Of a stretch of DNA of 36,894 nucleotides, positions 1 to 36,894 are shown in pieces. The notes below the pieces were generated by a model. It saw nothing but the letters and a program-made list of their open reading frames with translations. It was not told the DNA's origin and did not search any database. The position numbers and the translations under genes were made by a program. Every line of letters starts with the position of its first letter. Position 1 is the first letter of the stretch. Origin of the DNA: Candidatus Staskawiczbacteria bacterium (GTDB lineage Bacteria > Patescibacteriota > Minisyncoccia > Minisyncoccales > Staskawiczbacteraceae); NCBI GenBank assembly GCA_903923535.1, contig CAIXXY010000060.1:1-36894 (forward strand), in the 5' to 3' direction.

Positions 1-124
1 CGTCGTCATCGTCATCATCAGCGACTGTATCATCGTCATCTTTATCATCTGTGTCATCGTCCCAATTAGTATCTTCAAAATCATCATCTTCATTTATAAG
101 CCTGGTTAAAAATTCTTTTTCCAT
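1..124 (-). CDS. Partial Asp-rich acidic protein, C-terminus outside the window
   Basis: A minus-strand frame opens at ATG 124-122 and runs off the left edge after about 41 codons. The first 20 residues (starting MEKEFLTRLINEDDDF) look like ordinary protein. The rest is dominated by aspartate encoded by repeated GAT/GAC codons, broken by single Trp, Lys, Thr, Val and Ala residues. A good sigma70-type promoter lies 43 bases upstream, so the gene is probably transcribed by itself. I do not recognise the family. Acidic tails occur on many nucleic-acid-binding or regulatory proteins, but nothing here allows a functional call. The trinucleotide repeat tract could vary in length by slippage. Confidence 0.6.
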   Translation of the reverse strand, partial: MEKEFLTRLINEDDDFEDTNWDDDTDDKDDDDTVADDDDDD

Positions 125-166
125 TTTTTAAAATTATTTTAATAATTATTTTTACAATTTATATCT

Positions 167-194
167 ATTATATTTTTTCATAAACTATTGTCAA
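167..194 (-). promoter_or_regulatory. Sigma70-type promoter for the acidic gene
   Basis: On the minus strand TTGACA (194-189), a 16-base spacer and TATAAT (172-167) match the consensus exactly. The predicted start near 160 leaves a leader of about 36 bases before the ATG at 124. Confidence 0.75.
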
Positions 195-226
195 GACTTA
201 CTTCTCCACAATTGGTAAAAATTATT

Positions 227-724
227 TTAATAACTTTTAATAGCGGCGCAAATTGCCACCCCTAAAGCATCAAACGCATCGTCTTTTTTCCTGTTATTTT
301 TTGTTAAATCAAAATTATCTATATCAATAGTTTTTTTGATCATTTGCTGGATTTGTTTTTTTTCCGCCCTGCCATATCCTGCAATAGCCATTTTCATTTG
401 AAGCGGGGTAAATTCACATACGGGCAATTTTTTTTCTTCAGCCGCCAATAAAATTACTCCCTTAGTCTGGCTTACTGGCATAACTGTTTTTAAATTTTTA
501 AAGAAAAATACACTTTCAATAGACATCACATTTGGCTTGTGTTTTTCTATCAGCTTTGTTATTTCTTTATATATTTTTTTGAGTCGTTCTCCTGTCGTTG
601 ATAATTTATCCGTAATTATGCATCCAAAATCAATAACTTTAAGGCATTGTTCCTGCCCCCTTTCTTTTTTGATAATGGCATATCCCACCACAACTGACCC
701 AGGATCTACGCCTAAAATAATCAT
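227..724 (-). CDS. ruvC: RuvC Holliday junction resolvase
   Basis: A 165-residue protein of normal RuvC length. RuvC is a dimeric, metal-dependent endonuclease that cuts Holliday junctions symmetrically, working with RuvAB. The RNase H-like fold is visible: MIILGVDPGS at the N-terminus places catalytic Asp7, the MSIES segment gives Glu70, and the C-terminal KKDDAFDAL segment gives Asp149 and Asp152, matching the spacing of the family's four acidic residues. It lies 6 bases downstream of yebC, an order common in bacteria, so both are probably co-transcribed. ruvB and ruvA are also in this window but in separate transcription units. Confidence 0.95.
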   Translation of the reverse strand: MIILGVDPGSVVVGYAIIKKERGQEQCLKVIDFGCIITDKLSTTGERLKKIYKEITKLIEKHKPNVMSIESVFFFKNLKTVMPVSQTKGVILLAAEEKKLPVCEFTPLQMKMAIAGYGRAEKKQIQQMIKKTIDIDNFDLTKNNRKKDDAFDALGVAICAAIKSY

Positions 725-730
725 GAGAAA

Positions 731-1456
731 TTAATTTTTGAGATTTGAGTATATATCGTTTACTGCATCATTTTCATCCAATGTTTCAAAAAGCCTTTGG
801 ATTTGCTCCTTTTCTTTTTCTGAAACTTCAACTTCTTCTTTGGCAATATAATCTAAAGATGCAGACTCAACTTTGATTCCTTTTTCTTCCAAAGATTTTT
901 TAACATTTTCTAAATCTTCCGGTTTTGTATAAATATCAAGCTTATCTTCGTTTGTTTTTACGTCATCAGCACCCAACTCAATTGCCATCAATTCCAATTC
1001 TTCTTTTGATTTGCCTTCAATTGGAACAGTTATAGCTCCTTTTTTATCAAACATCCACCTTACAGCTCCTTCGCCTGCCATCTTGCCGTTGTTTTGGTTT
1101 AAAATGGATTTTATTTCACTTAAAGTTCTATTTGGATTATCTGTGATGCCGTCAATTATTAAAGCAATTCCTCCTGGCCCAAAACCTTCATAAGAAACTT
1201 CTTCCAAATTTTCTCCGGCCAACTCTCCAGTTCCCCTTTTAATTGCCCTTTCAATATTTTCTTTAGGCATATCCATAGCTTTTGCCTGTTCAATAGTGGC
1301 TCTCAGTTTGGAATTTTTTGTGGGGTCTCCAGAACCCCCGCCGTCTTTAACTGCAATTGTAATCAATCTTCCGTATTTGGAATATATCTTTCCTTTTTTT
1401 GCAGCATTGGCCATCTTTGTGGCCATAACTGTTTTTGCATGGCTATGTCCTGACAT
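731..1456 (-). CDS. yebC: YebC/PmpR family protein
   Basis: A 241-residue protein of typical YebC length. It starts with the family signature MSGHSHAKTVMATKMANAAKKG-type N-terminus (MSGHSHAK visible, residues 1-8) and contains the conserved GPGGIALIID and GAVRWMF stretches. YebC proteins were described as DNA-binding regulators; more recent work on the family links some members to translation at difficult sequences, so the role here is left open. The gene is directly upstream of ruvC with a 6-base gap, the usual arrangement. The C-terminus has an acidic, Lys/Glu-rich tail ending NDIYSNLKN. Confidence 0.93.
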   Translation of the reverse strand: MSGHSHAKTVMATKMANAAKKGKIYSKYGRLITIAVKDGGGSGDPTKNSKLRATIEQAKAMDMPKENIERAIKRGTGELAGENLEEVSYEGFGPGGIALIIDGITDNPNRTLSEIKSILNQNNGKMAGEGAVRWMFDKKGAITVPIEGKSKEELELMAIELGADDVKTNEDKLDIYTKPEDLENVKKSLEEKGIKVESASLDYIAKEEVEVSEKEKEQIQRLFETLDENDAVNDIYSNLKN

Positions 1457-1457
1457 A

Positions 1458-1490
1458 TTAGGTGTTAGGTGTTGGGTGTTAGGTGTTAGC
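1458..1490. repeat. TTAGGTG heptamer tandem repeat
   Basis: Four consecutive 7-base units TTAGGTG, TTAGGTG, TTGGGTG, TTAGGTG lie between yebC and the ComEA-like gene, followed by a partial unit TTAGC. The 7-base period recurs in other tandem repeats of this window, inside tsaE, uvrB and polX. Confidence 0.85.
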
Positions 1491-2459
1491 TTCGCCCGAA
1501 CCTTTTAATTTAAATTTTATAAATAATACTATTGTGGCAAGAATTATTGTTATTGCTAAAGCTGTAAAAAATAAAAACCAAGGGTTTGTTGTTTTATTAT
1601 TATCTTGGTTTATGTTTGTTGTCTGGCTCAAATCGGCTAATCCCGCCTCAATACCATTATTATTATCAGAATTTTTTGTTTTTGGCAAGGCAGTGGAACT
1701 TTTTGTCGCAGATGAAATAATATTTTTATTTCCTGGGGTTAATGTCAAACTCCATTGCCAATTCGCGCCAACTTTATTATACGATTGGCCTAATGGAGCT
1801 TTTATAAATGACACAGAATTAATAATTTTTCCGTCAGGCGTCAAAAGATTTAACCCGTCCTCATCATTGTTTAGCATTATCTTAGTATCAGGTCTCTTAA
1901 AAACTAAATATCCATTGGCAAGTATTTTTGTATCTTTTGGGATTGTATAAGTTGTTATTGTTCCTTTTGTATCTTGAATTTGCCAGCTGGACAAATCAAC
2001 ATCAGAATTATTGGAATTATACAGCTCTATCCATTCATTGGTTTCATCTGCTCCAGCAGGATTTGGCAAAATTTCATTTAAAAAAATTCCGCTTAGATAT
2101 GTTATCGCAGGCGTTGGTGCTGGCTCTGGTGTCGGTGCTGGGGTTGGTGTTATATTCGGATTTTGGTCATTAGGATTTGGAGTTTGGTTGGGATTTTGGT
2201 CATTGGGATTCCCGACATAAGCCAATCCCTGATCTTTTATTTTTTGCAGAGTTTTAGGTCCAATTCCTTTTACCCTATCCAAATCATCAACTGAAGAATA
2301 AGGTCTTCCATCAATAATTCTTTGGGCGTAAGTCGGTCCAATACCAGTCAATTCGTCCAGTTGCGATAATGTCGCAGAATTTATGTCTATCTGTTCGGCT
2401 AAAACAAAAACTGGAAGGGCAAGTGATAATAGAAGAAATAAAAATAAAACCTTTTTCAT
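1479..2459 (-). CDS. ComEA-like helix-hairpin-helix plus lamin-tail-domain surface protein
   Basis: A 326-residue secreted or membrane-anchored protein. Residues 1-21 form a signal peptide ending LPVFVLA. Residues about 23-80 contain two helix-hairpin-helix motifs (GIGPTYAQRI and GIGPKTLQKI), as in the DNA-binding domain of ComEA. A low-complexity Asn/Pro/Gln then Thr/Pro linker follows (about 85-118). Residues about 120-245 resemble a lamin-tail domain (IFLNEILPNPAG, EWIELYN, GYLVF). A hydrophobic segment near the C-terminus (WFLFFTALAITIILAT) would anchor it in the membrane. The arrangement suggests an extracellular DNA-binding protein, perhaps for DNA uptake together with type IV pili; that role is inference. 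A TATAAT box 8 bases before the ATG suggests a leaderless transcript. Confidence 0.8.
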   Translation of the reverse strand: MKKVLFLFLLLSLALPVFVLAEQIDINSATLSQLDELTGIGPTYAQRIIDGRPYSSVDDLDRVKGIGPKTLQKIKDQGLAYVGNPNDQNPNQTPNPNDQNPNITPTPAPTPEPAPTPAITYLSGIFLNEILPNPAGADETNEWIELYNSNNSDVDLSSWQIQDTKGTITTYTIPKDTKILANGYLVFKRPDTKIMLNNDEDGLNLLTPDGKIINSVSFIKAPLGQSYNKVGANWQWSLTLTPGNKNIISSATKSSTALPKTKNSDNNNGIEAGLADLSQTTNINQDNNKTTNPWFLFFTALAITIILATIVLFIKFKLKGSGEANT

Positions 2460-2477
2460 ATTTATCTATTATACAAC

Positions 2478-2505
2478 AAAAAGCCCAATTCGCGGGGCTT
2501 TTTTT
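2478..2505 (-). terminator. Rho-independent terminator after valS
   Basis: AAAAAGCCC (2478-2486) pairs with GGGCTTTTT (2495-2503) around a short loop. Read on the minus strand, the stem is followed by a run of T. It separates valS from the ComEA-like gene and could act in both directions. Confidence 0.8.
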
Positions 2506-2515
2506 AAAAATATTT

Positions 2516-5014
2516 TTATTCTTCGATTGAAACTTCAATTTTATCGCTATCGTTTACAACAATTTGATTAGCCCGCATAACGTATGAAATATCTTTTAAG
2601 AAAGGTTTTAAGATGTTTTGCTTATCATTAGGACATTTAATTTCTAGCAGAGATATGCTTGCTCCAAATCTTATTTTTTTAATAGTCTTAATTTTTCTAG
2701 ATTCAGATATTAAAAGCAGAGCTAATTTAGCGCCTTCAGCCAGCTCATCTTCAAGAAGTTTATTACCTGTAGGCCACTTCATATTATGGATGCTTCCAGT
2801 TTTCTCATTTCTATAAAAATACCCTTGGCCATTTTTAGATTCAATCGATTCATGTATATTTTCTCCGTCGCTATTTTTTATTATATCAGCATGGTACATT
2901 TCTTCTGTGATGTGAGGGATAAAAGGCGATGCCATTTTGAGAATGTTCAAAAAACTCTGATAGGCAGCATATTGAGCAGAAAGTTTTTCAGCAGATTTTT
3001 CTTTGTCATCAGAATTTATCGATAATCTTCCTTTGGCAATTTCTAAATAATTATCGCAAAAATCCGGCCAAAAGAAATCTTCAAATAATCTTCTGGCTTG
3101 AGAGAATTCATAATTTCTAAATGCTTTTGACATTCCTTCAGCTGTTTTAAGCGATCTCTGCAAAATCCATTTATCAAATGCTTCAAGGTTTTTTTCTTGC
3201 AATTCAATCTTTGTATCAAAATCTTGTAATTTGCCTAAAACAAGTTTGCCTGCGTTATAAATTTTCGTTACCAGCTTTTTCCCTTTTTCAACTTCTTTTT
3301 CATCAAAATATGCATCCCTTCCCAATACTGCTCCGCACATTGAATAACGGATGGCATCTGCAGATTTTGTTTCAATCAATTCTTCAGGGCTTAATTTTCC
3401 TCCGCCTGTTTTTTTGCTTATCTTTTCTCCCTTTCTTAATAAAATATGACCGGATATCATTAAATCTTTCCATGGCACTTCATTATGCCTGTATAGACCC
3501 ATTAATATCGAATAAACTGCCCATGTCCTTATTATATCGTGCGCCTGAGGACGCATGGACATCGGATATAGCTTACCTTTTAACGATTTATTAAGTTGAT
3601 TATTACTATTGATATCTGGCGTTAATGAAGAGGTAAACCAAGTATCCAAAACGCTTTTTTCTGCAATTAATTTTCCAGTTTTACAATTTTCACAATTACT
3701 GTCAATTTTTTTAATTTTCGGATCTATAGGAAAATCATTTTCATCCAGGATTACAATATTTTCACAATTTGAGCAGTTAAAAACAGGAATTGGAATGCCA
3801 TAAAATCTTTCTCTGGAAATACACCAGTCCCATTTTAAACCAGATACCCATTCCTCATATCTTTTTTTCATATAAGAAGGATGCCAGTTTATTTTGTTTC
3901 CAGCCTCCAAAAGATTTTCTTTTGTATCAAGCATTTTTATAAACCATTGGGTTGTCGGCAAAAATTCAATCGGAGTGCCGCATCTTTCATGTATTCCAAC
4001 GCTATGCATGATTTTTTCCTCTTTTTTTACAAAGCCGCCTTCTTTAAGCTTTTCAATAATTATTTTTCTGGCAGCATCTATTGTTTTTCCATTCATTTCC
4101 GGCAGCTCATCTATATTCTGCATTTTTCCATCCTTGTCTAAAATAATTATTTCTGGCAATCCATATGTTTTTGCCCAATATATATCTGTTTCATCTCCAT
4201 AAGTGCAGCACATGACAGCTCCGCTGCCTTTTTCTATTTCAACTTTATCGTCTGGCATAATAGCCACTTCTTTGCCCAAAGGTGTTGTAATTTTTTTACC
4301 TATAAGATGCGTATATCTTGTGTCTTTTGGATTTACAAAAACCGCTACGCATGCAGAAAGCAATTCTGGCCGTGTTGTGGCAATAATCAAATCTTCGCCA
4401 TTTTCCAATTTAAATGCCAAGTCATAAAAAACGCCTTCTTTTTCCTTATCTTCTTTTTCAGCTTGCGCAAATGCTGTATGGCATTCAATGCAATATAAAG
4501 CAGGGGTATTTTTTTTATATATCAACCCTTTTTCATAAAGTTCCTTAAATACTGATTGGGATAACTTTTGTACATCAGAAGAAATAGTAGAATATTCCAG
4601 TTTCCAATCCATGCTGAAACCAGCTGATTTAAAAAGATTTTCATAAAGTTTTTTATATCTGTCTGTAGTATCCAGGCATAATTTAACAAATTCTTCCAAT
4701 TTTACATCCTGTCCTCTTTTTCCTATTTCCTTTTCAACTAATCTTTCAGTAGGCAACCCATTATTATCATATCCTATGGGATATCTTACATTTGCCCCTT
4801 CCATTCTTTTGAATCTAGCGATAACTTCTGCCTGAACATAAGAAAAAATATGCCCTAAATGCAATGCTCCTGAAATAGTAGGGGGAGGCGTATCAATATC
4901 AAAAAGCGGACCTGACTGTTCGGGATTAAATTTATAAATTCCTTCTTTTTCCCAGAAATCCTGCCAATATTTTTCTTTTTCTAAAGGATTATACCTCTCT
5001 TTTTCTTCTGCCAT
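2516..5014 (-). CDS. valS: Valyl-tRNA synthetase
   Basis: An 832-residue class I aminoacyl-tRNA synthetase that charges tRNA-Val. The HIGH motif is HLGH at residues 52-55, preceded by TPPPTISGAL; the KMSKS motif is GEKISKKTGG. The long insertion between them holds the CP1 editing domain (ATTRPELL) and Cys pairs (CIEC, CSNC, CENC) consistent with zinc-binding knuckles. The protein is shorter than the roughly 950-residue E. coli enzyme, with a reduced C-terminal region. It is monocistronic: promoter directly upstream and terminator downstream. The -10 box lies 9 bases before the ATG, so the mRNA may be leaderless. Confidence 0.95.
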   Translation of the reverse strand: MAEEKERYNPLEKEKYWQDFWEKEGIYKFNPEQSGPLFDIDTPPPTISGALHLGHIFSYVQAEVIARFKRMEGANVRYPIGYDNNGLPTERLVEKEIGKRGQDVKLEEFVKLCLDTTDRYKKLYENLFKSAGFSMDWKLEYSTISSDVQKLSQSVFKELYEKGLIYKKNTPALYCIECHTAFAQAEKEDKEKEGVFYDLAFKLENGEDLIIATTRPELLSACVAVFVNPKDTRYTHLIGKKITTPLGKEVAIMPDDKVEIEKGSGAVMCCTYGDETDIYWAKTYGLPEIIILDKDGKMQNIDELPEMNGKTIDAARKIIIEKLKEGGFVKKEEKIMHSVGIHERCGTPIEFLPTTQWFIKMLDTKENLLEAGNKINWHPSYMKKRYEEWVSGLKWDWCISRERFYGIPIPVFNCSNCENIVILDENDFPIDPKIKKIDSNCENCKTGKLIAEKSVLDTWFTSSLTPDINSNNQLNKSLKGKLYPMSMRPQAHDIIRTWAVYSILMGLYRHNEVPWKDLMISGHILLRKGEKISKKTGGGKLSPEELIETKSADAIRYSMCGAVLGRDAYFDEKEVEKGKKLVTKIYNAGKLVLGKLQDFDTKIELQEKNLEAFDKWILQRSLKTAEGMSKAFRNYEFSQARRLFEDFFWPDFCDNYLEIAKGRLSINSDDKEKSAEKLSAQYAAYQSFLNILKMASPFIPHITEEMYHADIIKNSDGENIHESIESKNGQGYFYRNEKTGSIHNMKWPTGNKLLEDELAEGAKLALLLISESRKIKTIKKIRFGASISLLEIKCPNDKQNILKPFLKDISYVMRANQIVVNDSDKIEVSIEE

Positions 5015-5023
5015 TTTTTACTA

Positions 5024-5052
5024 ATCTTAATATTTTTTTGCTTGCTTGTCAA
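5024..5052 (-). promoter_or_regulatory. valS promoter, predicted near-leaderless
   Basis: On the minus strand TTGACA (5052-5047), a 17-base spacer and TAAGAT (5029-5024). The predicted start is about 5017, three bases before the valS ATG at 5014, leaving no room for a Shine-Dalgarno site. Confidence 0.7.
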
Positions 5053-5075
5053 AATAAATTTTATAGTTTGTATAT

Positions 5076-5105
5076 GAAAAAACAGATCATATGATCTGTT
5101 TTTTC
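5076..5105 (-). terminator. Perfect 30-base palindromic terminator after ruvB
   Basis: GAAAAAACAGATCAT and its exact reverse complement form a 15-bp palindrome with an A run on one side and a T run on the other. It begins 2 bases from the ruvB stop codon. Confidence 0.8.
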
Positions 5106-5107
5106 AG

Positions 5108-6190
5108 TTATACTAATTTACTTTGGTTTTTATTTTTTATTCCCAGATGTTCGTAGGCTAAGTTTGTAGCGACTCTGCCTTTAGGAGTTCTTTCAATAAG
5201 TCCGCATTGCATCAAATATGGCTCATAAATATCTAAAATTGTGTCTTCCTCTTCCATTGAAGCTGCCGCTAAAGATTGCAAACCAACTGGTCCGCCATTA
5301 AATTTTTCAATTAAAGACGAAAGTATTGATCTATCGCTTGGTTCTAATCCTAAAATATCAACTTCCAAAGAATCCAAAGCTGATTCAGCAATTTCTTTTG
5401 TAATTATTACTTCATCCCTCACTAACTTTGAGTTTGCTTCGTTATAAAATTTTGTTCTTTGCTCTTCATTCTCAAAGTTAGTGAGGGACAAACCCTGAAC
5501 TTGCGCAAAATCCCTGACTCTTTTTAAAAGACGGTTTGCGACCCTTGGAGTGAATCTTGAACGTTTGGCTATAGTTTCTACAGCTTCTGGCTCCATGTTT
5601 ATTTTTAAAAGCTTGCCAGATCTTTCAATTATTTTTTCAATGTCTTTGTTGGTATAAAAATTAAGCTGGAATGAAGCGCCAAAGCGATTTCTTAAGGGAG
5701 CTGACAATAATCCTGGTTTTGTAGTAGCTCCGATTAAGGTGAATTTAGGCAATTTTAACTCCATTGTTCGCGCCATCGGTCCTTTTCCCAAAACCAGATT
5801 TAATTTATAATCTTCCATAGCAGGATATAAATATTCTTCTATGGTTTTATTTATCCTGTGGATTTCATCTAAGAACAAAACATCGCCTTCTGATAAATTA
5901 GTCAAAATTGCAGCCAAGTCACCGGCTCTTTCTAAAGCAGGCCCTGAAGTTGACCTTATTGTTTTTCCCATTTCATTTGCCACAAGATAAGCCAACGTGG
6001 TTTTGCCTAGCCCTGAGTTGCCATAAAACAACAAATGGTCCGGACTCTGGCTCCTTTGCTTTGCAGCTGTGATGATTATCCTGATATTTTCCTTGATTTT
6101 GTCCTGCCCGACGTATTCAGACCAAGAACCCGGCCTTAAAGCAGAATCCAATAATTCGTCTTCTTTTTTTGGTAACATTTGTGAGTTCAT
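5108..6190 (-). CDS. ruvB: RuvB Holliday junction branch migration ATPase
   Basis: A 360-residue AAA+ motor that forms hexameric rings on DNA and drives RuvA-bound junctions. Walker A is GNSGLGKTT (residues 57-65); Walker B is LFLDEIHR; sensor and arginine-rich regions (GATTKPGLL, RFTPRVANRLLKRVRDFA) are present, followed by a C-terminal winged helix (EPYLMQCGLIERTPKGR). An extra segment at residues about 235-259 interrupts the usual sequence between the VRDFA region and the ITKEIAESAL region. It is encoded by an inverted repeat with 18-bp arms (5415-5488) that keeps the frame. The gene has its own leader with an inverted repeat upstream. Confidence 0.96.
   Translation of the reverse strand: MNSQMLPKKEDELLDSALRPGSWSEYVGQDKIKENIRIIITAAKQRSQSPDHLLFYGNSGLGKTTLAYLVANEMGKTIRSTSGPALERAGDLAAILTNLSEGDVLFLDEIHRINKTIEEYLYPAMEDYKLNLVLGKGPMARTMELKLPKFTLIGATTKPGLLSAPLRNRFGASFQLNFYTNKDIEKIIERSGKLLKINMEPEAVETIAKRSRFTPRVANRLLKRVRDFAQVQGLSLTNFENEEQRTKFYNEANSKLVRDEVIITKEIAESALDSLEVDILGLEPSDRSILSSLIEKFNGGPVGLQSLAAASMEEEDTILDIYEPYLMQCGLIERTPKGRVATNLAYEHLGIKNKNQSKLV
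5415..5488. repeat. In-frame inverted repeat inside ruvB
   Basis: TCCCTCACTAACTTTGAG (5415-5432) is the exact reverse complement of 5471-5488. The 38-base centre is AT-rich. It encodes about 25 residues not expected in RuvB. Similar arms with CACTAA(C/T)TTT cores occur inside mutM and smpB. Confidence 0.9.
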
Positions 6191-6207
6191 TTTATATAAA
6201 ATGCTTG

Positions 6208-6332
6208 AGCCTTCACCATACTAATTGTATTTTTGCTTTAGAATATACAAAGTTATAATATTTTGTGTAAATTTGAGAAAAGTATTGACGGGATGGTGAA
6301 GGCTTGACATATGAATTAAAAGATGCTACAAT
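6208..6332 (+). promoter_or_regulatory. CCTTCACC/GGTGAAGG inverted repeat abutting a sigma70 promoter
   Basis: AGCCTTCACCAT (6208-6219) is the reverse complement of ATGGTGAAGGCT (6293-6304). The right arm runs into TTGACA (6304-6309), with a 17-base spacer and TACAAT (6327-6332) on the plus strand. The predicted start near 6340 would transcribe the structured RNA candidate below. The left arm lies in the ruvB leader, so the element may also affect ruvB. The same arm-plus--35 design recurs at 23131-23147 and 26291-26308. Confidence 0.7.
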
Positions 6333-6339
6333 TGAAAAT

Positions 6340-6532
6340 ATTGATATTATACTGACTTTTTACGCATTAAAACCAAATTCTAGAGACATAAAGACAAGCG
6401 GCTCTAGAGTTGGAGGTATTTATTTGGATTTATCTCAGCTTCGGATAATCTTGCTCCGGCTCGATTATTCCTCAGACAAATCTTTATTTATGTCCCAGAC
6501 ATAAGAACACCTCCAACTCTAGAGCCGCTTTT
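6340..6532 (+). ncRNA. Candidate structured RNA with a perfect 22-bp closing stem
   Basis: Downstream of the promoter, AAGCGGCTCTAGAGTTGGAG and two more bases (6396-6417) are exactly complementary to 6509-6530, followed by TTTT. Inside the stem, GGATAATC pairs with GATTATTCC around a 12-base loop, GATTT pairs with AAATC, and TTATGTC-CCA-GACATAA forms a separate hairpin. No convincing protein frame exists. It could be a regulatory RNA, or a small inverted-repeat mobile element (MITE-like) with 22-bp ends; I see no clear target-site duplication. The stretch 6533-6604 between this and the next repeat shows nothing recognisable. Confidence 0.5.
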
Positions 6533-6604
6533 AATTTGCAAAGTTATTTAACTTCTTCTGGCGTTTTTTTGAGCGGCGGAATATATTTTCCTTGGCCACC
6601 GCGA

Positions 6605-6716
6605 AACCCCTTCACCAATTTTACTAATTATTTTGTGTTACTCCTATGACAGCCGAAGGCGCTTCGCTTTCAAATCTCCGCACAAATATCAACTCGGCTG
6701 AAATTGGTGTGGGGTT
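6605..6716. repeat. Inverted repeat beyond the pilB stop
   Basis: AACCCCTTCACCAATTT (6605-6621) pairs with AAATTGGTGTGGGGTT (6701-6716) with a small internal mismatch. A further AGCCGA/TCGGCT pair lies inside. It ends 2 bases from the pilB stop codon and may act as a terminator or belong to the CCTTCACC repeat family. Confidence 0.65.
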
Positions 6717-6718
6717 AA

Positions 6719-8047
6719 TCAATTTACAATCTGGGCTTCGTCTTCTTCAACTACTCTTAATACTTCTTCCAATGTTGTTTTTCCTGAAACAACATTGATT
6801 AATCCAGCTTGATACATTGTTATCATTCCTTTTTTTATGGCTAATTCCCTGATTGAAGAGACCGGGGGATTGGTTAAAATAAATTTTTCCATTTGTGAAT
6901 CAACCAAAAATGCTTCATATAATCCCTGCCTTCCTTTGTATCCTGTAAAATTGCAGGCTTGGCACCCGCCTTCTTTTACTTTTGCAATTTTAACTTCGTC
7001 CAAATCAGGAAGTTTTAAAGATGCTGGTAATCCTTTTAGTCCTCTTTTAATCTCTGCTAGTTCTTCTGCAGTAGGCTTTACAAGCGTCGAGCATTGTTTG
7101 CAGACTTTTCTCAATAATCGCTGTGCTACGGCCATTTTCAATCCTGACGCGATTGATGATGGGTCTACGCCAAGGTCTACAAGTCGTGGAATGGTCCCTG
7201 CTGCGTCATTAGTGTGTAATGTAGATAATACCAAATGTCCTGTTAAAGCTGCCTGTAGGGCTATTTTTGCAGTTTCTAGGTCTCTAATTTCACCGACTAA
7301 GATAACATCGGGGTCCTGTCGTACAATTGAACGGAGGCCATCGGAAAAATCATATCCTTTTTCAGGAGCTACCTGCGTCTGGGAAACTCCTTTCAGGTGA
7401 TATTCAATCGGGTCTTCGATGGTTATAATCTTTATTTCTGGATTTTGTATTTTTTTTAAAAATGCATAAAGAGTGGTTGTTTTTCCAGAACCTGTTGGAC
7501 CCGTAACAATTATCATCCCGTTAGGTTTTTCAATTTCTTTCTGGAAAACTTTATAAAGATCATCTCTTAATCCCAAATCATCTAAAGAAATCAAGCTTTT
7601 CGGATTTAAAATTCTCATTACGATTGATTCTCCATATTCTGATGGCAAGCTGGAAGTTCTTATTTCAATAAGTGATTCTTTCACTTCAATAGTAAATCTG
7701 CCGTCTTGAGGCTTATCTACAATATTCAATTTTAATTTTGAAAGAAGTTTTAATCGGGAAATTAAATGATGATATATATTATGGTCAAAAAAAATAACAT
7801 CCTGTAAGATGCCGTCTAATCTTATTCTTAATCTTGCTTCATCTTCTTGCGGTTCAATGTGAATATCAGAAACATCAAGAGCTATTGATCCATATAAAAT
7901 AACATCCAAAAGTTCTGTGACATTTTGTGTAAAATATTCCTGGATTTTCTTTTTGAATTCTCCGATATCCTTTACTTGAGTTTCCACTTCTTCAATAATT
8001 TTCGGAGAAATTGTTACAGAACCAAGTAATCTTTTTGTTTCATCCAT
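6719..8047 (-). CDS. pilB: PilB/GspE-family secretion or pilus assembly ATPase
   Basis: A 442-residue hexameric ATPase that powers assembly of type IV pili or type II secretion pseudopili at the inner face of the membrane. Visible motifs: the N2-domain SDIHIEPQ segment, Walker A GPTGSGKT (183-190), Asp box ITIEDPIEY, Walker B VILVGEIRD (248-256), His box GHLVLSTLHTND, and the four cysteines of the zinc site (C316, C319, C362, C365). It lacks the N-terminal N1 domain of full-length PilB (usually about 560 residues), so which pilus platform it partners is unclear. It probably belongs to a type IV pilus as in other Patescibacteria. The start codon lies in a hairpin. Confidence 0.88.
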   Translation of the reverse strand: MDETKRLLGSVTISPKIIEEVETQVKDIGEFKKKIQEYFTQNVTELLDVILYGSIALDVSDIHIEPQEDEARLRIRLDGILQDVIFFDHNIYHHLISRLKLLSKLKLNIVDKPQDGRFTIEVKESLIEIRTSSLPSEYGESIVMRILNPKSLISLDDLGLRDDLYKVFQKEIEKPNGMIIVTGPTGSGKTTTLYAFLKKIQNPEIKIITIEDPIEYHLKGVSQTQVAPEKGYDFSDGLRSIVRQDPDVILVGEIRDLETAKIALQAALTGHLVLSTLHTNDAAGTIPRLVDLGVDPSSIASGLKMAVAQRLLRKVCKQCSTLVKPTAEELAEIKRGLKGLPASLKLPDLDEVKIAKVKEGGCQACNFTGYKGRQGLYEAFLVDSQMEKFILTNPPVSSIRELAIKKGMITMYQAGLINVVSGKTTLEEVLRVVEEDEAQIVN

Positions 8048-8130
8048 GAATTTGCGAGCAAGCGAGTAAATTCATGCATCGATTGAGGCATAATATATCG
8101 ATTGCATTGTTGCCTCAATCGAGGCGATGC
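8045..8130. repeat. Two hairpins over the pilB start and leader
   Basis: CATGAATTT (8045-8053) pairs with AAATTCATG (8068-8076); this stem contains the pilB ATG. Next to it, GCATCG plus ATTGAGGCA (8076-8090) pairs with TGCCTCAAT and CGATGC (8111-8130) with a 5-base bulge. The pair could restrain translation of pilB or be a mobile palindrome. Confidence 0.65.
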
Positions 8131-8138
8131 CTTTAATT

Positions 8139-8912
8139 CTATTTAATATTATTTATTATGTTTTTCAGGTCAGCTCCTTTTTTCATTAGGTCTGAAGCTG
8201 TCTGAAAAATTCCGGCCGTCAATTTATTTTTAAAATTTTCAGTATAGATTATCAGGGCAGTCAAAAGGCAATTTGCAGATTCTTTACTTGCCCCCACACC
8301 AGAACGAGAACTATTTTCCTTTGTGTTTTCGCCACTCACATCATCTCGTTTGGTGTGGGGGTGAATATTTTCAATTAAATTGAAAATTATTTCAGGAAGG
8401 GAATTTTCTCCTATCAGATTGATTTTACCAAATTTTTCATTATTCTGGCTATTATCTATATTCACAATTGGCGAATCCAATAAAAAGCCAAAAGAATTCA
8501 GTTTATCAGATAGCTCTTTTGCATAATCTTTTATGCCGACAGTTATAATAAGATCTGGTTTTGTTTCTGAAAAGTAAAATGCGATATTGTCTTTCTTTAT
8601 ATTACCATTTTCTAAGGTCAAATGTATCTTTAAAGCATCGCTATTTTTTTCATAATAGATTTGTGATATTTGGGCAACATTATTTGGAATTGAAATAACG
8701 AAATTTTTAGGATAAGAAATAAAATCTAAGGATGGGGCTAAAAATTTAAGGTTATCAGGCAGGGTGTCTATAATTAAGTTTACATTTTTGCTTAATTCTT
8801 TTAAAGTATAAAAAAGAGCCAATGTAGAAGCTATGGCTTCTGGCTCTTGTGAAGGGATAAGGTAAATATTCTTTGCTTCACTGATAAGTTGTTTTGATTC
8901 TTGTATTTCCAT
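8139..8912 (-). CDS. Degenerate DHH-family (NrnA-like) protein
   Basis: A 257-residue protein resembling bifunctional oligoribonuclease/PAP phosphatases. The N-terminal motif that normally carries catalytic Asp/His reads IYLIPSQEPEAIASTLALF, the middle motif reads LIITVGIKDY, and the DHH signature is replaced by VNIDNSQNNEKFG; thus most metal ligands are missing. The DHHA1-like end is recognisable (TAGIFQTASDLMKKGADLKNI). It is therefore probably not an active phosphoesterase of the usual kind. Residues about 184-207 come from an in-frame inverted repeat (8291-8361). It lies 91 bases upstream of pilB on the same strand and is divergent from tsaE. Confidence 0.65.
   Translation of the reverse strand: MEIQESKQLISEAKNIYLIPSQEPEAIASTLALFYTLKELSKNVNLIIDTLPDNLKFLAPSLDFISYPKNFVISIPNNVAQISQIYYEKNSDALKIHLTLENGNIKKDNIAFYFSETKPDLIITVGIKDYAKELSDKLNSFGFLLDSPIVNIDNSQNNEKFGKINLIGENSLPEIIFNLIENIHPHTKRDDVSGENTKENSSRSGVGASKESANCLLTALIIYTENFKNKLTAGIFQTASDLMKKGADLKNIINNIK
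8291..8361. repeat. In-frame inverted repeat inside the DHH-like gene
   Basis: CCCCCACACCAGAACGAGA (8291-8309) pairs with TCTCGTTTGGTGTGGGGG (8344-8361), with one bulged G. It adds a hydrophilic Ser/Lys/Glu-rich segment and preserves the frame. Confidence 0.88.
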
Positions 8913-8943
8913 GTTAATATACCCTATAAAATTTTATTATATA

Positions 8944-9009
8944 AGTCAACTCTTCACCTTTGTGGATAATTATATTGTTTAATCTATGAAGGTGAAGAAA
9001 GTGAAGAGT
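8944..9009. promoter_or_regulatory. Divergent intergenic inverted repeat between the DHH-like gene and tsaE
   Basis: ACTCTTCAC (8949-8957) matches the reverse complement of GTGAAGAGT (9001-9009), and the overlapping CTTCACCTT matches AAGGTGAAG (8989-8997). On the minus strand the left arm runs into TTGACT (8949-8944), a plausible -35 for the DHH-like gene; the -10 is less clear. Confidence 0.5.
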
Positions 9010-9011
9010 CA

Positions 9012-9578
9012 ATGTTAATAAAAAAAATAACGACAAATTATAAACAGACTCAGAAATTGGGAGAAAAGATGGCGAAGGAAGTTTTAGCCCTTCGGCAAGC
9101 TCAGGACAAAAACAACTCTGCGGTTGTTTTTGGTTTGCAAGGAAATTTAGGCGGAGGTAAGACAACTTTTTTACAGGGATTTTCTAAAGGCCTAGGGATA
9201 AAAGAAAAAATATTGAGCCCAACATTCGTGATTTTGAAACATTTCAAAATCACGAAATCCCAAATCCCAAATCCCAAATCCCAAACAAATTCTAAATTCC
9301 AAATTCTAAATTCCAAATTCACGGATTTTTATCATATCGATTGTTATCGGTTAAAAAATGAAAAAGATATTTTGGCATTAATGGGTTTTTCTGCCAAAGG
9401 CGGACCAGCCTCTGGCTGGAAAAAAATAATTGAAAATCCAAAAAATATTATAGCAATCGAATGGCCAGAGAAGATTAAGAGAATTTTACCTAAAAATATT
9501 ATTTATATTAAATTTACCTGCCCTGAGCAGAGCCGAAGGGTTGATAAGAATAAGAGAGAAATAAAAATAAAAATATGA
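9012..9578 (+). CDS. tsaE: TsaE, tRNA threonylcarbamoyladenosine biosynthesis ATPase, with several repeat insertions
   Basis: A 188-residue P-loop protein, longer than the usual 140-160 residues. TsaE assists TsaD/TsaB in making t6A37 in tRNAs that read ANN codons. Walker A is GNLGGGKTT (residues 44-52), followed by LSPTFVILK; the second conserved region is FYHIDCYRL and the C-terminal IIAIEWPEKI is typical. The extra length comes from repeat-derived segments: LRQAQDK (from a CCCTTCGG...CTCAGG repeat), residues about 72-103 (a 28-base palindrome plus 7-base tandem repeats), SAKGGPASGWK, and CPEQSRRVD. All keep the frame open. The gene is cotranscribed or closely followed by the exonuclease gene. 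Confidence 0.88.
   Translation: MLIKKITTNYKQTQKLGEKMAKEVLALRQAQDKNNSAVVFGLQGNLGGGKTTFLQGFSKGLGIKEKILSPTFVILKHFKITKSQIPNPKSQTNSKFQILNSKFTDFYHIDCYRLKNEKDILALMGFSAKGGPASGWKKIIENPKNIIAIEWPEKIKRILPKNIIYIKFTCPEQSRRVDKNKREIKIKI
9227..9320. repeat. Palindrome plus 7-base tandem repeats inside tsaE
   Basis: CGTGATTTTGAAA (9227-9239) and TTTCAAAATCACG (9242-9254) form a 13-bp palindrome with a 2-base loop. It is followed by four AAATCCC units and then about five AAATTC(C/T) units. The encoded peptide includes NSKFQILNSKF, close to peptides in UvrB and PolX here. Confidence 0.9.
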
Positions 9579-9590
9579 TACAATCAGATA

Positions 9591-10475
9591 ATGGAAAAAA
9601 GACTAATTATTATTGATTCAAACGCCTTATTGCACAGATCTTTTCATGCTTTGCCTCCTTTGACAAATAAATCAGGGCAAGAAACGGGAGCTGTTTATGG
9701 ATATTTGTTAACCTTGTTTAAAGCAATAAATGATTTAAAAGCTAATTATGTTGTTGCTTGTTTTGATACAAAAATGCCTACATTCAGGCATGAAATGTTT
9801 AAGGATTATAAGGCCCAAAGGCCTCAAACGCCCTCGGGGATTATTTCGCAGATACCAATCACTAAAGAAGTCCTCCAAGCTTTCAGGATTCCTGTTTTTG
9901 CCAAAGAAGGAGTAGAGGCAGATGATTTGATAGCTACAATTTGTGAATTGGTAAAAAATGAGGAAAACATAAAGGTTTATATTGTTTCTGGAGATTTAGA
10001 TAATTTGCAGTTAGTGAATGAGAATGTAAAAGTTTATACTATGGGAAAAGGGATACGAGATACTGTTATTTATGATATAAATAAAGTTGAGGAAAGATTT
10101 GGGGTGAAGCCTGAGCAAATGGTAGATTTTAAGGCTTTGATTGGAGATCCTTCTGATAATATCCCTGGAGTTGAAGGTATTGGCAAAAAAACAGCTGCAG
10201 AAATAATACAAAAATATGACAATATAAAAAATCTTTACGAAGAGCTTGCAACAGATACCGCTGTTTTAAAACCAAAAGTAAAAGAAATGTTAAAGAAGAA
10301 TAAAGAATCTGCCCTAATGTCTCGCGAATTATCACAAATGAAAAAAGATGTTGATATAGAATTTAAAATTGAAGATTGTAAATTTGGAAATTTTGACCAA
10401 ATAAAAATAGAAGAAATTTTTAAGAAATTGGAATTTAATTCGTTAATTCCAAGAATTCAATCACTTAAAAGTTAA
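9591..10475 (+). CDS. Stand-alone 5'-3' exonuclease (PolI N-terminal type)
   Basis: A 294-residue protein equal to the N-terminal 5'-3' exonuclease/FEN domain of DNA polymerase I, ending without proofreading or polymerase domains. It would remove RNA primers and flaps. Conserved features: IIIDSNALLHRSFHALPP, ACFDTKMPTFRHEMFKDYKA, the acidic metal site VEADDLIAT and VSGDLDNLQLV, and the helix-hairpin-helix IGDPSDNIPGVEGIGKKTAA. An extended -10 (TGATACAAT, 9576-9584) ends 6 bases before the ATG, so it may have its own near-leaderless promoter in addition to tsaE read-through. Confidence 0.9.
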   Translation: MEKRLIIIDSNALLHRSFHALPPLTNKSGQETGAVYGYLLTLFKAINDLKANYVVACFDTKMPTFRHEMFKDYKAQRPQTPSGIISQIPITKEVLQAFRIPVFAKEGVEADDLIATICELVKNEENIKVYIVSGDLDNLQLVNENVKVYTMGKGIRDTVIYDINKVEERFGVKPEQMVDFKALIGDPSDNIPGVEGIGKKTAAEIIQKYDNIKNLYEELATDTAVLKPKVKEMLKKNKESALMSRELSQMKKDVDIEFKIEDCKFGNFDQIKIEEIFKKLEFNSLIPRIQSLKS

Positions 10476-10504
10476 AAAAAGGCTACGAATCTACAAATCT
10501 TTTA

Positions 10505-10561
10505 CTAATATACGAATACGAATTCGTAATTAGTATATTCGTACTGATTAGTAAATTAGTA
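10505..10561. repeat. CTAATATACGAAT intergenic repeat
   Basis: CTAATATACGAAT (10505-10517), a reversed version TTAGTATATTCGTA and AGTAAATTAGTA (10550-10561) fill the gap before the HAMP gene. The same two words recur at 32799-32811 and 32854-32865 between rplT and rpmI. Confidence 0.75.
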
Positions 10562-10571
10562 GCCATAATCT

Positions 10572-11120
10572 ATGGCTAAACGCACAACAAGAATTGCTGT
10601 TCCTATAATTTTAACAGGTATTTTTATTATTACAGTTTTTATAGCTTTAGGCTATCAACAATTAGATCCTGCTTTTTATTTAGTTATTTTATTTCTTATT
10701 GTCTTTATTTTCTTTTTTGGCATTGCAATTGGCCAGGATATTGCTTCTCCTCTTAAAAAATTATTAGATAAGGCAAAAGAATTAAGCGAAGGAAATTTAT
10801 CCAGCAGGGTTTATTTAGAGACTAAAGATGAACTTTCAGAATTAGCTGATGTTTTTAACAAAATAGCTGAAGAACTTCAAGAAAGCCACGAACAGGGAGC
10901 GAACCTAGAAAAGTCTGTTAATGTAAAAGTGAAAGCTAAAACTCAAGATTTGGAAGAAACAATAAATGCATTAGAACAGAAAGTAAAAAATAGGACCATA
11001 GAGTTGGAAAGATTGATTAAAGAATCAAATGGGCTGCAGGAAGCTTTAAAAAGCAAAGAAACAGAAGCAGATCAGCTTAAAAAAGAATTAAACGATCTTA
11101 AGCAAAAAACTAATCAATAA
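10572..11120 (+). CDS. Membrane protein with HAMP domain and coiled coil
   Basis: A 182-residue protein. Two hydrophobic segments (about residues 8-27 and 33-55) form a hairpin in the membrane. Residues about 58-110 look like a HAMP linker (PLKKLLDKAKELSEGNLSSR, followed by DELSELADVFN). The remainder to residue 182 is heptad-rich coiled coil. No kinase, cyclase or methyl-accepting output domain is attached. It could be a truncated sensor or a scaffold that transmits signals through the coiled coil. It is 2 bases upstream of mutM and probably in one operon with mutM and holA; that neighbourhood gives no clear functional hint. Confidence 0.75.
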   Translation: MAKRTTRIAVPIILTGIFIITVFIALGYQQLDPAFYLVILFLIVFIFFFGIAIGQDIASPLKKLLDKAKELSEGNLSSRVYLETKDELSELADVFNKIAEELQESHEQGANLEKSVNVKVKAKTQDLEETINALEQKVKNRTIELERLIKESNGLQEALKSKETEADQLKKELNDLKQKTNQ

Positions 11121-11121
11121 T

Positions 11122-12150
11122 ATGCCAGAACTTCCTGAAGTCCAAACTACTGTCTCTGGATTGAATAAAAAGGTCCTCAAAAGGACCTTTGTTGATGTTT
11201 GGTCCGATTGGAAAAAAATAGTAAAAAAACCAAAAGATTTCGAACAATTTAAGAAAGAAATAAAGAATAAGAAAATAAAAAAGATATGGCGCAGGGCGAA
11301 AAATATAATTTTTGACTTGTCCCCCACTAATTTTGATGTTAAAGAAAAAAAGCATAGGCAAAAAGGAAAAAGCTCAAAATTAGTGGGGGATAAATCTGAA
11401 GGACCTGCCCTGAGCGGAGCCGAAGGGTATTCTCTTTTAGTGCACCAGAAAATGACAGGTCATCTTTTGATTGGAGATTGGCAGTTATTAGAAAATAAAT
11501 GGAAGCCAATAAAAGAAGGACCTTTAAATGATCCATATAATAGATTTATTCATTTATTATTTTTTCTTGATGGCGGAAAAATGATGGCGCTTTCTGATGT
11601 AAGAAAATTTGCCAAGGTTGAGCTTTGGAAAACAGAAGAATTATTAAATTCAAAAGAATTCAAAAATTTAGGGCCAGAACCATTAGATAATAATTTTACT
11701 TTTTTAAAATTCAAAGAAACTTTAACCCTTCGGAATACTCAGGGCAAGAAAATAAAAGGCAGGACCCTCCTTCGCCAAAGGCTACGGACGGGCAAAGTAA
11801 AACAGGTTTTAATGAATCCTGAAATAATTGCGGGTATTGGAAATATCTATTCTTCGGAAATTTTGTGGCAGGCGAAAATACATCCGGAAAAAAATGTTGC
11901 AAAATTAAATGAAAAAGAGTTAAAATCTATTTACGATTCAATAAAAAAAGTTTTAACATTAGCTGTAAAGCTTGGCGGAGAAAGCTTCTCTGATTACAGA
12001 AAACCCGATGGAAGCAAGGGAGATTTTGATACTGAAAGAAAGGCATATAGAAGAGAAGGCCAAAAATGCAGCCGATGCGGAAAGAAAATAAAAAGAATAA
12101 AATTAGGAGGCAGAAGCACATTCTTCTGTCCAAAATGCCAAAAACTATAA
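11122..12150 (+). CDS. mutM: Formamidopyrimidine-DNA glycosylase (MutM/Fpg)
   Basis: A base-excision enzyme that removes 8-oxoguanine and formamidopyrimidines and nicks the abasic site. The N-terminus MPELPEVQT carries catalytic Pro2 and Glu3. The helix-two-turn-helix region (NPEIIAGIGNIYSSEILW) and the C-terminal zinc finger (CSRCGKKIKRI ... CPKC) are intact. At 342 residues it is about 70 longer than usual. Extra segments at residues about 66-90 (17-bp inverted repeat) and 94-102 (GALSGAEGY-type repeat) and the LRNTQGK stretch come from repeat insertions. It is between the HAMP gene and holA, with 1-base gaps. Confidence 0.93.
   Translation: MPELPEVQTTVSGLNKKVLKRTFVDVWSDWKKIVKKPKDFEQFKKEIKNKKIKKIWRRAKNIIFDLSPTNFDVKEKKHRQKGKSSKLVGDKSEGPALSGAEGYSLLVHQKMTGHLLIGDWQLLENKWKPIKEGPLNDPYNRFIHLLFFLDGGKMMALSDVRKFAKVELWKTEELLNSKEFKNLGPEPLDNNFTFLKFKETLTLRNTQGKKIKGRTLLRQRLRTGKVKQVLMNPEIIAGIGNIYSSEILWQAKIHPEKNVAKLNEKELKSIYDSIKKVLTLAVKLGGESFSDYRKPDGSKGDFDTERKAYRREGQKCSRCGKKIKRIKLGGRSTFFCPKCQKL
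11320..11390. repeat. In-frame inverted repeat inside mutM
   Basis: TCCCCCACTAATTTTGA (11320-11336) is the exact reverse complement of 11374-11390. A CCCTGAGCGGAGCCGAAGGG-type repeat follows at about 11407-11426. The arms resemble those in smpB (34354-34424) and ruvB. Confidence 0.9.
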
Positions 12151-12151
12151 A

Positions 12152-13114
12152 ATGATTTATTTTGTTTACGGAGAAGACTCTTACAGGTCAAAAAGGAAAT
12201 TGGAAGAGATAATTTTAGGCTATAAAAAAGTCCACGAATCCGGGCTGAATTTGATTTATATTGATGCTAAAGAAAAAGACTTCAAAGATTTTTATAATAA
12301 CCTGAAAATCACCTCTATGTTTGCTGAAAAAAAATTGATAATTTTAAAAAATGTTTTCAGCGATGCAAAATTTCAGGAAGATTTTTTAGAAAATGTCAAA
12401 AATTTAGAGGATATAAAAGATATTATTGTTATTTATGAAGATGAACCTGCTGACCAGAGAACTAAATTTTTTAAAGCATTGCAAAAATGTGCCAAATGCC
12501 AGGAGTTCAACTTTTTGCAGCCTGCCATATTGAAAAAATGGATAGTCCAAGAATTTGAAAAAAACCCCGCAAAATCGCCTGATGGCGATCGCGGGGTAAA
12601 AATAAATCCTGATGCGCTAGACCTGCTTGTAAGTTATGTTGGAAATGATTTATGGCAAATGGCAAACGAAATAAATAAATTATCAAATTACAAGGAAGGA
12701 TCTATAGTTAAAAAAGAAGATGTTGAATTGCTTGTAAAGCCAAATTTAGAAAATGATATTTTTAAAACAATTGATGCTTTAGCTTCAAAGGATAAGAAAT
12801 TAGCATTATCTCTATTGCACAAGCATCTTGATAATGGAGATAATTCTCTCTATTTGCTTTCAATGATCGCTTATCAGTTCAGAAATCTTTTATCTATCAA
12901 GGAAATGCAGGAATTGCAAAAACCATATGGAATGATTGCAAAGTTATGCGGATTGCATCCTTTTGTGGTTCAGAAAAGCTATTATTTATGCAATCAATTC
13001 TCAATCGAACAGCTAAAAAAAATCTACCAGAAGGTTTTTCAGGTAGATTCGGATATTAAGACAGGGAAGATTGAAGCGGAGCTAGCGTTAGATTTGCTTT
13101 TATCAGAAATTTAA
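12152..13114 (+). CDS. holA: DNA polymerase III delta subunit
   Basis: A 320-residue protein with the start MIYFVYGEDSYRSKRKL, typical of the HolA family. Delta is the clamp-loader wrench that opens the sliding clamp. The AAA+-like fold without a functional P-loop, the middle LLVSYVGNDLWQMANEINKL region and the C-terminal collar segment (VDSDIKTGKIEAELALDLLL) all fit. A short palindromic stretch (about 12565-12597, CCCCGC...GCGGGG) encodes NPAKSPDGDRGV and looks like another in-frame insertion. The 3' end overlaps the convergent rpsT gene by 4 bases. Confidence 0.92.
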   Translation: MIYFVYGEDSYRSKRKLEEIILGYKKVHESGLNLIYIDAKEKDFKDFYNNLKITSMFAEKKLIILKNVFSDAKFQEDFLENVKNLEDIKDIIVIYEDEPADQRTKFFKALQKCAKCQEFNFLQPAILKKWIVQEFEKNPAKSPDGDRGVKINPDALDLLVSYVGNDLWQMANEINKLSNYKEGSIVKKEDVELLVKPNLENDIFKTIDALASKDKKLALSLLHKHLDNGDNSLYLLSMIAYQFRNLLSIKEMQELQKPYGMIAKLCGLHPFVVQKSYYLCNQFSIEQLKKIYQKVFQVDSDIKTGKIEAELALDLLLSEI

Positions 13115-13374
13115 ATCTTTTTATCTATTAACTTTGTTAATCTTGATTTATGCCTTGAGGCATTATTCTTCTTGATTACTCCCACTTTGGCAGCTTTATC
13201 GAGTGCGGCATATATTTTGGGCAGAAGCTTTTTGGCATCCGCCATTTTTTTTGCCAAAACTAAAGCATTAGCTTCTTTTACGAGCTTCTTTATATTATTT
13301 TTATAGACGGTATTTTGCTCATTTCTTTTTGCAGATTGTCTTATAGCTTTTTTAGCTGATTTTGTTATTGCCAT
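13111..13374 (-). CDS. rpsT: 30S ribosomal protein S20
   Basis: An 87-residue, Lys-rich helical protein of normal S20 length, starting MAITKSAKKAIRQSAKRNEQN and ending LTKLIDKKI. S20 binds 16S rRNA during small-subunit assembly. It is monocistronic and convergent with holA, the stop codons overlapping. The promoter places transcription start about three bases before the ATG, so the message may be leaderless. Confidence 0.95.
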   Translation of the reverse strand: MAITKSAKKAIRQSAKRNEQNTVYKNNIKKLVKEANALVLAKKMADAKKLLPKIYAALDKAAKVGVIKKNNASRHKSRLTKLIDKKI

Positions 13375-13383
13375 AATATAAAT

Positions 13384-13412
13384 ATATTAGCAGATAATAA
13401 TAAAAATGTAAA
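13384..13412 (-). promoter_or_regulatory. rpsT promoter, predicted near-leaderless
   Basis: On the minus strand TTTACA (13412-13407), a 17-base spacer and TAATAT (13389-13384), 9 bases before the ATG at 13374. The geometry is identical to that of valS. Confidence 0.7.
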
Positions 13413-13477
13413 TAGCTAAGATTTTGATTTATCTTCTGTTAGTGGTAAAATTAATAAATCTTAAAATTTATAAGAGT

Positions 13478-15898
13478 ATGTCAGAAAAATCAAGAGGAGA
13501 ATATTCAGAAGAAGAATTAAAGCAGACAGAAAAAACACGCGCTTTTGCCGAAGGCACTGTTGCAAGAGTGGAGAATTTTGAAGAGCTTAATGCTCCGACT
13601 GAAGAAGAAGCGCATGAGAAATATATTAAAAAGACCAGAGAAGTCTTTGATTATTTTGTCGTCCACGGAAAAGAAAATATTAAAGATGGAAAATTAGAGA
13701 TAAATCAGCACTCGGATTTGGATGGAAAATTTGCAACACTTTTGTTTAAGTTAGGAGGTTTTGATGTAAGAGATAAAGAAAAAGATAAAGAAAATAAAAA
13801 TTTAGAACATGTTGAAAAAGGAACAGTTGGTTCTAAGGAGGGCGGAGTTGTTTTTGACACTGGAAATATATATGGGATAAAGTATGACCAGAAAACGGGC
13901 AAATTAATAATAGATCATCATCCTATTGGTCAAGGTGTTGAGGTTAAAAATGACACGTGTGCCGCCAAATTAATATATGAAGCTTTAAGCAATTTGGGAT
14001 TTTTGGAAAAAAGAACTGATTTAGAAGATGCTGTAGAATTTGTGAATCAAGTAGACAATAAAACATTTCCTTTAGATAAGGAAATGTTAAAAGATTACCA
14101 TAGGTCACTTTTTGGACTTGCAGAATTTATCAAACCAGAGAAGCTTGTTGAATTTTTCGGAGAATGGCATGAGGCTTCAAAAAAAATATTATCTGATGAA
14201 GATTTGAAAAAGTTAGGGGTTAAATATAAGTTTAAAAATAAAAAAACAGGGGAAATGGTTGAAATAGACAGAAGCAGAGATTTAAAAGATAAAGTTGATG
14301 AATCTATTGAACTATTAGAGCAAATGGAAAAGAATGGAATGGCGGTTGATTCCCCTTCATACGGAAAAATTTTAGTAGATGTTTCAGAAGTCGCTAAAAA
14401 ACTTCCCCTTGGATTTGATATAGCAAGGGCTTACGGATATGGCGCATATGTGATGTGGAATCCTGAAAATAAAAGTTTTTTAATTAATACGGTAGGAGAT
14501 TTTAAGAAAGAACATAAATTTGATCAGGGCATAGATATGAGGGCAAGACATATGTGGATAAAACCGCAAAAAGATGAAACCCCTTTAACACTTACCCTTA
14601 AAGATATTCTTTCAACATTATCTGATGGAGGTTTTGAGGCAACGGGAAAATTAGAAGAATATTTAAAACATAAGGCAGGCAATCAAGAAATACTGGCTCC
14701 TGAAAAACCGAAAGAAATTTCAAAGCAGGAAGGAAAGAAATTATCAAAAGAAGAGGCATGGCGAATTTTATCAGGCCCAGATGTGGTAAAAACAATATAT
14801 GAACGCAAGAATTTAGAAGAGATAAAAGTAGCTTTTAAAGAACTGACAGGGAAAGATTTAAAAGAAGAAAGAGACAGAAAGGTAGAAGAAAATTTAAAAC
14901 CTAAACACAAGAAAATTTTAAAAGGGGAACATACAGAACAATACAGGCAATGGATTATAAAAAAAGAGCAGGAAAGAATTTTGCGAGATGATCATTCTAA
15001 AGCGCTTGATATTTTATGGAAAAGAAATCCTGGTATAGAAGAAGAAGATAAAGAAAAATATCTGTCTGAACTTAGAAAAAAATTAGGATTGAATGTTAGG
15101 GGCGGAGTCGTTACGCTTGATTTGTTAATAAATGAAGGCTATGAAGTTGAAAAAGCTGAAAAATTATTGTTTTCTGACAAAGTAAAAATACCTATGACAG
15201 GAAAAGTAGAATATCTGTTTTTTGACAGCAAAAAAGATATCGGGCAAATACTTATTGGTATAAAATCAAATATAACAGACAAAGCAGAGAATACAGCTAG
15301 ATTGAAAATTGAAGAAGGAAGAAGAATATTAAAGGAAGAAAGATATTTTTGCACTAGAATTGTCATAGATAAAGCAGTCGCAGATTATAACTTACAAGAA
15401 CATCAAGGGAAAGCCAAACAGGAAAAAAGTTCAGAAAAATCTGCTGAATCTGGTGAAAAGAAAAAAAGTTTTGAAGATTTAGTAAAAGATGGCAATGAGC
15501 TGGTAGAAAAATTCAAAGATGCGCCTACTGGCATTGAAAATTACAAAAATTTTAGAAGAGAAATCTACAAATTAAATAGAGAATTTGCCAAGGTTGAAAA
15601 CAAGAAAAATGATAGAAATTTGATAAAATGGGAAAAAAGTGTCCGTGAAACTATGAAGAAATTGAAGCCAGCCAGTAAAAAATTAGATAATACAGAGAAC
15701 AGAAAAGAAAGCGCAGAATCGGCAAAAATAGAAAAACCTGCTGAGCTTAGCGAGGAAGAACTGATGGATGAATATGTGCCATTAAGGAAAAGATTTAATA
15801 AAGCTAGCGGTGAAGTTAAAGAAGAACTTGGAAAACAGGTGGCGGCTCTCAAAAAAAGAATTGAGGCGGCGCAGCTGAAAGAAAAAAATAAAGGTTAA
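13478..15898 (+). CDS. Large DHH-like phosphoesterase-domain protein of unknown role
   Basis: An 806-residue protein. I chose the ATG at 13478 (MSEKSRGEYSEEE) over an upstream in-frame ATG at 13424 because the extra 18 residues are AT-rich and untypical. Residues about 60-215 resemble a DHH phosphoesterase core: QHSDLDGKF (78-83 region) matches the first metal motif, FDTG (126-129) the second, and LIIDHHPIG (145-151 region) the DHH signature. The last third is charged, Lys/Glu-rich and probably coiled coil (KEKNKG end). DHH proteins cleave phosphodiesters in nucleotides or polyphosphate; the substrate here is unknown. No signal peptide or membrane segment is visible. Confidence 0.6.
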   Translation: MSEKSRGEYSEEELKQTEKTRAFAEGTVARVENFEELNAPTEEEAHEKYIKKTREVFDYFVVHGKENIKDGKLEINQHSDLDGKFATLLFKLGGFDVRDKEKDKENKNLEHVEKGTVGSKEGGVVFDTGNIYGIKYDQKTGKLIIDHHPIGQGVEVKNDTCAAKLIYEALSNLGFLEKRTDLEDAVEFVNQVDNKTFPLDKEMLKDYHRSLFGLAEFIKPEKLVEFFGEWHEASKKILSDEDLKKLGVKYKFKNKKTGEMVEIDRSRDLKDKVDESIELLEQMEKNGMAVDSPSYGKILVDVSEVAKKLPLGFDIARAYGYGAYVMWNPENKSFLINTVGDFKKEHKFDQGIDMRARHMWIKPQKDETPLTLTLKDILSTLSDGGFEATGKLEEYLKHKAGNQEILAPEKPKEISKQEGKKLSKEEAWRILSGPDVVKTIYERKNLEEIKVAFKELTGKDLKEERDRKVEENLKPKHKKILKGEHTEQYRQWIIKKEQERILRDDHSKALDILWKRNPGIEEEDKEKYLSELRKKLGLNVRGGVVTLDLLINEGYEVEKAEKLLFSDKVKIPMTGKVEYLFFDSKKDIGQILIGIKSNITDKAENTARLKIEEGRRILKEERYFCTRIVIDKAVADYNLQEHQGKAKQEKSSEKSAESGEKKKSFEDLVKDGNELVEKFKDAPTGIENYKNFRREIYKLNREFAKVENKKNDRNLIKWEKSVRETMKKLKPASKKLDNTENRKESAESAKIEKPAELSEEELMDEYVPLRKRFNKASGEVKEELGKQVAALKKRIEAAQLKEKNKG

Positions 15899-15912
15899 TT
15901 AAAAAACTGGGA

Positions 15913-17922
15913 TTATTTTCCCAATTTTTTGATTAAATCGCGGATTTCTGCTGCTCTTTCAAAGTCTAAATTTTTAGCAGCTATTTTCATTTCTTTTTCC
16001 AAGAGTTTTTTGTCATGCACCATCCAGAATTCATAATCAATATCTTCTTTTTTAGAAAAGCCCCAATCCCTTATATCGGTAATAATTGTTTTTGGAGTTA
16101 TTTTATTTTTTTTATTGTAATCTTCCTGAATTTTCCTTCTCCTATTTATTTCATTTATTGCCGATTGCATTGAGGAAGTTGTTTTATCAGCATACAAAAT
16201 TGCTCGCCCATTTAAATGCCTTGCAGCTCTGCCCATTGTTTGTATTAATGTTGTTTCATTTCTTAAAAATCCCTCTTTGTCAGCATCTAAAATTGCAATC
16301 AATGAAACTTCAGGCAAATCAATTCCCTCTCTTAATAAATTAATTCCAACTAGCACATCATATTTTCCTTCTCTGAGATTTTTTAAAATTTGAGGCCTTT
16401 CCATTGTTTTAATTTCAGAGTGCAGATATTGAGTTTTAATTCCCCTTTCAACCAAATAATCAGAAATTTCTTCAGCCAATCTTTTTGTTAAAGTCACAAC
16501 AAGCGTTCTTTCTTTTTTTGCAACCTGTTTTTTTACTTCTTCTATTAAATCCTTAATCTGATTTTCTGTTTTTTTAATTTCAATCTGCGGTTCCAAAAGC
16601 CCTGTTGGCCTTATTAATTGTTCTGCAATATATTTGCCAGCCTTTTGCTTTTCAAAGTTGGCCGGAGTGGCTGATACATAAATTGTCTGTTTCTGTCTTT
16701 TTTCAAATTCAGCAAAATTTAAAGGTCTATTATCAACTGCCGAAGGCAAACGGAAGCCAAAATCAATCAGGGTTTCTTTTCTAACTTTGTCCTGCACAGA
16801 CATAGCTCTTATTTGTGAAACTGAAATATGGGATTCATCAATAAAAATTAATGATCCGTCAGGATTTACCCGATCAAATTGTTTCGCCTTTGGCGAAACA
16901 CCGCCGGCTTTGCCGGCGGATTTGACCGGGTGAAAATAATTAAAATAATCAACTAAAGAAAATGGAGCATCTCCTGGCTTTCTGAATTCCAATTGCCTTG
17001 AGTAGTTTTCAATGCCATGGCAAAATCCTACTTCTCCAAGCATTTCCAAATCATAATTTGTCCTTTGTTCTAATCTTTCTGCTTCAAGCAGTTTATTTTG
17101 TTTTTTTAATTCTTTCAGTCTGTCTTGCAGTTCTAATTTTATATTTTCTATGGCTATATTTAATTTATCCTGGGGAGCCACCCAGAAGGTAGCTGGGAAT
17201 AATATGAATTTTGAATTTTGAATTTCGAATTTTGAATTAAATTTTGGTGATGCAGTAGAAATCTTTTCTATTTTATCTCCTAAAAATTCTATCCTTAAAA
17301 GTTGTTCTCCGGTTACTAAATAAATTTCTATTAATTCTCCCCTTACTCGGAATGTGCCGGGTTTAAAATCAATGTCATTTCTTTTATATTGCAAAGTTGT
17401 CAGATGATAAATAAAATCTTTTCGTTTTAATTTTTGCCCGGCTTTTAAATCCAAAGAAACATTCTGGTAATTTTCAGGAGAGCCTATGTTATAAATGCAG
17501 GAAACAGAAGCTACAACAATTACATCTTTTCTGGACAAAACATCTTGGACGGCCGCATGCCTAAGCCTGTCAATTTCTTCATTTACTTTGGAATCTTTTT
17601 CTATATATGTGTCTGACTGAGGGATATATGCTTCTGGCTGGTAATAATCATAATATGAAACAAAATAATGCACTGCATTGTTGGGAAAGAATTCTTTGAA
17701 TTCCTGATAAAGCTGGGCAGCTAAGGTTTTATTGGGAGAAATAATCAAAGTGGGTTTTTGCATTTTTTCAATGACTTTTGCCATTGTAAAAGTTTTTCCA
17801 GATCCAGTCACGCCCAAAAGCACTTGGTCTTTAACACCTGATTTTAAATTCTGTACCAGCTGTTTTATGGCTTTTGGCTGGTCTCCTGTAGGCTTAAATT
17901 TTGATTTTAGCTCAAATTTCAT
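15913..17922 (-). CDS. uvrB: UvrB excinuclease subunit
   Basis: A 669-residue DEAD-like helicase at the centre of nucleotide excision repair, which verifies damage handed over by UvrA and recruits UvrC. Walker A is LLGVTGSGKTFTMA; the beta-hairpin region (YYDYYQPEAYIPQSDTYIEKD, residues about 90-110), the DESH box and motif VI (QTMGRAARHLNGRAILYAD) are present, as is the C-terminal UVR domain (LEKEMKIAAKNLDFERAAEIRDLI). Two unexpected segments are repeat-derived: residues about 228-238 (NSKFEIQNSKF from 7-base repeats) and about 330-352 (palindrome at 16868-16931). Confidence 0.96.
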   Translation of the reverse strand: MKFELKSKFKPTGDQPKAIKQLVQNLKSGVKDQVLLGVTGSGKTFTMAKVIEKMQKPTLIISPNKTLAAQLYQEFKEFFPNNAVHYFVSYYDYYQPEAYIPQSDTYIEKDSKVNEEIDRLRHAAVQDVLSRKDVIVVASVSCIYNIGSPENYQNVSLDLKAGQKLKRKDFIYHLTTLQYKRNDIDFKPGTFRVRGELIEIYLVTGEQLLRIEFLGDKIEKISTASPKFNSKFEIQNSKFILFPATFWVAPQDKLNIAIENIKLELQDRLKELKKQNKLLEAERLEQRTNYDLEMLGEVGFCHGIENYSRQLEFRKPGDAPFSLVDYFNYFHPVKSAGKAGGVSPKAKQFDRVNPDGSLIFIDESHISVSQIRAMSVQDKVRKETLIDFGFRLPSAVDNRPLNFAEFEKRQKQTIYVSATPANFEKQKAGKYIAEQLIRPTGLLEPQIEIKKTENQIKDLIEEVKKQVAKKERTLVVTLTKRLAEEISDYLVERGIKTQYLHSEIKTMERPQILKNLREGKYDVLVGINLLREGIDLPEVSLIAILDADKEGFLRNETTLIQTMGRAARHLNGRAILYADKTTSSMQSAINEINRRRKIQEDYNKKNKITPKTIITDIRDWGFSKKEDIDYEFWMVHDKKLLEKEMKIAAKNLDFERAAEIRDLIKKLGK
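16868..16931. repeat. In-frame nested palindrome inside uvrB
   Basis: ACCCGATCAAAT (16868-16879) pairs with ATTTGACCGGGT (16920-16931) with one mismatch. Two perfect hairpins lie inside: GTTTCGCC-TTT-GGCGAAAC (16881-16899) and CCGCCGGC-TTT-GCCGGCGG (16901-16919). It inserts about 22 residues into UvrB in frame. Confidence 0.9.
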
Positions 17923-17954
17923 ATATAATCACCTTAATAGAAATGGCTTTGCCA

Positions 17955-18021
17955 TTTATATAATTAATCGCTCGGTCGGAATATGAAAATAAATTTTCAC
18001 ATTCCTTCTTCCCTCATAATT
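17955..18021 (+). promoter_or_regulatory. Structured leader of ruvA, shared with endoQ
   Basis: The ruvA leader reads TTATATAATTAATCGCTCGG, then a hairpin (GGAAT...TGAAAAT/ATTTTCA...ATTCC), then CTTCCCTCATAATTATG at the start codon. The endoQ leader (24808-24912) has TTATATAATTGATTGTTCAG, a long AT hairpin, and CTTCTCTCATAATTATG. The shared ends and similar folds suggest a common regulatory leader or a mobile repeat. Confidence 0.55.
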
Positions 18022-18591
18022 ATGATAGCATTTTTAAGCGGAAAAATAATATTGAAAAAAGACAAGTTCATAATTTTAGAGGTAAATGGCATAGGCTATA
18101 AGGTTTTTTTGAACCGCCAAACCTTGCTAACATTACCAGAAATCGGTGAGCCAATCAAGCTATTTACCTATCAGAATGTAAAAGAAGAGGCCTTAGATCT
18201 TTATGGATTTTTAAACTATGAGGGATTGGAATTTTTTGAAGCATTAATGGATATAAGAGGAGTAGGGCCAAAGTCAGCTTTGGATATCTCGGCTTTAGGG
18301 TCTTTGGATAAAATAAAAGATAGGATTTTGAAACAAGACGAGAAAATTTTTGAAGGCATACCGGGCATCGGCTCTAAAAAGGCAATGACAATAATTTTAG
18401 AACTGACAGGAAAAATTAAAATGTTAGGTTCCGCCTCCGCCCGCGGGGCTTCGGCGGACGAAGCAGAAAACGCCCTAACCCAGCTCGGTTTTTCAAAACA
18501 ACAGGCAAAAGACGCATTAAGCCATATTTCTAATTCTGTAAAAAACCCGGAGGAAAGAATAAAACAGGCGCTTAAATATTTGGGAAAATAA
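18022..18591 (+). CDS. ruvA: RuvA Holliday junction binding protein
   Basis: A 189-residue protein from ATG 18022 (MIAFLSGKIILKKD), the start that matches the family; a longer frame opens at 17983. RuvA forms tetramers that hold the four-way junction and load RuvB. The OB-fold N-terminus (FIILEVNGIGYKVF), two helix-hairpin-helix motifs (LMDIRGVGPKSAL and FEGIPGIGSKKAM) and the C-terminal RuvB-binding domain (ALTQLGFSKQQAKDALSHI) are visible. A GC-rich palindromic stretch near 18430-18465 inserts SASARGASADEA between domains II and III. The stop overlaps the Mur ligase start by one base. Confidence 0.94.
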   Translation: MIAFLSGKIILKKDKFIILEVNGIGYKVFLNRQTLLTLPEIGEPIKLFTYQNVKEEALDLYGFLNYEGLEFFEALMDIRGVGPKSALDISALGSLDKIKDRILKQDEKIFEGIPGIGSKKAMTIILELTGKIKMLGSASARGASADEAENALTQLGFSKQQAKDALSHISNSVKNPEERIKQALKYLGK

Positions 18592-19853
18592 TGAGAATAA
18601 AAGAATTAGTTCACCCAGTTAAATACCGCGAAGCGTTAATTTCGCTTTCAGCGAAATTATTTAACCGGGTAAAAAAATTTATTCCGAAGTTTCTATTAAG
18701 ATTTTATCATTATTGTCTGGCTTTATTGGGAGCCGTAATTTTTGGATTCCCGGGATATAATAAAAATATAAAGATTATCGGAGTGACGGGAACAAACGGA
18801 AAGTCAACTACGGTTGAATTCATAACAAAAATTTTTGAAGAAGCAAAAATTCCAGTTGCCTCTCAATCATCAGTAAGGTTTAAAATAAAAAACAAGGAAT
18901 GGCAGAACAATTTAAAAATGACTATGCCTGGCAGATTTTTTATTCAAAATTTTTTAAGGCAAGCGATAGACAATAAATGCAAATATGTAATTTTAGAAGT
19001 TACTTCTGAAGGCATAAAACAGAATCGCCATAGGTTTATAAATTTTGATACGGTTGTTTTTACTAATTTAACGCCAGAACATATTGAATCGCACGGAGGG
19101 TTTGAAAATTACAAGAAAGCAAAAGGCAAACTTTTTAAGGCGAAAAAAAATACTCATATTATAAATATAGACGATAAAAATTCAGATTATTTTTTGCAGT
19201 TTCCTGCATATAAAAAAATCACTTATGGAAAAACCAAGGGAGACATAAATTTTCAGAATGCAAATTTTAAATTGCAGATGAAAGGAGATTTTAATAATTA
19301 CAATGCTTTATCTGCAATCTGCGTCGGATTAAATTATGATATTGATTTGTCAATTTGCAGGAAAGCAGTAGAAAATTTAAAAGGAATGCCAGGCAGAATG
19401 GAAGAGGTTATTTCAGATCCGTTTAAAGTCATTGTAGATTATGCCTTTACTCCTAACGCTTTGGAAAAAGTTTATCAGACTTTTGAAGGAAAAAATTTAA
19501 TTTGCGTATTGGGCTCTTGCGGAGGAGGAAGGGATAAATGGAAAAGGCCCGTGCTTGGAGAAATTGCAAACAAATATTGTCAGGAAATTTTTATAACAAA
19601 TGAAGATCCCTATGATGAAAATCCGATGGAAATAATAAATCAGGTTGCAAAAACCGCTCCGAAAGCTAAAAAAATATTGGATAGAAAAGAAGCTATAAAG
19701 AGAGCAATAGAAATTGCAAAACCAGGGGAGGTTGTTATAATTACAGGAAAGGGTTCCGAACCCTTAATGTGTATTGAAAATGGCAAAAAAATTACGTGGG
19801 ATGATCGTCAAATAGTTAAAGATGCATTAAATAAAATTCACCCTGTTAAATAA
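18591..19853 (+). CDS. Mur ligase family protein (MurE-like)
   Basis: A 420-residue ATP-dependent amide ligase of the Mur family, which adds amino acids to the UDP-MurNAc peptide. The P-loop is GVTGTNGKSTT (residues 64-74); TNLTPEHIESHGGFENY and MPGRMEEV match MurE-type enzymes. The specificity region reads NEDPYDENP, lacking the Arg of the DNPR motif that marks diaminopimelate ligases, so the added residue is uncertain. The N-terminus is short, with a hydrophobic stretch (YCLALLGAVIFGF) and a repeat-encoded segment at residues 8-27. It overlaps the ruvA stop codon, implying translational coupling. Confidence 0.75.
   Translation: MRIKELVHPVKYREALISLSAKLFNRVKKFIPKFLLRFYHYCLALLGAVIFGFPGYNKNIKIIGVTGTNGKSTTVEFITKIFEEAKIPVASQSSVRFKIKNKEWQNNLKMTMPGRFFIQNFLRQAIDNKCKYVILEVTSEGIKQNRHRFINFDTVVFTNLTPEHIESHGGFENYKKAKGKLFKAKKNTHIINIDDKNSDYFLQFPAYKKITYGKTKGDINFQNANFKLQMKGDFNNYNALSAICVGLNYDIDLSICRKAVENLKGMPGRMEEVISDPFKVIVDYAFTPNALEKVYQTFEGKNLICVLGSCGGGRDKWKRPVLGEIANKYCQEIFITNEDPYDENPMEIINQVAKTAPKAKKILDRKEAIKRAIEIAKPGEVVIITGKGSEPLMCIENGKKITWDDRQIVKDALNKIHPVK
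18613..18670. repeat. In-frame GTTAAATA palindrome in the Mur ligase gene
   Basis: ACCCAGTTAAATA (18613-18625) pairs with TATTTAACCGGGT (18658-18670) with one mismatch; an inner hairpin is AATTTCGCT-TTC-AGCGAAATT. A second element of this design is at 30289-30349, and a lone arm CACCCTGTTAAATAA is at the 3' end of this gene (about 19840-19854). Confidence 0.85.
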
Positions 19854-19873
19854 ATCATTAAAATTTTTAAATT

Positions 19874-20233
19874 ATGGCTAATATAGAACTGCCGGAAAAT
19901 AAAAATATAGAAAAAGAACGAAATCCAGAAATAGCTGTAGAACGAGCTGCAAATGAAGTTTTATCTACAGGAGAAATACAAGAAGCAGTAAATCCTGGTG
20001 CTTTTTCTGAGACCGTGCAAAATGCCAAAAAATATTTAAAAAGCGGCGTTAAAGGTGCAGCAATTGGCGGTGGAATACCCATTTTAGGCGGACTATTTCT
20101 TGCCGGTAAAATGCTTTTGGGACTTGCAAGGTTCGCCAAAAAGGCAATAGAGAAAAAAGGAAATATTACCTTCAAGGAAGGATATGAGATAGGAGAAAAA
20201 ATATTTGATTTTGATAAAAAGAAAGATAAATAA
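19874..20233 (+). CDS. Small protein of unknown function with a glycine-rich hydrophobic segment
   Basis: A 119-residue protein I do not recognise. The first 50 residues are polar and Glu/Asn-rich. Residues about 57-85 (KGAAIGGGIPILGGLFLAGK region) form one Gly-rich hydrophobic stretch that might enter the membrane. The C-terminus is charged (KIFDFDKKKDK). It lies 21 bases after the Mur ligase and 46 bases before another small unknown gene on the same strand, and may be the last part of that operon. Confidence 0.6.
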   Translation: MANIELPENKNIEKERNPEIAVERAANEVLSTGEIQEAVNPGAFSETVQNAKKYLKSGVKGAAIGGGIPILGGLFLAGKMLLGLARFAKKAIEKKGNITFKEGYEIGEKIFDFDKKKDK

Positions 20234-20279
20234 TAATCGAGCCACAGCGGGGTGATTACTCACTTCGTTCGCAAATCAA

Positions 20280-20567
20280 ATGGCAGATAATAAATTTTTA
20301 CAAAAATTATCAGCAGAACAAATGGATTTTAGTTCAAGAATTTTTGATTTGGCTCTTAGTAGGGTTTTGAGCAAAGCTTATTCAGATTTTGATGAAAAAA
20401 CCAAAGATGATATGAAAACAGTTTTCGGCTCAGGACCCAAAGGGCACCCCGACGAAGAAAAAGAAAAATTCATCAAAAAAAATATATCCAATTTTGAAAA
20501 ACTTTTTAAAGAAGAATTAAAAAAGATTGAGAATGATATCAAGGAAGAGATAGAAAGAATAATTTAA
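20280..20567 (+). CDS. Small charged protein of unknown function
   Basis: A 95-residue protein, Lys/Glu-rich and probably helical, start MADNKFLQKLSAEQMDFSSR. A short insert GPKGHPDE is encoded by ACCCAAAGGGCACCCCGAC (about 20433-20451), nearly the same as a stretch in endoQ (about 25701-25719) that encodes RPKGCPDK. No membrane segment or known domain was seen. A hairpin with a T run follows at 20620-20647. Confidence 0.55.
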   Translation: MADNKFLQKLSAEQMDFSSRIFDLALSRVLSKAYSDFDEKTKDDMKTVFGSGPKGHPDEEKEKFIKKNISNFEKLFKEELKKIENDIKEEIERII

Positions 20568-20619
20568 AAGATGCAGCAGCTTCTTAAATTGCTTTTTATT
20601 TCGATTTATGTTAGAGTAT

Positions 20620-20647
20620 AAAAGACAAAGAAAAAATGTCTTTTTTT
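20620..20647 (+). terminator. Terminator-like hairpin
   Basis: AAAAGACA (20620-20627) pairs with TGTCTTTT (20637-20644), followed by more T. It sits 53 bases after the 95-residue gene and 5 bases before the small gene at 20652. Confidence 0.5.
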
Positions 20648-20651
20648 ATTT

Positions 20652-20801
20652 ATGAAAAATCAAAAAAGAATGCCAAAATCAATCAGGAAATTTATTCGTA
20701 CCCAGAAGGCGCAGATAAGGCGCCAGTTTTTAGATGCAAAAAAACAAGAAGAAGCTATAAAAGAAATGTATAATAAGTTAAATCCTACTAAATTAACCTA
20801 A
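20652..20801 (+). CDS. Very small basic protein (49 residues)
   Basis: ATG 20652 to TAA 20799-20801 encodes 49 residues starting MKNQKRMPKSIRKFIRTQKA and ending NPTKLT. It is rich in Arg and Lys in the first half and Lys/Glu helical in the second, like a small RNA- or ribosome-associated protein, but I cannot name a family. Coding status rests on the strongly basic, non-random composition and a start just after a terminator-like hairpin. Confidence 0.5.
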   Translation: MKNQKRMPKSIRKFIRTQKAQIRRQFLDAKKQEEAIKEMYNKLNPTKLT

Positions 20802-20937
20802 TTGTTCTAATTATCCTAATTGACCTAATCAAATACAAATGCCTAAATGTCTAATATCCAAATATTTTTAGAAATTAGGCATTAAAGATTAGATATTGAT
20901 TAGAATAATTAGAAATTAGAATAATTAGAATAATTTT
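20799..20937. repeat. AT-rich AATTAG repeat upstream of the NIF3-like gene
   Basis: The 137 bases between the small gene and the NIF3-like gene hold repeated TCTAATT/CCTAATT words on the left and AATTAGAATAATTAGAAATT on the right, which can pair with each other. The NIF3-like ATG follows directly. No protein frame is present. Confidence 0.6.
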
Positions 20938-21915
20938 ATGAAGATTATTGATATTTACAACTTGGCAATTAAAATGGGAATTGAATCTGATTTTAGGGGC
21001 AAAGAGGGTGTGCAAAAATTATTGGATTCAAAAAAGCAGAAATTTGATAAGATGTCAGAAAAAGAAAAGGAAGAATTTGATAAAGATGCATTGGAAAATC
21101 CTTATTTAGATTCAGCAATTTATAATATTGCAGATGACAAAGAAATTAAAAAAGTTTTAGTGGGAATAGACATAGGCCCTGATGAAATTTTAATGTCAAA
21201 ACATTTAGACAATACCGCAGGTGCTGAGCCGAGCCGAAGCATTGATTTGGTTATTGGTCATCATCCAGTAGGAAAGGGATTAGCTCATTTGGCAGATGTT
21301 ATGGAATTGCAGGCAGATGTCTATAATTATTATGGAGTTCCTATAAATGTGGCAGAAGGATTAATGAAAGAAAGAATTTCAGAAGTTGCCAGAGGTGTGA
21401 ATGCGTCAAACCACCAAAGAACAGTTGATTCAGCTAGATTAATGAAGGTTAATTTTATGAATTCTCATACTCCCTGTGACAACTTGGCTGCTAAATTTTT
21501 AAAAGATTTAATAGAACAGAAAAAACCAGAAACAGTTGGAGAAATAATCAGCATCTTAAAAGAAATTCCAGAATATAAGACGGCCATGAAAATTGGCGTA
21601 GGCCCTAAGGTTTTTGTGGGAAGTGAAGAAAACAGGTGCGGAAAAATTGCCATGTCTGAAATTACTGGAGGCACAGAAGGCTCTCCAAAGCTTTATGAAA
21701 AAATGGCGCAGGCTGGAATTGGCACATCTGTGGCAACGCATATTTCTGAAGAACATAAAAAAGAAGCAGAATCAGCCCATGTTAATATTGTTATAGCCGG
21801 TCATATTTCTTCTGATTCTCTAGGAGTTAATTTATTTATGGACGAATTGGAAAAACAGGGCATTGAAATTATCCCTTGCTCTGGATTTACAAGATTTTCG
21901 AGAGTTGATAAATAG
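20938..21915 (+). CDS. NIF3-like metal-binding protein
   Basis: A 325-residue protein of the NIF3/YqfO superfamily, dinuclear metal proteins with poorly known substrates (some members are annotated as GTP cyclohydrolase 1 type 2-like). Metal-site motifs are visible: DLVIGHHPVGKG (HHP at 108-110), NSHTPCDNLAA, and near the C-terminus VIAGHISSDSLGVN. An N-terminal Lys/Glu-rich stretch (residues 30-50) and a repeat-derived GAEPSRSI segment are additions. It ends SGFTRFSRVDK; a decayed copy of this end occurs at 22410-22445, showing that the 3' end was duplicated together with the downstream non-coding region. Confidence 0.8.
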   Translation: MKIIDIYNLAIKMGIESDFRGKEGVQKLLDSKKQKFDKMSEKEKEEFDKDALENPYLDSAIYNIADDKEIKKVLVGIDIGPDEILMSKHLDNTAGAEPSRSIDLVIGHHPVGKGLAHLADVMELQADVYNYYGVPINVAEGLMKERISEVARGVNASNHQRTVDSARLMKVNFMNSHTPCDNLAAKFLKDLIEQKKPETVGEIISILKEIPEYKTAMKIGVGPKVFVGSEENRCGKIAMSEITGGTEGSPKLYEKMAQAGIGTSVATHISEEHKKEAESAHVNIVIAGHISSDSLGVNLFMDELEKQGIEIIPCSGFTRFSRVDK

Positions 21916-21933
21916 AAAAATATAATTTAAAAC

Positions 21934-22368
21934 AAAAAAACTGGGCGCCGTGTAGGGTGCCCTTTATATTACTCCAAACTTGATTGCGCCTCCTTTCAGG
22001 CGCTGAGTTTGGTTTTGTGTCCTGGTCTTGCGACTGGGACTCGTGAATTGTTAATGAACTAATTGTGAGCAGGCTGCTCACCCACTGATGGGGCTCTTTC
22101 CTTATAAGGAGCGAGCTCTTTGTGTTTGTGGGCAGCCTGCTCTGTGGTTACCTCAAGTTACTTCCCCGGAGGGCTTCTTTGCATGATATTTGCCCTTCGA
22201 CTTTCGTCTGTTAGATTTCTCCTCGCTTCGTGCCTTCATCTATGGCTCAGAAGAGTTTCTTGTGTCTAGCTTTTTCCATCGCTAGTTGGTCTCCTTTCGC
22301 TCTGTTGTTTTTGTGATGCTGCCTATCACTTGCTCCTCTGGCCTTTGAGGTACTGAAAACACTATGCT
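21934..22368 (-). ncRNA. Large structured RNA candidate, copy B
   Basis: About 435 bases on the minus strand with a complete transcription unit. The promoter is TTGACG (22403-22398), a 17-base spacer and TATGCT (22380-22375). The terminator is a GGGC(A)CC/GG(C)GCCC stem at 21962-21943 followed by AGTTTTTTT. The body is far richer in G/C than the surroundings, has no long frame, and contains paired blocks such as GAGCAGGCTGC/GCAGCCTGCTC (around 22080-22145) and GCGCC-TGAAA-GGAGGCGC (around 21986-22001). It shares words in the same order with copy A. I found no match to RNase P, tmRNA, 6S or SRP RNA. Confidence 0.65.
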
Positions 22369-22374
22369 TTTTCA

Positions 22375-22403
22375 AGCATATTCCCATTTTCCCAAAACGT
22401 CAA
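22375..22403 (-). promoter_or_regulatory. Promoter of RNA candidate B
   Basis: Minus-strand TTGACG and TATGCT separated by 17 bases. It lies directly beside the duplicated NIF3 tail. Confidence 0.65.
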
Positions 22404-22409
22404 TGCTAT

Positions 22410-22445
22410 TCTGAATTTACTAGATTTTCTAGAGTTAATAAATAG
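22410..22445 (+). pseudogene. Remnant copy of the NIF3-like gene 3' end
   Basis: The frame reads SEFTRFSRVNK then TAG, against SGFTRFSRVDK then TAG at the true gene end. Over 48 bases (22411-22458 against 21881-21928) I count 5 mismatches, extending past the stop. It marks the edge of a tandem duplication that includes the adjacent RNA. Confidence 0.85.
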
Positions 22446-22462
22446 AAAGATATAATTTTATA

Positions 22463-22998
22463 TAAAAAAATAAGAGCAATGACTATGTCTTGCTCTTTTT
22501 GCTTGGTTCACCTCCTTTCAGGTGCGCCTTGTCCCAATGGGACCTGTTGGATTGTAAAAGAACTTTGAATTGCGAGCAGGCTGCTTCGCCGCGGAGCGAG
22601 CAGCCTGCTCGCGTTGCCTCGTCCTTCCCCAGTTGGTAAGAATATAAGTGCATTGTGAGCAGGCCGCTCGCTGAGGGCTAACTAAGCTGGCGGCCTGCTA
22701 TCTCTTCAGAAGCGAATGATCATCCGACGAGGGATATATCGGTGAGCTCGTCAGAACCATCCGCAAGTTTTCTTGAGACCTTATTACGGCTGTGCCCTAA
22801 TTCGCTGCATGGCCTTTCCCTCCTGTTGATTTTCCGCAAGTTGCGCAGCTTGTTTCCAATATCTCGGCTTTGTGCCTTTGCGTTTTTTGACCGTTCAGAA
22901 GAGTCCTCTTCTTGCCAGCGTTTTATGTTTGCTGGTTTTAGAGACCTCCTTTTCGTCTTCTTCTGTTACCGACCAAAGCATTCAAAGAACACTAGATT
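22463..22998 (-). ncRNA. Large structured RNA candidate, copy A
   Basis: About 536 bases on the minus strand, with its own promoter (23033-23005) and a terminator hairpin AAGAGCAA/TTGCTCTT (22497-22472) followed by ATTTTTTT. It contains two AGCAGGC(C/T)GC...GC(A/G)GCCTGCTC modules, each followed by (A/G)CAAT; copy B has one. Other words shared in order with B are CTCTTCTGA, GGGGAAG...GAGG(C/T)AAC, and CCTGAAAGGAGG inside a hairpin. A plus-strand frame over part of it (22742-23011) has no protein-like composition and is rejected. Confidence 0.65.
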
Positions 22999-23004
22999 AA
23001 TTCA

Positions 23005-23033
23005 AATATAGCTCTATTATCCAAAAAAGTCAA
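23005..23033 (-). promoter_or_regulatory. Promoter of RNA candidate A
   Basis: Minus-strand TTGACT (23033-23028), a 17-base spacer and TATATT (23010-23005). The predicted start is near 22998. Confidence 0.7.
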
Positions 23034-23043
23034 TATAGTGTTG

Positions 23044-23169
23044 ACCCTTCACCCTTATGGTTATATTTTTTGTTAAGTAAACAAATTCTAGCAAAAATAT
23101 TAAAATTTTGAATAAAAAAGTATTGCCGCTAGGGTGAAGGGTTGACATCTTTATTTTTTATAATAAAAT
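23044..23169 (+). promoter_or_regulatory. Inverted repeat plus promoter of the pseudoknotted RNA
   Basis: ACCCTTCACCCT (23044-23055) is the exact reverse complement of AGGGTGAAGGGT (23131-23142). The right arm leads into TTGACA (23142-23147), a 16-base spacer and TAAAAT (23164-23169). GGTGAAGGGTTGACATCT here is identical to 26294-26311 upstream of the GreA-type gene. Confidence 0.7.
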
Positions 23170-23175
23170 AGCAAT

Positions 23176-23341
23176 GAGGGGGTGAGAGATTTATTCTCAA
23201 GGACAGATTATTTTTTTAATAAACGAGACTAAAATATATACCTGAATTCATTGTCCGAATTTAGGCCTAGGAGACAAATCTAGTTTATTGAAAATTACAA
23301 ACCCCCTCACCAGAGCCCGTCCCGTTCGCGGGGCGGTTTTT
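23176..23341 (+). ncRNA. Pseudoknotted structured RNA candidate with terminator
   Basis: Predicted start at GAGGGGGT (23176-23183), which pairs with ACCCCCTC (23301-23308). Inside, AATAAAC (23218-23224) pairs with GTTTATT (23283-23289), enclosing a hairpin CCTGAATTC/GAATTTAGG (23241-23249 with 23257-23265). Its loop TGTCC (23252-23256) is complementary to GGACA (23201-23205) upstream, giving a pseudoknot. A strong terminator CCGTCCC-GTTCGC-GGGGCGG-TTTTT (23317-23341) ends the unit. It is either a free small RNA (6S-like or new) or a riboswitch-type leader of the gene starting 77 bases later. Confidence 0.6.
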
Positions 23342-23417
23342 GATTAGTTGAATTTTTTTTATAGGGTGCTAATATAAAGCAAAGGTCTGATATATTAATA
23401 ATTTAATTTTTAAAATT

Positions 23418-23714
23418 ATGCCTAAAGAAAAAAAACCTGCCTCCGCTAAAGCTACGGCGGGCAAGCAAGGAAAATTAATAGGCAAGATAACCCATTATTT
23501 TTCCAATATTGAAGTGGCGGTTATTGAGTTATCGGCTCCTCTTAAAACAGGAGATACTATCAGAATAGTCGGAGGGCAAGAAACTGATTTTGAGCAGGAA
23601 GTAACATCTATGCAGATTGACCACAAAGAAGTGAAATCAGCTAAAAAAGGAGATTCTGTGGGAATGAAGGTAGATGAAAAAGTTCACGAAGGATATAAAG
23701 TATATAAAATTTAG
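23418..23714 (+). CDS. Elongation-factor-like beta-barrel domain protein
   Basis: A 98-residue protein equal to a single translation-factor domain II-like beta barrel: GKITHYFSNIEVAVIELSAP, LKTGDTIRIVGGQETDF, VTSMQIDHKEVKSAKKGDSV, and a final KVHEGYKVYKI. Such stand-alone domains are annotated as elongation-factor-like or as the C-terminal domain of U32 peptidases; the cellular role is not known. There is no GTPase domain. The N-terminal PASAKATAGKQ is encoded by a GC-rich palindromic repeat (about 23437-23466) and is probably an insertion. It follows a candidate leader RNA with terminator. Confidence 0.75.
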   Translation: MPKEKKPASAKATAGKQGKLIGKITHYFSNIEVAVIELSAPLKTGDTIRIVGGQETDFEQEVTSMQIDHKEVKSAKKGDSVGMKVDEKVHEGYKVYKI

Positions 23715-23806
23715 TTTATAGTTTTTATTTAATTTCGCAGAATTACAGCGGAGCAGTTATATTTTAATTTCTAAAATGCCTCCAAACTGAGGTGTAATTT
23801 AAGATT

Positions 23807-24787
23807 ATGGCAGATAATATACAAAAAGAAATTGAAAATAAGATTATTGATGATATCAATTTGGGGGTTGCCGGCCGGCTGATAATTTTTAAGCCGGAAA
23901 AAGCGCCTTTTGGAGCTGATTTAGCTGTAGAAAGAAAAGGAAAATATAAAGAAAAAGAAATATACTTTCAAATCAACAGCTTTATTACTCCATTAGAATC
24001 TAAAAATTTTATAAAAGATTTTTCACAAGAAAGTTTTTTAACAGACAAAAATTTTTATCTGCTTTTCGTTTATTTCGACAAAATTATGCAAAAAATAGGC
24101 GATTATATTTGGTTGATACCATCTTCGCAATTTAAAGATATTGCTGAGATTGTAAAATCTCCGGAAGGAAATAAGTTATTAAGATTTGAAGCGCCGTTAG
24201 ATATCAAACAAAAAAATAAATATTCAAAATTCATAATAAATACAAAAGAATTAGGAAAAACAATATTAAATGCGCTAGAAAAAGGCGGCAAGTTTGATTT
24301 TAAAGAAATTATTGGAAGTAATCCCTTTGAAGAAAAAGAGTCAATAAATTTAGAAGTCCTAAAAGAATTTTTATGCGATGCTCGCAGAAATACTTATGCA
24401 GCCTCTTCTACTCCTGTTGACAATCCTAGGCTTTTATCATCAATACAGCTGGAATTTCAAAAAGGAGATTATTTCTATCGAGATATTTATTTTCCAGGAG
24501 GAAAAAAGTTTATAGGCCAGGAAATTATTTATTATGAATTAAAACCAATATGGGGCATGAGTTATATCGGTGATCAAATAGGAAAATTAGAAACTATTTT
24601 TTTGAAAGAATCATTATTTAATTTAGTTGAAAAATGCCGTCTTGGCGAAGTTTGCGAATATGAAAAAAGAGAATTTAAATACCAAGATAAAGGACAAGGA
24701 AATTTAGAAGAATTTTCTGGCAAAGAAGAGATTTTTTTAGAAAGTAAAAGTATTTATAAATTAAATTATCAAGGAGGATTAATATAG
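23807..24787 (+). CDS. DUF5680-containing protein with N-terminal nuclease-like domain
   Basis: A 326-residue protein with no signal peptide. Residues about 10-165 contain GADLAVERKGKYKEKEIYFQ, FLTDKNFYLLFVYFDK and YIWLIPSSQF, reminiscent of restriction-like (PD-(D/E)XK type) folds, though the catalytic residues cannot be fixed by eye. Residues about 185-300 match the DUF5680 pattern: FLCDARRNTYAA, GDYFYRDIYFPGGKKFIGQE, PIWGMSYIGD. Function is unknown; the pairing could suggest a nucleic-acid-related role. It is on the same strand as neighbours but separated by 92 and 123 bases. Confidence 0.6.
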   Translation: MADNIQKEIENKIIDDINLGVAGRLIIFKPEKAPFGADLAVERKGKYKEKEIYFQINSFITPLESKNFIKDFSQESFLTDKNFYLLFVYFDKIMQKIGDYIWLIPSSQFKDIAEIVKSPEGNKLLRFEAPLDIKQKNKYSKFIINTKELGKTILNALEKGGKFDFKEIIGSNPFEEKESINLEVLKEFLCDARRNTYAASSTPVDNPRLLSSIQLEFQKGDYFYRDIYFPGGKKFIGQEIIYYELKPIWGMSYIGDQIGKLETIFLKESLFNLVEKCRLGEVCEYEKREFKYQDKGQGNLEEFSGKEEIFLESKSIYKLNYQGGLI

Positions 24788-24807
24788 AAATAACTGAGAT
24801 ATTTATA

Positions 24808-24910
24808 TAATTGATTGTTCAGTCGATATAAAAAACCATTCGCTCGATAAATTAAAAATAAATTTTTAATTTATCTCACTCTGATTTTTATATCTCCTTC
24901 TCTCATAATT
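24808..24910 (+). promoter_or_regulatory. Structured leader of endoQ, shared with ruvA
   Basis: After TTATATAATTGATTGTTCAG, GATATAAAAA pairs with TTTTTATATC and an inner AAATTAAAAA-TAAA-TTTTTAATTT hairpin forms. The end CTTCTCTCATAATTATG matches the ruvA leader with two differences. No clear Shine-Dalgarno site is visible. Confidence 0.5.
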
Positions 24911-26257
24911 ATGGAGTTTGTTGCTGATTTCCACATACATTCAAAATATTCCAGAGCTACTTCTCCATTGATGGATTTTACAAATTTGGACAGGTGGGCA
25001 AAGATAAAAGGCATTAAAGTTCTAGGTACGGGAGATTTTACCCATCCCAAATGGCTTGAGAGCATAAAAAAAGAATTAGAGCCGGCTGAACCCGGTCTTT
25101 TTAAGTTTACCCTTCACCCATCGAAGACCGCACAAACTAAGGTGGGTGCTATTAGTGAGTTGTCTTCGATGGGTGAAGAGCTGCGCTCGTCGGAAAGTCC
25201 GACTCGCTTCGTTTTAACATCAGAAATAAGCTGCATTTATTCAAAAGGCGGAAAAGTCAGAAAAATCCATATCATAGTTTTTGCTCCGTCGATAGATTCT
25301 GTAGAAAAAATAAATTTAAAATTAAGCCAGATAGGAAATTTGAAAGCAGATGGCCGGCCAATTTTAGGATTAGATGCAAAAGAACTGGTAAAAATTGTTT
25401 TAGATACAGATGAGAATTGTCTAGTAGTGCCGGCTCATGCCTGGACGCCTTGGTTTTCTGTTTTCGGTTCAAAATCTGGATTCAATTCTTTAGAAGAATG
25501 TTTTGGCGAATATACAAAATATATTTATGCAATTGAAACAGGACTATCTTCTGATCCCGCAATGAATTGGCGTTTATCGCAATTAGATAAAATTAATTTA
25601 ATTTCCAACAGCGATGCTCATTCCCTGCCGAAAATCGGCAGAGAAGCAAATGTTTTTGATACAGAATTGAGCTATAAAGGAATTGCAGATGCTATTAAAC
25701 GACCCAAAGGGTGCCCCGATAAAAATAAGTTTTTGTATACTATAGAATTTTTTCCTGAAGAAGGAAAATATCATTATGACGGCCATAGATTATGCAATTT
25801 AAGTTTAAAACCCCAAGAGTCAAAAAAATACAATAATATCTGTCCTAGATGCGGGAAACCATTGGTAATTGGAGTTTTAAACAGAGTAGAGGAATTGGCT
25901 GACAGGCCGGAAGGCTTTTTGCCAAAAAATGCAATTCCATTTAAAAGTTTAATTCCATTAAATGAGGTGATTGCTGAATCAATCGGCGTTTCTCTCCTTT
26001 CCAAAGAAGTTTCTAAATATTATAATGATTTAATAAAAAACTTAGGAAGCGAATTAAAAATATTATTAGAATCAACAGAAAAAGAAATAGGAGAAAAATC
26101 TTCGCCAGAGATTGCCAATGGAGTTATAAGAATGCGCGATGGTAAAGTTTCTATTGAGCCCGGATATGATGGGGTTTATGGCAAAATTAAAATTTTTTCT
26201 AGAAAAAATAATTTAAGTATCAAAAATAGCATCATAAATCAAAAAACTTTATTCTAA
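24911..26257 (+). CDS. Endonuclease Q family protein
   Basis: A 448-residue PHP-fold nuclease. EndoQ, described mainly from archaea and a few bacteria, cuts DNA 5' of deaminated bases (uracil, hypoxanthine, xanthine) and abasic sites. Metal-site motifs are DFHIHSKYSRATS (residues 6-18), GTGDFTHPKW, VPAHAWTPW and SNSDAHSLPK. The EndoQ-type zinc domain follows: CNLSLKP...CPRCGKPLVIGVLNRVEELADR-type sequence (cysteines about 297, 313, 316). A repeat insertion covers residues about 67-89. It is clustered with GreA, HD and PolX genes on the plus strand and has a structured leader. Confidence 0.85.
   Translation: MEFVADFHIHSKYSRATSPLMDFTNLDRWAKIKGIKVLGTGDFTHPKWLESIKKELEPAEPGLFKFTLHPSKTAQTKVGAISELSSMGEELRSSESPTRFVLTSEISCIYSKGGKVRKIHIIVFAPSIDSVEKINLKLSQIGNLKADGRPILGLDAKELVKIVLDTDENCLVVPAHAWTPWFSVFGSKSGFNSLEECFGEYTKYIYAIETGLSSDPAMNWRLSQLDKINLISNSDAHSLPKIGREANVFDTELSYKGIADAIKRPKGCPDKNKFLYTIEFFPEEGKYHYDGHRLCNLSLKPQESKKYNNICPRCGKPLVIGVLNRVEELADRPEGFLPKNAIPFKSLIPLNEVIAESIGVSLLSKEVSKYYNDLIKNLGSELKILLESTEKEIGEKSSPEIANGVIRMRDGKVSIEPGYDGVYGKIKIFSRKNNLSIKNSIINQKTLF
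25112..25178. repeat. In-frame inverted repeat inside endoQ
   Basis: CTTCACCCATCGAAGAC (25112-25128) is the exact reverse complement of 25162-25178. The arms carry the CTTCACCC word of the intergenic promoter-linked repeats. It adds about 23 residues within the PHP domain. Confidence 0.9.
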
Positions 26258-26265
26258 GGGGTTGA

Positions 26266-26331
26266 CCCTTCATCTAAATTTTATGAAAATTTAGGTGAAG
26301 GGTTGACATCTGAAAAGCAGAGGCATATTAT
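26266..26331 (+). promoter_or_regulatory. Long hairpin and promoter upstream of the GreA-type gene
   Basis: A 17-bp stem (26266-26282 with 26286-26302, one mismatch, 3-base loop) starts 9 bases after the endoQ stop and may terminate it. Its 3' arm GGTGAAGGG runs into TTGACA (26303-26308), a 17-base spacer and TATTAT (26326-26331). Two further TTGTATAATATA words follow at about 26356-26390. Confidence 0.7.
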
Positions 26332-26404
26332 TATAACTACCCCTCAAAAAAGTGAAGTTGTATAATATAGTAAAGTTGTATAATATAATAATTAAAAAAG
26401 AGCC

Positions 26405-26881
26405 ATGGATGGAAAAATTTTCTACATAACGAAAATAAAATTACAGGAGCTCAAAAAAGAATATGAAGAGTTGCTTAATTTTGAACATAAAAAATCTTTA
26501 GAACAAGAAGCGCCGAAAATTTTGGAATCAGAAGATTTAAATCCAGAATTTGTAAGCTTTCAGGAAGATATAGGTTTTTTGAGGTCTAGAATCGATGAAC
26601 TAAAAAATATTATAGATCACCATGAACTGATAAAGAGCCCGGCGAAAGACAGGCAGGGGGTTGTTGGATTAGGAGCCAAGGTTAAGGTATCTGTAGATGA
26701 CCAAAAAGATGAGTTTGTTATTGTTGGCACCCTCGAGGCAAATCCTGCCCTAGGAAAAATCAGTAATGAATCTCCTGTAGGCAAGGCTCTTTTGGGCCAC
26801 AAAATTGGTGACGAAGTTGTTGTTTCTTCACCTGTGAAGATAACCTACAAAATAAAAAATATAAAATACGAAATCAGTTAA
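26405..26881 (+). CDS. greA: GreA/GreB-family transcription elongation factor
   Basis: A 158-residue protein of usual GreA length. These factors enter the RNA polymerase secondary channel and stimulate cleavage of backtracked RNA. The N-terminal coiled coil (residues 1-75) has an acidic tip in the ESEDLNPEF segment. The C-terminal FKBP-like domain is clear: GAKVKVSVDDQKDEFVIVGT, SNESPVGKALLGHKIGDEV. The symbol reflects family level; GreA and GreB cannot be separated firmly by eye. The HD gene starts 9 bases later, so the two are probably one operon. Confidence 0.85.
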   Translation: MDGKIFYITKIKLQELKKEYEELLNFEHKKSLEQEAPKILESEDLNPEFVSFQEDIGFLRSRIDELKNIIDHHELIKSPAKDRQGVVGLGAKVKVSVDDQKDEFVIVGTLEANPALGKISNESPVGKALLGHKIGDEVVVSSPVKITYKIKNIKYEIS

Positions 26882-26890
26882 TTAGTTAAT

Positions 26891-27523
26891 ATGAAAGATC
26901 TAATTAATTTTTTTAATAAAGCTGGAAAATTAAAAGATATGCCCAGGCGCGGTTGGGTGATAAATGATATAAAGAATCCAGAAAGCATTGCTGACCATAT
27001 TTTTCGAGCTTCTTTAATGGCTTGGATTTTAGGCAGCAAACAAAAACTTGATATAGAAAGAATTTTAAAAACAGCTTTAATTCATGATTTATGTGAAGTT
27101 TACGCTGGAGATATAACTCCATATGATTCTATTTTGCCAAAAGATCCTAAAAAACGGAAAGAACTAATGAAAACCTGGCCCAGGTTATCTGATAAAAAGA
27201 AAAAACAATTAAGGGAAAAAAAATATAAAAAAGAGAAAGCCGCTTTAGAAAAGATTACAAAAAATTTGCCAAAAGAATTAAGAAACGAAATTATGCACCT
27301 TTGGCTAGATTATGAAAAAGGTCTTACTAAAGAAGGGAGGTTTTTTAAGCAAACAGACCGTCTAGAAAATTTTTTACAGGCAATGGAATATCGAGAAAAA
27401 TATAAAAATCCTCCACAAGGACCCTGGTGGGAATGGGCAAAAGAATTTTTTGATGATCCTATTTCACTTGAATTTGTAGAGGAAATAGCCAAAAAATTTC
27501 ATTATAATAAACTAAAGACTTAA
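26891..27523 (+). CDS. HD-domain nucleotide hydrolase (YfbR/HDDC2-like)
   Basis: A 210-residue HD-domain protein. Metal ligands are visible as ESIADHIFRA (His), LIHDLCEVYAGD (HD pair) and FKQTDRLENFLQA (Asp). The overall pattern matches the HDDC2/YfbR group of 5'-deoxynucleotidases that dephosphorylate dNMPs. A Lys-rich insert (residues about 85-115) is probably a helical extension. It follows greA closely and is closed by a terminator. Confidence 0.78.
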   Translation: MKDLINFFNKAGKLKDMPRRGWVINDIKNPESIADHIFRASLMAWILGSKQKLDIERILKTALIHDLCEVYAGDITPYDSILPKDPKKRKELMKTWPRLSDKKKKQLREKKYKKEKAALEKITKNLPKELRNEIMHLWLDYEKGLTKEGRFFKQTDRLENFLQAMEYREKYKNPPQGPWWEWAKEFFDDPISLEFVEEIAKKFHYNKLKT

Positions 27524-27528
27524 AATAT

Positions 27529-27553
27529 AACCCCCCCCTAAAGCGGGGTTTTT
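27529..27553 (+). terminator. Terminator after the HD gene
   Basis: AACCCC and GGGGTT (27545-27550) flank a loop containing an uninterrupted C8 run; GGGGTTTTTG ends the unit. It lies 6 bases after the stop. Confidence 0.75.
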
Positions 27554-27612
27554 GTTTTAATAAAAGTTATTTGTAGTATAATATATAAATAAATTTAATA
27601 GTTGATAATCGT

Positions 27613-28257
27613 ATGCCAAAAATTATAAATAAGATTATAAAGACATTAATAATAAGCGATCTTTTTTTGAATTTAGGATGGGGTCTTTTATCGCCGGTTT
27701 TTGCGATATTTATTTTGGAAAAAATTGCGGATAAGGGACCGTTGCAAGCTGCAGAAATTGCTGGTCTTGCCGCTCTTTTTTATTGGATACCAAAATCTTT
27801 GTTTGAAATACCAATTGGCATCTATTTAGATAAAAATCATGGAGAAAAAGATGATTTTTGGTCTATGGTTATAGGGATGTTTATAATATCGCTGGTTCCT
27901 ATAGGATATATTTTTTCTTCTGTTCCTTGGCACATTTATCTTCTTCAGACAATTTATGCAGTAGGTATGGCCATGACTCTCCCTTCTTGGCTGGCTATAT
28001 TCACTCGCCATATAGATAAAGGCAAAGAAGCATTCGAATGGGGCATGGAAACTTCTTCTATCGGCGTGGGAGCGGGTATAGCAGGAGGATTGAGTGGAAT
28101 TTTAGCTGCTACGCTCGGATTTAATACGCTTTTTATTTTTGTAAGCGTATTTACGATATTTTCTACATCTTTGCTATTAATTATAAGGAATGATATTTCT
28201 TTGAGAAACAAGACTTTCATTTTATTCAGCGGAGAAAGGCCGGTTATAGAGCCATAA
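27613..28257 (+). CDS. Half-size MFS-type transporter protein
   Basis: A 214-residue membrane protein with about six hydrophobic segments and an MFS-like N-terminal half: LGWGLLSPVFAIFIL, a loop with PIGIYLDKN (motif A-like), and GMAMTLPSWLAIFTRH. Normal MFS carriers have twelve segments in about 400 residues. The C-terminal tail NKTFILFSGERPVIEP is polar and no second half follows. It may be a six-helix protein that works as a dimer, or a truncated gene. The substrate is unknown. Confidence 0.65.
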   Translation: MPKIINKIIKTLIISDLFLNLGWGLLSPVFAIFILEKIADKGPLQAAEIAGLAALFYWIPKSLFEIPIGIYLDKNHGEKDDFWSMVIGMFIISLVPIGYIFSSVPWHIYLLQTIYAVGMAMTLPSWLAIFTRHIDKGKEAFEWGMETSSIGVGAGIAGGLSGILAATLGFNTLFIFVSVFTIFSTSLLLIIRNDISLRNKTFILFSGERPVIEP

Positions 28258-28285
28258 TCTGTAAAAATATAAAATCTATAAAATA

Positions 28286-28369
28286 ATGAAAAATCAGGAA
28301 TTGGCCCCAGTAGAACAGCAAAGCTGTCTACGGGGCAAGCAAAAATTTTATGAAAAATCAAGAATTAGC
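28286..28369 (+). repeat. Duplicated polX start flanking a hairpin
   Basis: ATGAAAAATCAGGAATTGGC (28286-28305) is repeated with two changes at 28350-28369, which is the real polX start. Between them lies a hairpin: GCCCC/GGGGC, GTAG/CTAC, ACAGC/GCTGT around AAA (28304-28336). The first copy's frame is closed at about 28370. This resembles an insertion with duplication of the target. Confidence 0.8.
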
Positions 28370-30074
28370 TAAAATCTTTCAGGGAATGGCGCAATTCTTG
28401 GAAATGGAGGGCGTAGCCTTTAAACCCTATGCATATAATAGAGCTGCTTTATCTTTGGAGGCGCTGAATGAAGATGTGGGCGATATCTACAAAAAAGGCG
28501 GAATTAAAGCGCTATTGGAAATTCCTGGGATCGGCAAAGCAATAGCCGATCATATAGAGGAATATTTAAAAACAGGAAAAATAAAACATTACGAAGATTA
28601 TAAAAAGAAATTGCCTTTAAAAATAGATGAATTGCTTCGAGTTGAGGGAATGGGCCCGAGAAAAGTTAAAATGCTTTATCAAAAATTAGGGATTAAAGAT
28701 CTAAAAGATTTAGAAAAAGCTGCCAAAGCCCATAAAATAGCTCCATTATTCGGTTTTGGGGAAACAACAGAAAAAAATATTTTACAGGGATTGGAATTTT
28801 TAAAAAGAGACAAAGGCAGGTTTTTATTAGGCCAGATTTTGCCTACTGCAAATGATGTTTTAGAAAAATTAAAAAACTTGAAAGAAGTTGAAGAAATAAG
28901 TCTGGCGGGATCTGTCAGAAGAAGAAAAGAAACAATTGGAGATGTAGATATTTTAGCAGTTTCTAAAAAACCAGCTAAGATTATGGATTTTTTTGTAAAT
29001 TTGGAAGGAGTTGAAAAAGTCTGGGGCAAAGGAGGGACTAAAGCTTCAGTAAGGATGAAAGAAGGATTTGATATTGATTTAAGAGTTGTGCCGAAAGAAA
29101 GTTATGGTTCAGCTCTCCAATATTTTACAGGAAACAAAGACCATAATATTATTACAAGAAAAATTGCCATAGAAAAGGGATTAAAGCTTTCAGAATATGG
29201 ATTATTCAGGGGTAAAAAAATGATTGCCAGCAAAACCGAGGAAGATGTTTATAAAGCGATAGGGCTTCCGTATATTGAGCCAGAGATGAGGGAAAATGAG
29301 GGTGAAATAGAAGCTGCTCTAAAAGGTAAACTTCCTAAAATAATCGGATACAAAGATATTAAAGGCGATTTGCATTGCCATTCAAACTGGGATGGCGGAG
29401 AAGATTCTATTGAAGATATGGCCAAAGCCGCCATAGATTTAGGTTATGAATATATCGGCATTTCAGACCATACAAAATTTTTAAGGATTGAAAATGGCTT
29501 GAATGAAAAACAATTATTAAAAGAACATGAGGCAATTGGAAAATTAAATTCAAAATTCAAAATTCAAAATTCAAAATTCCGCATATTGCATGGATGCGAA
29601 ACAAATATTTTAAATGACGGCTCTGTTGATATTAAAGACGAAGTTTTAGAAAAATTAGATTATGTGATTGCAGGCGTTCATTCTTCTTTAAAGATGCCAA
29701 AAAAGGAGATGACTCAAAGAGTAGTAAAAGCAATGGAAAACCCGAATATTGATATAATTTCTCATCCAACTGGAAGATTAATAGGAAAAAGAGATGAATA
29801 TCAGCTGGATTTCGATAAAATATTAGAAGTTGCTAAAAAAACAGGAACAATTTTGGAAATCAATTCTTCACCTTACAGATTGGACCTGAATAGTTTTTAT
29901 ATCAGGAGAGCAAAAGAAGCTGGAGTAAAAATGATTATAAATACAGACAGCCATCAAAAAGAACAGTTAAATCTTATGGAATATGGTATCGCCCAAGCGA
30001 GGCGTGGATGGGCAGAAAGAAATGATATCGTTAATACACTACCTGTTGAAGGTTTACTTAAACATTTCAAATGA
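28350..30074 (+). CDS. polX: DNA polymerase X with PHP exonuclease domain
   Basis: A 574-residue bacterial PolX. The N-terminal polymerase beta-like part has helix-hairpin-helix motifs (LLEIPGIGKAIADHI, RVEGMGPRKVKML) and catalytic aspartates in GSVRRRKETIGDVDIL and FDIDLRVV. The C-terminal PHP domain (GDLHCHSNWDGGEDS, GISDHTKF, NTDSHQ) supplies 3'-5' exonuclease activity. The enzyme fills short gaps in repair. A 7-base repeat encodes NSKFKIQNSKFRI (about residues 399-411). The last codons lie inside an inverted repeat, and a second copy of the C-terminus lies downstream. The start at 28350 is preceded by a duplicated start. Confidence 0.94.
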   Translation: MKNQELAKIFQGMAQFLEMEGVAFKPYAYNRAALSLEALNEDVGDIYKKGGIKALLEIPGIGKAIADHIEEYLKTGKIKHYEDYKKKLPLKIDELLRVEGMGPRKVKMLYQKLGIKDLKDLEKAAKAHKIAPLFGFGETTEKNILQGLEFLKRDKGRFLLGQILPTANDVLEKLKNLKEVEEISLAGSVRRRKETIGDVDILAVSKKPAKIMDFFVNLEGVEKVWGKGGTKASVRMKEGFDIDLRVVPKESYGSALQYFTGNKDHNIITRKIAIEKGLKLSEYGLFRGKKMIASKTEEDVYKAIGLPYIEPEMRENEGEIEAALKGKLPKIIGYKDIKGDLHCHSNWDGGEDSIEDMAKAAIDLGYEYIGISDHTKFLRIENGLNEKQLLKEHEAIGKLNSKFKIQNSKFRILHGCETNILNDGSVDIKDEVLEKLDYVIAGVHSSLKMPKKEMTQRVVKAMENPNIDIISHPTGRLIGKRDEYQLDFDKILEVAKKTGTILEINSSPYRLDLNSFYIRRAKEAGVKMIINTDSHQKEQLNLMEYGIAQARRGWAERNDIVNTLPVEGLLKHFK

Positions 30075-30093
30075 TTTCTTTCCGCCCATCCAC
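30003..30093. repeat. Inverted repeat over the polX 3' end
   Basis: GCGTGGATGGGCAGAAAGAA (from 30003) pairs with TTTCTTTCCGCCCATCCAC (to 30093) with few mismatches. The enclosed 40 bases encode the final PolX residues and stop. A hairpin TTCAGAACC-GAG-GGTTCTGAA follows at about 30142-30162. Confidence 0.75.
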
Positions 30094-30211
30094 ACACAGG
30101 AGGGGTCGGGAGGATTGGGTATTCTCCCGTGTAGGAGATTATTCAGAACCGAGGGTTCTGAAGGAGCGAGCCGAAACCGAAGAGCTAGCCCGAACGAAGT
30201 GAGGGCGATAA

Positions 30212-30300
30212 GGCGAGCGACGAGGCTGGGCAGAAAAGTCAGATATAATAAACACACATTCAGCAGAAAAATTATTAAAATATTTTTCACCCCGTTAAAT
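30212..30300 (+). pseudogene. Second, detached PolX C-terminus
   Basis: The frame from 30212 reads GERRGWAEKSDIINTH then SAEKLLKYFS, homologous to the real end ARRGWAERNDIVNT then LPVEGLLKHFK. An in-frame stop at 30209-30211 separates it. Roughly 140 bases of GC-richer, non-coding sequence lie between the two ends, as if an element carrying its own C-terminus had inserted. Confidence 0.8.
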
Positions 30301-30349
30301 AAATTCCTTTGGAATTTAATTTTGCGGAGCAAAATTATTTAACTGGGGT
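30289..30349. repeat. GTTAAATA palindrome before the NUDIX gene
   Basis: ACCCCGTTAAATAA (30289-30302) pairs with TTATTTAACTGGGGT (30335-30349) with one bulge. Inner hairpins are AAATTCC-TTT-GGAATTT and AATTTTGC-GGA-GCAAAATT. The design matches 18613-18670. Confidence 0.85.
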
Positions 30350-30356
30350 AAATAAA

Positions 30357-30845
30357 ATGCCGAAAGAAAAATCAGCAGGAGCTATAATTTTCAGAAAAGA
30401 GCCCTTCGAGACGCCTCAGGGTAAAGATAATAAAATATATTATCTTCTTTTGCATTACCATTCTGGGCATTGGGAATTTCCTAAGGGACATATTGAAGGA
30501 AAAGAAAGTGAAGAGGAAACAGTCAAAAGAGAAGTGGCAGAAGAAACAGGACTTAATGATATTAAAATCATTCCAGGATTTAAAAAATATATAAAATATT
30601 TCTTCAGGCAGTATAAAGAAAATGTTTCTGAAAAAGACAGAAGAGAAGGTAAAACCCCTTGGGTTTTTAAATTAGTTACATTTTTTATTGCACAAACAAA
30701 AACTAAAGATGTTAAAATTTCACATGAACATTTAGGATTTTTATGGTTGCCGATTGACGAGGCAATCAAAAAAACAACATTCAAAAATTCAAAGAAATTA
30801 TTAAAAGAAGCAGATGAATTTATTACAAAAAAGGAACATCTATAA
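30357..30845 (+). CDS. NUDIX hydrolase
   Basis: A 162-residue protein from ATG 30357 (MPKEKSAGAIIFRKE); an upstream in-frame ATG at 30309 lies within the palindrome and is unlikely. The NUDIX box is GHIEGKESEEETVKREVAEE then TG, matching GX5EX7REUXEEXGU. The beginning SAGAIIFR and WEFPKGH resemble diadenosine tetraphosphate hydrolases, but the substrate is uncertain. EPFETPQGKD near the N-terminus comes from a CCCTTCG...CTCAGGG repeat. It presumably cleans up nucleotide or dinucleotide polyphosphates. Confidence 0.85.
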   Translation: MPKEKSAGAIIFRKEPFETPQGKDNKIYYLLLHYHSGHWEFPKGHIEGKESEEETVKREVAEETGLNDIKIIPGFKKYIKYFFRQYKENVSEKDRREGKTPWVFKLVTFFIAQTKTKDVKISHEHLGFLWLPIDEAIKKTTFKNSKKLLKEADEFITKKEHL

Positions 30846-30971
30846 TATTGTTGAAAAATTTACTTAAAATTGAAAATGTGATAATAAGAAGGCGAAAGGC
30901 AGCGTAAGGAAGTTCGTTGATAATCAATTTGGTAATCAACCCTATCTAGGAATCTAGGAAAGGAGCAGTAT

Positions 30972-32369
30972 ATGTGCGGAGTATTAGGGATATCTTGCAG
31001 CAATTGCCACAGAGGGAAACAGCAGGTTTTCCCGAAGCTGATGACCTGTGGTAATGATATCAGTCATCGGGGGGAGCAGGCTTGGGGGATTGTTACATCG
31101 GACGGAGAGAACATGGTTTGCCATCGCCAGGAAGGAAGGTTCGGCGAGGGTATAACAGAACGGAAAGCGGAACAACTATCACGGAAGATGCAAGGCCACG
31201 TCGGACTTGCTCATACACTTTATTCCACTATAGGGAAGAGTGGACAGAAAAAACAACCAAGAAGTATTCAGCCTGCGGTTGCTGAATTCCATGGCAAGCC
31301 TTTCGCTTTAGACTATAACGGAAACGTTTATGACTTAAGCAGGTTGAGGAAAAAGGCGATGGCAGCGGGCTGGAGATTCAAATCAAAGTTCTCTGATACG
31401 GAAGTCATTGTAGCTTTGATTGCGACCTCTAAACAAACGGATATAATTGAGGTACTCAAAGAGGTTTTGCCACAGCTAAAAGGCGCGTTCGCCCTGGTTA
31501 TTCTGTATGAAAACAAAATAATCGGAGCCCGCGACAGTTGCAGTATCAGGCCTCTTTGCGTAGGCTACAATGACAATGATTTTGTTCTCTCGTCTGAGAG
31601 TTGCGCCTTCTACCCTCTTGGTGCAAAGTTCATCAGAGAAGTCCGGCCAGGAGAAATTATCGTCATAGGAGAGAAAGGCATCGAGAAATACATCAAATGG
31701 ACCGATAAAACCTGTTGCCGGTTTTGCATCTTCGAGCTAATTTATTTTGCCAGACCGGACAGCAGACTCTGTGGTGGTAGAACAGCATATTACTACAGAA
31801 ATAAAGCTGGGCTGATCATGGCGAAAGAATCACCTGTTGATGCTGATTTAATAATCTCTGTACCTGGCGGAGGAGATCTATTTGCCGATGCTTATGCCTC
31901 AGAGCTCGGTATTCCGCTAAGGCAAGGATTGTTCAAAAACCGGCTTGGTATCCGAACCTTCATGACTCCGCGCGGAACTGATCGCAAAGCTCTTCAACGC
32001 ATCAAGTTGCATCCGCTCGAAGAAGTTATTTGGGGTAAGAGGATTTGTCTTGTTGAGGACTCTCTTGTCCGTCTTAAGGTTCTTCCTGAAACGGTATTGA
32101 TGTGTTATGAGGCGGGAGCGAGAGAAGTACATGTCAGAGTTTTTTCGGCACCGATTTGCTACCCCTGTTACTACGGCGTAGATATGGCGACAAAAGCCGA
32201 GCTGGCTGCCGCCAATTTTTCCACAGAGCAGATTAGGGAGCAAGCTGGAGCGGATTCCCTGGCGTATTTGAGTCTTGCAGGAATGATTAGGGCAACAGGT
32301 TTACCTAGTGAAATGCTTTGTCTGGCATGTTTTAACGGGGACTATCCTGTTGAACCGCCGACTGAGTAA
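30972..32369 (+). CDS. purF: PurF-like amidophosphoribosyltransferase with altered PRPP loop
   Basis: A 465-residue protein resembling glutamine PRPP amidotransferase, the first step of purine synthesis. The N-terminal Ntn glutaminase domain starts MCGVLGISC, exposing Cys2 after Met removal. The phosphoribosyltransferase half has ISVPGGGDLFADAYA, KLHPLEEVIWGKR and VRVFSAPICYPCYYGVDM. The PRPP loop, normally DDSIVRGTT, reads EDSLVRLKVL, so catalysis may differ. Base composition and codons are clearly richer in G/C than neighbours, and it has a strong Shine-Dalgarno site (AGGAAAGGAGC), suggesting transfer. No other purine gene is nearby. A terminator follows. Confidence 0.82.
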   Translation: MCGVLGISCSNCHRGKQQVFPKLMTCGNDISHRGEQAWGIVTSDGENMVCHRQEGRFGEGITERKAEQLSRKMQGHVGLAHTLYSTIGKSGQKKQPRSIQPAVAEFHGKPFALDYNGNVYDLSRLRKKAMAAGWRFKSKFSDTEVIVALIATSKQTDIIEVLKEVLPQLKGAFALVILYENKIIGARDSCSIRPLCVGYNDNDFVLSSESCAFYPLGAKFIREVRPGEIIVIGEKGIEKYIKWTDKTCCRFCIFELIYFARPDSRLCGGRTAYYYRNKAGLIMAKESPVDADLIISVPGGGDLFADAYASELGIPLRQGLFKNRLGIRTFMTPRGTDRKALQRIKLHPLEEVIWGKRICLVEDSLVRLKVLPETVLMCYEAGAREVHVRVFSAPICYPCYYGVDMATKAELAAANFSTEQIREQAGADSLAYLSLAGMIRATGLPSEMLCLACFNGDYPVEPPTE

Positions 32370-32384
32370 TACTGGCACAACAAA

Positions 32385-32420
32385 AACCGCTTCCTTGGAG
32401 GAGGAAGCGGTTCTTTTTTT
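32385..32420 (+). terminator. Terminator after purF
   Basis: AACCGCTTCC (32385-32394) pairs with GGAAGCGGTT (32403-32412), followed by CTTTTTTTT. Confidence 0.88.
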
Positions 32421-32429
32421 TTGTTGTTA

Positions 32430-32780
32430 TTATTTACTTTTTACTTCTTCTACAATCTTTATAAATATTTCAGGATGTTCTTTCGCCAATTCAGATAAAA
32501 CTTTTCTGTCTAATTCTATTTTATTTTTTTTCATTCCATTGATAAATCTGCTATATGTAATTCCATTTTGTCTGGCTAATGCATTTATCTGTAAATTCCA
32601 TAAATTCCTGAAGTTTCTCTTTTTTGCCTTTCTGTCTCTGTATGCATAAACCCAAGCATGTTTTAATGCCTCTTTTGCTAATTTAAATTTTGATTTTCTT
32701 CCGTATTTAAAACCCTTAGTATGCTTTAATATATTTTTTCTGTGTTTGCGGGCCTGTACGGATCTCTTAATTCTTGACAT
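32430..32780 (-). CDS. rplT: 50S ribosomal protein L20
   Basis: A 116-residue basic protein of normal L20 length, starting MSRIKRSVQARKHRKNILK. It contains the conserved GRKSKFKLAKEALKHAWVYA and ALARQNGITYSRFINGMKK regions. L20 is an early 23S rRNA assembly protein and often autoregulates the infC-rpmI-rplT operon. It is the last gene of that operon here. Confidence 0.95.
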   Translation of the reverse strand: MSRIKRSVQARKHRKNILKHTKGFKYGRKSKFKLAKEALKHAWVYAYRDRKAKKRNFRNLWNLQINALARQNGITYSRFINGMKKNKIELDRKVLSELAKEHPEIFIKIVEEVKSK

Positions 32781-32790
32781 CGCTTCGCTG

Positions 32791-32881
32791 TATCGATGCT
32801 AATATACGAATGAATACTAATTATACGAATGACGAATGCATATTAGTATTATTAGTAAATTAGTATATTTGTATCGATACT
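32791..32881. repeat. Inverted AT-rich repeat between rpmI and rplT
   Basis: TATCGATGCTAATATACGAA (from 32791) and TTAGTATATTTGTATCGATA (to 32880) are imperfect reverse complements. The words CTAATATACGAAT and AGTAAATTAGTA also occur at 10505-10561. It may hold a regulatory site for rplT or be a mobile repeat. Confidence 0.7.
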
Positions 32882-32888
32882 AGTTAAT

Positions 32889-33077
32889 TTACTTCGTTAA
32901 ATATTTTTTTAATTTTTGCGCTTCTATTTTAGACAACACAACCCATTTGCGACCTTTTCTCTTTTGTTCCCCTGTTTTTTTTGACCTGTTGTGATTTTGG
33001 CCGGTTAATCTTCTTAAAATTTTGCCGTTTTTTGTTATTTTGAACCTTTTAATCAAGGCTTTTTTTGTTTTATTCAC
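32889..33077 (-). CDS. rpmI: 50S ribosomal protein L35
   Basis: A 62-residue basic protein of usual L35 length: MNKTKKALIKRFKITKNGKI then RRLTGQNHNRSKKT. The start is GTG at 33077, which is also the last base of an inverted-repeat arm. It is the middle gene of infC-rpmI-rplT. Confidence 0.92.
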   Translation of the reverse strand: MNKTKKALIKRFKITKNGKILRRLTGQNHNRSKKTGEQKRKGRKWVVLSKIEAQKLKKYLTK

Positions 33078-33175
33078 TCTTCACCCAAACGAGTTTATAA
33101 TTTTATATTGATAAACCTTCACTCATCGGGAAATAAATTATTATTTTACCCTTCATCCCTCGTTTGGGTGAAGAG
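33077..33175. repeat. Inverted repeat filling the infC-rpmI gap
   Basis: CTCTTCACCCAAACGAG (33077-33093) is the exact reverse complement of 33159-33175. The arms contain the CTTCACCC word shared with promoter-linked repeats. It occupies nearly the whole intergenic space and covers the rpmI start. Confidence 0.9.
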
Positions 33176-33181
33176 TTCATT

Positions 33182-33688
33182 TTATTGTTTTGAGACAATC
33201 ATTGTGAAACCCCTGGGCTCACGCTTTAATTCTCTCTCAGTTTTAATTGGTATTAAAGAATTCAATTTTTCCAAGAATACTTTTACTTTGTCTGTGGCAA
33301 ATCCTCCCATTGCTTTCTCTCTGCCCCTTAATGACATATTTATTTTCACCTTATCTCCTTCGTTTAAAAATTTTTCTGCCTGTTTTGCCCTTGTTTCCAT
33401 ATCATGCGGAGAAATATTAAAAGTTAATCTTATTTCCTTTAATTCTCCTCCACGAGGTTTAGCCATTTTCTTTTCTTTTTTCTGTTGCTGATAAAGGTAT
33501 TTTCCATAATTGGCAATCCTGCAGACCGGAGGTTCTACTTTTTCAGTAACCTGGATTAAATCCAAGCCCTTTGATTTTGCCAAATCAATTGCTTCAAATA
33601 TATTCATAATCCCAAGCTGTTCGCCAGTTTCGGAAATTACCCTAACCTCTTTTGCCCTTATGAAATTGTTTATTAATATTTTATCCAA
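33182..33688 (-). CDS. infC: Translation initiation factor IF-3
   Basis: A 168-residue protein. IF-3 keeps 30S subunits apart and checks the start codon. Motifs: NNFIRAKEVRVISETGEQLG, EPPVCRIANYGKYLYQQQKK, EIRLTFNISPHDMETRAKQA and RGREKAMGG. The start codon is TTG at 33688; no in-frame ATG precedes it, in line with the rare start codons of infC in many bacteria, which allow self-regulation. It is 17 bases downstream of ssrA. Confidence 0.95.
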   Translation of the reverse strand: MDKILINNFIRAKEVRVISETGEQLGIMNIFEAIDLAKSKGLDLIQVTEKVEPPVCRIANYGKYLYQQQKKEKKMAKPRGGELKEIRLTFNISPHDMETRAKQAEKFLNEGDKVKINMSLRGREKAMGGFATDKVKVFLEKLNSLIPIKTERELKREPRGFTMIVSKQ

Positions 33689-33705
33689 TGTTTTTTATTT
33701 TATTG

Positions 33706-34058
33706 TGGTGGAAGTGGCGAGATTGAACTCGCGTCTGAAAAGTTTTTGAAAGCAATTCTACAAGTTTAGTTATTTTTGATGTTCGAGCATTAAATAGAAA
33801 AATAACAAAATTTTTAATGCCTTATCTCCTTAATTTCGATAATTTATCAGAGAAGTAAATTATCTATCCTAATGATATAACACCTCAGGTCCATTTATTA
33901 GGAGTCAATGGTTGAGATGCCGCATTAAGCGAAAGCTAATGCTGGTTGTCTATTAAATAAATTAGTAGCAATTATGTTTTTCTTTGGAAGATTAAAGAGC
34001 CCCAAAGAAGCTCAACTTGCCTTACTTAAAAGAACTATTCATCGAAACTCACACTCCC
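33706..34058 (-). ncRNA. ssrA: Transfer-messenger RNA
   Basis: Minus-strand gene of about 353 bases. The 5' GGGAGTG (34058-34052), followed by TGAGTTTCGATG, pairs perfectly (one G-U) with CACTTCC before ACCA at the 3' end. The T-arm is GACGCGAGTTCAATCTCGCC. A tag frame reads GCT ACT AAT TTA TTT AAT AGA CAA (from 33969) and ends CCA GCA TTA GCT TTC GCT TAA (to 33925), giving a tag about ATNLFNRQPALAFA. The tag's end lies in a hairpin GCATTAGC/GCTTAATGC as in known tmRNAs. The resume codon is inferred. The T-loop seems one base short. smpB ends 4 bases upstream. Confidence 0.88.
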
Positions 34059-34061
34059 GCG

Positions 34062-34580
34062 TTATTCGGACAACTCCCTATTGGTATCTCTTTCTATATC
34101 TCTTTTCTTTATCTTCTCTTTTTTGTCGTATTTCCTCTTTCCCTTGGCTAATCCGAATTCGAGTTTTATTCTACCATTCTTCTCATAAATTTTCAAGGGT
34201 ATTAAGGAAAAACCCTTAACTTTCGTCTTTCCTATCAAATAATCTATTTCTTTCTTATTCAAAAGCAATTTTCTCTGCCTTTCTTCATTATAATCAGCTC
34301 CGGCGTTATTTGGCTGATATGGAGGCACTTTTACGCCTGTTAAATACGGTTCAACCCCCACTAACTTTTTTCCACCTGTTAAATTTTGTTTTTGTTTTGA
34401 CCTAACCCCAAAGTTAGTGGGGGTCGAGCCGCTTGCTAATGTAACATAAGACCCAGCCAAATTTATATGCCCGGTTTTTATTGATTTTACTTCCTGTCCG
34501 AACAAAACTATCCCGGCCTCAAACTTTTCCAGGATTTCATAATTAAAATCTGCCTTTCGATTTTCTGAATAGATTTTCAT
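34062..34580 (-). CDS. smpB: SmpB, tmRNA-binding protein
   Basis: A 172-residue protein, slightly long for SmpB (about 150-160). It delivers tmRNA to stalled ribosomes. Motifs: NRKADFNYEILEKFEAGIVL, GQEVKSIKTGHINLAGSYV, LIPLKIYEKNGRIKLEFGLAKG then KRKYDKKE. Residues about 52-75 are encoded by an in-frame inverted repeat (34354-34424) where the family is short. The gene is immediately upstream of ssrA on the same strand, so protein and RNA partners are made together. Confidence 0.94.
   Translation of the reverse strand: MKIYSENRKADFNYEILEKFEAGIVLFGQEVKSIKTGHINLAGSYVTLASGSTPTNFGVRSKQKQNLTGGKKLVGVEPYLTGVKVPPYQPNNAGADYNEERQRKLLLNKKEIDYLIGKTKVKGFSLIPLKIYEKNGRIKLEFGLAKGKRKYDKKEKIKKRDIERDTNRELSE
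34354..34424. repeat. In-frame inverted repeat inside smpB
   Basis: ACCCCCACTAACTTT (34354-34368) is the exact reverse complement of 34410-34424. The CCCCCACTAA(C/T)TTT arm is shared with mutM (11320-11390) and resembles the ruvB arm. Confidence 0.9.
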
Positions 34581-34617
34581 TATTTTATAGTATCACGAAA
34601 AATTAGGTTTGAAACTC

Positions 34618-34646
34618 TTGACAATGTTGTTTAGGTATGATATACT
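34618..34646 (+). promoter_or_regulatory. Promoter of the DGR target gene
   Basis: TTGACA (34618-34623), a 17-base spacer and TATACT (34641-34646). The predicted start is near 34653, giving a leader of about 135 bases, the longest before any gene here. Confidence 0.75.
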
Positions 34647-34683
34647 ATAAATATAGCACATTTACATAATTTTACTTGCAAAA

Positions 34684-34736
34684 ACAGTCATAGCCAAAAG
34701 TCCTTTATATTTTAGAGGGTTTCTGGCTATGACTGT
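34684..34736 (+). promoter_or_regulatory. Long hairpin in the leader of the DGR target gene
   Basis: ACAGTCATAGCCA (34684-34696) pairs exactly with TGGCTATGACTGT (34724-34736) around a 27-base loop that contains CCT/AGG. A strong ribosome site AAAGGAGG (34771-34778) follows, 8 bases before the ATG. The stem could control expression or stabilise the mRNA. Confidence 0.6.
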
Positions 34737-34786
34737 CATGTCGGCAGTTTAGGCAAAGGGAAAAAACAAGAAAGGAGGATGACGCC

Positions 34787-35401
34787 ATGGAGAAAACCAT
34801 GATCGCATCCGAAATAACCGATGGACAAATTGACAATGTTTGCGCAAAACTACGGGATGCACTGCGCAAGCATCGTAAGGAAATCACCACAGAAGCCGCA
34901 CAGTTCGCGTTAGGCACGGAGAACATCGGCATGATGATGTTTGCGCCCTTTCGCGAGCAAGCGGAGATGGCAGGCGAGATGATTGTCCGCCGCGTTCGCG
35001 TCAAACGCAACCGTACCCAGCAGGAAATGTTGGACGCGACGGGCCGCGTCCAGTACACTAATTCCGAAGTTGTTGGGCTGATCCCCGGCAAAGGCGAAAG
35101 CGAGAAAGAAGAAGATGTGTATTTCATTCCGCTCAATGGTAAGGACACGAGCGCGAAGGCTGTACAGGACTTACTCGACGAGCACGGATTGAAGCCCGAC
35201 GGATATGCAGTCGCGGCTGTCAATGAAGCCGATCCGGGATTTGCTGACAGCCATCCCAATGCCACTCAGTGGGTGGACGAGAACGGCAACCACTGCTATG
35301 TCACCTTCAGCTGGTGGGGCGGCGGCGAGCGCCGCGTGTTCTGCTATCGCGGCGAGGGTGGCTGGGATGACGACTGGTCTGTGGGCGGCGTCCGCAAGTA
35401 G
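34787..35401 (+). CDS. DGR target (variable) protein
   Basis: A 204-residue protein with no signal peptide or membrane segment and much higher G/C than its neighbours. Residues 1-170 are of a family I cannot name. Residues 172-204, ending WDDDWSVGGVRK, are encoded by the variable repeat (35299-35397). The N-terminal part has no obvious binding domain; the variable residues sit at the extreme C-terminus, as in lectin-fold DGR targets, but the classical fold length is not evident. Diversification would change about 15 codons, including those for S, W, G, R, F, Y and D residues. It has its own promoter, leader hairpin, strong Shine-Dalgarno site and terminator. Confidence 0.85.
   Translation: MEKTMIASEITDGQIDNVCAKLRDALRKHRKEITTEAAQFALGTENIGMMMFAPFREQAEMAGEMIVRRVRVKRNRTQQEMLDATGRVQYTNSEVVGLIPGKGESEKEEDVYFIPLNGKDTSAKAVQDLLDEHGLKPDGYAVAAVNEADPGFADSHPNATQWVDENGNHCYVTFSWWGGGERRVFCYRGEGGWDDDWSVGGVRK
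35299..35397 (+). repeat. DGR variable repeat (VR)
   Basis: The 99-base segment aligns without gaps to the template repeat at 35765-35863 (offset 466). I count 21 differences: 20 at template A (15 to G, 3 to T, 2 to C) and one at C. Of 30 template adenines, 20 are changed. The last 17 bases, GTGGGCGGCGTCCGCAA, are identical and would act as the initiation-of-mutagenic-homing region. Confidence 0.95.
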
Positions 35402-35403
35402 CT

Positions 35404-35418
35404 AAGTCCTCTGGACTT
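35404..35418 (+). promoter_or_regulatory. Hairpin just downstream of VR
   Basis: AAGTCC-TCT-GGACTT starts 7 bases after the VR and 3 bases after the target stop codon. In studied DGRs a short hairpin at this place is needed for efficient retrohoming; the same role is inferred here. Confidence 0.65.
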
Positions 35419-35469
35419 GGAATTTTGGCCTTTTGGTCTTGAATTTCAGCCCTTTGAACTCGTTAATAG

Positions 35470-35519
35470 TGCCCTGTGATAAAATCTATTTCGGTGGATT
35501 GCATTGCAGGGCAATTTTT
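35470..35519 (+). terminator. Terminator of the target gene
   Basis: TGCCCTG (35470-35476) pairs with CAGGGCA (35507-35513), followed by ATTTTTT. The shorter ATTGC/GCAAT stem inside uses the same T run. Confidence 0.55.
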
Positions 35520-35764
35520 TATACAATAAAAATGGAATTAGGTGAATCTTGCGGGAGATCAAGGTTTCCCGCGGCCGAAACCAGTATCCATACATCCAGA
35601 ATATCTGCGACTAAGGTTTCAGATAGCGCGGTGCATGCAGACACTTCAAAAAATGAAGCTACTTGGTATAAGATGCTAACGTATTTTAGATACGGAATTC
35701 GATACAGCCTTGAGATCGCGAAAGCTTCGATGGGCAGTGGCACAGAAGGCGTTTTATACAAAGG

Positions 35765-35863
35765 TGTCACCTTCAACCAGTGGAACGACGGCAAGCGCAA
35801 CGTGAACTGCAATCGCAACGAGAATGACTGGAATAACAACTGGTATGTGGGCGGCGTCCGCAA
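35765..35863 (+). repeat. DGR template repeat (TR)
   Basis: An adenine-rich 99-base sequence with runs of AAC and AAT codons (for example AACCAGTGGAACGACGGC). It is the unmutated partner of the VR; the two match at all non-A positions except one. It lies on the same strand as the reverse transcriptase and 418 bases upstream of it. Confidence 0.95.
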
Positions 35864-35906
35864 CTCTCTTTGTTTCTCTCTCATTTCTTGAGAGAGTTTT
35901 CTTTTT
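35862..35906 (+). terminator. Terminator after the template repeat
   Basis: AACTCTCT (35862-35869) pairs with AGAGAGTT (35891-35898), followed by TTCTTTTTG. It overlaps the end of TR and the 3' end of the convergent avd gene. Confidence 0.6.
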
Positions 35907-36225
35907 GCAATTTACCTCTCCATCCTCCAAGATTTCTGCCAACCTCATTCAGTTTTTCAGAAAGCACGATATATTTTTTATCATCAAAAGACTTTGTTTC
36001 CCAAAGAATCATTAAAAATATTTTCATCGTATCTAATTTTCTGATGGCGAATTTAACAAAAGGTTCTTTCTCATTCGGCTGTAAGAAACTGGCTGTAATT
36101 ATGGCTTCTATGATATCAACAAAAAGCTTGTCAATTTTTTCTCCCAAAGAATATCTGTGATTTTTCGGCATAATTTGGTAATATCCATACCAAAGCAAAT
36201 AAGCAGATTTTGTCTTCTCTAACAC
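35881..36225 (-). CDS. avd: Avd-like DGR accessory protein (four-helix bundle)
   Basis: A 114-residue, helical, basic protein of the Avd / 23S rRNA intervening-sequence protein family. Avd forms a pentameric barrel that binds the reverse transcriptase and template RNA. The family pattern is visible: YLLWYGYYQIMPKNHRYSLG then EKIDKLFVDIIEAI, and a C-terminal half NEVGRNLGGWRGKL. The start is GTG at 36225; the frame stays open upstream (FKILP before it), so an ATT start about 9 bases earlier is also possible. It is on the strand opposite to TR, target and reverse transcriptase, an uncommon orientation. A C10 run lies in its leader. Confidence 0.82.
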   Translation of the reverse strand: MLEKTKSAYLLWYGYYQIMPKNHRYSLGEKIDKLFVDIIEAIITASFLQPNEKEPFVKFAIRKLDTMKIFLMILWETKSFDDKKYIVLSEKLNEVGRNLGGWRGKLQKENSLKK

Positions 36226-36246
36226 TGGCAGAATTTTAAACTGCGT

Positions 36247-36256
36247 GGGGGGGGGG
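36247..36256. repeat. G10 homopolymer between avd and the reverse transcriptase
   Basis: Ten uninterrupted G on the plus strand lie 21 bases before the avd start (minus) and 24 bases before the reverse transcriptase ATG (plus). Such tracts are slippage-prone and here occupy the shared divergent leader. Confidence 0.9.
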
Positions 36257-36280
36257 ATTAGAGGAATAATTATTTTGATT

Positions 36281-36894
36281 ATGAAAATTGTTTTGGTTCA
36301 TAAATTTGAAAATTTAATTAATATTGATAATCTGCTTTCGGCCTGGCAAGAATTTTTGAAAGGAAAAAAGCATAAGAGAGATGTTCAAGAATTTCAGTTT
36401 AGCCTAATGGATAATATATTATCACTGCATTATGATCTTATCAACCATACATACAAGCACGGAGGATACGAATGCTTCAAGATAAACGACCCAAAGCCAA
36501 GAATAATCCATAAAGCCCTTGTTCGCGACAGGCTTTTGCACCACGCAGTCTATCGCATATTATACCCTTTTTTTGATAAAACATTCATTTCAGACTCATT
36601 CTCTTGCAGAAACAGCAAAGGAACGCACAAAGCAATAATCAGATTCAGAGAATTCTCAAACATTGTTTCAAATAACAATACAATAACCTGCTGGATTCTA
36701 AAATGCGACATCAAGAAGTTTTTTCATTCAATTGACCAAAATGTTTTGATAAATATTTTGAAACAACGCATACCTGACAAAAACATTATCAACCTGCTAA
36801 GCGAGATAATTTTCAGCTTTAAACCTAATGGTTTGCCTCTCGGAAATCTGACAAGCCAGCTTTTCTCCAATGTATATATGAATGAGTTTGACCA
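36281..36894 (+). CDS. DGR reverse transcriptase, 3' end outside the window
   Basis: At least 204 residues of a retron/group II-like reverse transcriptase. Recognisable blocks are IIHKALVRDRLLHHAVYRIL, SDSFSCRNSKGTHKA, the first catalytic box LKCDIKKFFHSID (Asp143), and GLPLGNLTSQLFSNVYMNEFD (residues 184-204). The LGNxTSQ form of the last motif is characteristic of DGR reverse transcriptases. The YxDD box lies beyond the edge. The protein would copy TR RNA with errors at adenines and insert the cDNA into VR. It is read from ATG 36281 with no clear Shine-Dalgarno site. Confidence 0.93.
   Translation, partial: MKIVLVHKFENLINIDNLLSAWQEFLKGKKHKRDVQEFQFSLMDNILSLHYDLINHTYKHGGYECFKINDPKPRIIHKALVRDRLLHHAVYRILYPFFDKTFISDSFSCRNSKGTHKAIIRFREFSNIVSNNNTITCWILKCDIKKFFHSIDQNVLINILKQRIPDKNIINLLSEIIFSFKPNGLPLGNLTSQLFSNVYMNEFD

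Follow-up and report, generated by a model that had tools for sequence, protein, structure and literature searches.

An open question about diversity-generating retroelements (DGRs) is how cells stop a self-mutating machine from destroying its own variants. The locus described here, from a member of the genus Staskawiczbacteria (Patescibacteria), raises this question, and a simple, testable and phylum-wide answer would be a slippery repeat placed in an accessory gene that retrohoming requires wherever this was tested. The window, meaning the whole 36,894-nt stretch of DNA that was analysed, is the end of contig C60 in a 755-kb genome of 66 contigs. It probably holds, in our judgement with good confidence, a cellular DGR of the Patescibacteria type with a TR RNA folded at its 5' end, a phase-variable Avd, and an RT and Avd shared with a second module on contig C12. 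The parts of the element that bear on its identity are as follows.

34787-35401, forward strand: DGR target gene, 204 aa, with a GC content of 57% in a window of 35% GC
35299-35397, forward strand: VR, the last 33 target codons, ending at the final codon before the stop
35380-35397, forward strand: IMH-like block of 18 nt, identical in VR and TR at their 3' end, the last mismatch lying at offset 81
35404-35418, forward strand: short inverted repeat AAGTCC-TCT-GGACTT with a 6-bp stem, just past VR and the stop codon
35765-35863, forward strand: TR, placed by its alignment to VR
35881-36301, reverse strand: avd, with a conserved body at 36225-35881 and a proposed start at ATG 36301
36281-36894, forward strand: RT, the first 204 of 325 codons, from profiles and a contig join; the rest is on contig C63

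The two repeats can be aligned without gaps over 99 nt, and the coordinates and counts of the original prediction were reproduced: of the 21 mismatches, 20 are at template adenines, of which TR has 30 (hypergeometric P = 1.3e-12). From TR to VR there are 15 A>G, three A>T, two A>C and one C>T changes, altering 15 of 32 codons in VR and, in all 15, the encoded residue. The same bias extends to 48 related loci, where a template A is the site of 785 of 810 TR/VR mismatches. By analogy with BPP-1, the 18-nt block at the IMH-like position may have the corresponding role. The inverted repeat behind VR occupies the same position as the BPP-1 target hairpin/cruciform (PMC3240598), with a loop that departs from the phage GRNA consensus; stems of at least 5 bp follow VR in 22 of the 48 loci against 3.9 expected.

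Further evidence comes from the two protein partners. The final 77 nt of the window match the end of contig C63 exactly (reverse strand), an identity that is the mark of an assembler k-mer overlap. Extending the RT past position 36894 across this join, as the original prediction had proposed, gives a 325-aa protein from ATG 36281 with the motifs LPLGNLTSQ and YADD, the latter being the YxDD box that had been looked for; RVT_1 matches it at 1.1e-23. For avd, matches were obtained to PF22296 bAvd (4.6e-10, just above the gathering score), NF033474 DivGenRetAVD (2.9e-16, under the cut-off) and phrog_3206 'Avd protein of DGR' (1.6e-15). A reading without any DGR, in which chance or recombining repeats lie beside a group II or defence RT, could draw on the top NCBIfam match of the RT, which is a group II maturase profile, albeit under its cut-off. 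We give it almost no credence in view of the adenine bias, the presence of Avd, the two RT motifs and the nearest phage relatives, whose RTs are about 38% identical and whose own loci carry an A-biased repeat pair in four of the five examined. An adenine-biased TR/VR pair, an RT with YxDD and GxxxSQ, VR at the target 3' end, Avd and an inverted repeat after VR are all present, as expected of a DGR. The joint assignment of target, VR, TR, Avd and RT is upheld, and the element is confirmed as a real DGR of the Patescibacteria type. Neither of the two findings named in the original prediction as fatal to it turned up, since the YxDD box is there and the TR/VR mismatches are concentrated on adenines.

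Its layout was at first described as uncommon, which proved mistaken: the order target(+), TR(+), avd(-), RT(+) is the standard of the clade, shared by relatives within the order and by others across the phylum. Of 247 species in the order, 59 have RT relatives (E<1e-40), and the genome itself has one RT. Unrelated target families adjoin RTs about 70% identical to that of the window, so that the target turns over and the RT persists; labels given to targets automatically proved unreliable. Tandem targets are seen at two loci (L152 and L094), where one TR accompanies two VRs that both differ from it at adenines only. Contig breaks at TR/VR were considered as a sign of variation within populations and set aside, being a weak sign and one expected from the repeats themselves; contigs with an RT end within 1.2 kb upstream in 12 of 45 cases against 2 downstream, and within 1.3 kb in 12 against 3 (P=0.035). 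Two public Patescibacteria assemblies (L074 and L107, target C-terminus) have N runs exactly within VR, which could reflect read disagreement or masking in the collection. Elsewhere in the window, a tmRNA gene (Rfam RF00023) missed by ARAGORN lies at 33706-34058 on the reverse strand, beside smpB.

The target belongs to a family of which at least 40 loci turned up when about 85,000 genomes were searched; all have Patescibacteria titles or are in bacterial bins without a taxon name, and none was found in viral contigs. An RT is nearby at about half of these loci and the remainder are orphans, while the GC content of targets equals or exceeds that of the surroundings in nearly all cases. Sequence-profile searches, Pfam included, returned no family match. 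As to the suggestion that the family may be undescribed, the family has the loci just given, and a Patescibacteria-only DGR clade without recognisable target domains has already been published (PMC8144416). An AlphaFold2 model from 34 homologues has a mean pLDDT of 92.3 and a pTM of 0.79, rising to 94.2 and 0.89 for the VR-bearing part alone (residues 64-204), and VR forms the last three strands of the model. Foldseek searches of the model against PDB and BFVD gave nothing at E<=0.001, so that the absence of a recognised fold, as originally noted, holds at the level of both sequence and predicted structure. The predicted order of elements is beta, two helices and four strands, and could be that of a compact core of the C-type lectins, which runs beta1, alpha1, alpha2, then beta2 to beta5 (PMC6328139). 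Known DGR CLec proteins are themselves very divergent (PMC6328139), and we leave the fold undecided because the solved DGR lectins are only weakly alike. The function of the target would be ligand binding.

Upstream of the target is a further element that recurs with genes of this kind.

34684-34736, forward strand: inverted-repeat hairpin in the target 5' leader, ACAGTCATAGCC...GGCTATGACTGT

A near-identical hairpin stands upstream of a paralogue on contig C57 (L008, 7884-8516, reverse strand; 42% identical to the target, with a near-identical 5' leader), and similar ones precede other target-like genes in relatives, several of them unrelated (L049-L059). The hairpin is possibly a shared regulator of a set of variable proteins. 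The near-identical flanks of the C57 paralogue had prompted the idea of a mobile cassette with conserved ends, which was rejected because the conserved 3' block is the 5' half of the TR RNA; it stands there without TR, avd or RT. The paralogue is read as a DGR relic that lost these three parts, or as an orphan target. A role as remote target of the window TR was ruled out, as 11 of 64 non-A positions differ. Other GC-rich target-like genes of another family, together with the end of another target, are cut at contig ends, and C57 and C58 break at one common sequence.

L184/L058 (contig C58) 1-440: broken target-like gene or target end
L008 1-464: broken target-like gene or target end
L057 end (contig C66): broken target-like gene or target end

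The next question is how the TR transcript is recognised, and here three structures around TR can be considered.

35589-35637, forward strand: 5' stem-loop of the TR RNA, 17 predicted pairs, 15 of them with compensatory changes in 25 sequences
35659-35762, forward strand: three-way-junction RNA directly upstream of TR, 23 pairs, closed by a stem of 12 bp
35876-35906, forward strand: terminator-like hairpin and T-run at the end of the TR transcript, from sequence, overlapping the avd 3' end

Covariation in the junction is extensive. Across 37 sequences, compensatory changes are seen at 20 of the 23 pairs, and 97.6% of cells are paired; double-change cells number 175 against 48 in shuffles (0/500), and the pattern is lost on sliding by 1-3 columns. 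The domain 5' of TR has no match in Rfam, which suggests that it was previously uncatalogued. Searching with a covariance model, R1, located the junction in 45 of 247 genomes when the order was scanned and in 64 of 380 drawn from the phylum as a whole, nearly every time at a DGR: at 58 junction loci outside the training set, avd is present at 53 and RT at 49, and A-biased TR/VR pairs were found at 14 of 18 and 28 of 35 junction loci in two samples. None was found in five phage DGR loci. For the 3' hairpin, the covariation alignment is poor across loci and a per-sequence hairpin test was used for that reason; a hairpin followed by a T-run lies 3' of TR in 44 of 48 loci against 8.3 expected. In BPP-1, the spacer 3' of TR folds and recruits RT-Avd (PMC12875486). 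Because the room 3' of TR is here taken by the terminator-like hairpin, the 5' domain would be the handle for RT and Avd.

The same RNA model has a second site in this genome, C12:3167-3273, and this site marks a second TR/VR module. It comprises a 645-aa target, VR at 2744-2880 and TR at 3268-3404, the two repeats differing at 21 positions, 20 of them at A; it also has the junction and a terminator-like hairpin, with an enolase-like gene behind them. Neither avd nor RT was found there. RT-less modules with mismatches at A only were found in two other genomes that have an RT elsewhere (26/26 in G318 and 21/21 in G427), and a less clean one in a third (19/23 in G227). We infer that the C12 module is served in trans by the RT and Avd of the window, through the shared RNA domain. 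In principle contig C12 might be a contaminant, although one dispersed repeat is common to it and to C57, C58, C60 and C66. Such a repeat, of about 140 nt, partly palindromic and MITE-like, is seen on several contigs of the genome.

L183 4704-4843: copy of the dispersed repeat
Window 20798-20937: copy of the dispersed repeat
L008 1201-1340: copy of the dispersed repeat
L184 15234-15347: copy of the dispersed repeat

Neither the structured RNA nor the second module had been remarked on in the original prediction, nor had the following feature, on which the opening question turns.

36247-36256, forward strand: 10-G tract (10 C on the avd strand) between the avd ATG and the avd body, the proposed phase-variable switch

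The true start of avd is probably ATG 36301 on the reverse strand, overlapping the RT start, and it is this placement that puts the G tract inside avd. With 10 G as assembled, the frame is broken at the tract and the product has 21 aa; with 9, a 139-aa Avd results. The sole other G/C run of at least 7 in the window is 8 C at 27531-27538. Between avd and RT, G-runs of at least 7 occur in 47 of 59 loci, where 0.1 would be expected. Poly-C recurs in 31 held-out loci of the phylum, and another 10 carry (CA)n, (GA)n or (CT)n of up to 15 units at the tract position, where 0.03 would be expected per region; one further locus has a CAAT repeat. No repeat tract was seen in two phage avd genes. One RT subclade (L174-L181) has its G tract very near the RT body, and the RT there may start upstream of the tract and hence be phase variable itself.

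Whether the tract is translated can be judged from reading frames. Ten loci poor in repeats have an avd whose frame is continuous with an ATG lying antisense to the RT N-terminal codons. Of the 47 poly-C loci in the first set, 17 have the upstream ATG in frame, and the count becomes 17 and 15 with one unit fewer or more; among the 31 held-out poly-C loci, 8 have it in frame. When pooled, 25 of 78 poly-C loci are in frame (one third) against 17 of 19 repeat-free loci, the latter a hand tally from two scripts (Fisher P=1e-5), and the tract lengths are a metagenome assembly consensus in which homopolymers can be miscounted. It is the variety of slippery repeats at one place, together with evenly spread frames, that points to translational phase variation of Avd, with 10 G as assembled being the putative OFF state and 9 the ON state, and to switching within the population; the weight of this reading, drawn from sequence, lies in the frame statistics and the variety of repeat types. 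Two other arguments were dropped. A conserved Pro-Pro-Pro in Avd cannot prove translation through the tract, because poly-C reads Pro in every frame, and conservation of the N-terminal peptide before the tract proves nothing alone, since part of the peptide runs antisense to conserved RT codons; the frame test was used in its place.

Two alternatives accept the DGR and differ on the tract. The first, which we consider unlikely, takes it to be a promoter-spacing, transcript-slippage or DNA-structure element with Avd starting downstream. The tract does sit between divergent genes, TTG or GTG starts lie within 20 codons past it in 40 of 47 loci, and a tract that is not translated would likewise leave one third of loci in frame; yet there would then be no reason for the upstream ATG to be in frame at nearly all repeat-free loci, and the use of poly-C, CA, CT or GA according to lineage agrees with slippage rather than with a fixed binding site. 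A start after the tract here (GTG 36225) is possible and would weaken the OFF state. The second alternative, less probable still and in our view very doubtful, is an ordinary DGR with a decayed avd, in which the tract is an assembly error or a real frameshift and the element is dying. The assembled avd is indeed out of frame, and the genome holds the orphan C57 paralogue with its non-A mismatches to TR. Against this, the differences between TR and VR, in the window and on C12 alike, are almost confined to A, from which recent homing follows, the avd body is intact, and the same out-of-frame pattern with an intact body is seen in about two thirds of the 78 loci.

With phase variation of Avd as the preferred reading, the parts can be assembled into a mechanism. 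The TR transcript, folded in its 5' part into a stem-loop and a three-way junction and carrying a terminator-like hairpin 3' of TR, would be copied by RT with Avd; adenines would be misread, and the cDNA would replace VR, so that residues change among the final 33 of a small protein. Translation of Avd would begin at an ATG in head-to-head overlap with the RT start, and the hypermutable repeat right behind this ATG (C10) would make Avd, and hence retrohoming, phase variable, with 9 C being ON and 10 C OFF. Since retrohoming is described as requiring Avd (PMC10053308), the whole element would be turned on or off by the switch, supposing that the window DGR depends on Avd as is known for BPP-1. 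The same RT and Avd would probably serve the C12 module through the shared RNA domain.

A wider proposal can be put forward more tentatively, at a little under an even chance: across the phylum, avd repeats would provide bet-hedged, heritable ON/OFF hypermutation, the 5' RNA would let one RT and Avd serve scattered modules, and the target scaffold would be a fold new to solved structures. If this is true, slippage activates the DGR in a minority of the cells, and turning it off again shields a useful variant from being overwritten. The 5' domain is also a sequence handle for finding DGR elements that lack an RT, and it predicts the set of dispersed genes open to rewriting by a single RT. Should the variable protein lie outside detectable lectin folds, the range of scaffolds known to carry massive variation would grow.

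Several known systems can be compared with this element. DGR clade 2 of Roux et al. 2021 (PMC8144416) is likewise cellular, restricted to Patescibacteria and has targets without recognisable domains, a likeness in host range and target character alone; its main text, as searched, makes no mention of a 5' RNA domain, an avd repeat or RT-less modules. It is these three features that are new beside the known DGR type. For the repeat, novelty is unproven because many subscription papers lie outside the DGR literature searched, which has no report of a repeat in avd. BPP-1 likewise has TR, VR, Avd, RT, adenine mutagenesis and an inverted repeat after VR (PMC3240598). Its order, however, is avd-TR-spacer-RT, with a folded spacer 3' of TR (PMC12875486) and no repeat tract reported in avd, whereas the window element has an antisense avd, a TR ending at a hairpin and a conserved structure 5' of TR, a template-RNA architecture unlike the phage model. 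The incomplete DGRs of Thiohalocapsa PB-PSB1 (PMC10907252) are also RT-less target loci diversified by components encoded elsewhere. Their VRs use the TR of another locus, whereas an RT-less locus of the C12 type keeps its own TR RNA and conserved domain. Contingency genes of Neisseria and Campylobacter (PMC5084427, PMC8355987) likewise carry a homopolymer or dinucleotide repeat in the 5' coding region whose number sets the frame, and avd, read from the proposed start, has what marks an SSR phase-variable gene, a hypermutable simple repeat in the 5' coding region and a frame dependent on repeat number. Unlike in those genes, what would be switched here is a component of a hypermutation machine.
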